From an uncultured bacterium (GTDB taxonomy: Bacteria; Verrucomicrobiota; Kiritimatiellia; PWTM01), in contig CALLFZ010000026.1 of the NCBI GenBank assembly GCA_938010045.1, positions 62,001 to 126,000 of the forward strand: a DNA stretch of 64,000 nucleotides. Direction: 5' to 3'. The notes under the pieces are model-generated. The model was not told the origin of the DNA. It saw only the letters and a list, made by a program, of their open reading frames with translations, and did not search any database. Position 1 is the stretch's first letter, and the number at the start of each line of letters is the position of its first letter. Below are positions 1 through 64,000 of the stretch, in pieces. Made by a program: the position numbers and the translations under genes.

Positions 1-5
1 TCGGC

Positions 6-815
6 ATGCGGCTGTACGATCTCACCGCGTGGCGCGACCGTATGCTCGCCCCCGCGTCCGATTCGGAGCCGTCCTATCTGGCCCCTCGTCTCGATGGACC
101 GGTGCCGACGAGCTGGGAGCTCGACATTGGTTCGCCGGACGATGAGCCGTGGCTGGCCGGCGACTGGCACGGGCCGGAGTCGCGCGGCACCGCGCGCTGC
201 CGGTGGACCGGCGCGCGGGCCCTCGTCTACGTGCCGGCCGAACCGCACGTGCCCGCTCGCCTCGCCCTCGAGCTCCTCGTGCCACCCGCCGCCGTCCGCA
301 GCGGGCCGGTGCGGGTGACCGTCGACGGACATCGGGTCGGAACGATCGAAACGCCGGGCGGCCGCACCTTCGAATTTGAGGTACCCTCTCCGGTCGCGAC
401 GGGGCGGTTGGCGCGCATCGGCATCGAGTGCACGCCGTGGAAACCCTCTAGGAGCTCCAGCTCCAGCGATACGCGCTCCCTCGGCGTCGAGGTGCGCCGC
501 CTGGTGTGGCATCGCGCCGATGTCCCGGCGGAGACCCCGCCGGTAAGTGGGGTGCGCATCGCACTGGAGGTGGATCCAGAGGCGTTGGCCCGCGCGACGC
601 GCCGGCTCGGCCTCGGCCGAACGGTCCATCTCGCCGGTTTCGCGGCGCGTCCGAAGGACCTTGCGCGGGTGATCGCACACCTGCTGCCCGATCTGCCCGA
701 TGGCCGTCTCGACGGCCGCTACGCGACGCGCACCGCCGAGGGCGTGCTCTGGCTCGACCCATCGGCACCCCGCATCTGGCTCGAAACCGCGGCGTCCGCG
801 GCCTCGAATCGGTGA
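6..815 (+). CDS. hypothetical beta-sandwich protein, possibly the C-terminal part of a larger protein
   Basis: I do not recognise a named family. The middle of the protein (about residues 60-165) has the alternating strand pattern of a galactose-binding or jelly-roll module, ending in the motif LGVEVRRLVW. In my experience such modules follow or precede glycosyltransferase and methyltransferase domains in surface-polysaccharide genes. The C-terminal 100 residues show no clear motif. The first ATG is at base 6 and no stop precedes it in the few bases available, so the true start may lie outside the window. The next gene (FkbM methyltransferase) begins 62 bases downstream on the same strand, which suggests a shared role in glycan synthesis or modification. 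The serine run SRSSSSS near residue 150 looks like a linker. Confidence 0.6.
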   Translation: MRLYDLTAWRDRMLAPASDSEPSYLAPRLDGPVPTSWELDIGSPDDEPWLAGDWHGPESRGTARCRWTGARALVYVPAEPHVPARLALELLVPPAAVRSGPVRVTVDGHRVGTIETPGGRTFEFEVPSPVATGRLARIGIECTPWKPSRSSSSSDTRSLGVEVRRLVWHRADVPAETPPVSGVRIALEVDPEALARATRRLGLGRTVHLAGFAARPKDLARVIAHLLPDLPDGRLDGRYATRTAEGVLWLDPSAPRIWLETAASAASNR

Positions 816-877
816 GCATACCGCCCGCGGCGGGCACCTTGCGGCCGCGATTGTCCACCGCCTACACTGGGCAGCGA

Positions 878-1672
878 ATGAGCTGGAAACGCTTCGCCCG
901 CGCCGTTCACGCGCGGTTGCCGGAAGGGCCGATGCGCGCCCGTCTCTCCGCGGCCGTGTATCGATGGATATATCGGGGCCGGCTCGCGGATTGCGCGTGG
1001 CGCAACGGCCGATTTGCGGTTCGCACGCCCGACGGGACCGAGGTCGTCAGCCTCCGCGAGTTCGATCCGGCGCCGCTCGCGGACGATTTTGACGACGCGG
1101 CGCCGGTGCCCGGCGCGGTCGCGCTGGACGTCGGTGCGAACATCGGCGCCGTGGCCTGCTGGCTTGCGCGGCGCGCGGGGCCGGAGGGCCGGGTCGTCGT
1201 GTTCGAGCCGGATCCGGCCAACCTCACGGTCCTGCGTCGGAACGTCGAACTCAACTTGCTCGACAACGTGGTCATCGTCGAGCGCGGCGCATGGAATCAA
1301 GAGGGCGAACTTGAGTTTCTCGCCGGCGGCGGCTACACGTCGAGTTTTTGCCGTACGAACTACGTCGCCGAGCATCCCGAACGCTACCGTCGCGTTCGCG
1401 TGCCCGTCACGACGATCGATACGGAGGTCGAACGGCTTGGCCTGCCGCGCGTGGACCTGATCAAGATGGATATCGAGGGCGGCGAGGGGCCGGCGTTGCT
1501 CGGCGCGCGGCGAACGCTCGAGTGGTTCCGGCCGACCGTGGTCGTCGAGTCGCACATCGTAGAGGGCCGCTCGACGCTGCCCGACATCCGCGAGGCGCTC
1601 GAGGCGGCGGGGTATCGTGAGATCGGGGTCCGACCGGATCCGGAGACGTCGGTCGTGATCGCGCGGGCATGA
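878..1672 (+). CDS. FkbM-family SAM-dependent methyltransferase
   Basis: This 264-residue protein has the class I methyltransferase core of the FkbM family: motif I DVGANIG near residue 87, the acidic end of strand 2 in VVFEPDP, and the family-typical DLIKMDIEGGE followed by a late VVVESH strand. FkbM proteins O-methylate small hydroxylated substrates, commonly sugars in surface polysaccharides or secondary metabolites; the substrate here is unknown. The ATG at 878 is chosen because the in-frame sequence upstream reads through the previous gene's other frame and lacks family similarity. The stop overlaps the start of trmL by four bases (ATGA), so the two are probably co-translated. Confidence 0.85.
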   Translation: MSWKRFARAVHARLPEGPMRARLSAAVYRWIYRGRLADCAWRNGRFAVRTPDGTEVVSLREFDPAPLADDFDDAAPVPGAVALDVGANIGAVACWLARRAGPEGRVVVFEPDPANLTVLRRNVELNLLDNVVIVERGAWNQEGELEFLAGGGYTSSFCRTNYVAEHPERYRRVRVPVTTIDTEVERLGLPRVDLIKMDIEGGEGPALLGARRTLEWFRPTVVVESHIVEGRSTLPDIREALEAAGYREIGVRPDPETSVVIARA

Positions 1673-2184
1673 TCGGCGCGCCCCAGCCGCACCGCCGCCG
1701 AGTGCGCGTGCCGTTTCGGTGGCCCGATCCGCCGTTGCAGGTGGTGCTCGTACACCCCGAGATTCCGCCGAACACCGGCGCGATTGCGCGGCTTTGCGCG
1801 GCCACCGGCACGCCGCTGCACCTGGTCGAGCCGCTCGGGTTCCGGCTCACCGACCGAGCGTTGCGGCGCGCGGGGCTCGACTACTGGGACGCGGTCGAGC
1901 TGCACCGACACCGCTCCGCCGAGGCGTGGCTTGCGGCGGCGCCGGCGCGCTTTCATTTGTTCAGCACCGCGGGCGCGCGCGTGTACTTCGAGGCAGAGTT
2001 TTGTCCCGGCGATGCGCTCGTATTCGGCAACGAGACGACGGGCCTGTCGGACGAATGGCTCGAACGCTGGCCCGACCGCGTGCTCGCGATTCCGTTGCTC
2101 GCCGACCGAGTGCGTTCGCTCAATCTCGCCACCGCGGTCGCCGCCGCGCTCTACGAGGCCCTCCGCCAGTGCGCCGCCCGCTGA
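1669..2184 (+). CDS. trmL: tRNA (cytidine(34)-2'-O)-methyltransferase TrmL
   Basis: A 171-residue SPOUT-class enzyme, close to the usual TrmL length. The start HPEIPPNTGAIARLCAATG, the middle GLDYWDAV, and the C-terminal knot motifs FGNETTGLS and IPLL...VRSLNLATAVA match TrmL, which 2'-O-methylates the wobble nucleotide of tRNA-Leu. The knot asparagine-serine stretch normally reading SLNLS appears as SLNLATA, a modest deviation. Start at 1669 gives an ATGA overlap with the FkbM gene; the first 17 residues are poorly conserved, so a downstream GTG is an alternative start. It ends about 100 bases before the convergent histidine kinase gene. Confidence 0.88.
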   Translation: MIGAPQPHRRRVRVPFRWPDPPLQVVLVHPEIPPNTGAIARLCAATGTPLHLVEPLGFRLTDRALRRAGLDYWDAVELHRHRSAEAWLAAAPARFHLFSTAGARVYFEAEFCPGDALVFGNETTGLSDEWLERWPDRVLAIPLLADRVRSLNLATAVAAALYEALRQCAAR

Positions 2185-2218
2185 GCGGCCGCGCGCGCGA
2201 CATCGCAGTCGAATCGAT

Positions 2219-2236
2219 GGCCCTCGCCAGAGGGCC
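2219..2236. terminator. hairpin between convergent genes, possible bidirectional terminator
   Basis: GGCCCTC and GAGGGCC form a perfect 7-bp stem with a 4-base loop in the 97-base space between trmL and the converging histidine kinase gene. There is no T-tract on either side, so intrinsic termination is only plausible. Confidence 0.3.
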
Positions 2237-2281
2237 GCAGGCTGCCGGTTCCTGATCTCGAGCGCCACGGGCCACGGCCGA

Positions 2282-3796
2282 TCAAACCGCCGCAGCCGGC
2301 AGCGTCACGACGAATTCGCTGCCGCGCCCGAGTTCGCTCGTCACGTCGATACGGCCGCCATGCCGCCGCACGACCTCTGCCGCGATGGCCAACCCGAGGC
2401 CTGCACGACCACCCGCCCGACTGCGAGCGGGGTCGGCGCGGTAAAACCGCTCGAAGATATGCGGCAAATGCTCCGGCGCCATGCCGATGCCGGTGTCTTT
2501 CACCACCAGTCGAACGTTCGGCCCGTCGCACCGCGTGGCGATCTCGATCCGGCCACCGTCCCGGTTGTAGTGAATCGCATTTGCGACGAGGTTGAGCGCA
2601 ACTTGCGCGAGTTCGTCCGCGCGGCCTGTGCAGACCGCAGGCTCGAGATCGGCAGCAATCTCGATACGGCGCTCGGCCGCCAGCGGCCGAAGTAGGTCGA
2701 GCGCCTCCGCCGCGACGCCGTCGAGCGGGACCATCTCGTTGAGCGGGCCGCCACCGCCCGCATCAAGCCGCGCGAGCGTCAGCAGTGATTCGACCAGGTG
2801 GTGCAGCCGTTGTGCGGCGCGGCGACAGGCGTCGAGCGCCTCGCGGTAGTCCGCGGCCGGCCGCTCGCGCGCGAGCGCCGATTCCGCCTGTGAGAGGATC
2901 ACCGCCAGCGGCGTGCGCAGTTCGTGCGAGGCGTCGGCGGTGAACCGGCGCTGGCGCGCGAGCGCCTCGCAGAGGCGGTCGAACGTTTCGTTCAGCACCC
3001 GCGCCAGCGAACCGAGTTCACTGTCGGTCTCGTGCAGCGCAATTCTCGAGCCAAGGTCGCCGCCCGCGATGCGTGCCGCCGTCGCAGCGATCGCCTCGAT
3101 GGGTTGGATCGCGCGGCGCGCGATCCGCGTGCCGACCGCGATCGCGGTGCCCCAGACCAGCGTGGCGGCCGTCGCCAGGCCCAGGCCGAAGCGCCTCAAC
3201 TCCGCGAGCTCTGCGCCGATCGGCCGGCCGACGATGAGAAGGTGCCCGGGACGAAGGCGACGAACATGCTCGCGGAATTCTCCGCGCTGACGAATCAACC
3301 GATCCGCGGCCGGCGGCGCCGCATTCGTGGGTAGGGCCGGGGCCGAAGCGGAGGCTCTCACCACCGTGCCGTCGTTGCTGAGAAGAACGAAATAGGCGGC
3401 GTCGCGGTCATGTCCCGAAAACAGCATCGCCTCGATCGCCTCCATTCCCAGCCCCGACGGCGGACCGAGCGGCTCGACGCGGAGGGGGGCGGGGCGGAAT
3501 CGCTCGACGCCGGCTCCGCGCTCCTCGGAGGGAGGCGGCCGGCGGATAGGGGGCGGAAGAGGCTCATGCAGCGGCGTACCGGCGGGATGCGGCGGGCCGG
3601 GTCGGTCGCGCGGAGGCGCGCGCACAGCGGGCATCAGCGCCGCGGCGCGGCGGTCCAGATCTTCGTCAATCCGCCGCAGGCGGCTTTCGCGCGCCAACGC
3701 GAATGCGGTGGCGGCAAAGCCCGCGAGCACCGCGCCCAGCAGCGCGCCGTACCAGATCTGCAAGCGCCAGCGCAACGATCGCGGCCAGACCTTCAT
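2282..3796 (-). CDS. two-component sensor histidine kinase
   Basis: A 504-residue membrane kinase. Two transmembrane segments (about residues 15-35 and 203-222) bracket a proline-rich periplasmic region, followed by a HAMP linker, a HisKA domain with phospho-acceptor His291 in SHELRTPLAVI, and an HATPase domain (N box LVANAIHYNRDGG, G1 DTGIGM, G2 GRAGLGLAI). It autophosphorylates and passes the phosphate to the regulator encoded immediately upstream; the genes overlap by ATGA at 3793-3796. The periplasmic part is rich in Pro and Arg and has no recognisable ligand-binding fold, so the stimulus cannot be named. Architecture resembles CusS/QseC-type kinases. Confidence 0.9.
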   Translation of the reverse strand: MKVWPRSLRWRLQIWYGALLGAVLAGFAATAFALARESRLRRIDEDLDRRAAALMPAVRAPPRDRPGPPHPAGTPLHEPLPPPIRRPPPSEERGAGVERFRPAPLRVEPLGPPSGLGMEAIEAMLFSGHDRDAAYFVLLSNDGTVVRASASAPALPTNAAPPAADRLIRQRGEFREHVRRLRPGHLLIVGRPIGAELAELRRFGLGLATAATLVWGTAIAVGTRIARRAIQPIEAIAATAARIAGGDLGSRIALHETDSELGSLARVLNETFDRLCEALARQRRFTADASHELRTPLAVILSQAESALARERPAADYREALDACRRAAQRLHHLVESLLTLARLDAGGGGPLNEMVPLDGVAAEALDLLRPLAAERRIEIAADLEPAVCTGRADELAQVALNLVANAIHYNRDGGRIEIATRCDGPNVRLVVKDTGIGMAPEHLPHIFERFYRADPARSRAGGRAGLGLAIAAEVVRRHGGRIDVTSELGRGSEFVVTLPAAAV

Positions 3797-4446
3797 TCGA
3801 TGCAGTACCCGTGGCCGCGGCGCGTGCGGATGAAGTCGTGGCCGAGCTTGCGGCGGATGTTCGAGACGTGCACGTCGAGCAGATTCGACAGCGTGTCGTC
3901 GTCTTCGCCGAACAGGTGATCGTAGAGATCAGTTCGCGAGACGACGCAGCCGCGATGCAGCGCGAGGTACTCGACGAGCGCGTACTCGCGCGGTGTGAGC
4001 GGGACCGGGCGGCCCTTGCGCAGCACGACGCGAGCGCGCAGGTCGAGCACCGCGTCGGCCAGCGGGATCACGGGCGCGGGCTGGTCCGCGCCGCGACGGA
4101 TCAGCGCCCGCACGCGCGCGAGCAGCTCGTCGAGCGCAAACGGCTTGGTGAGGTAGTCGTCGGCGCCGCTATCGAGGCCGCGCACGCGGTCGGCGACGGC
4201 GTCGCGCGCGGTGAGCATGAGCACCGGCACGCGGCGTCCGCGCTCGCGCAGACGGCGCACAATCTCCCATCCGTCGCGGCCCGGCAGCATCACGTCGAGC
4301 AGGATCAGGTCGTAGGGCCAGCTCTCGGCCTTGAACAGGCCGTCCTCGCCGTCTGCCGCCGTGTCGACCGCATAGCCCTCGTCGCGCAACGCGCGCGCGA
4401 TGCCGGCGAGCAGATCGGGTTCGTCCTCGATCACAAGCACGCGCAT
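3793..4446 (-). CDS. OmpR/PhoB-family response regulator
   Basis: A 217-residue regulator with an N-terminal receiver domain (acidic pair ED at residues 7-8, phospho-acceptor Asp51 in LLDVMLPG, Thr79, Lys101 in YLTKPF) and a C-terminal winged-helix DNA-binding domain (LTPREYALVEYL, then HVSNIRRKLG and RTRRGHGYCIE). The start is the ATG at 4446, which begins with the canonical MRVLVIEDE; the longer in-frame extension upstream shows no homology. It overlaps the kinase start by four bases. The secreted protein gene upstream ends 95 bases away on the same strand, so the two-component pair may belong to that transcription unit. Target genes are not evident. Confidence 0.92.
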   Translation of the reverse strand: MRVLVIEDEPDLLAGIARALRDEGYAVDTAADGEDGLFKAESWPYDLILLDVMLPGRDGWEIVRRLRERGRRVPVLMLTARDAVADRVRGLDSGADDYLTKPFALDELLARVRALIRRGADQPAPVIPLADAVLDLRARVVLRKGRPVPLTPREYALVEYLALHRGCVVSRTDLYDHLFGEDDDTLSNLLDVHVSNIRRKLGHDFIRTRRGHGYCIE

Positions 4447-4541
4447 CGACGTCTCATCGCTCCCTGCTCGCGCGCTCGATGCTGGCCGCCGCACCCTGAA
4501 CGCACGATGAAGACACCCGCCGCGGGCGGCGCGCGGGGTCT

Positions 4542-6221
4542 TCAGGGAGCGCGGGCGGCGGGACCGCCCCAGACGATCCGCGCATAGTCCTCGAGCAGGT
4601 CGTACCTCCTCTGCCAGGTCGTGTACATGTACCCGCGTACCTGGGGCACGTCCCGGGCAAGGTCGAGCCAGCTGCGCACGTGGTCGAGCGTTTCCGCATC
4701 GTAGTAGTTCGCGATCACCACCGAACGTTGCTCCTCCGCGAAGAATTGGAGGCTCTGCGGCCGTGGGGCGCCGCCCCAGACCACGATCGCGATCTCGCGC
4801 GGCAGATGCCGCCAGGAACCCGTGAAGTCGCCGCGGACCATGTAATATGGCGAGCGCGCGTTGTGGTGCGGATCGAACATGTCCGACCAGATGTAGAGCT
4901 CGACCTCCGGCAGGTGACGGCGCAACACCTCGCCGAGTCGCGCGGCGCATTCACCGAGCAGTTTCGCCATGTCGTGCCCCTCGCAGGCGCGGCAGGTGCC
5001 TCCCATCCGCACCTCGTCGATGCTCAGGAGCACATGTCGCGGCCGCACGAGCCGCGCGAGCCTCTCCGCCTCCTCTGCCGCGTGTTCGTAGAGCGCGGGT
5101 TCGGCCATGCACACCGTCACCTGGGACTCGTGGATCACCATCGGGTGGTACCAGCCGGCGCGGAGGCGCTCCCCGTCGCGAATTCGGCTCGAATCCGGTC
5201 GCCGGAACACCAGCGGCGGCCGATCCGAACGGTGAGCACTGAATCTTGGATCCTCTGGCACGATGAAGTCGCGACCTGCCTCATACTCGACCGCGCCGTC
5301 CTCGCGGGCGAGCGTCACCGGCGTGCCGGGCCTGCGCAGCACCTGCACGGGCCCGACCTCTTCAAGGCGCCAATCGTCGAGCCACACACGGCCGGCGCGT
5401 CCTCCCCAGACGCCCGCGTACAACCGCACTGTCTCGAACTGCATCGAATTGAACACGACATCCACGCGAGTCCAGTCCTGCGTGGCGGCGAAGCGAAACT
5501 CGCGCGGCGCTAGCGAACGTCCACCGCCGAGCACTTGAAGTTGAAATGCGCCGGCGGGCTGAAGGTCTTCGAGACGCACCCAGGTGCTGAAGCGATAGCA
5601 CCGCCATGGCCGCACGCGCACCTCCTGCATCGCGCGCCCGTTGCCGGCTTCGTGCGCGCGGAAGTTCTCCAATCGCAGCGACGTTCGCCCTTCGTGCACA
5701 GTCGTCGTGTCGGCAAAACTGATCACGCCGGGCTGGTCGATGTATCCGAACCCCGGACAACGGTGATTCGAATGTTCTTCAAAGCCGGCGTTGCTGAGCC
5801 TCGGCGGTTCGTCCGCCTCCCAGTGGATGTCCGGGCCACGGGCCACCATGCGCGCCTCCTTGACCGGTAGGCCCTCGGCCAAGTGCGGGTCGTGCGCGAG
5901 CGCCCAGCCGCCATAGCCGATCGAGAACACCGCGGGCACCAGGTCCAAACCGCGCTCCTCGCAGGCTGCCCGCAACCGCTCGATGCTGGCGATCGCCGAC
6001 GGTTTCGCGCGGCACAAGGTATCGAGGCCGTCCAGCACGATACCGTTGGCGCCCGCCGCCGCCGCCCGTTCAACGAGCTGGAGAATCGCCGGACGATCCG
6101 CATCGCGGTGAACGCTGTAGCCGAAGATCCAGACCCATCGCCGTGGCGGCGTTTCCGCGGCCGCGGTGCCGAGCCACGCCGCGGCCAGCAGGATCGGGCT
6201 CCACAGTGTCACGCGTTTCAT
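4542..6221 (-). CDS. secreted TIM-barrel-like protein with embedded carbohydrate-binding module
   Basis: The 559-residue product begins with a signal peptide (MKRVTLWSPILLAAAWLGTAAA). Residues 30-130 resemble the first strands of a (beta/alpha)8 barrel (WVWIFGYSVHRDADRPA, GIVLDGLDTLC, LVPAVFSIGYGGW). A beta-sandwich insertion follows (about 150-280, with SNAGFEEHSN and the TSLRLENF pattern of CBM-type modules), then the barrel resumes with LLSIDEVRMGGTCRACEG, where the Asp-Glu pair sits where GH20-like enzymes place their catalytic pair. It is probably a glycoside hydrolase relative; the substrate is not inferable. Its start overlaps the stop of the acyltransferase gene (ATGA at 6218-6221), so both are probably translated from one mRNA. 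Confidence 0.65.
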   Translation of the reverse strand: MKRVTLWSPILLAAAWLGTAAAETPPRRWVWIFGYSVHRDADRPAILQLVERAAAAGANGIVLDGLDTLCRAKPSAIASIERLRAACEERGLDLVPAVFSIGYGGWALAHDPHLAEGLPVKEARMVARGPDIHWEADEPPRLSNAGFEEHSNHRCPGFGYIDQPGVISFADTTTVHEGRTSLRLENFRAHEAGNGRAMQEVRVRPWRCYRFSTWVRLEDLQPAGAFQLQVLGGGRSLAPREFRFAATQDWTRVDVVFNSMQFETVRLYAGVWGGRAGRVWLDDWRLEEVGPVQVLRRPGTPVTLAREDGAVEYEAGRDFIVPEDPRFSAHRSDRPPLVFRRPDSSRIRDGERLRAGWYHPMVIHESQVTVCMAEPALYEHAAEEAERLARLVRPRHVLLSIDEVRMGGTCRACEGHDMAKLLGECAARLGEVLRRHLPEVELYIWSDMFDPHHNARSPYYMVRGDFTGSWRHLPREIAIVVWGGAPRPQSLQFFAEEQRSVVIANYYDAETLDHVRSWLDLARDVPQVRGYMYTTWQRRYDLLEDYARIVWGGPAARAP

Positions 6222-7252
6222 GAGAGGGTGCTCTCGTCGGGTTCGAGCGCGGCCGGACCGCCCGTGTCGGCGACCGCCCCACGCCGGCTCTGGTCCGCCG
6301 CCGGTGGCCGCCACGGCTTCGCGTAGAACGGATACCGCTCCGCCGGCGCGCCGGTCGGCACATGTTTCCAGCGCTTGTAGCTCCAAAGCCACGCGTCCGG
6401 CCAGCGACGGACCGCGCGCTCGCACAGCGCCGCGATGTCGGCCGTGAGCCGTACGACCGCCTCGTCGTCGGCCCCGGCCGGAAACGCCTCGGGTTCGATC
6501 GCCTCGCCCGCCATCACGCGGCATGTGCCATCCGGTTCCGGCAGCATGAACGCGGACAGGATCGGACAGCGCATCCGCAACGCGAGCGCCGCAGCGGCGC
6601 GCGATACCGGCACCGGCAACCCAAAAAAGGGTACGAAGACGCCGCCTTCCTCCGGCTTCACGTTCTGGTCCAGCAGCATCGCCACCTGCCCTCCGGCCTT
6701 CAGGTGCCGTAAGAGGCGAAGCAACGCACCGCGCTGCGGGATGATCGTCTGCCCCGAGGCGCGCCGTAGCTCAGCGAACAAGCGGTCCACCGCCGGGTTC
6801 GCCAGCGGCGCCGCCACGCTCATCAGGCGCACGCCCTCCGCCGCAACCGCTTGGCCGAGCGTCTCCCACTCGCCGAGATGGGCGGTCAACAAGACATGGG
6901 GGCGCCCGTCGCGCACGCGTTCCAGAAAACCCGCATCGTGCCGGATATACCGCCGCAAACGGTCCGGGGGGCCGCCGCCGAACCATACGGCATCGAGCAA
7001 CGCGAGCGCAAAGCTCTCGAAGGATCGCCGCACGCGCCGCCGGCGGGCCTCCTCCGAGAGCTCCGAGCCGTAGACCAGCCGGAGGTTCGCAAGCGCGACG
7101 CGGCGGGCATGCGAGGGAGTGGCGGCGGCGATCCGGCCCAACGCACGGCTGAGCGCAAGCACCGACGCACGGCTCAGCCGCGGAACCGTCGAACACGCTG
7201 CCCGTGTCGCGATCAATTCGAACACCGAGCGAATGGGATGGCGGTTGGACAT
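6218..7252 (-). CDS. LpxL/HtrB-like lysophospholipid acyltransferase (lipid A late acyltransferase family)
   Basis: At 344 residues this is slightly longer than LpxL/LpxM. It carries the acyltransferase signature LLTAHLGEWETLGQ (HxxxxE catalytic motif), the downstream MLLDQN motif followed by FVPFFGLPVPVSRAAAALALRM, and a terminal region rich in Trp/Arg as in lipid A acyltransferases. Members transfer an acyl chain to lipid A precursors at the inner membrane, implying an LPS-bearing outer membrane. The start at 7252 lies 10 bases downstream of the 3' end of tRNA-Lys, so transcription may continue from the tRNA promoter. It is followed with a four-base overlap by the secreted barrel protein. 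Confidence 0.82.
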   Translation of the reverse strand: MSNRHPIRSVFELIATRAACSTVPRLSRASVLALSRALGRIAAATPSHARRVALANLRLVYGSELSEEARRRRVRRSFESFALALLDAVWFGGGPPDRLRRYIRHDAGFLERVRDGRPHVLLTAHLGEWETLGQAVAAEGVRLMSVAAPLANPAVDRLFAELRRASGQTIIPQRGALLRLLRHLKAGGQVAMLLDQNVKPEEGGVFVPFFGLPVPVSRAAAALALRMRCPILSAFMLPEPDGTCRVMAGEAIEPEAFPAGADDEAVVRLTADIAALCERAVRRWPDAWLWSYKRWKHVPTGAPAERYPFYAKPWRPPAADQSRRGAVADTGGPAALEPDESTLS

Positions 7253-7262
7253 GCGCCAGGCA

Positions 7263-7338
7263 TGGTGAGCCGGGCGGGAATCGAACCCGCGACCCCAACA
7301 TTAAAAGTGTCGTGCTCTACCGACTGAGCTACCGGCCC
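7263..7338 (-). tRNA. tRNA-Lys (anticodon TTT)
   Basis: The reverse strand folds into a full cloverleaf. The acceptor arm GGGCCGG pairs with CCGGCTC, the D arm contains GCTC...GAGC, the anticodon loop CTTTTAA gives anticodon TTT, and the T arm GCGGG-TTCGATT-CCCGC is canonical. The discriminator base is A and a CCA end is encoded (7263-7265). There is no intron. Confidence 0.97.
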
Positions 7339-7595
7339 GTGCCGTCGCACATCGTATCGCTGGTCCCTCCGTCGGGCAAACCGCCGGTTGCTGGGCCGCC
7401 GTGTCCGCTAAGGCCCCACCGCGCAGTTCCAGCGGGGGGCGGTTCGGTCGTGTCCATGATCAGCATCCGGCCGGCCGCTCGAGACTTGCGCACGGCGCGG
7501 GTTCACGTCCAGATTTGACTGTGAACCCAACGCGGAGACGGCCCATATACCCTTCCTGACGACGGTTCGCGGGCTGGATCCTCTGGGCCTCTTCA
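7339..7595. other. short intergenic stretch before the glycosidase pseudogene
   Basis: This stretch lies upstream of tRNA-Lys (minus) and the decayed glycosidase gene (plus). I see no ORF with family resemblance and no repeat. It must contain the tRNA promoter on the minus strand, but no convincing -35/-10 pair stands out. Confidence 0.4.
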
Positions 7596-8790
7596 GTGGT
7601 CGCTCTGCCCTCACTGCCCATCGGCCGACATCCCGAGCACTCGCGCTGGTTCGAGGGGCGCGGCCGGGCGGTCGCGCGGAACACGAGCGCCGAGCACTAC
7701 GGGGCGATCATCAATTTCGAGTTCAATATGCGGCGCTATCTCGATGCGCTCGAACGCGATGGACTCAACTCCACGCGCGTGTTCTCCGGCGAGTACGTCG
7801 AGCCGCCCGGCACCTTCGGCATCCGTCGCAATACGCTCGGGCCCGCACCCGGCCGTTTTCTCGCGCCGTGGGTGCGCGGCGCCGAGCCGGGCGAGGGCGA
7901 CAGCGGCGCGAAGTTCGATCTCGAGTGCTTGTCCGTGCCCTACCTGCAGTGGCTCCGCGAATTTATCGCCGAAGCCCCCCGCCGCGCGAAGCCCGCGTTC
8001 CCGTATCCGGAGGCACTGGTCTGCCATCTCGTGCGTGCGTTGAAGGAGGTCGACAACCTCGTCGACGAGATGCAGAGCGAGCCGTGGGCCGACACCGTCC
8101 GCCATGGCGCGGTGATCCATCCGTGGTGGACCGAGCACTCCGGTTGGCCCAATGCGGTGCAGATTCCGATCGCGGAGTCGGTCGCATGGCAGCGAGCGAT
8201 CGCGGCGATCATCCGGGACGAGGAGCGCCGACTCCCTCGCCGCCACATGATCGCGCAGAACATGCGGAGCTGCTCAACTTTCACTACGCGCTGCCCGAAG
8301 CGATGGGGTGGAACCGCGGCGTGCACCGTGCGATCGGATGCGACGAGACCAGCGTGATGGGCCGGTCCGACGCCCCCGATCGGCGGCCGGCCTAGCGGTT
8401 GGTGACGAGCGGCGGGGCGTTGTTCAACCATCTCGACGACTCGTTCACCGTCGGCCAGGAAGATGGCTCCGATATCGAGAGCGATGCCCCCGGCAGCGGT
8501 GGGCCCGCCATCCGGCGGCGGTTGGCGATTTTGAGCTGTTTCCTGCACACGTTCGACCTGGCGCGGCTCGAGCCGGATCCGTGGGTGGTCGAGGCCGCGC
8601 CGGGACTGGCCACGTGGGCGCGGTCGTCACTGGCAAGCGAGTAGGCGATCTACGTCGAGAGATGGGGACCCACCGAGGTGCGGCTCCGGCTACCCAGGGG
8701 CGCTGGCGCGCGGACTGGGTTTCGAGGGACGACGGCCGCCGTGTAGGCGGTCCCTACTCCCTCAGCGGTCCAGCAGGAAAAGGCAACCCG
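7596..8790 (+). pseudogene. decayed cellulase-like glycoside hydrolase gene (frameshifts and two nonsense codons)
   Basis: Pieces of one protein can be read across two frames. Residues from GRHPEHSRWFEGRG through SAEHYGAIINFEFN, LNSTRVFSGEYVEPPGTFG and GAKFDLE lie in the first frame up to about 8262. The sequence continues in another frame as HAELLNFHYALPEAMGWNRGVHRAIG. An in-frame TAG at 8393-8395 occupies what is probably a Trp codon, reading then resumes with VTSGGALFNHLDDSFTVGQEDGSD, and a second TAG falls at 8642-8644 before AIYVERWGPTEVRLRLPRG. A further shift near 8697 leads to GRWRADWV. The family resembles secreted cellulase-like hydrolases of GH5 type. With two frameshifts and two stops it cannot make the full product. 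Confidence 0.8.
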
Positions 8791-9093
8791 GATCGTTCCG
8801 CCATGGGTGTCGCGGCGGTAGCTCCGATCGCCTTCGACCGCACACAACGGCCGAGGGCTTTCGCATGGGCGGTCGCCGACGAAGTTCGGTGTGTCGATAC
8901 CCGCCTCTTTGGCAGCCGAGTGCCGAAGCAACAGCGGTGTGGCCTGGCCGCGGGCGATGACTGCCGCCGATCCGCGTCACTTCCTTGCGCCGTTGGGCTG
9001 CGTTGCGCCCGCGGCGGAGGCCCCAGCGGTACCGCGCACGGCGACCGCCTGATGGTGTTCGCGACACCTCTCGCGTCGCCGCGATGCCGTCGA
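8791..9093. other. intergenic stretch without recognisable gene
   Basis: It lies between the 3' debris of the glycosidase pseudogene and the stop of the topoisomerase VI A gene. Open frames exist in both directions but show no motif or ribosome binding site; they are typical of GC-rich sequence. Confidence 0.4.
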
Positions 9094-10254
9094 TTAGGGC
9101 AGGAAGTTCTGGCGCTGGAGTTTGTCGGGCAAATAGACGTCCATCACGTGGTTGAGCCCGTGCTTCGCGAAGGCCTGCTGCTCGATGCGCACGCCCATGT
9201 CCAGCATCTGGTTGAGCGCCGCCTGCCACGGCGGATGGTGGCGGATGAAGGGGTCGTTCTTCAGCGCGTCGCGCGCCCGCTTCACGTCGGCCTCTTCAAG
9301 GGGATGTGTCGCGTCCTCGAGGTCGTAGTCGAGGATGTCTTGCGGCGTGACGCCGAGGTATCTGGCCTGTGGCACACAGAAGAGCCGGTTGATGTGCGCG
9401 GCCTGTCCGCTGCCGCATTTCAGCGTGCGGTAGATGTTGCAATAGCCGTAGGGATCGCCGTCGGTGAAGGCGAGGACGGGCAGGCGCGTCGCGTCGGCCA
9501 GCCGCCGCACGAACCGGCGGCAGGCGCGGGTCGGCACTCCGCTCATCGAGATCAGGATGCATCGCGCTTGTTCGTACCAGCGGTGATGCACCAGCCGCTG
9601 AAACAGCGACGCGGTTTCGACAACGAGCACCCATTTCGCGGATGTCTCGAACGCGAGGTGCTCCACCCGCGACGGGATGCTCCAGGCGCCGGTGCCCAGC
9701 CGTGTGCAGTCAATGCGGATCGGACGGCCCGTGCCCGGATCCCGGTCCACCACCACCAATGGCCCACACACTTCGCCGCCCCGCTCTTCGGGGATGTAAC
9801 CGAGAACTTCGCGATTGACGCCGAGCATCGCCTCGATGTCGTCCAGCAAGCTGTCGCTCTCGCTCTGCTCGTCGAAGCGGCATTCGCCCCAGCTCTTGCT
9901 GTTGTAGTAGACCTCGCGCTTGCCCGCGATATCGTCGCGGTCGAGCAAGTCGAGCTTCGTCGTCGCGAGCAGCCGCATCGTCTGCGCGAAGGTTTTCACC
10001 GTGGTGACCGAGAGCGTCCGCGTGGCCATGCGGCCGAGCATCTCGAGATAACCGCTCTTGGGGTCGTAGCGGACGTTCGAGAGCGCGCGCACGGGCACGC
10101 GGAGCTGCGGACGGCGCCCGCGGCGCAGAATGTCGTCGCGCACGTCGGCGGCCACGCGCACGATGCGCCGGGCGGCTTCGGCGCGGTCGGCGGCGGTCAC
10201 CTCCCCGCCGGCGGCGGGACGGGAGGGCATCGAAGCGCGGAATGATCGGGCCAT
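9094..10254 (-). CDS. DNA topoisomerase VI subunit A-like protein (Spo11/TopVIA family), orphan
   Basis: This 386-residue protein has the usual TopVIA length and layout. An N-terminal winged-helix (5Y-CAP) region ends in GKREVYYNSKSWGE, with the candidate DNA-cleaving tyrosine at 116/117. A Toprim domain follows, with the conserved acidic residue in VVVETASLFQRL and the DGD motif in AFTDGDPYGYCNIYRTLKCGSG. Topoisomerase VI is an A2B2 type IIB enzyme common in archaea and patchy in bacteria; the B subunit supplies ATPase activity and is not encoded anywhere in this window. The start at 10254 is supported by GAGGA about eight bases upstream; the open frame continues without similarity. It is divergent from pdxB. 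Confidence 0.82.
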   Translation of the reverse strand: MARSFRASMPSRPAAGGEVTAADRAEAARRIVRVAADVRDDILRRGRRPQLRVPVRALSNVRYDPKSGYLEMLGRMATRTLSVTTVKTFAQTMRLLATTKLDLLDRDDIAGKREVYYNSKSWGECRFDEQSESDSLLDDIEAMLGVNREVLGYIPEERGGEVCGPLVVVDRDPGTGRPIRIDCTRLGTGAWSIPSRVEHLAFETSAKWVLVVETASLFQRLVHHRWYEQARCILISMSGVPTRACRRFVRRLADATRLPVLAFTDGDPYGYCNIYRTLKCGSGQAAHINRLFCVPQARYLGVTPQDILDYDLEDATHPLEEADVKRARDALKNDPFIRHHPPWQAALNQMLDMGVRIEQQAFAKHGLNHVMDVYLPDKLQRQNFLP

Positions 10255-10468
10255 GTGCGATTCCTCGACAAACCGGCAGTTGAGCGTAGCGGTTTTTCGG
10301 CCCCGCGCGAGCCGAACTCCGATCGTTGAACTCATCCGGCACGTCAAATCACGGCGCCCATGAGGCGCCATGCCGCCCCGCCGGATCGCGGTGCCGGGAC
10401 GGCTCCGGCTGGGGACCACGCCGCCCGCTCCGCTTGCGACGGCCCGGCCGAGCACGCATCATCGCCGC

Positions 10469-11656
10469 GTGAACATCGTCTGCGCGGAGAGCGTGCTGGC
10501 CGGCGCCGAGGCTTTCTCGACGCTGGGTGCGACGGTCGTGCTGCACGACCGCGCGATCCGCCGCGAGCACCTGCTCGACGCCGACGCGCTCGTGATCCGG
10601 TCGAAAACCCGCGTCACCCGCGAGCTGCTCGAGGGCACGCCGGTCAAGTTCGTCGGTACCGCCACCGCGGGCTATGACCACATTGACGCGCAGGCGTGCG
10701 CCGAGCTCGGCGTGGCCTGGACCGCGGCGCCCGGTTGCAACGCGACGAGTGTCGCCGAATGGCTGGTGGCCGCCCTGCTGGTCTGGTCGGCGCGGCGCAA
10801 TCGGCCGCTCGCAGGCCGGTCCATGGCTGTGATCGGTGTCGGACAGGTCGGCGGCCGCGTGGTGCGCCGCGCGCAGATCCTGGGATTGCGGCCGCTGCTG
10901 AACGATCCACCGCGCGCGCTCGCGGAAGGCGACTCCTCGTTCCGTCCGCTCGAGGAGGTCCTGCCGGCCGCCGATTTCGTCACGCTTCATGTCCCGCTGA
11001 CCGACGACGGTCCCTACGCGACGCGCGGTATGGCCAATTGTCGTTTCTTCGAGCAGATGAAACCCGGCGCGGTCTTCATCAACGCGTCGCGCGGTGAGGT
11101 GGTGGATGAGGAGGCTCTCTCGTTGGCACTCGATTCGGCACAGGTCAGCGACGTGATCCTCGACGTCTGGCAGAACGAGCCGGCGATCTCTCCTGCCTTG
11201 CTCGATCGCGCGATGCTCGGCACGCCCCACATCGCGGGGTACTCGTGGGACGGCAAGCTCGCCGGCACCGTTCAAGTGTATGAGGCCTGCTGCCGGTTTT
11301 TCGAGGTCCGTCCGACGTGGCGGTCCGTTGAGGTCTCGGCGGGGGTTCCGCCGCCCCAGATCGAGCTCGCCGCCGACGCGGCCGACCTCACGGCGGCGCT
11401 TCGCGAGGCCGTGCGCGCCGTGTACGATATCGAGCGCGACGACGCCGCGCTGCGCGGCGCGGGCGCACCGCCGGCGGAACCGATGGCCGACCGTTTCGAG
11501 CGGTTGCGGCGCCACTATCCGGTTCGCCGCGAGTTTGCCGCGTCCACCGTCACGTGGCAGGGCTCCCTTGAGGCACCCGCCGCCCGCGCCCTGGCCGCTC
11601 TCGGTTTTCAAGTTGTCACGGCTCAGGGAGCCGCCCGCCCTGGGGCGGCCACCTGA
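10469..11656 (+). CDS. pdxB: erythronate-4-phosphate dehydrogenase PdxB
   Basis: A D-2-hydroxyacid dehydrogenase of 395 residues starting at the GTG at 10469, where the canonical NIVCAESVLAGAEAFSTLG begins; an in-frame ATG at 10370 would add an unconserved Arg/Pro-rich tail. It shows LVIRSKTRVTRELLEG, GTATAGYDHID, the NAD-binding VIGVGQVGGRVVRRA, the catalytic region INASRGEVVDEEAL (Arg/Glu) and the His in TPHIAGYSWDGKLAGT. The GYS.DGK sequence and the C-terminal dimerisation extension (residues 280-395) separate PdxB from SerA. It oxidises 4-phospho-erythronate in DXP-independent-end vitamin B6 synthesis. No other B6 genes are adjacent. Confidence 0.88.
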   Translation: MNIVCAESVLAGAEAFSTLGATVVLHDRAIRREHLLDADALVIRSKTRVTRELLEGTPVKFVGTATAGYDHIDAQACAELGVAWTAAPGCNATSVAEWLVAALLVWSARRNRPLAGRSMAVIGVGQVGGRVVRRAQILGLRPLLNDPPRALAEGDSSFRPLEEVLPAADFVTLHVPLTDDGPYATRGMANCRFFEQMKPGAVFINASRGEVVDEEALSLALDSAQVSDVILDVWQNEPAISPALLDRAMLGTPHIAGYSWDGKLAGTVQVYEACCRFFEVRPTWRSVEVSAGVPPPQIELAADAADLTAALREAVRAVYDIERDDAALRGAGAPPAEPMADRFERLRRHYPVRREFAASTVTWQGSLEAPAARALAALGFQVVTAQGAARPGAAT

Positions 11657-11751
11657 GAGTGAATGACCGGACGCCCGCGTCCGACGCCAGAGCGAGACTC
11701 ACGACCCGTCGCCCTTGAGGAACCGCCCTTGGTCAGCGGGCGGCAGAGCGG

Positions 11752-11980
11752 TCAGGCCGGCCGTATGCGCGGCAGCAGCTGGATGTGGCCCACCCGCTCC
11801 AGCTTCAGCAGCAGCGGGCGGCCGGCCATGTCCTTGAGTTGGCCACGCGCGTTGGGCCAGTCCCAGCGCCGGCTTCAGCGGCGTTCGGCCCCGGGCCGGG
11901 TGCGCCGCCAGCATCGCGTGGATGAGTTTGATCCCCCGGCCGTCACCTCGCGTCCCTGCGCCACCCTGCCCTCTGTCCGA
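11752..11980 (-). pseudogene. remnant of a DUF4338 (DruA-like) gene
   Basis: On the minus strand, fragments of the N-terminus of a DUF4338 protein appear in shifted frames: VAQGREVTA, then IKLIHAMLAAHPARGRT, then RWDWPNARGQLKDMAG and LLLKLERVGHIQLLPR, ending at a TGA at 11752-11754. The order and spacing match the start of DUF4338 proteins, which usually read RGREIT..., IAEHP..SR and GQLKDM. At least two frameshifts separate the pieces, and the large C-terminal domain is absent. DUF4338 proteins are widespread mobile-type genes, related to DruA of the Druantia defence system. Confidence 0.65.
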
Positions 11981-12096
11981 GCGCAGAAGGTACGGCACCG
12001 CCCCAACCGAGGTCAGCACAAAAACTGAACGATCGGTTGCGTTTCGGGGGGAGTGGGCTACGATCCACATTGATGGGATTTGGTTGTGCCAATTCT

Positions 12097-12131
12097 CTCA
12101 GCTGGCTGCCCGCTGCGGGCAGGCAACTGAG
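12097..12131. repeat. nested inverted repeat upstream of the ThuA-like gene
   Basis: CTGCCCGC-T-GCGGGCAG (12106-12122) is a near-perfect palindrome nested inside CTCAG...CTGAG. It lies about 85 bases before the ThuA-like start codon and could be a folded leader or a protein-binding site; there is no T-tract after it. Confidence 0.4.
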
Positions 12132-12214
12132 TAGTTCCTTCAAATTGTGGCAGGTGACCGGTCGGTTTGGTCCCGACCAGCGCCGTCGCGACAACCAACC
12201 CAAGGAGGACCCGA

Positions 12215-13084
12215 ATGCACACACACGCACGGATGCGAACCATGAGCGCACTGCTGACCCTGCTGGCCGGCGTGATCGGCGCGCCGGGCAAACCGCCCAC
12301 CGATGAGCAGATGGAGAAGATCCGCGCTGCGATCCCGGACCGTCCCCAGGTGACGCCGGCACGGCCGCGCCGCCTGCTCGTGTTCTCGCTCATGAAGGGC
12401 TTCCGGCATTCCGCGGGGGAATGCGGCGCCTTCGCGCTGATCGAGATGGGCAAGAAAACCGGCGCCTACACCGCCGAGGAGAGCACCGACCCGGCCGTCT
12501 TTGCGGCGGATTCCCTGAAGCGCTTCGACGCGGTCGCGTTCAACAACACCACCGGCGAGCTGTTCGACGATCCCGCAGTGAAGGAAGGGTTTCTGAAATG
12601 GGTGCGCGCCGGCGGCGGCGTAGTGGGCATTCATGCCGCGACGGACACGTTCTACAAGTGGCCCGAGTACGGCGAAATGATGGGCGGCTACTTCGACGGC
12701 CACCCCTGGCACGAGAAGGTCGTGCTGCGCATCGAGGAGCCTGGTCACCCTCTCCTGCGCGCGTTCGGTGGCCAGACCCGATTCGAGGTCACTGATGAAA
12801 TCTACCAGTTCCGCGATCCCTACTCGCGCAGCCGCCTCCGCGTGCTGATCAGCCTCGACCCGGAGAAGGTGGACATGACGAAGAAGGGGATCAAGCGTAC
12901 CGACCGCGACTTTGCGGTCTCGTGGATCCGCCGCTACGGCGAAGGTCGTGTGTTCTATTGCTCGCTCGGCCACCGCGAGGAGATCTTCTGGAACTCGACG
13001 ATCCTCACGCACTATCTCGACGGCATCCAGTTCGCGCTCGGCGATCTCGAAGCCGACGCGACGCCGCGCCCGGCGCCGAAATGA
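12215..13084 (+). CDS. secreted ThuA-like domain protein
   Basis: The start at ATG 12215 follows a strong AAGGAGG (about 8 bases upstream). The 289-residue product has a weak signal peptide (MRTMSALLTLLAGVIGAPG) and then one ThuA-like fold: LLVFSLMKGFRHSAGECG, the strand FDAVAFNNTTGELF, WVRAGGGVVGIHAATDTFYKWPEYGEMMGGYFDGHPWHEK, and the closing GRVFYCSLGHREE. ThuA-like domains are structural relatives of class I glutamine amidotransferases; in PVC-type genomes they are abundant secreted proteins linked to trehalose or other carbohydrate use, but the catalytic role is unresolved. A nitroreductase gene begins 28 bases downstream. Confidence 0.88.
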   Translation: MHTHARMRTMSALLTLLAGVIGAPGKPPTDEQMEKIRAAIPDRPQVTPARPRRLLVFSLMKGFRHSAGECGAFALIEMGKKTGAYTAEESTDPAVFAADSLKRFDAVAFNNTTGELFDDPAVKEGFLKWVRAGGGVVGIHAATDTFYKWPEYGEMMGGYFDGHPWHEKVVLRIEEPGHPLLRAFGGQTRFEVTDEIYQFRDPYSRSRLRVLISLDPEKVDMTKKGIKRTDRDFAVSWIRRYGEGRVFYCSLGHREEIFWNSTILTHYLDGIQFALGDLEADATPRPAPK

Positions 13085-13112
13085 GCGGGCGGCCGGCCGA
13101 GGTGCTCGCGCC

Positions 13113-13691
13113 ATGAACGACGCGCGCGAGGCCGGCGCTGGTGCCTCGGGCGGCCTGCTGGACCTGGTTCGCCGCCGGTGGAGCTGCCGCGCCTACGCGC
13201 CCGAGCCCGTCTCTGAGGCCGCGATTCGGTACTGTCTCGAATGCGCGCGCCTCGCGCCCTCCGCTTGCAACCGGCAGCCCTGGCGGTTCGCGGTCGTGCG
13301 TGATGCCGGGCTGCGCCGTCGCATCGTGCGCGAGGGTCTTCTCCCCGGCCTGCGCATGGACTGGGCCGAACGCGCGCCCGTGATCGTGGCGCTCGGGATG
13401 GTCCGGGATGTGCTCACCCACCGCCTCGGCGCGGGCATCTCGGGTGTGAACTACCCGTGGGTGGACCTCGGCATCGCGGGCGAACATTTCGTGCTGGCCG
13501 CCGCGGAACAGGGGCTGGGCACTTGCTGGATCGGTTGGATCCGCCCGCGCGCGCTGCGGCGGCTCGTCGGTTGGCCGCACGACGTGCGACCGGTCGCCGT
13601 GTTGACGCTCGGGCGCCCCGCGCCCGACGTGCCTGCGCGGCCGCCCGAGGAGCGCCGGCGGCCGCTGGAGGAGATGGTGCTATGGCGGTGA
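13113..13691 (+). CDS. nitroreductase-family FMN oxidoreductase
   Basis: The 192-residue protein matches the small nitroreductase fold: LVRRRWSCRAYAPEPVSEAAI (the RRSxRxY phosphate-binding start), CARLAPSACNRQPWRFAVV (FMN contact), IAGEHFVLAAAEQGLGTCWIGW, and a final VLTLGRPA strand. Such enzymes use FMN and NAD(P)H to reduce nitro-aromatics, quinones or enones; substrate cannot be predicted. The start ATG at 13113 removes an unrelated upstream extension in the frame of the ThuA gene. Its stop overlaps the start of the next secreted protein by ten bases. Confidence 0.88.
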   Translation: MNDAREAGAGASGGLLDLVRRRWSCRAYAPEPVSEAAIRYCLECARLAPSACNRQPWRFAVVRDAGLRRRIVREGLLPGLRMDWAERAPVIVALGMVRDVLTHRLGAGISGVNYPWVDLGIAGEHFVLAAAEQGLGTCWIGWIRPRALRRLVGWPHDVRPVAVLTLGRPAPDVPARPPEERRRPLEEMVLWR

Positions 13692-14704
13692 ACGGCATCT
13701 GCCATCTTCGGCGGCGGCTCAGCGGTGGACTGTTCGCCAGTCTTGGACTTTTCGGAGCAGGGGTCATGGCCTCGTCCAACGCCGTCGCCCCGCCCGCCGG
13801 CGTGGCGTACGTCTTGCAGTACGAGAAGCTCGGCCGCTCTCGTGAGGAGGTGCGGCAGCGACTGGCCTCGTGCGGACGCGAATGGCTCGTGCTCGAACCC
13901 GCCGTCGACTCCGGCGCGGGCGCCGCGGGACGCTGGTCGCACGGGGAACTCGATGCCATCCGCGCGGCCTACCCCGGCCGGCGCCTCCTCTCCTACCTCT
14001 CGATCGGCGAGGCCGAGGACTACCGCGACTACTGGGTCCGCGCGTGGGACGCGCGCCGCGACGGACAGCCCGACCCCGGCGCGCCCCGATGGCTGCTACC
14101 GCAGAACCCCGAATGGAAGGGAAATTACCGCGTCCGATACTGGTCGCCCGAGTGGCAGGCGCTCGTGCTCGCCGAACTCGACCGCTGCTTCGAGGCCGGA
14201 TTCGACGGTCTCTACCTCGATCTCGTGGATGCCTTTGAGAACTTCGAGTATGACGCGTCGCGCCGCGAGTGGATCGAACACCGAACCAACCCGGAAACCG
14301 GCCGTACCTATCGCCGCGACATGGTCGACTGGGTTCGCCGCATCGCGCAACGCGCTCGGGAGCGGCGCCCGGCAGCGATCCTGGTTGCCCAGAATGGAGA
14401 GGCGCTGCTGGCCGACCCAGACTTCCGCGAGGCGATTGACGCGGTGGCCATCGAGGACCTCTGGAGCAACGGCCACCGTCGTCACAACCCCAACGAGGTG
14501 GCGCACCGTCTCGCCGGCGTGCGTCCATGGCGCGACGCCGAAGGCATAGTGTTCGTGATTGAGTATGCGATGCGGGCGGATCTGCGCGCCGTAGTCCTCG
14601 AGGCCGCGCGCCGCGAGCGGCTGCCGGTCCTGCTGACCGACCGCGAGCTGCGCACGCTCGGAGAATGGCATCCCCCCGCCGGTACGGGACGCCGCGGCCC
14701 TTAA
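13682..14704 (+). CDS. secreted TM1410/GH114-like glycosidase
   Basis: The 340-residue protein carries an Arg-rich start and a hydrophobic stretch (GGLFASLGLFGAGVMASS) typical of a signal peptide. The body follows the TM1410/GH114 endo-alpha-1,4-polygalactosaminidase-like barrel: YVLQYEKLGRSREEV, RLLSYLSIGEAEDYRDYW, FDGLYLDLVDAFENFEY, ILVAQNGEAL, and AVAIEDLWSNGHRRHNPNEV, then VFVIEYA. The Asp in GLYLDLVDAF and the Glu in IGEAEDYR are candidate catalytic acids. Members are thought to cleave galactosaminoglycans of surface matrices. It is translationally coupled to the nitroreductase gene by a short overlap, a pairing that may be accidental. Confidence 0.75.
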   Translation: MAVNGICHLRRRLSGGLFASLGLFGAGVMASSNAVAPPAGVAYVLQYEKLGRSREEVRQRLASCGREWLVLEPAVDSGAGAAGRWSHGELDAIRAAYPGRRLLSYLSIGEAEDYRDYWVRAWDARRDGQPDPGAPRWLLPQNPEWKGNYRVRYWSPEWQALVLAELDRCFEAGFDGLYLDLVDAFENFEYDASRREWIEHRTNPETGRTYRRDMVDWVRRIAQRARERRPAAILVAQNGEALLADPDFREAIDAVAIEDLWSNGHRRHNPNEVAHRLAGVRPWRDAEGIVFVIEYAMRADLRAVVLEAARRERLPVLLTDRELRTLGEWHPPAGTGRRGP

Positions 14705-14729
14705 CACCGCCGCCCGCCGGAGAGCCGCC

Positions 14730-16298
14730 GTGCACAGCACTGGGATTGTTCCAAGGATTGGACGGAGACGGCCGCCTCGCGTCCAAGGCTTGGACGGGAT
14801 CCTCTTGTGGGGTGCTTCGCATCGCCTCGTCGCCACGTTGGCATGTTCGGCTCGCCTCGCCTGGGCCGGCCTCGAACCCGCCGGCATACTCCTGGAGGGG
14901 ACGGCCGCGGCGACGCCCTGGTACGAGGTGCGCGGGCCGGCGGCCGGGCCAACCGTCGTGATCGTGGCCGGCGCTCACGGCGACGAGATCGCCGGACCGA
15001 TCGCAGCCGAACAGATCGCACGCTGGCCGCTGCGGCGTGGGCGGCTGCGCGTGCTGCCGCGCGCGAACGTGCGCGCGCTCGAGGCCATCCGCCGGTACAC
15101 GCCGGACGAACCGTCCGCCCTGTCTAACCTCAACCGCAATTACCCGACGTCGCAGCGGCCTGAACCCCGCGGCGAGCTTGCGACGGCGATCTTCGAATGG
15201 GTACGGGCCGCCCACCCGAACTGGCTGCTCGATCTGCACGAAGGACGGGGGATCCATGCGACGGACCGCTCCAGTGTCGGCCGCACGCTGATCATCTCGC
15301 ACAGCCCCGTCGCCCACCTCATGGCCACCCAGATGTGGCGGCGCGTCCACACGACCGTACCCAATCCGGACCTGCCGTTCACGATGGTCGCCAGTGGCGG
15401 CGTAACGGGCGGGCTCAGCCGCGCCGCATGGGAACTTCTCAACGCCCACAGCATGACGCTCGAAACCGCCAAGGGTGACCCCCTTGCGTTGCGCGTGCGG
15501 CAGCACCGGAGTATGGTCCACGAGCTGCTCCAGCGGCTCGAGATGATCGGTCCGGAGGCCGACCCCACGCGGCCGCTGCCGCCATGCACCTCGGTACCTG
15601 AAGTGCAACCTCCCCGCCGGATCGCCGTCTATGCCGGCCCTAGCGCCGACAGCGGCGCCGTGCACCGCGCCTGGTTCCAGTTGCGGGGCGCCGCGGGCCG
15701 ACTGGCGATGCCGATCGACGCCGTGGAGATCTGCGCCGGCGCACTCGCGGCGTTTGATGCGCTGCTGGTGCCGGACGAGCCCTCCGCCGCACCCGGCGCG
15801 CTTGGCGCCGAGCTCGATGCGGCCGCCCGTGTCGTGATCCGCGAATTTGTCCGGGGTGGTGGCGGCTACCTCGGCTGGGGCGCGGGCGCGCGCATCGCGC
15901 TCGAGCGCGCGCCCGACTTACCGCGCCTCGTGCCGGCGAAGGTGCGCGAATCCGCGGTGAACGCAAGGCCTACGACGGCTCGCGTTGTTCTGACCGAACG
16001 CGCTCTCCCACAGCTGGGCCCATTGCCCGCGGGGCCGATGGAGATGGTCGCAACGCTTCTCTTTCAGGTCACGCGCGAGGAGGGGCTAACCCCAGTCACC
16101 GTTTGGGCGGTCGCGGAGGGGCCGGACGCGGAGCCGACGAGGGCGGTGGCGATCGCGGCGCGGCACGGAGAGGGACGCGTCGTGCTATGGGGGTTCGACC
16201 TCACGGCTGCGCCGGCGTGGCTCGTTGCGACGGCGGATTGGTCCGCCGGGCGGGATCGGAGTGCGCGCTCGCATTCATCTGCGGCCTCTGCGAGGTGA
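14730..16298 (+). CDS. zinc carboxypeptidase/aspartoacylase-like protein with a C-terminal amidotransferase-like domain
   Basis: The protein has two parts. Residues 60-285 form an M14-like succinylglutamate desuccinylase/aspartoacylase core: VVIVAGAHGDE (His83, Glu86), LNRNYP and LLDLHEG (His170) give the zinc triad. Residues 300-520 (RIAVYAGPSADSG, FDALLVPDEPS, REFVRGGGGYLGWGAGA, HGEGRVVLWGFD) look like the glutamine-amidotransferase-like BPL_N domain often fused to such peptidases. The first GTG is at 14730, but residues 6-25 are encoded by a dispersed palindromic repeat (14750-14794), so the real start may be a TTG or GTG further in, before the likely signal peptide ATLACSARLAWAG. Substrate unknown; it may act on cell-wall peptides or N-acyl amino acids. 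Confidence 0.75.
   Translation: MHSTGIVPRIGRRRPPRVQGLDGILLWGASHRLVATLACSARLAWAGLEPAGILLEGTAAATPWYEVRGPAAGPTVVIVAGAHGDEIAGPIAAEQIARWPLRRGRLRVLPRANVRALEAIRRYTPDEPSALSNLNRNYPTSQRPEPRGELATAIFEWVRAAHPNWLLDLHEGRGIHATDRSSVGRTLIISHSPVAHLMATQMWRRVHTTVPNPDLPFTMVASGGVTGGLSRAAWELLNAHSMTLETAKGDPLALRVRQHRSMVHELLQRLEMIGPEADPTRPLPPCTSVPEVQPPRRIAVYAGPSADSGAVHRAWFQLRGAAGRLAMPIDAVEICAGALAAFDALLVPDEPSAAPGALGAELDAAARVVIREFVRGGGGYLGWGAGARIALERAPDLPRLVPAKVRESAVNARPTTARVVLTERALPQLGPLPAGPMEMVATLLFQVTREEGLTPVTVWAVAEGPDAEPTRAVAIAARHGEGRVVLWGFDLTAAPAWLVATADWSAGRDRSARSHSSAASAR
14750..14794. repeat. bipartite TCCAA-N3-TTGGA palindrome element, copy 1
   Basis: Two 13-bp palindromes of form TCCAA-N3-TTGGA start at 14750 and 14782, exactly 32 bp apart. 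A second element with the same layout and pitch lies at 26982-27026. The element overlaps the beginning of the downstream open frame. Confidence 0.6.
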
Positions 16299-16365
16299 GC
16301 GGTGACCGGCCGATCGCGCGCCGGCCGTGCTCCGCCGCGACGGTGTCGCGTGATAGACTGGGTGC

Positions 16366-17169
16366 ATGAGCACGGACACTGATGCCTGGACCGTGGCCCG
16401 TATTCGCGCGATGAAGGGGCGGCGGTTCGCGTGCGTCACGGCGACCGATGCAGTCACGGCGCGCTGGGCCGACGCGGCGGGCATTCCGCTGGTGCTGGTC
16501 GGCGACTCGCTCGCGATGACAGTGCTTGGCCACTCAACCACGCTGCCGGCCACGATGGAGGCAATGCTGCACCATACTGCGGCGGTCGTGCGCGGGGCCG
16601 GTCGTGCGCTCGTGATCGCGGATATGCCCTTTATGTCGTACCAAGTGTCCGACGATCAGGCGCTCGCGAACGCCGGGCGGTTTCTGCAGGAGGCGGGCGC
16701 GGCGGGCGTGAAGCTCGAGGGCGGGCGCGTGCGGGCCGGCACAGTGCGGCGCCTGGTGAACAACGGCATTCCCGTGCTCGGGCACATCGGCCTGCTGCCG
16801 CAGAGCGTGCGCGCGATGGGCGGCTATCCGGTGCAGGGGCGCCGCCCCTCGGAGGCGGCGCGCCTCGTGGCCGACGCGCGCGCGTTGGAGGACGCCGGCG
16901 CGTTCGCGATCGTGCTGGAGGGAATGCCGCCCGCCGTGGCTCGGCGCATCACCCAGTCGGTCCAGGTGCCCACCATCGGCATCGGCGCCGGCCCGCAATG
17001 CGACGGTCAGATCCTCGTGATCCACGATCTACTCGGTCTGGCCGGCGGGCGGTCGCCGAAGTTCGTGGCTCGCTACGCGGAGCTCGGCGCGCAGGCGGTC
17101 GCCGCGCTCGAACAGTTCCGCCGCGACGTGGAAGCCGGGCGGTTTCCCACCACCGAGCACTGCTACTGA
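16366..17169 (+). CDS. panB: 3-methyl-2-oxobutanoate hydroxymethyltransferase PanB
   Basis: A 267-residue enzyme of standard length. It shows VTATDAVTARWADAAGIPLVLVGDSLAMTVLGH, the segment VIADMPFMSYQ, AAGVKLEGG, GIPVLGHIGLLPQSV, and TIGIGAGPQCDGQILVIHDLLGL, all PanB signatures that bind Mg2+ and ketopantoate. It transfers a hydroxymethyl group from methylene-tetrahydrofolate to alpha-ketoisovalerate, the first step of pantothenate synthesis. panC follows 18 bases downstream, so the two form an operon; panD and panE are not in the window. The second motif, usually TYDA, reads TATDA. Confidence 0.97.
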   Translation: MSTDTDAWTVARIRAMKGRRFACVTATDAVTARWADAAGIPLVLVGDSLAMTVLGHSTTLPATMEAMLHHTAAVVRGAGRALVIADMPFMSYQVSDDQALANAGRFLQEAGAAGVKLEGGRVRAGTVRRLVNNGIPVLGHIGLLPQSVRAMGGYPVQGRRPSEAARLVADARALEDAGAFAIVLEGMPPAVARRITQSVQVPTIGIGAGPQCDGQILVIHDLLGLAGGRSPKFVARYAELGAQAVAALEQFRRDVEAGRFPTTEHCY

Positions 17170-17187
17170 GGCGCCGGAGCCCCGTCC

Positions 17188-18051
17188 GTGCTCGTGATCT
17201 CCGACTCCGCCGAGATGCAGCGTCAGGCGCTGGCCTGGCGGGCGGAGGGCCGCCGGATCGCGGTTGTGCCGACGATGGGCGCGTTGCACGAGGGGCATCG
17301 CTCGCTGATTCGGATCGCGCGCGCGCGGGCCGAGCGGGTGATCGTCACACTGTTTGTGAACCCAACGCAGTTCGGGCCGGGTGAGGACTTCGATCGCTAT
17401 CCGCGCTGTTTCGAGCGCGACCGCGCGATGTGCGAGGCGGACGGGGTGGACGCCGTGTTCGCGCCCTCCGTCGCCGCGATGTACGCGCCGGATCACAGCA
17501 CATGGGTCGAGGAAACCACGCTCTCGCGGGGCCTCTGCGGCGCGAGTCGGCCGGGGCATTTTCGCGGCGTCGCGACGGTCGTCGTGAAGCTCTTCATGCT
17601 CACGCAGCCGCATCTGGCAGTGTTCGGTGAGAAGGACGCACAGCAGCTGCGGGTCGTCCGGCGCGTCGTACGCGACCTGAACCTGCCGGTCGAGATCGTC
17701 GCCGCGCCGACGGTGCGCGAGGCGGATGGACTCGCGATGAGTTCGCGCAACGCGTATCTCACGCCCAACGAGCGCCGGCAGGCGGTCGCGCTCCGCCGCG
17801 CGCTGGACGAGGCCGAGCGCCGCTTCGCGGCCGGCGAACGCGAGGCGGCCGCGCTGCGCGAGGCGATCGCCGCGATGATCCGGCGGCTTGCCCCCGCCGC
17901 CACGCCGGACTACATCGAAATCGTGGACGACGAAACGCTCGAACCGATCGACACGGTGGACCGGCCCGCGCTCGTCGCGATTGCCGTGCGGTTCCCCTCG
18001 GCGCGGCTGATTGATAACACCGTGCTGCGGCCGGCCGGTGGAGCGCGCTGA
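17188..18051 (+). CDS. panC: pantothenate synthetase PanC
   Basis: This 287-residue ATP-dependent ligase starts at a GTG (17188). It has VPTMGALHEGHRSLI (ATP-binding, HxGH), VTLFVNPTQFGPGEDFDRYPR, the LCGASRPGHFRGVATVV pantoate loop, VFGEKDAQQLRVVRRVVRDL, and the lysine/serine loop GLAMSSRNAYL. It joins pantoate and beta-alanine to make pantothenate. It sits directly behind panB. Its stop at 18049-18051 directly abuts the stop of the convergent deaminase gene, leaving no intergenic base. Confidence 0.97.
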   Translation: MLVISDSAEMQRQALAWRAEGRRIAVVPTMGALHEGHRSLIRIARARAERVIVTLFVNPTQFGPGEDFDRYPRCFERDRAMCEADGVDAVFAPSVAAMYAPDHSTWVEETTLSRGLCGASRPGHFRGVATVVVKLFMLTQPHLAVFGEKDAQQLRVVRRVVRDLNLPVEIVAAPTVREADGLAMSSRNAYLTPNERRQAVALRRALDEAERRFAAGEREAAALREAIAAMIRRLAPAATPDYIEIVDDETLEPIDTVDRPALVAIAVRFPSARLIDNTVLRPAGGAR

Positions 18052-18555
18052 TCAGCCCCCTCGCGGGCCTCGTCGGCTCCGGGGGGCGCGCCGGAATTGC
18101 CGCACCATGACGCCGGCGGTCGCAAGCAGCCGGCGGGCGTCCGCCGAAAACGAGTACTCCTCCTCGTACACAACCTCGCGGATGCCGGCGTTGATGATCA
18201 TCTTGCAGCACATCAGGCAGGGGCTCGTCGTGCAGTAGAGTGTGCCACCGCGCACCGCAATGCCGTGGTAGGCCGCTTGGACGATCGCGTTTTCCTCGGC
18301 ATGCGCGCAGATGCAGTCGCCGAGACGCTCACCACTGGCCGCCGCGGAAGCGCAGCGGGGGCAGCCGCCATCCCGGCAGTTCGGAATGCCGCGCGGCGTG
18401 CCATTGTAGCCGGTCGAGACGATGCGCCGGTCGCACACGATCAGCGCGGCCACGCGGCGGCGGCGGCAGTTACTGCGGCGGGCGACAACGTGCGCAATGT
18501 CAATGAAGTACTCGTCCCAGTCGGGGCGGTTCGTGGATTGCGGTGGACGCGGCAT
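18052..18555 (-). CDS. dCMP deaminase-family zinc protein (ComEB-like)
   Basis: The 167-residue protein has the zinc-dependent cytidine/deoxycytidylate deaminase signatures: CICAHAEENAIVQAA (HAE, catalytic Glu) and TTSPCLMCCKMIINAG (PCxxC). The segment VCDRRIVSTGYNGTPRGIPNC is the usual dCMP deaminase substrate region, and an extra Cys-rich insert (CRDGGCPRCAS) is seen in the ComEB/dCMP deaminase group. It probably converts dCMP to dUMP for thymidylate synthesis. The start MPRPPQSTNRPDWDEYFIDIA matches the family. Its stop abuts that of panC. Confidence 0.92.
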   Translation of the reverse strand: MPRPPQSTNRPDWDEYFIDIAHVVARRSNCRRRRVAALIVCDRRIVSTGYNGTPRGIPNCRDGGCPRCASAAASGERLGDCICAHAEENAIVQAAYHGIAVRGGTLYCTTSPCLMCCKMIINAGIREVVYEEEYSFSADARRLLATAGVMVRQFRRAPRSRRGPRGG

Positions 18556-18604
18556 GGCGCGGCAGTGTGGCCGGGGGGCGACGGCCGGTCAACCTCCGGC
18601 CGTC

Positions 18605-19354
18605 TTACCACACCACCCTGGACGGCCGGCGCCGGCGGCAGGCCGCCAGGCGCCGCGGATTACAGAAAGGCCGCACGAGCACCACGCCCGCGAGAAATCC
18701 GCCGACATGCGCCCAGAAGGCGACGCCGCCCGAGGCCGGCCCCACCGAAAACATCGTACCGAGCAATTGCAACAGGAACCAGTAGCCGAGCATCACGAAG
18801 GCGGGCATCACGACCACCCGCGTCCAAAAACCAAAGAAGATGAGCGTCTGCACCGGTCGGGTCGGGAACAACACCGCATAGGCACCCATGACGCCGCCGA
18901 TCGCGCCCGACGCGCCCACCATCGGCACCGGGCTATACGGGTTGGACAGCGTCTGGGCTGCGGCGGCCGCCAGACCACACAGCAGATAGAAGATCGTGAA
19001 GCGCACCGGCCCCATCGCGTCCTCGACGTTGTCACCGAAAATCCAGAGAAACCACATGTTGCCGAGCAGGTGGAGCCAGCTTCCGTGCAGGAACATCGAG
19101 GTGAGCAGCGTCCACCAGTTTGCGCGATCCTCAATCACGCAGGCGAACTCGCGCGAGATCGGAATCATGGTTCCCGGTTTGACTGTGCCGAACAGTTCGC
19201 CCGGGATGAGGCCCCAGGAGCAGATCGAGCGAATCAGCGGCTCCGGTGCGCCAAGCCCCTGCACGAAGACCCACGCCGCCAGGTTCGCGGCCAGGATCAA
19301 CACCATCGCCACGGAGGTGTGGACCGTCGGGTTCTCGTCGCGGAGCGGCAGCAT
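18605..19354 (-). CDS. rhomboid-family intramembrane serine protease
   Basis: A 249-residue multi-pass membrane protein. The N-terminal helix is followed by the L1 loop and WWTLLTSMFLHGSWLHLLGNMWFLWIFGDNVED (HxxxxN), the catalytic serine in VGASGAIGGVMGAY and the partner histidine in AFWAHVGGFLAG. The Ser-His dyad and GxSG motif are intact, so it should cut transmembrane substrates within the bilayer. The first transmembrane region starts near VHTSVAMVLILAANLAAWVF. The C-terminus is Arg-rich and cytoplasmic. It lies 49 bases downstream of the dCMP deaminase gene start, on the same strand, and just beyond a repeat cluster that borders its 5' side. Confidence 0.93.
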   Translation of the reverse strand: MLPLRDENPTVHTSVAMVLILAANLAAWVFVQGLGAPEPLIRSICSWGLIPGELFGTVKPGTMIPISREFACVIEDRANWWTLLTSMFLHGSWLHLLGNMWFLWIFGDNVEDAMGPVRFTIFYLLCGLAAAAAQTLSNPYSPVPMVGASGAIGGVMGAYAVLFPTRPVQTLIFFGFWTRVVVMPAFVMLGYWFLLQLLGTMFSVGPASGGVAFWAHVGGFLAGVVLVRPFCNPRRLAACRRRRPSRVVW

Positions 19355-19701
19355 GACCCGCGAAGCCTAGCCCAACCCCGCGAGCCGAACAAGAGAGAAT
19401 TGCTTGCGCGGTCCGGGGAATGATGGCCCATACAGGCGTCGACGAAGAAGTGAAAATATTGTCGGCCCCAACGACCCCGTGCCATTCGCTGGTGTTTCGC
19501 GTCGTTCCCTCAAACAACACGAATGTTTCGCCCCTCCAGTCCTCACTGGGGACAGGCACTGGGGACAGCTGGCGACAGGTACTTGGGACAGGCACTTGGG
19601 ACAGCCGCGGTGGACAGGCACGTCGTTTGGACCGGCCACTTGGCGATAGTCGCCTCGCGTCAGCCGCCATAGAGCCGTCATCGGGACAGGCACCTCTCTC
19701 C

Positions 19702-19751
19702 CGCGGCCAACCACAGCACGATCACGATGGCAGCCCGTACCTTCACCTTCA
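19702..19751 (-). pseudogene. duplicated 5' fragment of the zinc-finger protein gene, inside repeat cluster 1
   Basis: Bases 19713-19745 are identical to 21041-21073, the first codons of the zinc-finger protein gene at 20316-21074. Read on the minus strand the fragment gives MKVKVRAAIVIVLWLAAG, then runs into a GGGACAGGCA repeat and a stop. It is a partial copy left by recombination, not a gene. Confidence 0.8.
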
Positions 19752-19815
19752 TGGGTTGTCAGGTGCCGGTGGGTTGTCAGGTGCCTGTCCCCAGCCCCGT
19801 GCCGCCGCCCGAGAT

Positions 19816-19894
19816 TGGGGACAGGCACATGCGTAGACGACGCAACAATCTCGCGTTCAATTCACTGTGACGTTTCGTCATGTGCCTGTCCCCA
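19816..19894. mobile_element. 79-bp element with 16-bp perfect terminal inverted repeats, copy 1
   Basis: TGGGGACAGGCACATG (19816-19831) and CATGTGCCTGTCCCCA (19879-19894) are exact reverse complements flanking a 47-base core containing GACGACGCAACAATC. The other full copy at 62243-62321 has the same total length and core. This fits a non-autonomous hairpin element (REP/MITE-like). Confidence 0.65.
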
Positions 19895-20075
19895 TTGCGG
19901 CAGTGAACCGATGGGGGATGCCATCTGCCTGTCCCCATTGGGCCCGATTGGGCCTGCCTACAGGTGGGGGATGATTGAGCGCCGATTTGCCCCCTCGCGT
20001 GTAGACGGGGGCGCCTTCCCGGGGACAGGTATACGTTCAGGTATACGTTCAGGCATAGGTTCACTCTCACTCCGC

Positions 20076-20315
20076 ATCCGGAGACATCGTCTTACCCATC
20101 AAAGCAATTCACAGCGCAATCGGCTCTGGGTGGTGGCGTTGGGGCCCGGCGTCCGATGGCGGCCCACGAGGCCCCAGGTCCTCCCGCGCCGGGCGCTTCC
20201 GGCACAAACCGAGACGGTGCCGCGCTTCGGCGCGCAACGAACTCCCTACCCCCGTCCACACGTGACGCGCGCGGTTGCAGGGCCGCCCTCATCGCGGGCA
20301 CTCACCCCCAGGGTT
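20076..20315. other. intergenic stretch between repeat cluster 1 and the zinc-finger gene
   Basis: I see no gene or repeat here; open frames on both strands lack motifs. It may carry transcription-termination signals for the minus-strand gene that ends at 20316. Confidence 0.35.
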
Positions 20316-21074
20316 TCAGCGGTTCGACGAGGCAACCGGCAGCACGTGCGTGACCTCGCGGTTCTGGATTCGTACGATCCGTTCCTCCTCGCGCTCCGCG
20401 CCGCCTTCGCGAATCCGCAGCCGAACGCCGACCTCCCAGGCCGCGCCGGCGCGCCGCACGCCGCGCCACGCCACCGGCTCGATTTGGCGCGACGCGGTCT
20501 CGAACAGCCGAACATAGTGTTCCACGAGGGGTGCCGAACCGTCGGGCCGCACCTGCGGTGGCGCGTTGTCATCCGGCGCGATGCCGATCCAGGAAAGCAC
20601 CCGTTCCCACCACGAAAGATCCGCGCGTGATGTCCGCGCAATGCGCCGACCGGTCACCTCGGTGGTGCCGGTGCCGAAACATGCGGAACACGCAATGCGA
20701 CCGCTCCCGCCACACGCCGGACATTTCGTACGCGCAGTAGTGGTTTTGCCGGTACCGCGGCAGGCGGGACATGTCGTCGAAGAGGAGCCCAGTGTCCGAT
20801 CGGACTTCGTGCGGCGTACTAGCGAGCCGGTGGAGATGCGCCCGCTGCCCTGGCAGGTTGAGCAGGTCGTCTCGATGCCGGTGGTCCAGCCAGAGCCGCC
20901 GCATGCGGAACACACCGTATAGCCGGTGCCCTGACAGGTTTCGCAGCGCGCGGTCTCAGCCACGGGCTGCGAACGTTCAACGATCACGATGGGCTGCGTG
21001 CGACCGAACACATACAGCGCCGCGCCCCCGGCGGCCAGCAACAGCACGATCACGATGGCAGCCCGTACCTTCAT
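20316..21074 (-). CDS. membrane-anchored DnaJ-type zinc-finger protein without J domain
   Basis: The 252-residue protein has one N-terminal transmembrane helix (residues 4-23, AAIVIVLLLAAGGAALYVFG) and then five CxxCxGxG-type units (CETCQGTG, CSACGGSG, CSTCQGSG, CPACRGTG, CPACGGSG) plus a sixth CSACFGTG, the zinc-binding modules seen in DnaJ. There is no HPD-containing J domain. The C-terminal 90 residues (PLVEHYVRLFETASRQIEPVAWRG...) look like a small globular domain. It lies eight bases downstream of the prenyltransferase-repeat gene and may belong to that operon. Function is unknown; such proteins may serve as thiol or zinc-dependent scaffolds at the membrane. Confidence 0.8.
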   Translation of the reverse strand: MKVRAAIVIVLLLAAGGAALYVFGRTQPIVIVERSQPVAETARCETCQGTGYTVCSACGGSGWTTGIETTCSTCQGSGRISTGSLVRRTKSDRTLGSSSTTCPACRGTGKTTTARTKCPACGGSGRIACSACFGTGTTEVTGRRIARTSRADLSWWERVLSWIGIAPDDNAPPQVRPDGSAPLVEHYVRLFETASRQIEPVAWRGVRRAGAAWEVGVRLRIREGGAEREEERIVRIQNREVTHVLPVASSNR

Positions 21075-21082
21075 CGATCAGT

Positions 21083-21940
21083 CTACGATGTATCCCTCGC
21101 CAACGCGCCGATCGCGAGCACAGCGTACCAGCTTGACTCGACATCGGAGGAGGGCTGGCCGGGTCGCTGGGCGAAGCCACCGTCGGCGCAGAGGTGGGCC
21201 ATCACAAATTGAATATCGCGCTCCGGGTTGTCCGCAGGTGGGCGGCCGGCGAGGTCAAACGCGAAGGCGGCCACGGCCGTCGCCAGCAGATCGGCGGCGG
21301 AAAGACCCACCGCCACACGCCAGCCGCCCTCTGGATGGCGGAGTGCGGTCAAACGTTCGGCGCAGACGGCCGCCGTGCGTGGATCACCGAGTCGTTGAGC
21401 GACCACCCAAGTGGCCGCGAGGGTAGGCGCCAGCGAGACGGCGAGCGCGTCGGCATGCCCCGAACACGCCGGCCCATCATCCGTCGCCGTTGAGGTCTCC
21501 GGATGGGTGAGATCGTCCGCCAGCAGCGCGAGAAATCGGCCATAGGGACTGGCGTGGGCCGAGGCCGTGACCTCCGCCACCGCTGCACTCATGTCGGCGG
21601 GAACCAGTGGCCGGCTCCCGAGGGCGCGACGGCAACGAAGCAGCGACAGCAGATACACTCTGTCCCCGTCCGGCGGCCGGATCCGTTCGACCCATGCGAG
21701 GTCCTCTGCTCGCGGCGGCAGTCCCAAGGCGACCGCCAGTTCAAAGCCGAAGCCCGAGAAGTAGAGGTCCGGGCGGTCGTCGAGACCACGGATTCCGCCC
21801 TCCGGCGCCTGCAGTTCGCGAAGTCGTTCGCGCAGACGTGCGCGTTGCGGTTCGTTGAGCGCTGCGGCGCCGCGGTGTAGCCGAGCCAGGATCTGGTCCA
21901 CCAGCGATGCGCTTCGCGGGCGATCCATCACGGCGCTCAC
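21083..21940 (-). CDS. prenyltransferase/squalene-oxidase-repeat protein
   Basis: The 285-residue protein is built from alpha/alpha-toroid repeats: LRELQAPEGGIRGLDDRPDLYFSGFGFELAVALGL, LRHPEGGWRVAVGLSAADLLATAVAAFAF and CADGGFAQRPGQPSSDVESSWYAVLAIGAL. The repeated GG(F/W/I) turns are those of class II terpene cyclases and protein prenyltransferase beta subunits. At this length it is one barrel only, half a squalene-hopene cyclase. I see no DxDD acid motif and no Cys-His zinc pair, so an active site is not evident. It overlaps the stop... of the polyprenyl synthase gene by four bases (21937-21940), so they are co-translated. It may bind the isoprenoid made by its partner. Confidence 0.78.
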   Translation of the reverse strand: MSAVMDRPRSASLVDQILARLHRGAAALNEPQRARLRERLRELQAPEGGIRGLDDRPDLYFSGFGFELAVALGLPPRAEDLAWVERIRPPDGDRVYLLSLLRCRRALGSRPLVPADMSAAVAEVTASAHASPYGRFLALLADDLTHPETSTATDDGPACSGHADALAVSLAPTLAATWVVAQRLGDPRTAAVCAERLTALRHPEGGWRVAVGLSAADLLATAVAAFAFDLAGRPPADNPERDIQFVMAHLCADGGFAQRPGQPSSDVESSWYAVLAIGALARDTS

Positions 21941-23565
21941 GGCCGGGAGAGGATGCGGCCCACGATCCGGCGCAACAGACTCTTCAACGGGACATTGTGC
22001 ACCTGTTCGAGCGATCGGATCGCGGCATTGCGGTGGTGGTCGAGCAGCAGTTTTGCGCGCTCGACCACCCCCGCGGTGCGAATGAACTCAGCCATCCGCG
22101 AGGCTGCGCCCGGGCTCGGGCGGCACCAGTCGCGCTCGACCTTCTCCTTCTGCGGTCCCGCCGCCGTTTCCCACGCGAGGGCCGAGAGAATGGAAAGGCG
22201 CGGCGCGGCATCGCCATCGGCCGGCGGCTCGTCGAGGTCGTCGAGATCGTCACGGATTTGGTAGGCGATGCCGATCGCGGCGCTGTATTCGCGCACGGCG
22301 GCCTCCACCGCGGCCGAGGGTTCGCCGGCGGCGAGCGTGCCGAGCCGCAGCGCCACCTCGAAGGCGGGGGCGGTTTTCAATCGGAAGATGTCGAGTACTC
22401 GCTTTGGTTCGATCGGTTCGGGCGCGCGCAGCCACGCCAGCTCCTCGCCCTGGCCCGCACAGAGAGCGCGGTGGCCTTCCGTGGCGGCGCCGAGCAGCCG
22501 TGCGATACGTTCGGGCGGCGCGCCGCACTCGGCGATGCGCCGATACCCCTCGCCCACGAGCGCGTCGCCGACGTTGATCGCGATCGGCACACCGTGCTCG
22601 ACGTGCACGGCGGGGCGACCGTAGCGGATCGGGTCGTCATCCTCGATGTCGTCGTGGATCAGCGACGCCTTGTGGAAGCATTCCACCGCCAGCGCGAGCG
22701 ATCGCACCATCGTGGGTACGGTCTGGCCATTCTCTTGCAGCGCGCGCCAAGCGGCGACGACGAGGAACGGACGCCACCGCTTCCCGCCTCGGACCACCCA
22801 CTCCCGAGCGATCCGCTCGGCCGAACCGGACGGCACCCCGAACCAGCGCTCGATCTCCTCGGCGGTGAACCAACCGGCCACCTCCTCGTGCAGACGCTCC
22901 AGGTCCGTGCGGCCAAACCACTCCGCGGATGACCGTAGCTCGATGGCCTCGCGGGCCCAATCCAAATCGAGCACCGTTTCTCGGCAGCCCTCGTGCAGCA
23001 GCGGAATCGCGAGTCCCGGAATCGCCTCGGCGGAGAGATGCGGAAACGCGCGTTCGAGCACCGAAAGGCAACTCACGCCGATCACCGCATCCACCTGTCC
23101 GCCCTCGATTAAGCGCGTCACGACCGTGGCGCCCTCCGCGACGAGCGTCAGGTAGCCGAGCCGCTCCGCGAGCGTCTGCAGTTCGCCGATCGGGCATCGG
23201 CCGCACCCCTGGCAGAGCACGCCGAACGAATCCATCGGCGCCGGGCAGTCGTCTGCCGGCCGCAGACACTGGGGTAAGAGCAGCAGGCGCCGGTCAAACG
23301 GGGTTGCGGCGACGATGTCGCGCCAGAGCGCGTTGTTGAGCAGCACGGCGACGAACTCGAGCCACTCGGGCGCACCGCCCTGCTGAACAATGAGCCGCCG
23401 CGCGTGCATGCGCAGGTCGTCCGCGGTCAGGGGTGGCGTCAGATCGTGGCATCGCGCATACGCCTCGGCTTCGACTCGCAGCCGCTGCCGTTCGGCACGA
23501 TCCACCGGCACGGCGGCACAACCCCGTTGTTGCGCGGCCAACGCCAGTGCGCGGGCCTCAGCCAT
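21937..23565 (-). CDS. DUF116-polyprenyl synthase fusion
   Basis: The 542-residue protein joins two domains. Residues 80-220 match DUF116: RLLLLPQCLRPADDC, VLCQGCGRCPIGELQTLAERLGY, VIGVSCLSVLERAF, GLAIPLLHEGCRETVLD, with conserved cysteines that may hold a metal or Fe-S cluster. Residues 245-520 form a trans-isoprenyl diphosphate synthase: GGKRWRPFLVVAAW, the first Asp-rich motif LIHDDIEDDDPIRYGRPAVH, GEGYRRIAE, FRLKTAPAFEVALRLG and the second Asp-rich motif YQIRDDLDDLDEPP. Both Asp motifs are intact, so chain elongation from IPP is expected. The bulky residues before the first motif are HKASL, so product length cannot be fixed. It overlaps both neighbours and lies in a four-gene operon. Confidence 0.88.
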   Translation of the reverse strand: MAEARALALAAQQRGCAAVPVDRAERQRLRVEAEAYARCHDLTPPLTADDLRMHARRLIVQQGGAPEWLEFVAVLLNNALWRDIVAATPFDRRLLLLPQCLRPADDCPAPMDSFGVLCQGCGRCPIGELQTLAERLGYLTLVAEGATVVTRLIEGGQVDAVIGVSCLSVLERAFPHLSAEAIPGLAIPLLHEGCRETVLDLDWAREAIELRSSAEWFGRTDLERLHEEVAGWFTAEEIERWFGVPSGSAERIAREWVVRGGKRWRPFLVVAAWRALQENGQTVPTMVRSLALAVECFHKASLIHDDIEDDDPIRYGRPAVHVEHGVPIAINVGDALVGEGYRRIAECGAPPERIARLLGAATEGHRALCAGQGEELAWLRAPEPIEPKRVLDIFRLKTAPAFEVALRLGTLAAGEPSAAVEAAVREYSAAIGIAYQIRDDLDDLDEPPADGDAAPRLSILSALAWETAAGPQKEKVERDWCRPSPGAASRMAEFIRTAGVVERAKLLLDHHRNAAIRSLEQVHNVPLKSLLRRIVGRILSRP

Positions 23566-24754
23566 AGGCGCTCATTCCGAACCACAGGTTTCGCTTCAAT
23601 TGACGATACATCCACACCCGTTCGGCGATCGGCACAGCACTCCCGTGGTCGGGTCGGACTTGCATCCGATCCAACTCCGCACGGGCCGAACCACGCCCAC
23701 TGGTGTCGCGCGCGCCGATCGCGTCGAGACACTCGGCGAGGCCCCCGGGATCGCGCAATAGGATACACCCCCCGTTGGCCCGCGCCAGCCGCGAGCGCAC
23801 ATCCCGCAAAAAAACGGAGGCGGCCATTCGGCCGCGCGCGTTCGCGCCGTCGCCGATGGTCTCGGCCGCGAACTGGATCACCGGGCACGGCTCAATGTCT
23901 CCGCCGGGCCCGACATGGTGGCTGAGCCCGATCGCGGCCGGACACACTGGCCGCCCGTCCGCATCCCAATAGGAGTCCATGATCAGCAGCGGCCAGCGTC
24001 CCCGCGCTTCGACGAGAAATTCGCGAACCCGCCGAATCGCGGCCTCATCCAGCGCCAGCTCCGGTGCGGGCCGCGGGCCCACGGGTCGGTAGATGTAGTA
24101 CCAAACATAGTGCACGCCCCGTTCCACCAGCTCTGCGAGAAACCGTTCTCCGGTCATCTCATCGAGATTGGTGCGGCAGAGGCTGGTCGCAACGCCGGTG
24201 ATGAGCCCGTGGCGGCGCGCGGCCTCGACGGCGGCCCAGGCGCGGTCGGCCACGGAGCGGGCGCCGCGGCGCTCGTCGGCAACTGCGCCGGTGCCCTCGA
24301 TGCTGATCAGGGGCGACACGTTGCCGAGCCGCCGGAACCGCTCGGCGGTCGCGTCGTCCAGCCGCCAGCCGTTCGTGAACACCTGAAAATAGGCCTCGGG
24401 GTGCCGGCCGAGCACGTCCAACACACCGGGGTACAAAAGCGGTTCGCCGCCGAGCACGCCGATGAGCGGTGCGCCGCCGTCCGCCATCCATCCCTCGATG
24501 AGACGATCGAGCACCGCGGGGTCGATCGAGCGGGGCGGCCGCGAGGGGGTCACCCAGCAGCCGAGGCACGAGAGATTGCAGTCGTCGGTGATGGAGACGA
24601 ACAACAACGGTGGCGAGGCCGCGTCACCCACGGCCGCGGCGCGCCGCCATGCGCGAATCGACCGCGCCGAGCGCGCGGCGGCCGACGCGAACCGCGCCAG
24701 GAGTCGTGGCGGCGTGCCTCTGAACCACCGCCCTAGCAGCCGCGCTGCGATCAC
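23558..24754 (-). CDS. radical SAM protein with C-terminal Cys-containing extension
   Basis: The start is the GTG at 24754, which overlaps the ferredoxin gene's stop (GTGA), giving 398 residues. The cluster motif is in LFVSITDDCNLSCLGCWV (CxxxCxxC), followed by GVLGGEPLLYPG (SAM-contacting GGE), FTNGWRLDD, SPLISIEGTG and ITGVATSLCRTN. The C-terminal part (VCPAAIGLSHHVGPGGDIEPCPVIQFA) has a SPASM-like Cys pattern but too few cysteines for two extra clusters. An N-terminal Arg-rich, amphipathic stretch may touch the membrane. It overlaps the polyprenyl synthase start by eight bases. The reaction is unknown; HpnH, a radical SAM enzyme of hopanoid synthesis, offers a precedent for terpenoid substrates. 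Confidence 0.88.
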   Translation of the reverse strand: MIAARLLGRWFRGTPPRLLARFASAAARSARSIRAWRRAAAVGDAASPPLLFVSITDDCNLSCLGCWVTPSRPPRSIDPAVLDRLIEGWMADGGAPLIGVLGGEPLLYPGVLDVLGRHPEAYFQVFTNGWRLDDATAERFRRLGNVSPLISIEGTGAVADERRGARSVADRAWAAVEAARRHGLITGVATSLCRTNLDEMTGERFLAELVERGVHYVWYYIYRPVGPRPAPELALDEAAIRRVREFLVEARGRWPLLIMDSYWDADGRPVCPAAIGLSHHVGPGGDIEPCPVIQFAAETIGDGANARGRMAASVFLRDVRSRLARANGGCILLRDPGGLAECLDAIGARDTSGRGSARAELDRMQVRPDHGSAVPIAERVWMYRQLKRNLWFGMSAYG

Positions 24755-25524
24755 GGACCCGCACCCGTGTCGGGCCGGCTCGGCGCGCCCCGGCTGGCGG
24801 CCAGTCGCCGGCGTTCGGCCAGCGCGGCGCGCAGGTCGCCCCGGCCTATCCACTCCAATTGTCGGCGGAGCGCGCGGGCCCGTTCGGTCTCTTCGTCGGT
24901 GATCTCGGCGCCCTCGAACGGCGGCTCGGTGTGTTTCGGAAAGATAATCGCGACCTGGGGACAGATCCGCGCGCACGCCGGACAGTGCGGTTTACAGTTC
25001 GCCGGCCGCACCACATGCACACGGCCATCGCGGCGCTCGTAGACGCCAAAAAGACAAAACTCAACACACTGGCCGCAGGCCGTGCAGCGCGCGGAGTCAA
25101 TCACCGGAAACCAAGGCAGCCAGCCGTCCGGCGGCGCATCGGACGCGGGGAGCTCCTCGGTCGAGGTGGTCGGCACCGCGTCGACGCCGGCCCGCTGGGC
25201 TGCCTCCTGGGGATCCGCGCCGACGAGGTCCACGCAGCGCACGGCGACCGGTGCGCCCTCGAGGGTATGTGCTGCCAGCGCGCGCACCGCGCGGGGCCGG
25301 CATGCGACGATCAGTCCGCCGCCCTCGCGAAGCCATTCCACCCACCACTCGGCCCGACGCGCCGCCGCTTCGCAAAGGTCATTGATCACGCGAACGGTCC
25401 AGCCCGCCGCGCGCGCCGCGGCGGCCACCGCGTCCGCCGCCGCCGGATCCACGCGGCGGCTCCACGCGCAGCGGCACACCACCGCGCGCCGTGCGTCCGC
25501 GCCCCGCTGGGCTTCCGCCGCCAT
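24751..25524 (-). CDS. 4Fe-4S ferredoxin-domain protein
   Basis: The 257-residue protein has an N-terminal Rossmann-like region (AVVCRCAWSRRVDPAAADAV, GGGLIVACRPRAVRAL) resembling the electron-transfer or hydrogenase-delta type domains, and a C-terminal pair of cluster motifs: CTACGQCVEFCLFGVYERRDGR and CKPHCPACARICPQVAIIFPKH. This is enough for one or two 4Fe-4S clusters. The last 50 residues are an Arg/Glu-rich helix (ETERARALRRQLEWIGRGDLRAALAERRRLAA). As the first gene of the operon it probably supplies electrons to the radical SAM enzyme that follows with a four-base overlap. Confidence 0.85.
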   Translation of the reverse strand: MAAEAQRGADARRAVVCRCAWSRRVDPAAADAVAAAARAAGWTVRVINDLCEAAARRAEWWVEWLREGGGLIVACRPRAVRALAAHTLEGAPVAVRCVDLVGADPQEAAQRAGVDAVPTTSTEELPASDAPPDGWLPWFPVIDSARCTACGQCVEFCLFGVYERRDGRVHVVRPANCKPHCPACARICPQVAIIFPKHTEPPFEGAEITDEETERARALRRQLEWIGRGDLRAALAERRRLAASRGAPSRPDTGAGP

Positions 25525-25537
25525 CGCCTCCCCACGA

Positions 25538-26752
25538 TCAGCGCGCGACCCGGAGGCTCACGATCGTACCGCGGTCACTGCGCATGAACAGCCGCCCGTC
25601 GCTCCACACCGGCGCGGTCCAGATCTTGCCGTCGGTGACCACGCGGGCGCGGTGCACGAGCTGCCGGTAACCGGCCGGGGTGGCTTCGACGACCGAAATA
25701 TCCCCCTTTTCGTTAAAGTACACGAGATAGCCGTTGATCTTGATGAGCGAGCCGAAGCCCATGCGCTGCCGCCATAGCTCCTGACCGTCGGCCGCGCGCA
25801 CACACACCAGGTCACCTCGCCCATTATTGCCGTCGCAGCCATAGATGTGGCCATCGTGCAGCACGACGCTGCTGAAGTGGCTCGCGATCGCCTTGTTTCG
25901 CCACACCTCGCGGGGTTGGGGGCCGGACACGTCGAGCAGCGCGCAGCCCTTGCCGTAGCCCGACGAGATGAACCATCGGTTCTCGGCGATGGGCTCCGGA
26001 TCCGCCGCGTTGACGTCCCACGAGGTTTTCCACGGGTACTCGACCACGACCTTCCCGTTCTCGGCATCGACGATGAAGAACGCCTTCGCGCCGAACAGCG
26101 CGAGGTGAAGGCGGCCGGCGCGCTGAAACGGGACGGGCGTCGAATACCCGGTGGTGCCACCGCCGCCGTTCCACAGCATGCGCCCGGTGGCCTTGTCCAG
26201 CGCGCAGCCCGACCGGCCGATGTTCAGGTACACCACGTTGCTGATCACTAGCGGCGAACCCGCCAAGCCCCACTCGCCGACATCGGCATTCATTTCCTTC
26301 GCGACGTTGCGAATCCACACCGGCTTGCCCGTCTTCAGATCGAGACAGGCCGCGTCGCCCCAATAGCCGAGCGTGTAGACGCGGCTACCCTCAATCCAGG
26401 GCGAGGCGCGTGGGCCGGGATAGCTGCCAGGCTGGGCGGGATAGGTGTGGCGCCACAACTGGCGGCCGGTGCGCACGTCGATCGCCACAATGTGGTCTCG
26501 CTCACCGTCGTTGCCGAGCGTTACGCCAACTCCGCCGGCGACCGAGAGCGCCGAGTAACCCCGGCCGACCGATACGGTCCACTCGATGGCGCCGCGTTCG
26601 ACTCCCGCCGGATCGAAGGCCGCGTCTTCCACGATGCCGTTCCCGTTCGGACCTCGGAAGCGCGGCCAATCGCCCGCGGCGACCATCTGGAGTGGGCTGA
26701 TCAGCGGGAGTCCAACGGTGATGAGGAAGGGTAGTATCTGAACCGGTTTCAT
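25538..26752 (-). CDS. secreted PQQ-binding-like beta-propeller protein
   Basis: The start ATG at 26752 is preceded by AAAGGAA and opens a signal peptide (MKPVQILPFLITVGLPLISPLQMVAAGDW). The 404-residue body begins with WPRFRGPNGNG and repeats propeller blades of the form AIDVRTGRQLWRH, CLDLKTGKPVWIRN, ALDKATGRMLWNG and CVRAADGQELWRQ. This is the outer-membrane-assembly/PQQ-like beta-propeller family common in planctomycetes and verrucomicrobia. No cofactor-binding residues are visible, so enzyme activity is unlikely; binding to polysaccharide or protein is the usual guess. It lies 13 bases upstream of the ferredoxin gene and could lead that operon. Confidence 0.85.
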   Translation of the reverse strand: MKPVQILPFLITVGLPLISPLQMVAAGDWPRFRGPNGNGIVEDAAFDPAGVERGAIEWTVSVGRGYSALSVAGGVGVTLGNDGERDHIVAIDVRTGRQLWRHTYPAQPGSYPGPRASPWIEGSRVYTLGYWGDAACLDLKTGKPVWIRNVAKEMNADVGEWGLAGSPLVISNVVYLNIGRSGCALDKATGRMLWNGGGGTTGYSTPVPFQRAGRLHLALFGAKAFFIVDAENGKVVVEYPWKTSWDVNAADPEPIAENRWFISSGYGKGCALLDVSGPQPREVWRNKAIASHFSSVVLHDGHIYGCDGNNGRGDLVCVRAADGQELWRQRMGFGSLIKINGYLVYFNEKGDISVVEATPAGYRQLVHRARVVTDGKIWTAPVWSDGRLFMRSDRGTIVSLRVAR

Positions 26753-27445
26753 GCCGGATGTTCCTTTCCGCGATGCGCGCCGCCCGACGGCGTCCATGCC
26801 CGCGACGCGGAGCTTAGCGATCCACCGGGGCTCTGACAACACAACCAGCCGCCAGCTGTGCCGATGGCGTGGTGGGGCGGGGGGCTGTGAATCGAGGTGG
26901 TCGTCGGGATCCGCCGCGGTCCTCATGCTCCGCACCTGTCCGGCGCGCCTCGAACGCGACTGTCGCCGAGGCAGCGGCTTCTCCAACGCATGGACAGGTA
27001 CGGAGGCGGCACGTCCAAGCATTGGAGGCATGGCCGACATCGCCGGCGCGCCCAGCTCGCGCGCCTTCGAGGCGGGCGGCAGAGCACGGCACCCAACACC
27101 TCGCGTTGCCGCTCTGAACGCCCGCGGAGCTGCCGCTACCGGGGCTCTCCAAGGCTGAACGTCGCTGCGCTGCCCCCCCCGTCCGTCCCAGGCGGCGCTC
27201 AAGGCCAGCGGCGACCGCATGGCCCCTGTGGTCGCGAGCGGTGGCCGCGGCCAGAGCATCGTGGCACTACGTGAATCCCGACTCAGCGTGTGTGGTGACA
27301 GCGCGCAGTGCGGCAATTTCGATCGTCGCGTGCCGGCCGCACGAATACCGTCGGCCTACGATTCCGCCCCAGCGCCGGGCGAGAAGAACGCGTGACGTGG
27401 GCGCGCCGGGTTTTTCCTCGCCGGCCTTTCGCCCCCCGCGCCGGT
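26753..27445. other. 690-base gene-free interval containing a palindromic repeat
   Basis: No frame in this stretch shows family resemblance, although the frame of the propeller gene stays open upstream. The only clear structure is the bipartite palindrome at 26982-27026. The promoter of the propeller gene should lie in the lower-coordinate part. Confidence 0.5.
26982..27026. repeat. bipartite TCCAA-N3-TTGGA palindrome element, copy 2
   Basis: TCCAACGCATGGA (26982-26994) and TCCAAGCATTGGA (27014-27026) start 32 bp apart, the same pitch as copy 1 at 14750. The left palindrome has one mismatch. The 18-base spacers of both copies are purine/GC-rich (CAGGTACGGAGGCGGCAC here). Confidence 0.6.
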
Positions 27446-29101
27446 TCAGGCGGTCGGGGCGACCGGCGAGTCCTTCAATGTGACGGTCTGATTGAAAACC
27501 GGCGCTTCGGGTCGGTGATCGAGCTCGTCGGCGCAGAAATACCCGAGCCGCTCGAACTGCAGCACCTCGCCGGGTCGGGTGTCACGCACGGACGGCTCGG
27601 CGAGAGCGCGCGCCACGCGCAGAGAGTCGGGATTGAGCCAGTTTCGAATGTCGTCGTCCTCGGGAATCGTGCTGAGATCCGCGATGCGGAAGAGCCGGCC
27701 GTACAGGCGCACTTCGATGGGGACCGCGTCTTCGACCGAGACCCAGTGGATCGTGCTCTTGACCTTCAGGCGTTCGCTCATCGGGGACCAGCGGCCGCGC
27801 AACGCGACCACGCGCCCGTCGGTGTCGTGGTTCACGCCGGTGCAGCTGACGTACCCGGCGCCGCGCAATCGAACCGCGCGGCCCGGGGCGAGCCGGTAGA
27901 AGTCACGTGGGGGGTTCTCGTGGAAATCGTCGCGCTCGATCCACAGTTCGCGGCCGAAGCGAATCTCGCGTTCGCCGTCCTCGGGCCGTTCGGGGTTGTT
28001 GGGCGCGGTGGCGACGAGCCGCTCGCCGGCTGCGACGTTCTCGAGGATGAGCTTGAGCGGGTCCAGCACAGCCATGCGGCGTGGTGCGGTGCGATTGAGC
28101 ACCTCGCGCACGCAGTGTTCGAGCAGCGCGATATCGGTGAGGCTCTCGTACTTGGTGATGCCGATCAGGTCGCAGAAGTTGCGGATCGCCTCGGGCGGAT
28201 AGCCGCGGCGGCGCATCCCGCAGAGCGTGGGCATGCGGGGATCGTCCCAGCCGGACACGAGGCCGTCGCGCACCAGTTCGAGCAGTTTCCGCTTGCTCAT
28301 CACCGTGTGCGAGAGGTTGAGCCGCGCAAACTCGTACTGGCGAGGCGGCGGATCGAAGCCGAGCGTCTGGATGACCCAGTCGTAGAGCGGCCGGTGCACC
28401 TCGAACTCGAGCGTGCACAGCGAGTGCGTGACGCCCTCGAAGGCATCCTCGAGCGGGTGCGCGAAGTCGTAGGTCGGGTAGATCACCCAGCGGTCTCCGG
28501 TGCGGTAGTGGGGCACGCGCAGGATCCGGTAAAGGACTGGATCGCGCAGGTGCAGGTTGGGGGAGGCCATGTCGATCTTCGCGCGCAGGCACATGGAGCC
28601 GTCCGGGAACTCGCCCGCGCGCATGCGCTCGAAGAGGGCGAGGCTCTCCTCGATCGGCCGGTGGCGATAGGGGCTCTCGCGGCCCGGCGCGGTCGGCACG
28701 CCGCGGTACTCCTTCCACTGCTCCTGCGAGAGCTCGCAGACGTAGGCCTGGCCCATGCGGATCAGGCGGACCGCGCACTCGTACATGCGGTCGAAGTAAT
28801 CCGCCGCGAAGTAGAGATGTTCGCCCCAGTCGAACCCGAGCCAGCGGATGTCGCGCTGGATCGCCTCGACATACTCCATGGACTCCTTGGTCGGGTTCGT
28901 GTCGTCCATGCGCAGGTGGCAGCGGCCGCCGAACTCGCGCGCCATGCCGAAGTCCAGGCAGATGGCCTTCGCGTGGCCGATGTGGAGGTAGCCATTCGGC
29001 TCGGGCGGGAAGCGCGTGACGACGCGTCCGCCATAGCGGCCGGCGGCGACATCGGCCGCGATGATCTCGCGGATGAAGTGCGTGGGCGGTGCGCGGTTCA
29101 T
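27446..29101 (-). CDS. glnS: glutamine-tRNA ligase
   Basis: The 551-residue class I synthetase has RFPPEPNGYLHIGHAKAICLDFGMA (HIGH motif near residue 38), RMDDTNPTKESMEYVEAI, the conserved CELSQEQWKEYRG and DPVLYRILRVPHYRTGDRWVIYPTYDFAHPLEDA, LSHTVMSKRKLLELV (MSKRK at the KMSKS site) and two C-terminal anticodon-binding barrels from residue 340. The pattern is GlnRS rather than GluRS. It charges tRNA-Gln directly, so this organism need not rely on the amidotransferase route for glutamine. The start at 29101 (MNRAPPTHFIREII) fits the family. Confidence 0.95.
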   Translation of the reverse strand: MNRAPPTHFIREIIAADVAAGRYGGRVVTRFPPEPNGYLHIGHAKAICLDFGMAREFGGRCHLRMDDTNPTKESMEYVEAIQRDIRWLGFDWGEHLYFAADYFDRMYECAVRLIRMGQAYVCELSQEQWKEYRGVPTAPGRESPYRHRPIEESLALFERMRAGEFPDGSMCLRAKIDMASPNLHLRDPVLYRILRVPHYRTGDRWVIYPTYDFAHPLEDAFEGVTHSLCTLEFEVHRPLYDWVIQTLGFDPPPRQYEFARLNLSHTVMSKRKLLELVRDGLVSGWDDPRMPTLCGMRRRGYPPEAIRNFCDLIGITKYESLTDIALLEHCVREVLNRTAPRRMAVLDPLKLILENVAAGERLVATAPNNPERPEDGEREIRFGRELWIERDDFHENPPRDFYRLAPGRAVRLRGAGYVSCTGVNHDTDGRVVALRGRWSPMSERLKVKSTIHWVSVEDAVPIEVRLYGRLFRIADLSTIPEDDDIRNWLNPDSLRVARALAEPSVRDTRPGEVLQFERLGYFCADELDHRPEAPVFNQTVTLKDSPVAPTA

Positions 29102-29180
29102 GGAATGCCGGACAGCATAGGACCGGCGGGCCGGCCGCGCAACGACGGCAGCCGGCGCGGCGAGGCGGCGCAGTAGAGAC

Positions 29181-31736
29181 TTAACGCGAGGCGTTCAGCC
29201 GATTCATTCCGCCCCGTAGCGGCGTCTCGCGGCCGCCCCACACCAAAACGCCGGGCGTCGCGGGCGGCAGCTCGATCTCCGCATCGCAGAGGTCGCCGTC
29301 GAAACGAAACGCCACCGCCACTTCGCCGGCCGGATGCGGCAACCGCGCGCGGATCGAACGCCATGGACCGGGCTGCGGCTCGATGCGCACCGAGCGGAAC
29401 CAGGGCTCGGCCGGACGGATCCCCGCGACGCTCGCGAAGAGGTGGAACAGCGGATGGCTGCCCCAGGCATGGCAGTCGGACCGGGTGTCGCCCGGTCTTT
29501 CCACCGGCGTGCGCAGGCCCTGCTGCACCAGCTCCTTCCAGAAATCGAGCCGGTTCACGATCAGATCGCCGCGCCCGAACTTCCGCCATGTCTCGAGCAG
29601 GTAGAAGCTAAAGTAGATCGTGGTGCGACTCAGGTTGGGATCGGCGAGCAGCCCTTCGAACGCGCGGCGCGCGTCCGCGGGCGGCAGCACGTCGGCCAGC
29701 AGCGCGAGACACTGCGCATGCTCACTGAATTCGGTGTGCGCGAGGTTGTCGGCGAGGAGGCCGCGCGACTCGTTCCAAAACTTCCGCCGGATCGCCGCGG
29801 CGATCCCGTCGGCGCGGGCCGTCCATCGCGCCGCCAAGGCCGGCTCGCCGAGCGCGGTCTCGACCTCGGCCGCCGCCCGGAGGCAAAGCACATAGAGCAG
29901 GTTGTTCAACGCGGACACGCCGAAGCGGCCGTCTGGCGCGATACCGACCTTCCAGGTCGGGACCCAGTCCATGAACGACCAGCCCGGCAGGCCTTCGAGC
30001 AGGCCATCCGCGTTGCGGTAGTGCTCAAAGAGCTCGAGCATCGCGCGCATGCCGACCGCGCGCGCGCGCACCCAGTCCGGATCGTTGCGCCACCAGGCAT
30101 GGTCGCGGAGCATGAGCGTCCAGATCATCGAAAACGTCGTGGACATCTGCGGGATGTGAGCGGGGAAGCGCTCGTTCACGAATCCGCCGTTCGCACGGGA
30201 GCGGTCGAACAACTCGATGCCGCGCCGCACGAGGCGATCGTCGCGCGTCATCGTGTAGGTGGTGAGCATCTCGAGGCGCGTGTCGCCGACGTACATCAAC
30301 TGCTCATAGTACGGGCAGTCCATGAACGTTTCATGCGAGCACATCTGCATGCCCCGCACGGCGAGGCGGATCACGCGGGCGATCTGGGCATCGTCGCACT
30401 CAAAACGGCTGTCGAGCTCGAGCGGATAGCGCGTTTCGTCCAGCGCGAGGGTGCGGAGCACCAGCGGCTCGTCGGCGGTGCGGATCGTGAGCCGGCACCA
30501 CCGCCCCGCGCGCCACCAGTGGGTTGAGAACCAGCGCGACGTGCCGCCGTCGGGCAGGAACGTATCGGTGAGGCCACGAAAGATTTTGCCCGCGAACTCA
30601 TCGCGATGTCCCTTCGTGCGGCCGTCGGGCAGGTAGAGGGACTCCGCCCACGACCAGCGCACTTCGGCGCCAGCGCCACCGGTCACTTCGAGCACGGGAT
30701 GGGCGCAGTAGTAGTCGTCGAGGTCCCACAGCACACTGCGTTCGGAGCGCGCAGGCACGACGACCTCGCCACGCCCCTCGATGAGCGCCTGCCAGCTGGC
30801 GAGCTCCTCGTGGCGGCCTTCGTCGGCCGTCCAGGTGCGCGTTGGATCGGCCGAGGCCACGACCGCGGCAACCCGACCCGTTCGCACGCGCCGGTCCAGC
30901 ATGTCGGGCAGCGTCGACGGCCGCAGGCGCCAACCCGACACCCAGGCTCCGTAGGGCATGTCGCGAACCGGTCCACGCACCACCACCGCCTCCACCGCTT
31001 CGCCGCTCTTCCATTGAGGCCCACATCCGTGCGCGGTGAGCTCGCCGCCCACCGCAAAGATTTCCCGCTCGGAAGGTGGTTCGACGATGAGCCCGTCCAG
31101 CCGCTCCACGGTCCATCGCGCGCGGCCGGTCGTGAGGTCCCGGTCATACGGGTCCTCGGCCTTGAGAATGAAGCCGCCGCGCCAGGTGAGCTGGGCCATG
31201 GGCGAGAGCGGCCCAAGGCTCCAGCAGAGCGCCTCGAGGCGATGGCGGCCGGGCGTCAACCGCACTTCGTAACTCTTGAATGCCCATGCCTCCACAGACG
31301 AGCGGTCGGGCCCGCGCGCGATGCGCTTGCCATCGAGAACGAGTTCGAACCGTTCATCGGCGCTCACGTGCAACCGAAGCGGCTGAGGCCGCGCCTCGAA
31401 TTCGCAGCGGAACCTCAGAAAAACGGGACCGCGCCACCCGCTGTCGAAGTAGCCCAATCGGTCGGCCCACCGATTGGGAAGGCTCGCAGGGACGTCGCGT
31501 TCGCCCGGCCCCCGCACGCCCGCGAAGTCGGGATGCCAGATCCACGAGGCCGAATCGATTGGTTCGATCGGTATCACGCCCGCGTTGCCGTCGTGCGGAC
31601 GGACGGGTAGAAACAGCCGCTGCACGACGCCGTCCGTCGGCGGCGAGGCGGGCGACACGGCGCCGGTGGAGCGCGCCAGACCAGAGACGAGAACCGACCC
31701 AACGATCCCCAGCATCGCGACTCGCGAACGTTTCAT
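29181..31736 (-). CDS. secreted alpha-L-rhamnosidase-like glycosidase (GH78 type)
   Basis: The 851-residue protein begins with a signal peptide (MKRSRVAMLGIVGSVLVSGLARSTGAVS). A beta-sandwich module (about 90-180, WRGPVFLRFRCEFEA, FELVLDGKRIARGP) precedes a second sandwich and an (alpha/alpha)6 barrel from about residue 440. The barrel carries the GH78-like signature ETFMDCPYYEQLMYVGDTRLEMLTTYT, then WSFMDWVP and the C-terminal SDCHAWGSHPLFHLF and GEVAVAFRFDG of the closing sandwich. The canonical DCPQRDERLGWTGD is altered here to DCPYYEQLMYVGD, so the substrate may differ from rhamnose. The stop lies 79 bases from glnS on the same strand. Confidence 0.85.
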   Translation of the reverse strand: MKRSRVAMLGIVGSVLVSGLARSTGAVSPASPPTDGVVQRLFLPVRPHDGNAGVIPIEPIDSASWIWHPDFAGVRGPGERDVPASLPNRWADRLGYFDSGWRGPVFLRFRCEFEARPQPLRLHVSADERFELVLDGKRIARGPDRSSVEAWAFKSYEVRLTPGRHRLEALCWSLGPLSPMAQLTWRGGFILKAEDPYDRDLTTGRARWTVERLDGLIVEPPSEREIFAVGGELTAHGCGPQWKSGEAVEAVVVRGPVRDMPYGAWVSGWRLRPSTLPDMLDRRVRTGRVAAVVASADPTRTWTADEGRHEELASWQALIEGRGEVVVPARSERSVLWDLDDYYCAHPVLEVTGGAGAEVRWSWAESLYLPDGRTKGHRDEFAGKIFRGLTDTFLPDGGTSRWFSTHWWRAGRWCRLTIRTADEPLVLRTLALDETRYPLELDSRFECDDAQIARVIRLAVRGMQMCSHETFMDCPYYEQLMYVGDTRLEMLTTYTMTRDDRLVRRGIELFDRSRANGGFVNERFPAHIPQMSTTFSMIWTLMLRDHAWWRNDPDWVRARAVGMRAMLELFEHYRNADGLLEGLPGWSFMDWVPTWKVGIAPDGRFGVSALNNLLYVLCLRAAAEVETALGEPALAARWTARADGIAAAIRRKFWNESRGLLADNLAHTEFSEHAQCLALLADVLPPADARRAFEGLLADPNLSRTTIYFSFYLLETWRKFGRGDLIVNRLDFWKELVQQGLRTPVERPGDTRSDCHAWGSHPLFHLFASVAGIRPAEPWFRSVRIEPQPGPWRSIRARLPHPAGEVAVAFRFDGDLCDAEIELPPATPGVLVWGGRETPLRGGMNRLNASR

Positions 31737-32149
31737 GAGCGAACCTCCGTACTTCGTTTCGCCACTCTAGCGGCGCAGAGAAATGGCGGCAACAACCGGC
31801 AAACGATGACCGAGCTTCGTCGGCCGCACGCACCGCTCGCCACGCGATGCCATCTCAACATTTGAGATGGAGCCGACGATGCACTGCGCCCTCCCGCCTT
31901 CGCTCGATCCGAGATGAACGCAGCGCCGGCCCGGACGCGCGCAATACGGCCGTGCGAGATGATGGATCTCCCCCCTCCTCCAGCGATCTGCGGGATTCTC
32001 GCGTCGGTCCCGACTTCTGGAACGTTTCAGTTTCGCGTTGCGACTGACGACGGGACGGGATGACGACGCAAGCGGGCCGCTTGACAGCCCTGCGGAGCGG
32101 GGGCAGTGTCGCGCACCGGTCGCTTCAACGACCGCCGGAGTCTCCAAAG
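31737..32149. other. intergenic region between divergent rhamnosidase-like gene and pheT
   Basis: About 410 bases that must contain promoters for both divergent genes. The one clear structure is the palindrome at 31850-31870. The frame of pheT stays open upstream to 32060, but that part lacks similarity. Confidence 0.5.
31850..31870. repeat. CCATCTCAA-N3-TTGAGATGG palindrome
   Basis: Nine-base arms with a three-base spacer form a perfect inverted repeat, about 115 bases upstream of the rhamnosidase-like start. A related core TCTCAAATTTGAGA recurs at 48287-48300. It could be an operator or a dispersed genomic palindrome. Confidence 0.5.
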
Positions 32150-34567
<2,418 letters not shown>

Positions 34568-34887
34568 GCGGTCGCTCGCCCGTCGGGCGATGTGAACAGG
34601 GCAGAGTACGAGGTCCATGATCTCCGCGGCATGGATTGAAATTTTGATCCGGTGGCTCCTCGGATGGAGCGCGCCGGAGCTGGGGCCGTCGTGGAGCCGG
34701 TTCAATGCAGCGGCGTTCGCGCCGATGTGGATGACGCCGGCGCCTCGTGGCGCCCGAAGGCCCGTTGCGGAGCGGGTCAGTGCAGCCGAAGGGAGTCGTC
34801 CACCCAGCACGCGGGCGGCGGCCGAGCCCGGCGGGGCCCTTGTTCTTTGCCAGAGTTGACCCCGGGGTATGAACCCGGGAGCGCTGT
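34568..34887. other. spacer between pheT and 6S RNA
   Basis: No protein-coding frame with support was found in these 320 bases. The last 45 bases probably hold the 6S RNA promoter: TATGAA at 34868-34873 with a weak TTTGCC 16 bases upstream. A CCCGGGG/CCCGGG inverted repeat overlaps the -10 region. Confidence 0.4.
34846..34873 (+). promoter_or_regulatory. candidate promoter of the 6S RNA gene
   Basis: TTTGCC (34846-34851) and TATGAA (34868-34873) are separated by 16 bases. The predicted start, about seven bases after the -10, falls at about 34880, just before the 5' arm of the 6S closing stem. The -35 match is weak. Confidence 0.35.
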
Positions 34888-35062
34888 GTACCCTGCCTTG
34901 TTCGCGAACGGGTCTCGCGCTCTGACCCAGTAAGCAACTGCAAGGGAGCCGAGTTCGCCCGGTGCCCTCCGCCCCTCGTCGGGCACGAGGAATCCGGCCG
35001 ACGACGCACCCACCTCGATGATCGAGGTTCAGAGACACGACCCCTACGGCATGGCGGGGTAC
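34888..35062 (+). ncRNA. ssrS: 6S RNA
   Basis: The 175-base segment folds as 6S RNA. The ends GTACCCTGCC (34888-34897) and GGCGGGGTAC (35053-35062) make the closing stem with one G-U pair. Next to the 5' arm is TTGTTCGCGAACGGGTC, close to the TGTTCGCAAGCGGGCC of E. coli 6S. The long arm closes with GTGCCC/GGGCAC (34962-34967 with 34981-34986), and the 3' half shows CGACGACGCAC and the hairpin ACCTCGA-TGA-TCGAGGT (35012-35028) in the place of the E. coli CACCUUGAACC hairpin. 6S RNA mimics an open promoter and binds the housekeeping RNA polymerase. It sits 20 bases upstream of rarA, with a 5-formyltetrahydrofolate cyclo-ligase gene behind; both are known neighbours of 6S RNA genes. Confidence 0.88.
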
Positions 35063-35082
35063 TTTATTTTGAGCCACCGGCG

Positions 35083-36423
35083 ATGACGGATCTGTTCGAC
35101 ACCACGGGCGAATCTGCGGGCGATGCGGCCGCCCGTCCGCTCGCCGCGCGCCTGCGACCGCAGACGCTCGACGAGATCGTGGGCCAGGACCACATTCTTG
35201 GCCCCGGGCGGCTACTGCGCCGTGCGATCGAGGCGGACCGCCTGGGCAGCGTGATCCTGTACGGGCCGCCGGGCTGTGGAAAGACCTCGCTGGCCGAAGT
35301 GATCGCGCGGATCACCCGTCGGCGGTTCGAACGCGGCAGCGGTGTGCTCTCCAACGTGCCGCAACTGCGGGAGTTGCTCGATTCGGCCCGCCATCGCGCC
35401 GCGCGCGGCGAGCGGACGATTCTCTTTCTCGACGAGATTCACCGCTTCAACAAGGCGCAGCAGGACGTTCTGCTGCCCTACGTCGAAGACGGCAGCGTTA
35501 CGCTCATCGGCGCGACGACCCACAACCCCTTTTTCTTCATCAACGGTCCGCTGGTCTCGCGCTCGCAGATCTTTGAGCTGCGCGCGCTGGCGCCGCCGGA
35601 TGTCGCGGTGCTGCTGCGCCGCGCGCTCGTGCATCCGGATGGCCTCGCCGCGATTCCGGCGGAGGTGGACGATGACGCGATCGAGCACCTCGCGCGCACT
35701 TGCGAGGGCGACGCGCGGCGCGCCCTCAACGCGCTCGAAATCGCGGTGCTCACGACGCCGCCGGGGCCCGACGGACGGGTGCGGGTAACCCGCGCGGCTG
35801 CCGAGGATTCGATCCAAACGAAAGCCGTGCTGTACGACGCGGATGAGGACGGCCACTACGACACGATCTCTGCGTTCATCAAGAGCGTGCGCGGCTCCGA
35901 TCCGCATGCGGCGGTGTACTGGCTGGCGAAGATGCTGTACGCGGGCGAGGATCCCCGCTTCATCGCGCGGCGCCTGGTGATTCTTGCCTCGGAGGACATC
36001 GGCAATGCCGACCCCCACGGCTTGGTGCTGGCCGCCGCGGCCGCGCAGGCCTGCGAGCTGGTCGGCATGCCGGAGGCAAGGATCGTGCTGGCGCAGGCCA
36101 CCACCTATCTTGCCTCGGCACCGAAGAGCAACGCCGCGTACCTCGCGATCGAGGAGGCGCTGGGGGATGTCCAGCGCGGTGTCGTACTGCCGGTGCCGAT
36201 GCACCTGCGCGACGCGCACTACCGCGGTGCCGAGCAGCTCGGCCACACGGGATACCGCTACGCGCACGACGGCCCCGGCCATGTTGTGGACCAGGACTAC
36301 ATCCCGACCGACACAGTGTATTACCGACCCACCGACCAGGGCTACGAAGCGACGATCCGACGACGTCTCGAGGCCTGGGAGGCTCGGAGGAACCGGCCAC
36401 GGACACCGCCGACACCATCGTGA
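35083..36423 (+). CDS. rarA: replication-associated recombination protein A (RarA/MgsA-like AAA+ ATPase)
   Basis: The 446-residue AAA+ protein shows PLAARLRPQTLDEIVGQDHIL, Walker A in YGPPGCGKTSLAEVIA (about residue 65), Walker B in TILFLDEIHRFNKAQQDVLLPYVEDG, sensor 1 TLIGATTHNPFFFING, and the RarA-specific C-terminal tetramerisation region (YDADEDGHYDTISAFIKSVRGSDPHAAVYWLAKML, RLVILASEDIGNADP). RarA acts at stalled replication forks. A GTG of the next gene overlaps its stop (GTGA at 36420-36423), the first link in a long chain of overlapping genes down to nadK. Confidence 0.95.
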   Translation: MTDLFDTTGESAGDAAARPLAARLRPQTLDEIVGQDHILGPGRLLRRAIEADRLGSVILYGPPGCGKTSLAEVIARITRRRFERGSGVLSNVPQLRELLDSARHRAARGERTILFLDEIHRFNKAQQDVLLPYVEDGSVTLIGATTHNPFFFINGPLVSRSQIFELRALAPPDVAVLLRRALVHPDGLAAIPAEVDDDAIEHLARTCEGDARRALNALEIAVLTTPPGPDGRVRVTRAAAEDSIQTKAVLYDADEDGHYDTISAFIKSVRGSDPHAAVYWLAKMLYAGEDPRFIARRLVILASEDIGNADPHGLVLAAAAAQACELVGMPEARIVLAQATTYLASAPKSNAAYLAIEEALGDVQRGVVLPVPMHLRDAHYRGAEQLGHTGYRYAHDGPGHVVDQDYIPTDTVYYRPTDQGYEATIRRRLEAWEARRNRPRTPPTPS

Positions 36424-37022
36424 TCCGCAAGCACACGCTGCGCGAGCGGGTGAGGCGACGCCGATCGCCCGGGCCCGAGGCGCGCCATCGAGCCGCCGCC
36501 GCGATCGCGCGCCGCCTGCGGCGGCTCGAGGTCATCCGCCGTGCGCGCGCGATCGGCGGCTTCGTTGCACTGGCGGACGAGCCGCCCGTGCTCGACGCGC
36601 TGCGGCGGCTCGAATCGGCGCGACTCTGGGCCGTGCCCGCCTGGGATCCGGCCCGACGCCGCTACCGCTTCGCGCGCTGGCCTGAGGCCGACGACCGATG
36701 GAGACGAGGGCCGGACGGCGTCCCGGAACCCGACCCACCGCGCTGGATCGCGCCCGCCCGCCTTGATGTGGTGATCGTGCCGGGCGTCGCGTTCGATCCG
36801 ACAGGCCGGCGGCTTGGCCGCGGGGGTGGTCATTACGACCGACTGCTCGCCCGATGCCGCTGCGCGGCCGTGGGGGTTGCGTGGGACTCGGCGATCGTGC
36901 CCCGCGTGCCCGTCCGTCCCCACGACCGACCCGTCGCTTGGGTGGTGACCGAGCGCCGCGTGATTCGCTGCCGCGACGTTCGCGCATCGCGGCGGCCGCC
37001 CCAGATAGGAGGGCCGCGATGA
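36420..37022 (+). CDS. 5-formyltetrahydrofolate cyclo-ligase
   Basis: The 200-residue protein starts at a GTG inside the rarA stop. The family pattern is clear at the C-terminus: LDVVIVPGVAFDPTGRRLGRGGGHYDRLLARC (the GxGxGxYD ATP-binding loop) and VGVAWDSAIVPRVPVRPHDRPVAWVVTERRVI. The start IRKHTLRERVRRRRSPGPEARHRAAAAIARRL also fits. It converts 5-formyl-THF to 5,10-methenyl-THF at the expense of ATP. It is the homologue of E. coli YgfA, whose gene lies beside the 6S RNA gene in many proteobacteria. Its stop overlaps the rny start by four bases. Confidence 0.9.
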   Translation: MIRKHTLRERVRRRRSPGPEARHRAAAAIARRLRRLEVIRRARAIGGFVALADEPPVLDALRRLESARLWAVPAWDPARRRYRFARWPEADDRWRRGPDGVPEPDPPRWIAPARLDVVIVPGVAFDPTGRRLGRGGGHYDRLLARCRCAAVGVAWDSAIVPRVPVRPHDRPVAWVVTERRVIRCRDVRASRRPPQIGGPR

Positions 37023-38587
37023 TCTGGGCGCAGTTGAGCCAGTGGCTGGCGCCGATTTTTGTCGTGCTGCTCGGCATGCTCGCCGGCTACGTGCTGCACG
37101 CCGTGTTCTTGCGCGCGCAACTGGCCCGCGAAGTCCGCGAGACCCGCGAGCGGGTCGAGGCCGCACGCCGCGAAGCCGACCTGCTGCTGCGCGATGCACA
37201 GCTTCGGGCGCGTGAAGAGATCGTGCGCGCACTCGAGGCCTTCGAGCGCGAGCACGCCGACCGCCGCCGACACCTCGCCGCGGCCGAGGAACGCCTCGCG
37301 CAGCAGCAGATCGAGATAGATCGGCGCGCCACCATGCTCGAGCAGCGCACCGGCATGCTCGATCGGCGCGAGGAGGAGCTGGATCACCGCGCGCAACAGT
37401 GCGAGGCCGAACTCCGACGCGTCGCAGAGCTGCGCGCCGAGGCCGAACGCCGGCTGGCCGAGATTGCGCGGTACTCGCGCGACGAGGCGCGCATCGCGCT
37501 GCTGATGCAGCTCGAACGCGAGCTCGAAGCCGAACGCGCCGAGGCCATCCGGCGCCACCTCGACCTTATTGCGCGGACGGTCGAACCCCGCGCGCGCGAC
37601 CTGCTCACGCAGGCGCTCGAACGCTACGCCGCCGAGCAGGTCAACCACACCACCACCGCCACGATCACCCTGCCGGACGAGGAGATGAAGGGGCGCATCA
37701 TCGGCCGCGAGGGACGCAACATCCGCTCGCTCGAAACCGAGACCGGCTGCACGTTCATCATCGACGAAGCACCGCGCACGATCGTGATCTCCACATTCGA
37801 TCCCGTACGGCGCGAAATCGCCCGCCGCATCGTCGAGGAACTGGTCGCGGACGGCCGGATTCACCCGGCCCGCATCGAGGAAGTCGCCGCGAAGGTCCGT
37901 GGCGAGGTCGCCGATCTCATTCGCAAAGCCGGCGAGGCGGCGCTGGAAGAGCTGCAGATCACCGGTGTGCACCCGGACTTGATCCCCGTGATCGGCACCC
38001 TTCAGTTCCGCACAAGCTACTCACAAAACGTACTGCGCCACTCGATCGAAATGGCACACCTGATGGGGATGCTCGCCGCCGAACTGGGTCTCGATCCAGC
38101 GATCGCGCGGCGCGTCGGGCTCTTCCACGACATTGGCAAGGCGCTGACCCACAAAGTCGAGGGTCCGCACGCGACGATCGGGGCCGACCTGCTCCGCGCG
38201 CATGGAGAGCCGCCCGAGGTGTGGGAGGCCGTCGCTGCCCATCACCACGACAGCCCCACCACCCACACATACGCCGCGCTTGCAGCCGCGGCGGACGCAA
38301 TCACCGCCGCTCGCCCCGGCGCGCGCTCGGAATCCACCGAGGCGTTCCTGCGACGCATGGCCCGCCTTGAAGAAATCGCGGGCGGTATCGCGGGAGTCCG
38401 CCAGTGCTATGCCGTCCATGCCGGCCGAGAGATCCGGGTGTTCGTGGATCCGGGCCAGGTCAGCGACGACCAAGCGTTGATTCTGGCGCGGGACGTAGCG
38501 CGGCGGCTGCGCGCCGAGGCCTCCGTGGTCGGCCAGCTCAAGGTCACCGTGATCCGTGAGACCCGCTGCGTCGAGTATGTCCACTGA
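37019..38587 (+). CDS. rny: ribonuclease Y
   Basis: The ATG at 37019 overlaps the previous stop and gives 522 residues, the normal RNase Y size. An N-terminal transmembrane helix (WLAPIFVVLLGMLAGYVLHAVFL) precedes a long coiled coil rich in Glu/Arg/Ala (about 35-200), a KH domain (MKGRIIGREGRNIRSLETETGCTFIIDEAP), an HD domain (SIEMAHLMGMLAAELGLDPAIARRVGLFHDIGKALTH, with HD motif and later HHHD) and a C-terminal domain ending VTVIRETRCVEYVH. RNase Y initiates mRNA decay at the membrane. The adjacent ymdB-type gene is the same partnership seen in Firmicutes, here in an apparently Gram-negative organism. Confidence 0.96.
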   Translation: MIWAQLSQWLAPIFVVLLGMLAGYVLHAVFLRAQLAREVRETRERVEAARREADLLLRDAQLRAREEIVRALEAFEREHADRRRHLAAAEERLAQQQIEIDRRATMLEQRTGMLDRREEELDHRAQQCEAELRRVAELRAEAERRLAEIARYSRDEARIALLMQLERELEAERAEAIRRHLDLIARTVEPRARDLLTQALERYAAEQVNHTTTATITLPDEEMKGRIIGREGRNIRSLETETGCTFIIDEAPRTIVISTFDPVRREIARRIVEELVADGRIHPARIEEVAAKVRGEVADLIRKAGEAALEELQITGVHPDLIPVIGTLQFRTSYSQNVLRHSIEMAHLMGMLAAELGLDPAIARRVGLFHDIGKALTHKVEGPHATIGADLLRAHGEPPEVWEAVAAHHHDSPTTHTYAALAAAADAITAARPGARSESTEAFLRRMARLEEIAGGIAGVRQCYAVHAGREIRVFVDPGQVSDDQALILARDVARRLRAEASVVGQLKVTVIRETRCVEYVH

Positions 38588-38608
38588 ACCCGTGTGCGGA
38601 GACGCCCC

Positions 38609-39406
38609 ATGCGCATTCTGATGATCGGCGATATCGTCGGTACACCTGGCCGCAGAGCGGTATGCGATCTGCTGCCGCGCCTGCGCGACACCTGGCGGCC
38701 CGATGCCGTCGTCGCGAACGCCGAAAACGCGGCTGGCGGCCAAGGCCTCACGCCGCCACTCGCCGACGAGCTCTTTCGCGCTGGTATTGACGCGATCACT
38801 CTTGGCGACCATGTCTTTGACCAGAAAGACCTCGAGCCATGGCTCGATCGCGAGCCCCGGCTCGTGCGGCCCGCGAACCTACCGCCGGGGTGCCCCGGCC
38901 GTGGATCAACGACCATCTCCACGGCCGCCGGCCCGCTGACCATCGTCAGCCTCCTCGGCCGCGTGTTCATGCAGCCGATCCCCGACTGCCCATTCCGCGC
39001 CGCCGACCGGCTGCTGGCCGAGTTGCCCGAACCCCACGGACCGGTGGTCGTAGATGTCCACGCCGAGGCTACCTCCGAAAAAGCTGCACTGGGTTGGCAC
39101 CTCGATGGCCGCGTGGCGCTCGTCGCCGGCACGCACACCCACGTCCAAACCGCCGACGAACGCATTCTGCCCGGCGGCACGGCCTTCATTTCGGATCTGG
39201 GCATGACCGGCCCCGCCGATTCCATTATCGGCCGCGACATTCCGTCGGTCATGGTCAAGTTCCTCACCGGCATGCCGCGCCGCTTCAAGATCGCCCGCGG
39301 ACGCGCTCGGCTGGACGGCGTGGTCGTGGACATCGCCGACGCTGGACGCGCAGAGAGCATCCGTCGAGTGCAGGAGTGGTTGGATGAGCCTGTCCAGGCC
39401 GACTGA
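38609..39406 (+). CDS. YmdB-family metallophosphoesterase
   Basis: The 265-residue protein opens with MRILMIGDIVGTPGRRAV and has the calcineurin-like metal ligands of this family: GDIVG (Asp), VVANAENAAGGQGLTP (Asn/Glu), ITLGDHVFDQKD (Asp, His), VVVDVHAEATSEK (His) and LVAGTHTHVQTADERIL (His, His), followed by YmdB-typical FISDLGMTGPADSIIG. Bacterial YmdB hydrolyses 2',3'-cyclic nucleotides. A GTG at 38594 would add five residues, but the ATG at 38609 gives the conserved start. It follows rny by 21 bases and overlaps xseA by 23. Confidence 0.93.
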   Translation: MRILMIGDIVGTPGRRAVCDLLPRLRDTWRPDAVVANAENAAGGQGLTPPLADELFRAGIDAITLGDHVFDQKDLEPWLDREPRLVRPANLPPGCPGRGSTTISTAAGPLTIVSLLGRVFMQPIPDCPFRAADRLLAELPEPHGPVVVDVHAEATSEKAALGWHLDGRVALVAGTHTHVQTADERILPGGTAFISDLGMTGPADSIIGRDIPSVMVKFLTGMPRRFKIARGRARLDGVVVDIADAGRAESIRRVQEWLDEPVQAD

Positions 39407-40721
39407 CGACGCCCTGCCCCTGCCGGCAGCGCCCGAGGGCCCGCGGATCTACCGCGTCGCAGAGCTCGCCGCCTTGATCACCGCCGCTATCGAAGGCCGG
39501 TTTCCGGACCCGGTGCTTGTCGAGGGCGAGATTTCGGGGCTGCGCCGCCAGCCCTCGGGGCACATGTACTTCTCGCTCAATGACCCGGCGGGCACCGCGA
39601 GAATTGACGCCGTGTGGTTCGCGCGCCGCCAAACCGCGATCGCCGCCCGGCTGGCCGACGGCCAGCAAGTGCGGCTCAGCGGGGAAGTCGGCACCTACGA
39701 GCCCTCCAGCCGCTACCAGATTCGGGTCCACGACGTGGCCCCCGCCGGCCGCGGCGCGCTCTGGGAGGCCTTCGAGCGGCTCAAGGCGAAGCTCGCCGCG
39801 GAAGGGCTCTTCGCGCCCGAGCGCAAGCGACCGCTGCCCCTGCTGCCGCGCACGATCGGCGTCGTCACCTCTCCCGCTGGCGCTGCGCTGCGCGACATCC
39901 TGAACGTGCTCGGCCGCCGTTTCCCGAATATGCACATCGTCATTAGCCCCTGCCGCGTTCAGGGTGAGGGTGCCGGCGCGGAAATCGCGGCCGCGCTCGA
40001 GCGCATCGGCCGTTGGCCCGGCGTGGACCTCGTCATCCTCGCGCGCGGCGGCGGCAGCATCGAGGACCTCTGGGCGTTCAACGATGAACAGGTCGTCCGC
40101 GCCGTCGCCCGCTGTCCGCGTCCAGTGATTACCGGCATCGGCCATGAGACCGATTTCACGCTCGCAGACTTCGCCGCGGATCTGCGCGCGCCGACGCCCT
40201 CGGCCGCCGCCGAACGCGCCGTCGTCCCGCGCGCGGACTTCGAGGATCGCATCGCGCAGCTCGACCGGCGTCTTCGGCGGGCTACCGCGCACGCGCTATC
40301 GGACCTTCGCGCGCGCCTGCGCGATCTTCACGGCGCCTACGCGATCGCGTTGCGCGGCCGCCTCGCCCGGCTACGTCAGCGACTCGACGATCTCCACTCG
40401 CGACTGCGCGAAACGCTCGCCGGCCGCGCCGCCCGCGCTCGCGCCGCGCTGGCCGCGTACCCGATCTCGCGCTTCGAACAGGCGCTCCGGCGCCGGCTCG
40501 AGCAGCGCCGCGAGCAGTGCCGACATCTCGACGCCAGGCGGCTTGCGCTCGATCCCGCCGCGGTCCTCCGCCGCGGCTACACGATCACCCGCCGCGCAGA
40601 CGGGCGCCTCGTCAGCGCCGATGACCTGCCCGCCGCGGGCGAGCGCCTGCGCACGCAGACCGCCGGCGCCGAGATTGACTCCGATGTCGTCCAGATCAGG
40701 ATACATAGCACACACTCATGA
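39384..40721 (+). CDS. xseA: exodeoxyribonuclease VII large subunit
   Basis: The 445-residue protein shows the N-terminal OB-fold ([56 protein letters not shown]), the catalytic core ([92 protein letters not shown]) and an Arg/Leu-rich coiled-coil region before a C-terminal segment ([17 protein letters not shown]). It is the nuclease subunit of ExoVII, which needs several copies of XseB. The start overlaps the ymdB-type gene, so translation is coupled; xseB follows 28 bases after its stop. Confidence 0.96.
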   Translation: [445 protein letters not shown]

Positions 40722-40749
40722 GAGGGCACATCCCGCCCAGGAGCCGACC

Positions 40750-41019
40750 ATGCCGACCCCAAAGCCCGTCGGAGACTTAACGTTCGAGGAGGCACTTCAA
40801 CGCCTCGAGCAAATCGTCACTCGGATGGAGTCCGGCCAAACCCGCCTGGACGAGCTGATGACGGATTTCGAAGAGGGCGCCGAGCTGGTGAAGCTGTGCC
40901 ACCGCCGCCTCGATGAGATCGAACGCCGCATCGAGATGCTCGTGCAGCGGAACGGGCAGGATGCCGCCGTGCCGTTTCCGCCGGACGGCGGCGGCGGCGA
41001 AGCGCCCGCAGCCGGCTGA
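40750..41019 (+). CDS. xseB: exodeoxyribonuclease VII small subunit
   Basis: An 89-residue helical protein. It begins MPTPKPVGDLTFEEALQRLEQIVTRMESGQ, continues with LDELMTDFEEGAELVKLCHRRLDEIERRIEMLVQRNG, both diagnostic of XseB, and ends in a Gly/Pro/Ala tail. XseB binds the coiled-coil region of XseA and is required in excess. Order xseA-xseB is canonical. The spacer of 28 bases after xseA contains an AGGAG-like site (about 40740) that fits the ATG at 40750. Confidence 0.93.
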   Translation: MPTPKPVGDLTFEEALQRLEQIVTRMESGQTRLDELMTDFEEGAELVKLCHRRLDEIERRIEMLVQRNGQDAAVPFPPDGGGGEAPAAG

Positions 41020-41071
41020 ACGCGAACGCGGTCGGCGGGGTCAAACTCAGAGTAGGGAGGGACGAAGGACG

Positions 41072-42136
41072 ATGAAACGAATGATCCATGTCGTTGTGGC
41101 GGCCATCACTGTGCTGGCCGGCGTCGCGCAGGCCGCCAGCCCTGGGCTCGCGAAGCAACTCAGCCGGGAGATCGCGGACACCGTCGCGAGGGTCATGCCC
41201 TCCGTCGTCGTCGTACGCACCGAGGCCACGCGCTACCTCCGCGCCTACGATCTGTTCTTCGGGCGGCGGCTGATGATCCCGCAGATTCTCTCCGGCCAAG
41301 GCTCGGGGATGATCATTGACCGCGCGGGGTATGTGCTGACAAGCCGCCACGTGGTCGCGGGCGCGGAGGAGATCACCGTCGTACTGAACGACCAGACCGA
41401 ACTGAAGGCGCGGATCGTCGGCACGGATCCGACAACCGATCTGGCCCTGTTGAAAGTGGACGTCTCGGACGGCCGGACATTGACGCCGATCGAGTTCGGC
41501 GACTCGGATGCGCTGCGCGTCGGCGAAATCGTGATTGCGATCGGCTCGCCCTTCAACCTGGCCGGCAGCGTCACGATGGGGGTTGTGAGTCAGAAGGGAC
41601 GGACGGTCGGAGTGCTGCCGTTCGAAGACTTCATCCAGACCGATGCGCCGATCAATCCCGGCAACAGCGGCGGACCGCTCGTGGATCTCGACGGGCGCAT
41701 GGTCGGCATCAACGCGGTGATCCAGACCAGTGGCGCCTCCCAGGGCAACATCGGCATCGGGTTCGCGGTGCCCGTGAACCTCGCGCGGCGCGTGGCCGAG
41801 TCGCTGCGCCGTACCGGCCGGTTCGAGCGGCCGTGGCTCGGGATCGCATGGGACGAGATCGAAGGGCCCGCCGAGGCGGGCCAGCCGCGCGGGATCCGCG
41901 TGGCGGCGGTCTTCCGCCACACGCCCGCCGCGCGCGCAGGTCTGCGAGCGGGCGATATCATCTTCCGCATTTCGGGCCAGCCCATCTCCAGCTCGCATGA
42001 CCTGCTGCGCGCGCTGTTGAGCAAGCCGATCGGCGCCACGCTGGAACTCGAGGTTCGGCGCGGGCGGCAAATCCTCCGGCTGCCTGTCACGACCGACCGC
42101 ATGCCCGATCAGTTGACCGATGACGACCTCGAATGA
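41072..42136 (+). CDS. HtrA/DegQ-like periplasmic serine protease with one PDZ domain
   Basis: The 354-residue protein has a signal peptide (MKRMIHVVVAAITVLAGVAQA) and a trypsin-like domain whose catalytic residues are visible: His in VLTSRHVVAG, Asp in PTTDLALLKVDV, Ser in INPGNSGGPLVDL. A single C-terminal PDZ domain follows (about 250-340: RPWLGIAWDEIE, HTPAARAGLRAGDIIFRISGQPI). Full-length DegP/DegQ have two PDZ domains, so this is the shorter DegS-like layout, though with a cleavable rather than anchoring N-terminus. It degrades misfolded envelope proteins. GGGAGGGAC precedes the start. The stop overlaps tlyA by 17 bases. Confidence 0.93.
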   Translation: MKRMIHVVVAAITVLAGVAQAASPGLAKQLSREIADTVARVMPSVVVVRTEATRYLRAYDLFFGRRLMIPQILSGQGSGMIIDRAGYVLTSRHVVAGAEEITVVLNDQTELKARIVGTDPTTDLALLKVDVSDGRTLTPIEFGDSDALRVGEIVIAIGSPFNLAGSVTMGVVSQKGRTVGVLPFEDFIQTDAPINPGNSGGPLVDLDGRMVGINAVIQTSGASQGNIGIGFAVPVNLARRVAESLRRTGRFERPWLGIAWDEIEGPAEAGQPRGIRVAAVFRHTPAARAGLRAGDIIFRISGQPISSSHDLLRALLSKPIGATLELEVRRGRQILRLPVTTDRMPDQLTDDDLE

Positions 42137-42881
42137 GGGCGGCGCGGACCGTCGGCCACGGCTCGATCTCGAGATGGCGCGTCGGGGGTTGGTGGAGAGC
42201 CGCGCGCTCGCCCAGCGTCTGATCCTCGCCGGCCGCGTGCGCGTGGATGGGCAGATTGAGCGTCGAGCCGCGCGGACCATCCGCCCCGATACGAACATCG
42301 AGCTCGTTGAACCGCCCGCGTTTGTCAGCCGCGGCGGGGAAAAGCTCGACGCCGCCTTCACGGCCTTTCCGCTCGATGTGCGCGATCGGGTGGCACTCGA
42401 CATCGGCGCCTCGACCGGCGGGTTCACCGACTGCCTGCTGCGGCGCGGCGCGCGGCGTGTGTACGCGGTAGATGTTGGCCGGGGGCAGCTTCACTGGTCG
42501 CTGCGGCGCCATCCGCAGGTGGTGGTGATGGAGGGCGTCAATGCGCGCGATCTGGCGCCGAGCGACCTGCCCGAGCGCGCCGGCTTCGCCGCCGTGGACG
42601 TCTCGTTCATCTCTCTGCGGCTCATCCTCCCGGTTCTCCCCCCGCTGCTGGAGGCCGACGCGTGGATCGTGACGCTCATCAAGCCGCAATTCGAGGCGGG
42701 CCGGCGCGAGGTCAAACGGGGCGGCGTGGTGCAGGACGAGCGCGTCCGGGCGCGCGTCGTGGACGAGATTCGTGCGTTCGGTGTAGACTCGTTGGGTCTC
42801 GAATGGGTCGGCGTGGTGCCATCGCCTCTGCGGGGGCCCGCCGGCAATGTCGAGTTTCTCGCCGCCTGGAGGCGACCGTGA
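42120..42881 (+). CDS. tlyA: TlyA-family rRNA 2'-O-methyltransferase
   Basis: The 253-residue protein has an N-terminal S4 RNA-binding domain (LDLEMARRGLVESRALAQRLILAGRVRVDGQI, then FVSRGGEKLDAAF) and a C-terminal FtsJ-like methyltransferase (VALDIGASTGGFTDCLLRRGARRVYAVDVGRGQLHWSLR, LIKPQFEAGR). It is predicted to methylate 16S and/or 23S rRNA at cytidines, as mycobacterial TlyA does. The catalytic tetrad K-D-K-E is plausible but I cannot assign all residues. Its stop overlaps the nadK start by four bases (GTGA); the tlyA-nadK pairing is common in bacteria. Confidence 0.93.
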   Translation: MTTSNEGGADRRPRLDLEMARRGLVESRALAQRLILAGRVRVDGQIERRAARTIRPDTNIELVEPPAFVSRGGEKLDAAFTAFPLDVRDRVALDIGASTGGFTDCLLRRGARRVYAVDVGRGQLHWSLRRHPQVVVMEGVNARDLAPSDLPERAGFAAVDVSFISLRLILPVLPPLLEADAWIVTLIKPQFEAGRREVKRGGVVQDERVRARVVDEIRAFGVDSLGLEWVGVVPSPLRGPAGNVEFLAAWRRP

Positions 42882-43738
42882 GGCGCATCGGGCTGACAGC
42901 GAACACCGGTAAGCCCGCCGTGGACGAGGCCATCGCCGCCGTCGTACGGTTCGCACATTCCGCCGGCTGGACGCTCGTCGCCTGCGACGACACCGCCGAG
43001 CACTCCACCTCGATCGAGCGGGTGCCGCCGGATCGGTTCGCCGACGGGCTCGACGCGATGATCGCCATGGGCGGCGATGGCACGATGCTGCAGGCCGCCC
43101 GCCGCCTCTGCGGCCGCGACGTACCCCTGATGGGCGTCAACCTCGGCAGCCTCGGGTTTCTGGCCAGCGTGCCCCTCGAGTATCTCGACGAAGCGCTGCA
43201 GCGCATGGCCGAGGGATCGTGCCATGTATCGCGTCGCGCGCAACTGGAGGCCACAGTGTTCCGCAACGGCGTGGTGGCCGGCAGCTACTGCGCGTTGAAC
43301 GACGTGGTGTTGGGCTGGGGCGACACGTCGCGGATCGTCGCACTCGAACTTTGGATGAACGATCGGCCGGTGGGCGTGTTCGCATGCGACGGCCTCATCG
43401 TCTCCACCCCCACCGGCAGTACGGGGCATTCGCTGTCGGCGGGCGGGCCGATTGTCCATCCCGAAGCGGCCGTGATGGTCGTGAACCCGATCTGCCCGCA
43501 CACGCTCAGCCACCGCCCGATGGTCGTGCCCGACAGCCACCGCATCGACGTCGTTTCGCTGCGGTCGAGCAAAGAGCTGATCCTCGCGGTGGACGGTCAG
43601 GACCACCACCGGATCGCCGAGGGCGACCGGGTTCGCATTCAGAAATCCCCCCACACGCTGCGGCTTCTGCATTTGCCGGGCGACGATTACTTCGATGTTC
43701 TACGCCGTAAGCTCCACTGGCGCGGCTCCGCCGTCTGA
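42878..43738 (+). CDS. nadK: NAD kinase
   Basis: The GTG at 42878 inside the tlyA stop opens a 286-residue protein with RIGLTANTGKPAVDEAI, the GGDGT signature (IAMGGDGTMLQAARRL), VNLGSLGFLASVP, ALNDVVLGWGD, and VSTPTGSTGHSLSAGGPIVHPE, and GKGD-like late strands (LILAVDGQDHHRIAEGDRVRI). It makes NADP from NAD with ATP. It is the last gene of the chain that began at rarA; 410 bases without genes follow. Confidence 0.96.
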   Translation: MRRIGLTANTGKPAVDEAIAAVVRFAHSAGWTLVACDDTAEHSTSIERVPPDRFADGLDAMIAMGGDGTMLQAARRLCGRDVPLMGVNLGSLGFLASVPLEYLDEALQRMAEGSCHVSRRAQLEATVFRNGVVAGSYCALNDVVLGWGDTSRIVALELWMNDRPVGVFACDGLIVSTPTGSTGHSLSAGGPIVHPEAAVMVVNPICPHTLSHRPMVVPDSHRIDVVSLRSSKELILAVDGQDHHRIAEGDRVRIQKSPHTLRLLHLPGDDYFDVLRRKLHWRGSAV

Positions 43739-44148
43739 GGCCGGCCGAGCGCCGGAACCTCAACGAGCCGGCCACTCCGGACGGCATCGCACCGGCCGCA
43801 GCTATGGCCGCCCGCGGATATCGGCCGGCGCAGTGCAGCCAGCGCCGAACGGGACAACATCATGCTGCGATCACCGAGCACGGCGAGAACAACCGCCGTG
43901 TCGCCGCCCTTGTTGAAGGCGGTCTCCCCCGCAGAGTCGGCCGAACCACCTCGTTCGCGTGCCGTGTCGCGCGATGCGCGGTACCGCCTGGGCCCGCACC
44001 CAGGGTGCCCCATCCGAGCGCGACAAACCGCCGTCAGCCTCGCCCCGTGCCATGGCCTCCGGAGTCTAGGGTGTACGGATGGTTGCCGCAGGCCTAGGAC
44101 GGGGCGATAGTGTGCGGAGCCGAAGAAGCCTCGGCCCTCGGGAAGCGA
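43739..44148. other. 410-base gap after nadK without recognisable gene
   Basis: Open frames occur on both strands, for example a minus-strand frame at 43871-44053, but none has similarity to a family I know or a convincing ribosome binding site. No tandem repeat or palindrome stands out. It should contain the promoter of the membrane protein at 44149. Confidence 0.4.
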
Positions 44149-45030
44149 ATGGAACGCGGCTGGAAAGTGTTGGTAGGCGCGGCCGGTACGCTGATCGTGG
44201 CGTTGCTGCTCGTCGTGGCCGCCCTGGGACCGATCGTGCGGTCCACGGTGAACACCGTCGGCCCTGCACTCCTCGGGGTGCCGGTGTCGTTGTCCGACGT
44301 CACCGTGAGGCCCCTGCGTGGTCAGATGGAGCTCGGCGGACTTCACATCGGGAATCCGCCCGGCTTCAAATCCGACCGGCTCGTTGAAGTTGGGCATCTC
44401 GTGGTACAGGCCCGGCCAGCAGCGCTGCTCGCCGATCCCGCGATCGTTGATGCGGTCACCATCCGGGGCGTGCGGTTGACCTACGAGACCACCGGGCGAC
44501 GAAGCAACCTCGGGGCATTGAGTGAGAACCTCTCGCGCGGCTCCACCTCGCCGCCGCCCGCGGGTGGCACTGCAGACGGCGGTCCCCATCCAGGCCGCCG
44601 AGTGGTGATCCGAAAGGTGGTAATGGAGGACGTCCGCCTCAAATTCGCCGCGTCGCTGACAGGCGGGCGGGGCGTTGAACTGCCGTTGGACCGGATCGAA
44701 CTGACCAATCTCGGCGGCGAACAGAACCCTCTGACGGTCGCGTCGGCTATTTCGCAAGTGCTCGCAGCAATTACAAAAGGAGTGGGCCAAGCGGTGACGG
44801 CCGGCGCGGGCGATCTTGCTCACGCGGGCTTGGACGTGGCCGAAACGCTCGGCGGCCTCGGCCTAAAGGGTGTCTCGGCGGCAATCGAAGAGGGGGTGAG
44901 GGGCGCGCAGGCGCTCGGCGAAGGCACCGCCTCGGGAGTACAGGCCGTGACGGAGGGCGCCAGCCGCCTCATGCATCGCATCCAGAGAATTCTGCAGCGC
45001 GGGGAGCCTCCGGGCGGAACGGCGCCTTGA
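44149..45030 (+). CDS. AsmA-like membrane-anchored protein
   Basis: The 293-residue protein has an N-terminal transmembrane helix (VLVGAAGTLIVALLLVVAALGPIV) and then the pattern of the AsmA/DUF748 envelope proteins: LSDVTVRPLRGQMELGGLHIGNPPGFKSDRLVEVGHLVVQARPAALL followed by VIRKVVMEDVRLKFAASLTGGRGVELPLDRIELTNLG. These resemble short relatives of AsmA, which are thought to move lipids between membranes. The C-terminal 90 residues are a low-complexity Gly/Ala/Val helix (VGQAVTAGAGDLAHAGLDVAETLGGLGL). The ATG at 44149 is chosen over GTG 44110 because GGGAAG lies just upstream. Confidence 0.7.
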   Translation: MERGWKVLVGAAGTLIVALLLVVAALGPIVRSTVNTVGPALLGVPVSLSDVTVRPLRGQMELGGLHIGNPPGFKSDRLVEVGHLVVQARPAALLADPAIVDAVTIRGVRLTYETTGRRSNLGALSENLSRGSTSPPPAGGTADGGPHPGRRVVIRKVVMEDVRLKFAASLTGGRGVELPLDRIELTNLGGEQNPLTVASAISQVLAAITKGVGQAVTAGAGDLAHAGLDVAETLGGLGLKGVSAAIEEGVRGAQALGEGTASGVQAVTEGASRLMHRIQRILQRGEPPGGTAP

Positions 45031-45133
45031 TGCCGCAGGCCGCGTATCGGAACGCATGAGACCCGCCGCTCGTTCGCTCAACTTTGCATGCTCTCACGAC
45101 GCATGAGCCGCCCCCCGTGTCCGCCCAGATGAC

Positions 45134-45859
45134 ATGAAGCGAATTCTTGTTTGGACGATCGCCGCGCTCGCGGTCATGGCGCTGTTTGCACTGGCCGCCT
45201 CGGCGGCGGGCTGGACCGACGAGGCGCGCGTGAGCCGGATGATCGAGGCCGTCCGAAGCGGCACGGGGGGACGTATGGCCGCGGCCGCACTGATCGCAGG
45301 TCTCCTGGCGCTCGATTTGGTGCTGCCGACTCCATCGAGCATTTTGATGACGCTTTCCGGCGCGGTGCTCGGCATTGCGACGGGAACCTTCGTGTCCATG
45401 GGCGGCGCAATGGCCTCGGCCCTGCTCGGCTACGGTCTGTGCCGCCGGTACGGACGCGAGTGGTTTCGCCGGACCGTTGGGGGATCGGAAGCGGTCCGCG
45501 TGGAGGCCTGGGTGCGCCGGCACGGAGCGTGGGCAATCATCGTGAGCCGCAGCGTACCGATGCTCACCGAACTCGTCAGTTGCGCTGCGGGCCTCACCGG
45601 CATGCCGCCGGCCACGTTTGTGGCGCTCTCCGCTGCGGGCACACTGCCGATCTGCGCGGTGTATGCGTGGGCGGGGGCGCAGAGCGCCGATCCGCTCGGC
45701 CTGCGCTGGGCGGTGGTGCTGGCGTTCGCGCTGCCGGCGGCCGGCCTCGCGCTGGTCCGGTTCCTCCCGCGCCATCGCGCGCCTTCGCAGACGGCGCCCG
45801 GTGGCCCCAGCTCCACCCAACCGACACCACCTCGCCGGGGAAGAACCTGCAACCCGTAG
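45134..45859 (+). CDS. VTT (DedA/TVP38/TMEM64)-family membrane protein
   Basis: The 241-residue protein has an N-terminal hydrophobic helix and then the VTT domain: MAAAALIAGLLALDLVLPTPSSILMTLSGAVLGIATGTFVSMGGAMASALLGYGLCRRYG and later AWAIIVSRSVPMLTELVSCAAGLTGMPPATFVALSAAGTLPICAVYAWAG. The re-entrant loop motif with Pro in LPTPSS and Arg in VSRSVPML is conserved. The family transports or flips undecaprenyl-phosphate or lipids. The C-terminal 40 residues are a charged Pro/Arg tail. It starts 103 bases after the AsmA-like gene. Confidence 0.85.
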   Translation: MKRILVWTIAALAVMALFALAASAAGWTDEARVSRMIEAVRSGTGGRMAAAALIAGLLALDLVLPTPSSILMTLSGAVLGIATGTFVSMGGAMASALLGYGLCRRYGREWFRRTVGGSEAVRVEAWVRRHGAWAIIVSRSVPMLTELVSCAAGLTGMPPATFVALSAAGTLPICAVYAWAGAQSADPLGLRWAVVLAFALPAAGLALVRFLPRHRAPSQTAPGGPSSTQPTPPRRGRTCNP

Positions 45860-46573
45860 ACGTTGTGTAGGAGCCAGGCTCGATCCCGTCGAACCGCATC
45901 GTTCTGGATCCGTCGTCCGCCGCGGTCGGACGTGCCGGACATGGTCACGACGCCCCTGCGAGTGACGCGCCGAGCAGGACGGCGTTGGGGAAACGAAGTG
46001 TTTGGACTTGCCAACGAACGGCCCGAGTACGGTCGTGCGGATTGGCGAGGATATCGCTTCCGTTCGCGTTCCGAGATATGGGCATGGCATCTCAGCCCAT
46101 TTGCGACCGGAGGTGACCGACGTCGTACAGACCCGCCCACACGGGGATCGGTGAAGGACCTGCTGCTGTTCCGGCTGAACGCCATCGCGCAGCCGCCACC
46201 GAGAGCGGGCGCGGCGCGAAACCACCGCGGCCTGAGCATGTCGTGCAGCATGCCCGAACCATGGCCACAGCCCCGCTCTTGCTCGGGACAGACGGTTCCC
46301 AAGTTGGCCCGCTGCGGCGATCATGGCGGTGGCCGGAGCCAGGGCCGTCGGCCGGGTGATCAACCACCCGAGAGGCGTTCGGCAACTTGGAGGGCGCCGC
46401 GTTAGGTTCACGGCGACTGCAGGGCGCTTGGCACGGTGCTCGCGGAGATTTGAGCCGCCCACCGATGAGATGGGAGCATACCGATTCGGGTTTCACGTTG
46501 CGATCCGCCGGGAGTAGACTGGCTGCTCTGAACGCCGGCCGCCAGATGGGCGGCGGAGCCGCGGGAGAGGGTT
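45860..46573. other. 710-base gap before ilvD without recognisable gene
   Basis: Several frames stay open on both strands, among them a plus frame at 45863-46405, but amino-acid content is Arg/Pro-heavy and I find no motif. No inverted repeat or tandem repeat is obvious. The ilvD promoter should lie near its end. It may hold eroded gene sequence. Confidence 0.4.
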
Positions 46574-48241
46574 ATGCGCAGCGATACGATCAAACAGGGA
46601 ATCGAGCGGGCGCCACACCGGAGCCTGTTGCGGGCAACCGGTCTGGACGACGAGGCCATCCGGCGACCGTTCATCGCGGTCTGCAATGCCTACACCGATG
46701 TGATTCCGGGCCATGTGCATCTGAACAAGGTCGGCGCGATCATCAAGCGCGCGATCGTTCAGGCGGGCGGCACACCGTTCGAGTTCAACACGATTGGCAT
46801 CTGCGACGGGCTCGCGATGGGCCACACCGGTATGAAGTATTCGCTGCCGAGCCGCGAGCTCATCGCCGACTGTGTAGAGACGATGGTCGCTGCGCACTGT
46901 TTTGACGCGATGGTGTGCGTGCCGAACTGCGACAAAATCATCCCGGGCATGATCATGGGGGCCTTGCGCGCGAACATCCCGACGGTGTTCGTCAGTGGAG
47001 GCCCGATGGCGGCCGGGCGGCTGCCGGATGGGCGCGTGACGGACCTGATTTCCGTCTTCGAGGCCGTCGGAGCGTACGCGGCCGGTCGGATCCGCGAGGA
47101 GGAGCTGCGTCAGCTCGAATGTTCGGCGTGTCCTGGCGCGGGCTCGTGTTCGGGCATGTTCACCGCCAACTCGATGAACTGCCTGCTCGAGGCGATCGGC
47201 TTGGCGCTGCCGGGTAATGGCACGGTGTTGGCCACAAATCCGGCACGGCGGAGATTGTGGCGCGCGGCTGGCCGGCTCGCGGTTCGTCTTGCGCTGAACG
47301 ACGGTCCCCGTCCGCGGGACATCGTCACGCGTGAGGCGATTGACAACGCCTTCATCCTTGACATGGCGATGGGCGGCAGCACGAACACCGTGCTCCACAC
47401 CCTTGCGATGGCGCACGAGGCGGGTGTGGACTACGACCTCGACCGCATCAACGAGCTTTCGAAGCGGACGCCGAACATCTGCAAGGTTTCGCCTTCCTCC
47501 GTGTATCACATCGAGGATGTGGACCGAGCGGGCGGGGTGTCGGCGATTTTGAGGGAGATTTCGAAAGTGGAGGGTCTTCTGCACCTTCGCGCGAAGACCG
47601 TTACGGGGCGCACGATTGGGCAGACAATTGCGAAGGCCGAACTTCGCGATCCGGACTGCATCCGGCCGCTCGAGCGCGCGTACAGCCGCGAGGGTGGACT
47701 CTTCATTCTTCGCGGCAACCTTGCGCCACAGGGCGCGGTCGTGAAGACCGCCGGCGTGGATCCGCGCATGCTCGTGCACCGCGGCCCAGCGGTGATCTTC
47801 GATTCGCAAGAGGCCGCGTGCGAGGGCATCTTGGCTGGCCGCGTCAAAGCGGGGGATGTGGTCGTCATCCGTTACGAGGGCCCCAAAGGTGGCCCCGGCA
47901 TGCAGGAAATGCTGGCCCCGACAAGCTACATCATGGGGCGCGGTCTTGGCGACAAGGTTGCCCTGATCACCGACGGCCGCTTCAGTGGCGGCACGCGCGG
48001 CGCGTGTGTGGGCCATGTGTCGCCCGAGGCCGCCGAGGGTGGGCCGATCGGGCTGCTGCGGGACGGCGACATCATCGAGTTGGACATTCCGGCCCGGCGG
48101 CTCTCGGTTGCGCTCTCCGAGGCGGAGCTCGCCGAGCGGCGTCGCGCGTGGTCGCCTCCGCCTCCGCGCTTCACGAGCGGCTGGCTGGCGCGCTACGCGG
48201 CGCATGCAACGAACGCCAGCCGCGGCGCCATCCTCGCGTAG
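46574..48241 (+). CDS. ilvD: dihydroxy-acid dehydratase
   Basis: The 555-residue protein starts at the ATG 46574 with GAGAGGG upstream. Key Fe-S and Mg ligands are present: [83 protein letters not shown], and late [18 protein letters not shown] and [29 protein letters not shown]. It converts dihydroxy-isovalerate and dihydroxy-methylvalerate to the keto acids for valine and isoleucine. No other ilv genes adjoin it; the product 2-ketoisovalerate is also the substrate of the PanB encoded about 30 kb away. Confidence 0.96.
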
Positions 48242-48286
48242 TCGCCAACGCTGACGGCGCTTCGCGCAGACCTCCCCGGCGCCGCA

Positions 48287-48300
48287 TCTCAAATTTGAGA
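48287..48300. repeat. TCTCAAATTTGAGA perfect palindrome
   Basis: A 14-base perfect palindrome 46 bases after the ilvD stop. It shares the CTCAA...TTGAG core with the palindrome at 31850-31870. Without a T-tract it is not a standard terminator. Confidence 0.5.
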
Positions 48301-48488
48301 GGTGTGCGAATACGCGGTGGATCGGTGAGGTTGCCGCATGGACCCAACGGCGCCGGGCATACGCCTCCCCGGCTAGTCTCGGCCAAAGCCTTGATCGCAT
48401 CGCGGACTGGCTGATGGCGAAGGGCAGAAATGAGCGGGGCCGAGCAAGCTTGTGGGGCGGGCCGGAACTTGGGCGGTCGAGCGCGCGC

Positions 48489-48770
48489 AATCGAACTGTC
48501 CGCGAGCCAATTCAGCCCGTTGCCGATCACGGTCGTCACTCTGACCCCGAGTTCGTGGCGGCTCGGCACGAGCGGTTGGGACGGGTGGTGACGGTATGCG
48601 CCATTCCCGCGCACGCCGATCGGCCGGCCGTTGAGGGTGACCTCGGAGAGTTCATGGATTACATCTAGGTCCAGACACTCGAGTTCTGTGTTGGGCGGCA
48701 CCTCCAATGGAGTGCGGTAGATCGCAGTGCCCGCGAAGTTTGCCCAGCTCGTGATGGAGCTCGAGTCAAC
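48489..48770 (-). pseudogene. remnant of a glycosidase C-terminal sandwich domain
   Basis: A minus-strand frame reads FAGTAIYRTPLEVPP, LDLDVIHELSEVTLNGRPIGVR and GVRVTTVIGNGLNWLA. These match the order of the C-terminal galactose-binding-type sandwich of large secreted glycosidases (typically FSGTAVYRTTFEVP..., LDLGRVHEVAEVWLNGRPVG, VRVTNLWVNRL). The frame around it has no catalytic domain, start or signal peptide. It is most likely debris of a lost glycosidase gene. Confidence 0.5.
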
Positions 48771-48992
48771 GGCTCGTTCCGCGCCGGCGGCGATGGGCGG
48801 ATGACGAGACACGGCGAGGTTCTGTTTCGGCGCCGCCGGCGGCGGCGGCAATGAGGCCAGTACAGGGCCGGGCTGCGGCCCGGATTCACATGATGGCACT
48901 GGCGGAGCGCAAAAGGTCGCGGCAACGTCGTCCCTTCGAAGGATGCAGTCCGTATGAAGACCCCTCACCCGCGGGCTCGGCCTCGATCACAG
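48771..48992. other. 222-base interval before the SGNH-fucosidase gene
   Basis: No supported feature; the minus-strand open frame continues through here without family resemblance. Confidence 0.35.
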
Positions 48993-51203
48993 TCACAGTG
49001 GGCCGCCCGTTGAGCCCGGCTCATGCCAGTAGATCACCACCGCCAGGGAGTCGGGAGGCGCGGTTCGGACCGGCTCGGGCAGCTCGACGGTGATCGTGTC
49101 GTCGGATTCCGTGCGCCAGGAGAGAGGTGCGGTGACGCCCATCATTCGCACGGCCGCCCCCTCCACTGGGCGGTAGCGGGTCCGGATGGTAAGCGTGGCG
49201 GGCAGGGGGGGTTCGTTCTCCGCGAGCAATCGGATGGCGTGAATCCGGCCGCCGCGCGTCGTGAAGGCGAAGGGGCCGTCACGGAACGGTGCCAGCGGAC
49301 GCGTCCCATAGAGGGCTTCTCCATGGGCCGAGAGCCATCGCCCGAGACCGCGCATTCGTTCGACCGCCTGCGCGGGCAACTCGCCATCGGGCTGCGGACC
49401 GACGTTGAGCAGGAGGTTGCCGCCCTTCGCAACGATATCCACGAGAATGTGCACGAGCTCGCGGACGCTCTTGTAATGGTCGTTGGGCTTGAACGACCAT
49501 TGCGTCCCGAGCGTCATGCACGTCTCCCACACGAACGGCCGCGGGCCGTCGGGGATTTCCTGCTCCGGGGTACGATACTGCTCGTGGCGGCCGCCCACGG
49601 TGCGGTCGCACACGATCAGCTGGGGCTGATGGCGGCGAGCCATTGCGACCAGATCATCCATTCGGATGTCCTGTTGAGGGGGGCGCACCTGTCCGCCATC
49701 GAGCCAGAGAATGTCCACCGGACCGTAACCGGTCATGAGGTCCTCGACTTGCGCATGGGTGAACGCGACGAACCGGGCCCACCGCTCCGGTTCGGCCAGT
49801 GGGTCGTAGTTCGGGTTTCGATCCGTGATCGTCCGCTCGGGATCCCAGTAGGCGGGATGGCTCCAGTCCGCCTTCGAGAAGTAGGCACCGATGCCGAAGC
49901 CGCGGTCGCGGAACGCGCGGAACACCTCCAACACCACGTTGGAGCGCGGATGAGCGTGGAATGGGACATGCGACGCGGTGATACGGTTGGTCGTCGTGCG
50001 CGTATCGAACATGCAGAACCCATCATGGTGTTTCGTGGTGAACACGACGTAGCGCATGCCGGCGGCGCTCGCCTCCTCGGCCCAGCGGTCGGGATCCAAG
50101 CGCACCGGATTGAACGTTGTCGGCAACGCCTGGTAGTCGCGGCGAAAGCGCTCGAGATCGCGGCCGCGTTCGACCCAAGCGGGGAGGTCGTCGGGCCGCG
50201 CCCAGGTGTCGGCCGGCACCAGTGGCCACGACTCGATGCAGCCCCACTGGCTGTAGGGTCCCCAATGCAGCATGAAGCCGAGTTTCAGATCTTGGAACCA
50301 TTCCAGCCGCGGCGCGAAGGCGGCGTCGTCCGGGGTGAAGAACGCAACGAGGATACGTCCCAGAATCTGTTCGCCGAACTCGTTGGCATGAACCCGGTCG
50401 CGATAGAAGCGGTGCGGGTGTAGGCCGCTGGATCGGATGTACTCGCCCCACGGCGATGTGAGGTCAAGGAATGCGCAATGTTCCTCGTCGGCGAGGCGGC
50501 GCAGCGTCGCGCCCCAGGTGCCAGTGCCGGAATCGGGCGCGCGGGCGAGCGCCTCTTCATCGCGCGGATCCACATCGCCGAACGCGCCGGTCAACAACAG
50601 AACCTCCGCCTCTGGGCACCCGGCACGGAACTGTCGGATCACCGCACGCACCGACTCCGCGTCGCCGCGCTGGCTGATGCCGCCGATGAGGAGGAGGTCC
50701 GGCCGGTGGGGAACGATGTATCGCGCGACGCGTTCGTCCTCGCGGTAGTACCAGCACCCCGTGCTGCCGCGCACGAGCACCGTGCCGCGCACGCGCGCCT
50801 TCGGCCACGCCTCGGCCAGGCCGTGGAGCCAGCCGGACCGCATCATGTCGTTCACGATACTGTCGCCGAGCGCAAAGACGTGGAGCGTCCCCCCCTCGGT
50901 CAAAATGCGGCGCGTCCGCTCGAGCCCGCGCCCGTCGTTGGACGGCGTCGTCCACCGACCGCGGGGCATCTCGGCCTGAATCCGGGCAACCTGTGCGCGG
51001 CTGCGGCCGGGGGACGTGAACAGCGCGCACCCCGGCTCGCAGGGGAACGACTCAGTCGTCGAATCCAGCGGGTACATGACCGGCAACGCACCGCTTTCGG
51101 GAAACCGAACCGGCGAATCGCTCCATCCGCTGCCCGCCCACACGGACGCATCGGTGAGGACCGCCGCCACGAGACAGCTCACACCTCTGAGCGCCATCTT
51201 CAT
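48993..51203 (-). CDS. secreted SGNH-hydrolase-alpha-L-fucosidase (GH29) fusion
   Basis: The 736-residue protein starts with a signal peptide (MKMALRGVSCLVAAVLTDASVWAG). Residues 100-290 form an SGNH/GDSL esterase: LHVFALGDSIVNDMM (Ser block I), GTVLVRGSTGCWYYR (Gly), DLLLIGGISQRGD (in place of GxND) and DRVHANEFGEQILG (Asp-x-x-His). Residues 310-650 match GH29: LGFMLHWGPYSQWG, AGMRYVVFTTKHHDGFCMFDT, GFGIGAYFSKADWSHPAYW and the nucleophile strand VDILWLDGG, then SVRELVHILVDIVAKGGNLLLNVGPQPDGELP. The remaining C-terminal part is a small sandwich. It may remove acetyl and fucose groups from the same glycan. The ATG at 51203 follows GGAG. Confidence 0.9.
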   Translation of the reverse strand: MKMALRGVSCLVAAVLTDASVWAGSGWSDSPVRFPESGALPVMYPLDSTTESFPCEPGCALFTSPGRSRAQVARIQAEMPRGRWTTPSNDGRGLERTRRILTEGGTLHVFALGDSIVNDMMRSGWLHGLAEAWPKARVRGTVLVRGSTGCWYYREDERVARYIVPHRPDLLLIGGISQRGDAESVRAVIRQFRAGCPEAEVLLLTGAFGDVDPRDEEALARAPDSGTGTWGATLRRLADEEHCAFLDLTSPWGEYIRSSGLHPHRFYRDRVHANEFGEQILGRILVAFFTPDDAAFAPRLEWFQDLKLGFMLHWGPYSQWGCIESWPLVPADTWARPDDLPAWVERGRDLERFRRDYQALPTTFNPVRLDPDRWAEEASAAGMRYVVFTTKHHDGFCMFDTRTTTNRITASHVPFHAHPRSNVVLEVFRAFRDRGFGIGAYFSKADWSHPAYWDPERTITDRNPNYDPLAEPERWARFVAFTHAQVEDLMTGYGPVDILWLDGGQVRPPQQDIRMDDLVAMARRHQPQLIVCDRTVGGRHEQYRTPEQEIPDGPRPFVWETCMTLGTQWSFKPNDHYKSVRELVHILVDIVAKGGNLLLNVGPQPDGELPAQAVERMRGLGRWLSAHGEALYGTRPLAPFRDGPFAFTTRGGRIHAIRLLAENEPPLPATLTIRTRYRPVEGAAVRMMGVTAPLSWRTESDDTITVELPEPVRTAPPDSLAVVIYWHEPGSTGGPL

Positions 51204-51237
51204 TCTCGATTCTCCGCCCTCGGGGATGAACATCCGC

Positions 51238-52620
51238 TCACAGCTCGACCACATCGCCGGCCGCCGGCAGAAACACGGGGGCCGTTTGTTCGGCGCGCAG
51301 CGCCTCTGCGAGCGCCGCCCGAACGCCGTCCTCACCGTGGACCAGCACGATGCGGCGGGGGCGCGCCGCCCGCACATATTCGATCAGTTCGCGCCGATCG
51401 GCGTGCGCGCTGAACGCGTTCAGCACGTGCACCTCGGCGCGGACGGTGAACTCGTCGCCGAAGACGCGCACGCGTTTTTCCCCCTCGACAAGGCGGCGTC
51501 CGAGCGTGTGTGCGGCCTGAAATCCGACGATGGCAATCGCGTTGCGCGGGTTCTCGATGCCATGCTTCAAGTGGTGGAGGATTCGACCATGTTCACACAT
51601 GCCCGAGCCGGCGAGCACGATGCAGGGCGCGTCGGAGGCGGTGATTCGTTTCGACTCGTCCACCGTCGAAGTGAACCGGACCCAAGGCGGAAACAGCGAC
51701 CCCATGCGGCGATGGAGCTCGTGCGCCTCCTCGTCGAACAAACCCAGATGCCGTTCAAACACGCGCGTGACGGCGCCGGCCATGGGGCTGTCCACATAGG
51801 CGCAGACCCGCCCGAGGGCGCCCTCGGCCTCCAGCGCGTGCAGGTGGTAGAGAATTTCCTGGGTGCGTTCGAGCGCAAACGAGGGAATGAACAGCTTACC
51901 CCCGCGGCCGAGCGTGGTACGCACCACCTCGCCCAGGCGCGCGCGGGCCGTCCGCGCATCGGCGTGATCGCGGTTACCGTAGGTGCTTTCGATCACAAGT
52001 AGGTCGGCATCGGCCACCACCTCCGGATCGCGGAGCAGAGGCAGGTTGCGGCGGCCCAGATCCACGGCGAACACGACGCGTTGCCGCCGTCCGTTCTCTT
52101 CAACGTCCAACACCGAAAGCTCCGCGCCCAGCACATGGCCCGCCTCCACGCCGGTCAGGGTCACGCCCGGCGCCACCTCGACGGGTTCGTCGTAGGCGTG
52201 ACCGCGCAGCCATCTCAACGCCACATCCGCATCCGCTGTCGTGTACAACGGCTCAACCGGCGGCAGCCCGCGGCGGTTGGTCTTCTGGTTCAGGTAGGCG
52301 GCGTCCTGCTCCTGGATGTGCGCGGCATCGTGCAGCATGATCCCGCACAGATCGACGGTCGCATGCGTGGCATGAATCGGCCCCTCGAATCCGGCGCGCG
52401 CCAGCGACGGCAAATTGCCGCAGTGGTCAATGTGCGCGTGCGAGAGAATCACCGCCGAAACCTCGGTGGCGGCGAATGGAAACGAACGATTGCGCTCGAA
52501 GGCGAGGCGGCGCGGCCCTTGAAACAGGCCGCAATCCCGCAGTACGCGGCGGCCGTTGACCTCAATCTGAACGAGTGATCCGGTCACCGTGTCGGCGCCG
52601 CCGTCGAATCGCAGCTTCAT
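51238..52620 (-). CDS. MBL-fold beta-CASP RNA-processing exonuclease
   Basis: The 460-residue protein begins MKLRFDGGADTVTGSLVQIEVNGRRVLRDCGLFQGPRR and has the metallo-beta-lactamase metal motif VILSHAHIDHCGNLPSL (HxHxDH) with later His/Asp ligands (VEAGHVLGAE, VFAVDLGRR), and the beta-CASP domain (LLVIESTYGNRDH, GGKLFIPSFALERTQEIL, CIVLAGSGMCEHGRILHHLKHGIENPRNAIAIVGFQA, FSAHADRRELIEYV). It belongs to the archaeal CPSF-like/RNase J-related nuclease group found in many bacteria, and probably acts in RNA maturation or decay. Its start lies opposite the endonuclease III-like gene, with 55 bases between the two start codons. Confidence 0.93.
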   Translation of the reverse strand: MKLRFDGGADTVTGSLVQIEVNGRRVLRDCGLFQGPRRLAFERNRSFPFAATEVSAVILSHAHIDHCGNLPSLARAGFEGPIHATHATVDLCGIMLHDAAHIQEQDAAYLNQKTNRRGLPPVEPLYTTADADVALRWLRGHAYDEPVEVAPGVTLTGVEAGHVLGAELSVLDVEENGRRQRVVFAVDLGRRNLPLLRDPEVVADADLLVIESTYGNRDHADARTARARLGEVVRTTLGRGGKLFIPSFALERTQEILYHLHALEAEGALGRVCAYVDSPMAGAVTRVFERHLGLFDEEAHELHRRMGSLFPPWVRFTSTVDESKRITASDAPCIVLAGSGMCEHGRILHHLKHGIENPRNAIAIVGFQAAHTLGRRLVEGEKRVRVFGDEFTVRAEVHVLNAFSAHADRRELIEYVRAARPRRIVLVHGEDGVRAALAEALRAEQTAPVFLPAAGDVVEL

Positions 52621-52675
52621 TGGGTGTGTTGTCCGAACCGGCCATCGGATAGCATGGCGCGGTTGTTGGCATTCA

Positions 52676-53365
52676 ATGCGATCCCGATCCACAAGTCAAA
52701 GAGTGCGGCCGTTCCCCGCCGCCGAGGTGTTCGAGACGCTCTACCGTGTGCTCGGTCCGCAGCACTGGTGGCCAGCCCGCACGCCGTTCGAGGTGATGGT
52801 GGGCGCGGTGCTCACGCAGAACACAGCGTGGACGAACGTCGAGCGCGCGATCGCCAACCTGCGCCGCGCCCGAGCGCTGTCGGCAGGCCGTCTGGTGGGC
52901 ATGTCCGTGGAGACGCTCGCGGCCTTGATCCGGCCCGCCGGCTATCCGCGCGTCAAAGCGCGGCGCCTGCTGGCGTTCGCGCAGTGGCTTCAGCGCCGCG
53001 CCGGCGGCCGGCCCAATCGGTTGCGACACCGGCCGACCGACCAGCTCCGCGCCGAATTGATCGCGGTCCACGGCATCGGGCCTGAAACCGCCGACAGCAT
53101 TCTCCTGTATGCGCTAGGGCGCCCGGTTTTTGTCGTCGATGCCTATACACGGCGGTTCATGGCACGACACTGGTGGGCGCTGTCGCACGAGGACTATGAC
53201 CGCCTTGCGGCGCGGTTTACGGCGGCGTTGCGTCGTGACACGCGGCTCTACAACGAGTACCATGCGCTGGTGGTCGCGCTCGGCAAACGGTGGTGCCGGC
53301 CCTCACCCAAGTGCGGAGAGTGTCCGCTGCGCGACTGGCTGCCCCGCCGGACCGCCGAGCCATGA
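52676..53365 (+). CDS. endonuclease III-like DNA glycosylase
   Basis: The 229-residue protein has the helix-hairpin-helix signature of the endonuclease III superfamily: VMVGAVLTQNTAWTNVERAIANLRRARALSAGRLVGM, AGYPRVKARRLLAFAQWL, and LIAVHGIGPETADSILLYALGRPVFVVDAYTRRFMARH with the catalytic Asp in VDAYTRR. A lysine partner is replaced or shifted here (GIGPETAD instead of GVGRKTAN), typical of the archaeal-type/MagIII-like subgroup. The iron-sulphur loop reads WCRPSPKCGECPLRDW: only three cysteines in the usual four-Cys pattern. The start ATG at 52676 follows the divergent beta-CASP gene start. The stop overlaps the lipoprotein start by four bases. Confidence 0.85.
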   Translation: MRSRSTSQRVRPFPAAEVFETLYRVLGPQHWWPARTPFEVMVGAVLTQNTAWTNVERAIANLRRARALSAGRLVGMSVETLAALIRPAGYPRVKARRLLAFAQWLQRRAGGRPNRLRHRPTDQLRAELIAVHGIGPETADSILLYALGRPVFVVDAYTRRFMARHWWALSHEDYDRLAARFTAALRRDTRLYNEYHALVVALGKRWCRPSPKCGECPLRDWLPRRTAEP

Positions 53366-53706
53366 ACGCGGCGATGAGGCGTGGGCTGCGGGCGCGGGTA
53401 ATGATCGCGGGAGTCGTGGTCCTATGCGGATGCGCGTCCCCGAGTCGGCCGCCAGCCGATGCGGTGGCAGAGGTCGTGGCGTGGCGGCCGGCCGGCCGTG
53501 TGTTGAGGTCGCGACCCGACCAGGGGTGGGTCGTGTTGGAATGCGTGCTGGCACCGCCAGTGGGCGCCGTGGTGCCGCTGGCTCGCGGCGGAGGCCGCGA
53601 GATCGGCCGGGTGCGGATTTCCGGGCGCGCGGATGGCGATCTCGTGATTGCAGAAATTGTGGATGGCTGGCCGGAGCCTGGTGACTGGATCGCCGGGCCT
53701 CCGTGA
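53362..53706 (+). CDS. small predicted lipoprotein
   Basis: The 114-residue protein has a signal peptide with a lipobox (MIAGVVVLCGCASPS, lipid-bearing Cys near residue 24). The mature part has a repetitive beta pattern (RVLRSRPDQGWVVLECV, GREIGRVRISGRADGDLVIAEIVDGWPEPGDWI) resembling small SH3-like domains seen in envelope proteins. I do not recognise a named family. ATGA overlap with the endonuclease gene and the 16-base gap to tatA suggest an operon. It would be anchored in the outer or inner membrane; Lgt, encoded 400 bases downstream, would acylate it. Confidence 0.7.
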   Translation: MNAAMRRGLRARVMIAGVVVLCGCASPSRPPADAVAEVVAWRPAGRVLRSRPDQGWVVLECVLAPPVGAVVPLARGGGREIGRVRISGRADGDLVIAEIVDGWPEPGDWIAGPP

Positions 53707-53722
53707 CCGGCTGCCGGGAGAG

Positions 53723-53959
53723 ATGGCAATGGCATTGACGGCATTCATCAGTCCGAGCAACGTCGGGCCGTGGCAAGTTCTAGTGATCGTGTTGCTGGTC
53801 GTGTTTCTGTTCGGCGGCAAAAAGATCCCGGAGATTTCTCGCGCACTTGGTCGCAGCCTGAGCGAATTCAAAAAAGGGCGCGAGGAAGGCGAGCGAGAGC
53901 TTGCAAAGTCGGACAAGCCGGACGAAACCGACTCCGACGCTCCTGAGCAGAAAACCTGA
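53723..53959 (+). CDS. tatA: Sec-independent protein translocase protein TatA/E
   Basis: The 78-residue protein has one short N-terminal transmembrane helix (WQVLVIVLLVVFLFGGKKIPEISRALGRSLSEFKKGREEG), the FGxKKxPE hinge characteristic of TatA, an amphipathic helix and an acidic, lysine-rich tail (KSDKPDETDSDAPEQKT). TatA polymerises to form the Tat pore for folded proteins; no tatB or tatC is present in the window. The start at 53723 follows GGGAGAG. The order lipoprotein-tatA-lgt fits envelope biogenesis. Confidence 0.92.
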   Translation: MAMALTAFISPSNVGPWQVLVIVLLVVFLFGGKKIPEISRALGRSLSEFKKGREEGERELAKSDKPDETDSDAPEQKT

Positions 53960-54109
53960 TCTGCCGCGCGAACGGATGTCGGCGGGGCGTCCGGCCAGGA
54001 GAGGTGGGTCCCCGCCTGCGACGAAGCGGCCGTGCCGGCCGGTTCGGCTGCCGCAAGAATTCGCTCGGTTTGGCTTGTCCCCGCAGTGTGCTGACCGTAC
54101 GATCGGCCC

Positions 54110-54913
54110 ATGGATCGGGTCTGCTTTTACATCGGCAGCAAGCCCATCTACTGGTACGGCGTGTGGGTCGCAGTGGGCCTCGGGGCGGCATGGGCTCACT
54201 TGCGCCGGCTGGGGCGGCGGGCGGGCTTCGACGAGCCGCTCGTCTCCAATATGGTGCTCGTTGCGATGCTCGGCGGTTTGGTCGGGGCTCGTGTGGCATA
54301 TGTGGCGGCCAACTGGTCACAGTTTGCGGGACAGTGGCTCGAAATCATCCGGATCGATCACGGCGGACTGATCTTCTACGGGGGCGCGTTCGGAGCCGCC
54401 GCGGCATTGAGTGTGCACGCCACGTTGCAGAGGATTCCTTGGCGGCGCTACGCGGACTTCATTGTCACCGCTTTGCCGCTGGGGCATGCCTTCGGCCGTG
54501 TCGGTTGTTTTCTCAATGGCTGCTGCTATGGGCAGGCGCTAACTGGTGCGTGCGACCTAGTTCGCGGAGCAGCTCGGCGCGCATCGTGCGGCTGCTATGG
54601 GCAGGCGCTAACTTGTGCGTGCGACTGGCTCGGTGGGCGCTGGCCCGTCCAGCTCATGGAGGCCGCAGCCAACCTCGTCATCTACGCCGCTCTCACTCGT
54701 ATGTACATCCGAGGATGTACTCCCGGGATGGTCTTCGCCGGATACCTTATTTCGTATCCATTTGTTCGTTTTATGCTTGAATTCATTCGCGGTGACCAGC
54801 GTGCCGTGTGGGCCGGTTTGCACGTGGCTCAGTGGCTGAGTCTAGCTCTGTTCGCCGCCGGCGCTTTGCTCGCATGGATTTGGGGAACACAGCGCCGGAC
54901 ACCGGCCGCCTGA
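54110..54913 (+). CDS. lgt: prolipoprotein diacylglyceryl transferase with an internal in-frame duplication
   Basis: The 267-residue polytopic membrane enzyme shows Lgt signatures: IYWYGVWVAVGLGAAWAHL, VGARVAYVAANW, IDHGGLIFYGGAFGAAAAL, LPLGHAFGRVGCFLNGCCYG, PVQLMEAAANLVIYAAL and FRFMLEFIRGDQR-like end (VRFMLEFIRGDQRA). It transfers diacylglycerol to the lipobox cysteine of prolipoproteins. The loop after NGCCYG is duplicated: GCCYGQALTGACD recurs 23 residues later as GCYGQALTCACD, from a 69-bp in-frame direct repeat (54522-54556 and 54591-54625, one mismatch). The insertion sits next to a conserved region, so activity may be affected. It overlaps rluD by 40 bases. Confidence 0.92.
   Translation: MDRVCFYIGSKPIYWYGVWVAVGLGAAWAHLRRLGRRAGFDEPLVSNMVLVAMLGGLVGARVAYVAANWSQFAGQWLEIIRIDHGGLIFYGGAFGAAAALSVHATLQRIPWRRYADFIVTALPLGHAFGRVGCFLNGCCYGQALTGACDLVRGAARRASCGCYGQALTCACDWLGGRWPVQLMEAAANLVIYAALTRMYIRGCTPGMVFAGYLISYPFVRFMLEFIRGDQRAVWAGLHVAQWLSLALFAAGALLAWIWGTQRRTPAA
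54522..54625 (+). repeat. 69-bp-offset direct repeat inside lgt
   Basis: The 35-base unit at 54522-54556 recurs at 54591-54625 with one difference (G versus T). The offset of 69 bases equals 23 codons, so the reading frame is kept. Confidence 0.9.
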
Positions 54914-55830
54914 TCGTCCCGCCCGAGCTCGACGGCGGGCGCCTGGACACCGCCTTGGCGAAGCTTGCGCCGAATCATTCGCGATCCAGATGGCAAGCGA
55001 TGATCAATGAAGGTCTTGTGAAGGTAAATGGCCGGCCGGCGCTCAAGGTCCGCCAAACGATTGCCACGGGTGATCTTATTGAATGGATCGAGCCGGCTGC
55101 CCGCCCGATCGCACTTGTTCCAGAGGATCGGCCCCTAAAGATTCTGTTTGAGGATCCGCACCTGCTCGTTCTCGACAAGCCGGCGGGATTGGTCATTCAT
55201 CCCGCTCCCGGCCACGAAGCCGGCACGCTGGTTCATGCCCTTCTTCACCATTGTCCTGACCTGCGTGGCGTGGGCGGTGAACTGCGGCCGGGGATTGTGC
55301 ACCGGCTTGACCGCGACACCAGCGGAGTTCTGGTGGTTGCGAAACACGAAGAGGCCCACCGACAGCTCGCCGAGCAGTTCAAGTCGCGCCAGGTCAAGAA
55401 AGAATATCTCGCGCTGGTGTATGGACACCCCGAGCCGCCCTCTGGTGTCATCGAGACTCTGATCGGGCGTAGTCCGAGCCGCCGAGACAAAATGAGCGCC
55501 CGAGTGATGCACGGCCGCCTCGCACGGACCCGATACCGCACGTTGGCGACATCGGACACGGGGAGTCTCCTCCTTGTCCAGATCGAAACTGGTCGCACCC
55601 ATCAGATTCGCGTTCACATGGCCCACATCGGCCACCCGGTCGTCGGCGATCCAATGTACGGCTCGCGAACGGCGCAAAACCGTCGGCTTGGCGTTGGCCG
55701 ACAAATGCTTCACGCGTGGCGCATAGGTTTCCATCATCCGGCCACGCTCGAACGAATGGAGTTTGAGTGCCCGGTCCCGCCAGACTTTAAGTCAGCGATG
55801 CAACAAATTCGTATAAGTTATTTATTGTAA
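54874..55830 (+). CDS. rluD: RluD-family 23S rRNA pseudouridine synthase
   Basis: The 318-residue protein has an N-terminal S4 domain ([47 protein letters not shown]) and a pseudouridine synthase core with the catalytic Asp in [19 protein letters not shown], then [17 protein letters not shown] and [30 protein letters not shown], the RluD-specific motif. The start ATG at 54874 lies inside the lgt end, so translation is coupled. Its TAA (55828-55830) overlaps the end of convergent mnmG by nine bases. GC content falls visibly toward its 3' end. Confidence 0.93.
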
Positions 55831-57720
55831 ATATTTCAAAAAAACTTCAATCGCCATGACGTCCGTCGGGTTCACTCCAGGAATCCGCAGCGCCTGACCA
55901 AGGCTCTCCGGCCGAACCTTGGAGAGTTTCTCTGCGCTTTCTCTTCTAAGTGAAGGTATTCTGAAATAATCGATCGAATCAGGTATTCCAACATTTTCTA
56001 GCGCCCTCATCCTTTCGGCTCTTGACTGCTCGATGCGTATATATCCGCGGTATTTGAACTCAGCCTCAATGAAATTCCGCTCCATCTCGGTCAGGTCTGT
56101 CCTGGCGCCTGGACAATCCTCATAGGTGAATCTTGGATCGGAAGGCATTCGATCAAAAGCCTGGCCCTTCGAAAGCATCTTCGAAATGCGATCGATCTCG
56201 GATCGAACCTTATTAAACGATGTTGAAAACCTGTGGATAAACTTCTCCTCGAGCACACCAATTTCGATTGATTTCGCGAGCAGACGATAAATTGCGTTGT
56301 CTTGTCGAAGCATTAAACGGAATTCAGATCTTGATGTAAACATCCTGTAGGGCTCGTCCGTCCCTTTCGTCGTGAGGTCATCTACGAGGACTCCGATGTA
56401 CGCCTCATCCCTCCCGAATACGACGCTCTTCATGCCGAGCGCAGCCTTTGCGGCGTTGACTCCAGCCAAAAAGCCCTGTGCCGCCGCCTCCTCGTACCCG
56501 GTCGTTCCATTGACCTGCCCGGCAAGATAGAGGCCTCCAATTTTTTTCGACTCAAGTGTTCGCTTCAGATCGCGCGGGTCAAAGAAATCGTACTCGATCG
56601 CGTATCCAGGCCTGATAATTAACGCACGCTCGAAGCACGGTATGCTGTGTACCATCTCCTGCTGGACATCCCAAGGCAGTGAGTTTGATATTCCATTCGG
56701 ATAGACCCGAACTGTATCGCGACCCTCCGGCTCGATGAAAACGTGGTGAGATTGCTTTTCCGGAAACTTTACAAACTTATCCTCGATCGAAGGGCAATAC
56801 CGAACACCGGTGCCAGAGATTAAACCACCATATAGTGAGCTGCGCTTTAGGTTCCGAACGACGATCTCCTTAGTACGATCGGTGGTGTGGGTTGTAAAGC
56901 ACGACACATGACCACAGCCCGGAACCCAAGGGATCGCATCATCTGGTATGTGTTCCACGTGGAACAGCGCAGGGACGTCCACTTTCCAGTGTTCCACGTG
57001 GAACTCTTTCCACGCATCCATGCCAACCACTGAAAAAAACCTTGGTGGCCAATCTGCTGGCTGCTCCATTGCCCGCGAATAGTCCACAGAATCTCTGTGC
57101 AACCGCGGCGGTGTTCCAGTTTTTAGGCGCTCGACCCTATGCCCAAATGACACGATGGACCTTCCCAAGAGCGAGCATGCCGGATCTCCGGCACGTCCGG
57201 AAGGAACCGAATGTGGACCAACAAAAACACGTCCATTCAGTGAGGTGCCTCCGCACACGACAACGCACTTACAGATGATCTCGTCACCGGAGGCCAATCT
57301 GATCCCGTGGACTCGATCCGCTCTATGTATGATCTCGGACACCTCTCCCTCGACCACGCTCAATCCAGGCTGTGACCGGATAACCGACTGCATATACTTT
57401 TGGTAGGCCCGCTTGTCACACTGCACACGGGTGGCCTGGACAGCAGGGCCCTTGCGTGTGTTCAGCACCTTGGAATGGATGGAAGAAAAGTCCGCCGCCC
57501 TCCCGATTTCTCCACCAAGAGCATCCAGCTCATAAACCATGTGCGATTTCCCCATCCCACCAATGGACGGATTGCACGACATCCGGCCGATGTGGTCCAC
57601 ACGGAACGTGACCAGGATAGTCCGAGCACCCAATCGGGAAGACGCCAGGGCCGCTTCAATTCCAGCGTGACCACCTCCGATCACCGCAACATCGAATTCA
57701 GTCCTCATTTGCCGATGCAA
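55822..57720 (-). CDS. mnmG: tRNA uridine-5-carboxymethylaminomethyl modification enzyme MnmG
   Basis: The 632-residue protein has the FAD-binding start [56 protein letters not shown], the [18 protein letters not shown] motif, [64 protein letters not shown], and a C-terminal MnmE-binding helical region ending [18 protein letters not shown]. With MnmE it makes cmnm5-uridine at wobble position 34. Residues around [19 protein letters not shown] form an insertion between the Gln-rich loop and the VSCFTTHTT motif; its codons contain two parS-like sites. The gene is clearly AT-richer than its neighbours. It overlaps mnmE by 16 bases. Confidence 0.96.
56951..56966. other. parS-like site 1 (ParB-binding palindrome) inside mnmG
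   Basis: TGTTCCACGTGGAACA is a perfect 16-base palindrome and a known variant of the chromosomal parS consensus TGTTTCACGTGAAACA. It encodes part of FHVEH in MnmG. A second copy starts 39 bases away. Confidence 0.8.
56990..57005. other. parS-like site 2 inside mnmG
   Basis: TGTTCCACGTGGAACT matches 15 of 16 positions of site 1. The pair with 39-base offset is typical of clustered parS sites near replication origins. Confidence 0.78.
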
Positions 57721-59087
57721 AATGTACCAAATATTGCGTTTAGAAGATCAGCATCATATGATCTGCCAATGATTTTGGCAAGTTCATCGGCAGCAGACTT
57801 CAAACTCTCAGACGCTAGAACACATGCATCCCCTCGAGCTGACTCCATTAGGCTGATCGCCTCTTCCAAAGATACCCTCGCAGCCTCCAGCGCGGACCGA
57901 TGCCTCTCTGAAATGATAACCGGCGACGACTCATATGAGCATTGAATTCCTTCTAAGTAATTTCTGATCTGTTCATTGATTCTGCACACCGATCCAGAAG
58001 GATCTTTGATCGTTGTCTCCACGCACGGGATTGTTATTCCTCGAACCAAAGAACGATCTGGCCTGGCAATGTCCGTCTTGGTCAAAGCAATGATAGTGGG
58101 CTTGGGCGGCAACGAAGCGATGATATTGGAATCCATTTGATCGCACATCTCATTGGCTGGGCAGCAGTAAATGATCATATCCGCAAGATCCGCCTCAGCC
58201 CTGGAGCGTCGAATCCCTTCGCTCTCAATTGGGCATTCAGTGTCCGCAAATCCTGCGGTGTCAACGAGGCACACCTGGACACCATGAATTTCGGTCCAGC
58301 TCTCGATCGTATCCCGAGTCGTCCCTGGGTATTGGGACACGATTGCCCGGTCAGAACCGGATAGCATGTTGAACAAGGTGGACTTTCCGGCGTTCGCTCG
58401 ACCCAGAATGACAACCCGGAATCCATGTCGAAGAAGTTTTCCGCAACTCCATGTTGACAATAGATTTGAACACGAATTCCTCGCCTCTAACGCCCCTGAG
58501 TGGGCGGCATCCAGTACCTCAGAGGGTATGTCTTCTTCCGGGAAGTCGAGGCTCGCATCGAGGTTAGCGGAGGCTGTAACAACCAGATCGTACAGGCGGT
58601 TGATTTCTCGCCCGAGGTGTCCCTGCAGGAGCCGAAGAGCCGCATCGGCCGCTCGCTCGGATCCCGCCTGAATAAGTGCGAGAACCCCCTCGGCTTGGGT
58701 TAGATCTATCCGTCCATTGAGAAACGCCCGCTTGGTGAACTCGCCCGGCTCGGCGACTCTGCATCCCACTTCGATGGCTCGTCGCAAGACTCGTGCGGCA
58801 GAAACGGTTCCCCCGTGACACTGAAACTCCACCACGTCCTCGCCCGTGTAGGAACGCGGAGAACGCATAATCAGGAGGAGAGCCTCGTCAAGCGTTTCGC
58901 CGGCCGCTCCGCTCACGCGCCCGTGGATGACGGTGTGGCTAGACCGCTGCGACGGCGGCGCGCCGGCGCACACAAACATGCGGTCGGCCACCGCCAGTGC
59001 CGCCGGTCCTGATACACGAACGATCGCAATGCCGGCGGCGCCGGGAGCCGTGGCGATCGCCGCAATCGTGTCGGACTCCGTACTCAT
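57705..59087 (-). CDS. mnmE: tRNA modification GTPase MnmE
   Basis: The 460-residue GTPase begins [26 protein letters not shown] and includes [19 protein letters not shown] (folate/THF site), [31 protein letters not shown]1 [17 protein letters not shown]2 [10 protein letters not shown]3 [11 protein letters not shown]4 ALTKTD, and the C-terminal CIGK that carries the essential cysteine. It acts with MnmG in wobble-uridine modification. The 5' third (58700-59087) is GC-rich like the surroundings, whereas the 3' two thirds share the low GC of mnmG, so the compositional boundary lies inside this gene. Confidence 0.96.
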
Positions 59088-59167
59088 CCTCGTTGGCCTG
59101 TATCACAATTGGCTTTTGAATCAAGGGCACTCCATGGTAGACTTTCGATGTGCGAGGACAATGCGCA

Positions 59168-60412
59168 ATGCGCACGGCGACGTCCAATCTGAGGAGTCTG
59201 GTGGCCGCGCTGATCGGAGGCAGCGCCGTCTGGGCGGCTGAGCCGGCGGCTCCGGCGGACGGAAGCGTCACAAACGAGATTTTATTCAAGAAGAGGATCC
59301 GTCGGCGATACGAACAGCAGTTGATCGTGGAGCCGTCGGCCCAAGCGCCCGCAGCCCCCGTGCCTGAGAAGGCGGCCTCGTCCCCGGCCGCTCTAGACGC
59401 CTCGGCCGTCACCCAGCGGGGATCTTTGGATGTATCGACGACTCATCGGATCATTCCGCCGCCGCTCCGCCCCGAGCGGGTCCGGCGGCCGTCCAGGGAG
59501 GCCGAGGACGATTGGACGTTAACGCCGGACCAGCGGCTCGCTCGTGAGCTGAAACGAATCAGCGGCGAAGAAGACGACACGAGCGACACGGGCGACCAGA
59601 ACTGGATGGCGCGCGACCTGGTCGCACTGGAGCAGGAGCAGAAGTCGGTCCGCGAAAAAGCCGAGGAGGCCCACCGCGCAGAACGCGAGACGGAGCAGAT
59701 CGCCGAGATCATGGGGCGCGATCTGTTGGCCGGCCTTCGGTCCGATCCCACAACCACCGCGATTTTTTCCGGCGATGAGCGCGCCCGTTCGCCAAGGCCG
59801 TCACTGAGCACGTCCGCGGCGCCGTCGAGCGTCACAGCGTCCCGAGAACCGGTTGCGCGCACGGACGCACCGGTTGCGGAGCCGCCCCGCGGCGGTCGCG
59901 CAGCCGCGACCCGCTCGACCCCCGAACGTACGGACGGCCCGGCCGCGCCGCCCAGCCCTGACCCCGATTCCAAGTTGGCCGCAGACACTCTGGGCGGCGA
60001 TTTGTCCCGATCGCGCGCGACCGCTCCGACGGAAAGCCCCTCCGTCGGTCCACAGTTGTTCACGTGGTCGTCGTCGTCCGGCTCCGGCTTTGCGGGCCTG
60101 CCTTCCTCCCTCGCACCGTCTGTTGCGCCTTCATTGAAGACACCTGCAACGCCGCTGTCCGCGCCTCCGGCCCTTCCGAGCGCGCCCTCGCTGGGCGTTT
60201 CGCCGCCGTCCTGGTTGCCGTCGGCGGCATCTCTATCGTCGTGGTCGCCGACCCGTCCGGCTCTTGGTTCGTTGGCAGCGCCGCCGGACTCTCCATCGGC
60301 CACGCCGCGCGCGGGGCCGCCCCTGGAACCGGTCCGTACGCCGTTCCTCAACACAACACCCGCGGTTCTGCCGTCGCGCTCGCCATCGCCGGAGGGGTTC
60401 CGCCGACCGTAG
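59168..60412 (+). CDS. secreted Pro/Ser/Ala-rich low-complexity protein
   Basis: I do not recognise this 414-residue protein. It has a signal peptide (MRTATSNLRSLVAALIGGSAVWAAEPAAPA). Residues 20-180 are a charged region with ILFKKRIRRRYEQQLIVE and a predicted coiled coil (DLVALEQEQKSVREKAEEAHRAERETEQIAEIMG). From residue 200 it is mostly Pro, Ser, Ala and Thr (APSSVTASREPVARTDAPV..., SSSSGSGFAGLPSSLAPSVAPSLKTPATPL). Such tails span the periplasm or cell surface. The ATG at 59168 is supported by GAGGA nine bases upstream. It is divergent from mnmE and followed 53 bases later by purB, with a strong RBS of its own. Confidence 0.65.
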   Translation: MRTATSNLRSLVAALIGGSAVWAAEPAAPADGSVTNEILFKKRIRRRYEQQLIVEPSAQAPAAPVPEKAASSPAALDASAVTQRGSLDVSTTHRIIPPPLRPERVRRPSREAEDDWTLTPDQRLARELKRISGEEDDTSDTGDQNWMARDLVALEQEQKSVREKAEEAHRAERETEQIAEIMGRDLLAGLRSDPTTTAIFSGDERARSPRPSLSTSAAPSSVTASREPVARTDAPVAEPPRGGRAAATRSTPERTDGPAAPPSPDPDSKLAADTLGGDLSRSRATAPTESPSVGPQLFTWSSSSGSGFAGLPSSLAPSVAPSLKTPATPLSAPPALPSAPSLGVSPPSWLPSAASLSSWSPTRPALGSLAAPPDSPSATPRAGPPLEPVRTPFLNTTPAVLPSRSPSPEGFRRP

Positions 60413-60465
60413 ATGGCAGCGCGTCCCACGGATCAGCTCAGCCGGATTCGAAAGGAGGTCCATTC

Positions 60466-61758
60466 ATGATTCCCCGCTACACCCGTCCCGAAATGGCGGA
60501 GATCTGGTCCGATGAGAACCGTTTCCGCATTTGGCTCCAGATCGAGATCCTTGCCTGCGAGGCCATGGCGAAGGCGGGCGAGATCCCGGCGCGAGACATG
60601 GCGCTCATCCGGCGCCGCGCCGCCTTCGACGTGAAACGGATTGCCGAGATCGAAGCCACAACAAATCACGATGTGATCGCGTTCCTGACCAATGTCGCCG
60701 AACACGTGGGGCCAGCGGCCCGGCACATCCACCGCGGATTGACCAGCAGCGACATTCTCGACACGGCGCTTGCGGTACAGATGGTCCAGGCGGCGGATCT
60801 TTTGATCCGCGGCGCAAAGGCCGTCCGGGCCGCGGCCGCCCGCCAGGCGCGGCGTCACAAGTTCACGCCGATGATCGGGCGCACGCACGGTGTCCACGCG
60901 GAGCCGATCACGTTCGGCTTGAAAATGGCGCTGATGTACGACGAGTTTGGCCGCGCCATCGAGCGTCTGGAGCGGGCCCGCGAGATCGTGCGCGTCGGCA
61001 AGCTCTCCGGCGCGGTCGGAACCCACGCCCACCTCGATCCGAAGGTGGAGGCGTATGTGTGCCGCAAATTGGGGCTGCGGCCGGACCGTATCTCGACGCA
61101 GATCGTTCAGCGCGACCGCCACGCAGAGTACCTCGCGGAGCTTGCGCTCGTGGCGACCTCGGTCGAACGGTGGGCGCAGGAGTTCCGGCATCTACATCGC
61201 ACCGAGGTGCACGAGATTGAGGAGTTTTTCGGCCGCGGCCAGAAGGGTTCGTCGGCGATGCCGCACAAGAAGAACCCGATCATCGCGGAACGGCTGTGCG
61301 GCCTGGCGCGATTGATCCGCGGATATGCGCTGGCGGCGTACGAGAACGTGCCACTGTGGCACGAACGCGATATCTCGCACTCGTCCGCCGAGCGCGTGCT
61401 GCTGCCCGATGCGACCCTCGCGCTCGACTACATGCTCGCGAAGCTCGCGGACTTCGTCGACAAGATGCGCGTCTTCCCGGACCGAATGGCCGCGAACCTG
61501 AACCTGTTGCATGGCCTAATCCATTCGCAGCAGATCATGCTGCGGCTCACCGAGCGCGGAATGTCGCGTGAAGATGCCTACCGCATCGTGCAGCAGGCCG
61601 CGATGGAAGTGTGGGAGAGCGGCCGCGAATTCCGCGAGGTGATCGAAGCGAATCCGGAGGTCCGTGCCCATCTGACGGCCCAGGATCTCGACGAGGTCTT
61701 CGATTTGAGCCGCCACTTCCGCGACGTGAACCGCACGTTCCGCGCGCTTGGTCTCTGA
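60466..61758 (+). CDS. purB: adenylosuccinate lyase
   Basis: The ATG at 60466 follows AAAGGAGGT. The 430-residue enzyme shows RYTRPEMAEIWSDENRFRIWLQIEI, TNHDVIAFLTNVAEHVGPAARHIHRGLTSSDILDTALAVQM, MIGRTHGVHAEPITFGLKMALMYDEFGR (catalytic His), and the signature SSAMPHKKNPIIAERLCGLARLIRGYA. It makes AMP and AICAR in purine synthesis. The short bacterial-type C-terminal domain (REFREVIEANPEVRAHLTAQDLDEVFDLSRHFRDVNRTFRALGL) is complete. No other pur gene lies nearby. Confidence 0.97.
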   Translation: MIPRYTRPEMAEIWSDENRFRIWLQIEILACEAMAKAGEIPARDMALIRRRAAFDVKRIAEIEATTNHDVIAFLTNVAEHVGPAARHIHRGLTSSDILDTALAVQMVQAADLLIRGAKAVRAAAARQARRHKFTPMIGRTHGVHAEPITFGLKMALMYDEFGRAIERLERAREIVRVGKLSGAVGTHAHLDPKVEAYVCRKLGLRPDRISTQIVQRDRHAEYLAELALVATSVERWAQEFRHLHRTEVHEIEEFFGRGQKGSSAMPHKKNPIIAERLCGLARLIRGYALAAYENVPLWHERDISHSSAERVLLPDATLALDYMLAKLADFVDKMRVFPDRMAANLNLLHGLIHSQQIMLRLTERGMSREDAYRIVQQAAMEVWESGREFREVIEANPEVRAHLTAQDLDEVFDLSRHFRDVNRTFRALGL

Positions 61759-62242
61759 TCCCCGGCCACGGCCACGACACGTGGCGCGTGAGCGCCAGCG
61801 TATGAAGGTCCGCGCTGGCGAAGCCGTTCCATCGTTGGTCGGCCGCTGGAGATCAGGTGGACCGGCGGCGACGGGCGGTCGCAGCCAGGGGTTTCGTCTG
61901 CCTTGCACATTCCGCCCACCCATCAGTGGTGAAGTCGGTCAGTGACACTGTGCCGCTCCGAACCCTGTGTCCGCCGGTAGATCCCATGGCGTTGGTAGGG
62001 AATGAGCGGCCAAGATCGGCGTCCGTGAAGGGGGCGACCATCGTTTACCCCAACGAACCTGCGCCATTCGCCAGCGCCAGTGTTTCTCGTCACTCCGTCA
62101 AATAACCCGAATGTTTCCACCAGCTCGCCCTCTCTGGGCACAGGCACCTGGGATGGAATGGCCGTGGACAGGCCGTTGGAGACAGGCACCTCGCTGGGCG
62201 CAGCGTCATGGGGGTCTGCGGGGGACAGGCACGTACAGCGGC

Positions 62243-62321
62243 TGGGGACAGGCAATTGCGATGACGACGCAACAATCGAGCTGTCCATCTACTGTGACTT
62301 CATGTCTGGTGCCTGTCCCCA
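62243..62321. mobile_element. 79-bp inverted-repeat element, copy 2
   Basis: TGGGGACAGGCA (62243-62254) and TGCCTGTCCCCA (62310-62321) are perfect 12-base inverted ends around a core with GACGACGCAACAATC. Length and core equal copy 1 at 19816-19894. Confidence 0.65.
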
Positions 62322-62495
62322 CTCGGAGCTCGGGCCCGAAACCCGCAAAAACGAACCCCCAATCCCTACCGCCCACCATTCTCTGCCTTTTTCGCTTCGC
62401 GAAACACGGCGGCCCACACGCGTCGCGCCGAAGGTGGCGGTCCGGGGCGGCTCTCGGGCCAGCTCTCAAGCCAGTGCCAGTCCCCGGTTTTCAAT

Positions 62496-62588
62496 TGGGG
62501 ACAGGCACATGTGCGAACGACGGAACAACTTCACTTTCCAGCTGCTGCCACTGCGTGCCTGGTGTCTGCGTGCCTGGTGTCTGTCCCC
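62496..62588. mobile_element. related inverted-repeat element, diverged copy 3
   Basis: Starts with TGGGGACAGGCACATG, shares the core GAACGACGGAACAACTT, contains a duplicated TGCGTGCCTGGTGTCTG segment, and ends in TGTCTGTCCCC. It is a longer, degenerate version of the 79-bp element. Confidence 0.5.
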
Positions 62589-62816
62589 TTTGGGAGCTGC
62601 GATCGTTGTCGAGTGGTTCCGCGCCGCAGCCCTCGAGCAGCAAGGCCGCCTTTGGCGGCGCGCAGAGGTGGCGGATGCTCTATTGGTACAGGCCCACGTG
62701 CGTTCTTCACCGCATTCCGACCTCTCGTCTCACCCTCAAAACACTCCGCAGTACAATCGGCTCCCGCCGGACGGCGCGCCTTGACGTGGCGGAGGTGCGA
62801 CGGTACCGTCCGCGCC

Positions 62817-63959
62817 ATGCGCAAGGGACGATCCGTTGGGCGGCTCGGTGGAGTGGTGCGGTGGGCGGTGGTTGGGCTGGGCACCATCGGAGTGGACCAC
62901 GCCGAGCGGATCCGCCGCACGCCGCGGGCGCGCCTAACCGCGGTGTGTTCCCGCGATCCAGCGAAGCGGGCGATCGCCGAGCGGCTCGGCTGCGTGTTTG
63001 TGACAGACTGGCGAGACCTGATCGGGTCGGGCCTCTGCGACGCTGTGCTGATTGCGACTCCACACTCCGCACATGTACCGATCGCGCTGGCGGCGATTCA
63101 AGCCGGGGTGCACGCGCTGATCGAGAAGCCGGTCGCCGTGACGCTCACAGAGGCTCAGCGACTCGCCGCGGCGGCGTTGGCTCATCCGGAGGTGCGCGTC
63201 GGCGTGATGTTCCAGATGCGTACCGAGCCGGTTTGGCAACGGATGACCGCGCTGTTGCGCGACCGGGTGCTCGGCGAACTCCAGCGCGTCACCTGGATTG
63301 TCACCGATTGGTTCCGGCCTGACGTCTACTACCGCGCCGTCCCGTGGCGCGGCACATGGACGGGAGAGGGCGGCGGCGTGCTCGTCAATCAGTGCCCACA
63401 CCAGCTCGACCTCTGGCTGCATCTGTTCGGCCCGCCGTCGCGCGTGAGCGCCTTCGCGGGCTTCGGTCGGCGCCACGCGATCGAGGTTGAGGACGAGGTT
63501 GCCGCGTTGTTCGAGTACGACCGCGGGTTGAGCGGCGTGTTCGCGACCTCCACCGGTGAAGCTCCCGGCGAGCGAAGGCTCTCGGTGGCGGGCACGGGCG
63601 GCCTCGCGATCATCGAGGGTACGGAGATCCGGCTGCGGCTGAACCGTGTGCCGTCGGACCGGTTCGCGCGCGAGGCGCGCGAGCCCTTTTCACGGCCGCC
63701 GACGCGCGAGCGCGTGATCCGATGCGGCGAGCCGCGACGACAACCCCACGAGGCGGTGATCCGCAATTTTGTCGAGGCGATTACAGACAGCGCGCCGCTG
63801 GTGGCTCCGATCGAGGATGGCGTACGCGAGGTGGAGCTCGCGAACGCGATTCTCGCCTCGGCGGTGCAGCGGCGGCCGGTGGCGCTGCCGCTGGAGGCGC
63901 GTGCGTTTGGACGGCTGCACAGCGCGCTGGTGCGGTCCGCTAGAACAGGCCAGACCTGA
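62817..63959 (+). CDS. Gfo/Idh/MocA-family oxidoreductase
   Basis: The 380-residue protein has an NAD(P)-binding Rossmann start (VVRWAVVGLGTIGVDHAERIRR), CDAVLIATPHSAHVPIALAAIQAGVHALIEKPVAVTLTEAQRL (the EKP motif with the catalytic Lys), and the substrate domain WTGEGGGVLVNQCPHQLDLWLHLFGPPSRVSAFAGFG, with the His in CPHQLDLW. The family oxidises or reduces sugars and cyclitols; several PVC genomes carry dozens. The ATG at 62817 begins an Arg/Gly extension of about 11 residues before the Rossmann core; a GTG at about 62853 is an alternative. A gene with its own GGAGG site starts 26 bases downstream. Confidence 0.88.
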   Translation: MRKGRSVGRLGGVVRWAVVGLGTIGVDHAERIRRTPRARLTAVCSRDPAKRAIAERLGCVFVTDWRDLIGSGLCDAVLIATPHSAHVPIALAAIQAGVHALIEKPVAVTLTEAQRLAAAALAHPEVRVGVMFQMRTEPVWQRMTALLRDRVLGELQRVTWIVTDWFRPDVYYRAVPWRGTWTGEGGGVLVNQCPHQLDLWLHLFGPPSRVSAFAGFGRRHAIEVEDEVAALFEYDRGLSGVFATSTGEAPGERRLSVAGTGGLAIIEGTEIRLRLNRVPSDRFAREAREPFSRPPTRERVIRCGEPRRQPHEAVIRNFVEAITDSAPLVAPIEDGVREVELANAILASAVQRRPVALPLEARAFGRLHSALVRSARTGQT

Positions 63960-63984
63960 CGCGCGGGTGCACTGGGGAGGCAAC

Positions 63985-64000
63985 GATGCAATCCATACGA
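63985..64000 (+). CDS. start of a further gene, truncated by the window edge
   Basis: GGGGAGG at 63974-63980 stands five bases before an ATG at 63985, followed by codons for MQSIR. This is a typical ribosome binding site and start; the rest lies outside, so no function can be given. Confidence 0.45.

Follow-up and report, generated by a model that had tools for sequence, protein, structure and literature searches.

A conserved gene cassette with a DUF116-polyprenyl synthase fusion as a candidate core of a terpenoid pathway

Background

To our knowledge, every squalene or phytoene synthase described so far is a member of a single protein family (PF00494; SQS, CrtB, HpnC/HpnD). Squalene-hopene cyclases and the tetraprenyl-beta-curcumene (sesquarterpene) cyclases of Bacillus have SQHop domains and a DxDD motif, and HpnH, whose substrate is a triterpenoid, shares with other twitch/SPASM radical SAM enzymes a CX3CX2C core and extra C-terminal cysteines. 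IspH (HMBPP reductase) is an Fe-S enzyme whose reductive chemistry has an allylic diphosphate as substrate.

The domain fusion that is the subject of this work has been noted before. Makarova et al. (2015) mentioned in one sentence the DUF116-polyprenyl synthetase fusion Psta_0175 of Pirellula staleyi, predicted a flavodoxin-like fold and a function in electron transfer for DUF116, and recorded the domain in other contexts such as the sulfite/nitrite reductase loci of methanogens (PMC5898192). In the available part of that account no pathway, partners, link to a cyclase or relation to CrtI or PF00494 is given. The same fusion occurs in the window, as we call the whole stretch of 64,000 nucleotides analysed here.

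Results

Organization of the operon

The original prediction of a four-gene overlapping operon was borne out. All four ORFs were found at the predicted positions on the minus strand, with intact motifs and overlaps of 4 (24751-24754), 8 (23558-23565) and 4 bases (21937-21940). The features of the region are as follows.

25538-26773, minus strand: PQQ-type beta-propeller protein (PF13360), 13 bases upstream of the operon and probably associated with it
24751-25524, minus strand: Fe-S protein, 257 aa
25135-25524, minus strand: four-cysteine N-terminal domain of the Fe-S protein, CxC...C...C pattern, also found in a separate protein of about 130 aa in relatives
24943-25110, minus strand: dicluster 4Fe-4S ferredoxin domain of the Fe-S protein (residues 138-194, Fer4-type matches)
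23558-24754, minus strand: radical SAM enzyme, 398 aa, GTG start; PF04055 at 56.8 bits
21937-23565, minus strand: DUF116-polyprenyl diphosphate synthase fusion of 542 aa, matched by both PF01976 and PF00348
22945-23361, minus strand: DUF116 domain of the fusion, with seven invariant cysteines (C100, C107, C118, C121, C124, C166, C194)
22225-22812, minus strand: isoprenyl diphosphate synthase domain of the fusion, with both Asp-rich motifs
21083-21940, minus strand: single alpha/alpha-toroid protein, 285 aa, without DxDD or zinc-ligand Cys/His
20316-21074, minus strand: membrane protein with a DnaJ-type Cys-rich zinc-finger region (PF00684), 8 bases downstream of the operon

Several Fer4 models of Pfam matched the Fe-S protein, with PF00037 alone exceeding its curated cut-off. 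The cysteine pattern of its N-terminal domain presumably resembles that of HdrA; a profile search of PDB sequences with this domain returned no HdrA, only matches that looked like artefacts. In the radical SAM enzyme the CX3CX2C motif (C59, C63, C66) is near-invariant, as are four further cysteines, which likely bind one auxiliary cluster. HpnH, which had been cited as a precedent for radical SAM action on terpenoids, is no close relative of this enzyme (26.3 bits with TIGR03470, equivalog cut-off 225). The best NCBIfam match shown was GeoRSP (39 bits, cut-off 400), and all matches shown, including those to twitch/SPASM enzymes, were far below their cut-offs.

The DUF116-synthase fusion

Both parts of the fusion were assigned with good scores: PF01976 (DUF116) matched at 109 bits (gathering cut-off 25) and PF00348 (trans-isoprenyl diphosphate synthase) at 135 bits. 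Across 24 relatives there is no variation at the aspartates of D305-D306-x-x-D309 in the first Asp-rich motif or at D439-D440 in the second, which places the protein in the synthase class and upholds the predicted synthesis of an isoprenoid chain. At positions -5 and -4 from the first Asp-rich motif there are Ala and Ser, which we take to argue against a plain farnesyl synthase and to resemble GGPP or longer-chain synthases. No PF00494 match was found on the fusion with Pfam. The AlphaFold2 model of the full protein (pLDDT 87.7) was closest in the PDB to GGPP synthase folds (Foldseek E about 1e-12), with only isoprenyl synthases at the top. The model of DUF116 alone (pLDDT 83.0, with lower confidence around the Cys loops) found no counterpart among solved structures at E<=0.001, and we therefore assign this domain to no fold family. 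The best plasmid matches covered only the synthase part of the fusion and were discarded.

From the sequence evidence in this and the following sections we propose, with confidence somewhat short of even, a role for DUF116 as an Fe-S enzyme in the reductive joining of allylic diphosphates. On this tentative reading the operon would form the centre of a terpenoid pathway in which none of the known squalene/phytoene synthases takes part. In such a pathway the synthase domain would supply an allylic polyprenyl diphosphate, and the fused DUF116 domain, with an Fe-S cluster presumably held by its cysteines, would join two chains head-to-head (2 R-OPP + 2 e- -> R-R + 2 PPi) using electrons from the ferredoxin-type protein. 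The product would be a squalene- or phytoene-like hydrocarbon, which the toroid protein may bind or present, a cyclase encoded elsewhere may cyclise and the radical SAM enzyme may modify, perhaps in that order. IspH is a mechanistic analogy only.

Conservation of the cassette

The genes were searched for in a phylum sample of 289 genomes of the window's phylum, related to one another and many of them incomplete MAGs. Gene families at the loci were called by cross-locus similarity; ORF length alone gave wrong frames in GC-rich loci. The fusion was present in 51 genomes. An orthologue of the radical SAM enzyme occurred in 47 of these and in none of the other 238, which sustains the predicted radical SAM partner. 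For a divergent squalene-cyclase-like gene with DxDD the counts were 50 genomes with the fusion and two without it (Fisher p=2e-52, a value that, like the other co-occurrence p-values, overstates independence because the genomes are related). The recurring order is Fe-S protein, radical SAM enzyme, DUF116-synthase fusion, toroid protein, cyclase. The four genes of the operon are thus conserved together across genomes, as had been anticipated, and this conservation rules out chance as the source of their arrangement. No description of a pathway with this set was found in the literature searched, in agreement with the original prediction, although the fusion alone had already been noted (PMC5898192); a paper on an Antarctic soil metagenome does not, in its available part, describe the four-gene set.

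Longer cassettes, found in other bacteria, also encode NifS, a GcvH-like lipoyl carrier, a CobW GTPase and the separate four-cysteine protein. These genes, which together with ferredoxin genes flank the fusion at many loci, could mean that radical SAM chemistry puts sulfur or another group on the terpenoid and that DUF116 takes part in sulfur handling; the lipoyl Lys is retained in the GcvH-like protein, and the genes of this protein and the radical SAM enzyme are neighbours even away from the fusion. Such a role is very improbable, since sulfur and cofactor genes are absent next to the fusion in the window's own genome and in many relatives, the former having only a weak GcvH and a weak CobW match, and no such genes are in view where DUF116 accompanies CrtI (see below).

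The toroid protein and the partner cyclase

The toroid protein gave weak SQHop/Prenyltrans matches with Pfam. In the PDB, a profile of 24 relatives matched the Rab geranylgeranyltransferase beta subunit at E=9e-12 and squalene-hopene cyclase at E=1e-8. At the position of DxDDT the relatives have a PDLLST-type sequence and the window protein DLLAT; the conserved motifs are DxE and DLYY, which contain neither Cys nor His, and the zinc site of prenyltransferase beta subunits is absent. Profile matches and alignment uphold the original description of a one-barrel toroid lacking DxDD and zinc site, and with DxDD missing the protein was rejected as a class II terpene cyclase.

A separate full-length DxDD squalene-cyclase-like gene was found in the window's own genome on another contig (G000 contig C15). 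Its product has both SQHop domains and a near-invariant DADD motif (D355-A-D357-D358). Since this cyclase accompanies the fusion in nearly all fusion genomes (see above), the toroid protein is unlikely to be the cyclase of the pathway. Of the predicted scheme, in which a polyprenyl chain is made, modified by radical chemistry and bound or cyclised by the toroid protein, chain making and the radical SAM partner are supported, and cyclisation by the toroid protein is not. The partner cyclase differs from squalene-hopene and sesquarterpene cyclases in its link to the fusion and in being independent of PF00494 in most genomes of the phylum sample, and it scores far under the cut-off of the squalene-hopene cyclase equivalog TIGR01507 (87.6 against 431 bits).

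DUF116 and the squalene/phytoene synthase family

Standalone DUF116 proteins (about 150 aa) share the seven cysteines with the fused domain. They were found in 12 genomes of the phylum sample, none of which has PF00494, whereas 10 have CrtI; the gene adjoins CrtI in 7 of the 12 loci and IspH in 5. Among 36 CrtI genomes 26 have PF00494 and 10 standalone DUF116, none having both and none neither. In the orthologous carotenoid cluster CrtI1-AldH-CrtI2, DUF116 is present in three genomes (G003, G029, G203), and a fourth (G065) has instead a PF00494 gene most similar to squalene synthase. Within genus g20, DUF116 occurs in G093 and G263 and PF00494 in G223 and G231. In a control set of 14 genomes DUF116 was found only in the methanogens M. 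jannaschii and M. acetivorans, where PF00494 was not found, and PF00494 in seven others. Standalone DUF116 and the PF00494 family thus occupy the same genomic niche beside CrtI, without sequence relation: DUF116 is cysteine-rich, lacks the helical-bundle isoprenoid synthase core, and the standalone proteins scanned with Pfam gave no PF00494 match. The clue given by the standalone copies, next to CrtI or IspH and exclusive with PF00494, is not visible from the window alone.

The adjacency to IspH also fits a role of DUF116 in electron transfer and to that extent counts against coupling, as do the other contexts in which the domain occurs and the fact that for a domain of about 150 aa without a structure match no active site is established. 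DUF116 might be only an electron-transfer module for IspH, the radical SAM enzyme or a reductase, with another, unrecognised enzyme joining the chains. This is in line with the published prediction (PMC5898192, in its available part) and with the ferredoxin-type and four-cysteine proteins around the fusion. We regard it as unlikely, though far from negligible, because it explains neither the exclusion between standalone DUF116 and PF00494 in CrtI genomes nor the swap between DUF116 and a squalene-synthase-like gene in an orthologous cluster, and no other shared candidate for chain joining is known.

For the fusion the relation to PF00494 is looser. In the phylum sample PF00494 is missing from 41 of the 51 genomes with the fusion, the two being without significant association (p=0.48). 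Of 50 named fusion genomes, 35, mostly Verrucomicrobia-labelled, carry it. Cultured bacteria with the fusion include Pirellula staleyi and Chthoniobacter flavus. A strict replacement of PF00494 by the fusion everywhere was rejected on these grounds; strict exclusion holds for standalone DUF116 only, in the phylum sample. That the fusion also occurs together with PF00494 counts against coupling, and many fusion genomes may keep PF00494 for other products. In the fused version there might be no coupling at all: the synthase would make one long prenyl diphosphate, DUF116 would remove or handle the diphosphate in an IspH-like manner, and the cyclase would take a single chain, for which Bacillus sesquarterpenes or class II diterpene cyclases could serve as precedents. 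The GGPP- or longer-chain-like residues before the first Asp-rich motif, as we read them, and the low TIGR01507 score of the cyclase are compatible with this. We nevertheless consider it improbable, as standalone DUF116, with identical cysteines, tracks carotenoid desaturation, a role that depends on coupling.

If reductive coupling by DUF116 is accepted, the domain would represent a new, non-homologous class of squalene/phytoene synthases working by direct two-electron coupling, in bacteria feeding CrtI when standalone and the divergent cyclase when fused, and in methanogens it may be the missing enzyme for head-to-head isoprenoid hydrocarbons, among them squalanes, pentamethylicosane and crocetane; we hold this wider claim to be possible, with rather more doubt than belief. 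Were there a second, Fe-S-based solution, the tracing of carotenoids, hopanoid-like lipids and biomarker lipids through genomes and the rock record would change, and pigment or triterpenoid genes would be explained where a genome seems to have no committed step. Even if DUF116 were a mere electron carrier, the cassette is still a widespread terpenoid pathway not described in the literature searched.

Genes flanking the operon

Both flanking genes had been suggested as possible parts of the set. The zinc-finger membrane protein follows the operon only in two loci of the same genus (67 and 47% identity); it is lineage-specific and perhaps co-transcribed with the operon. The PQQ propeller, near only a minority of the named loci, is not supported as a constant part of the cassette. 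A link to it is likely all the same: it lies directly upstream of the operon in G017, G050 and G213 (80, 59 and 61% identity), which represent the same genus and family, and recurs at other loci as well.

Gene organization of the operon

The operon of four overlapping genes claimed in the original prediction was confirmed: all four open reading frames are on the minus strand, with overlaps of 4, 8 and 4 bases, and the radical SAM gene starts with GTG at 24754. Domain search upheld the assigned identities, namely a ferredoxin-type Fe-S protein, a radical SAM enzyme, DUF116 plus polyprenyl synthase as one protein, and a toroid.

Window 21083-25524, minus strand, four-gene operon
Window 21083-21940, minus strand, single alpha/alpha-toroid protein
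Window 21937-23565, minus strand, DUF116 (PF01976)-polyprenyl diphosphate synthase (PF00348) fusion

Among the NCBIfam matches listed, none of the four proteins reaches any equivalog cut-off. The toroid scored weakly in single-protein domain search and clearly once a profile of relatives was used; this profile identified Rab geranylgeranyltransferase beta and squalene cyclase as its relatives, and zinc ligands and a DxDD motif were absent from the toroid in the alignment. The radical SAM enzyme has four extra conserved cysteines, and in the window the ferredoxin is joined to a four-Cys protein that is separate and short in relatives. A PQQ-type propeller gene (25538-26773) is located directly upstream of the operon, and such genes adjoin the cassette in several relatives; at L116:9132-12370 one lies beside a squalene-cyclase-like gene in divergent orientation. 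Two neighbouring genes (16366-18051) resemble panB and panC (pantothenate) by eye, with no visible link to the operon.

Conservation of the cassette

A 2015 paper mentions the DUF116-polyprenyl synthase fusion (PMC5898192); the papers searched contained no description of the cassette, nor of DUF116 in isoprenoid coupling. Of the 289 genomes sampled from the phylum, 51 carry the fusion, which also turned up in hundreds of candidate stretches from a named genome collection. The 80 loci kept from the latter are labelled mostly Verrucomicrobia and Planctomycetes; others come from Kiritimatiellae, Lentisphaeria and a small number of MAGs labelled Acidobacteria. The recurrent order is Fe-S protein, radical SAM, fusion, toroid. 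Within 6 kb of the fusion, radical SAM, Fe-S proteins and toroid were each found at 13 of the 15 phylum loci with enough flank, and at 26, 29 and 24, respectively, of 44 named loci; as for all co-occurrence counts here, the sampled genomes are related and thus not independent trials, and many are incomplete MAGs.

Standalone DUF116 and the proposed coupling reaction

Standalone DUF116 proteins occur in 12 genomes of the phylum sample, none of which has PF00494 (squalene/phytoene synthase family). Their neighbours include CrtI-family desaturases (7/12; all those scored exceed the TIGR02734 cut-off) and IspH (5/12; L144, L145, L148, L151 and L154). The IspH neighbours give DUF116 a link to isoprenoid metabolism that does not depend on the fusion. 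Among 36 CrtI carriers in the same genomes, 26 have PF00494 and 10 standalone DUF116, none having both or neither. The CrtI1-AldH-CrtI2 cluster contains DUF116 in G003, G029 and G203 and a PF00494 gene in G065 (best family squalene synthase, 70.7 bits, under that model's cut-off), and one genus is split, two species having DUF116 and two PF00494. Seven cysteines are common to fused and standalone DUF116; the predicted DUF116 model had no match among solved structures. The second DUF116 copies of G166 and G095 (L152, L153), also standalone, have no CrtI or IspH within the fetched stretch; G095 has a CrtI gene on a different contig.

As the preferred reading, we propose that DUF116 would join two allylic diphosphates reductively, with two electrons taken up and two PPi lost, yielding squalene from FPP or a C40 analogue from GGPP. 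By analogy with IspH, which reduces an allylic diphosphate, an Fe-S enzyme supplied with electrons by ferredoxin could catalyse such coupling. In the fusion, the adjoining synthase domain would provide the substrate, the toroid would hold the chain, and the radical SAM enzyme would modify the product. Positions -5, -4 and -8 from the first Asp-rich motif of the synthase hold Ala, Ser and mostly Phe, respectively, residues presumed to favour C20 or longer over FPP. A possible, if rather doubtful, alternative is that DUF116 is an electron-transfer module, as proposed in PMC5898192; this role agrees with the IspH adjacency, but is at odds with the mutual exclusion of standalone DUF116 and PF00494.

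Further partners of the cassette

Cross-locus clustering revealed additional conserved neighbours. Immediately downstream of the toroid lies the gene of a squalene-cyclase-like protein, which is full-length and carries a DADD motif. On the upstream side are genes for a GcvH-like protein that retains its lipoyl Lys, for a CobW-type GTPase and for a short protein with four Cys, and sometimes one for NifS. In the window genome the cyclase is on a different contig (48% identity to a Planctomycetota cyclase), and no clear GcvH-like or CobW-type gene copies were found. In the phylum sample 50 of the 51 genomes with the fusion also have the cyclase, which occurs in two genomes without the fusion; the radical SAM orthologue, unlinked cases included, is in 47 of the 51 and nowhere outside. 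Because of this phylum-wide co-occurrence, it is very probable that the fusion, the radical SAM enzyme and the cyclase function as a unit.

Insertion of sulfur agrees with the long cassettes but fits these only, and is very improbable; handling of a single chain without coupling, with which the divergent cyclase agrees, is unlikely.

G066 has its radical SAM gene far away from the fusion yet next to a GcvH-like gene (L172:6710-8636), so that these two may be a separate unit. At L041:5170-6953 the cassette encodes its GcvH-like protein and its CobW-type GTPase, the latter with a CFCC motif. Both score well under the cut-offs that NCBIfam sets for the named relatives (GcvH-like protein, 73 bits vs the GcvH cut-off of 117), and may therefore be distinct families.

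Cassette, PF00494 and archaea

No PF00494 was found in 41 of the 51 phylum-sample genomes with the fusion; in the wider named set, however, 35 of 50 genomes with the fusion have it. PF00494 is not needed by the cassette, yet the cassette is not limited to PF00494-free genomes. The PF00494 gene of the window genome probably serves carotenoids, since a CrtI desaturase adjoins it. CrtI genomes whose only DUF116 is the fusion all retain PF00494, which suggests that the fused DUF116 is dedicated to the cyclase pathway.

Among 14 control genomes, two methanogens had a DUF116 match and neither of these two a PF00494 match. A definite route to archaeal isoprenoid hydrocarbons is not established (PMC12669819); the matches in methanogens make this long-standing question testable.
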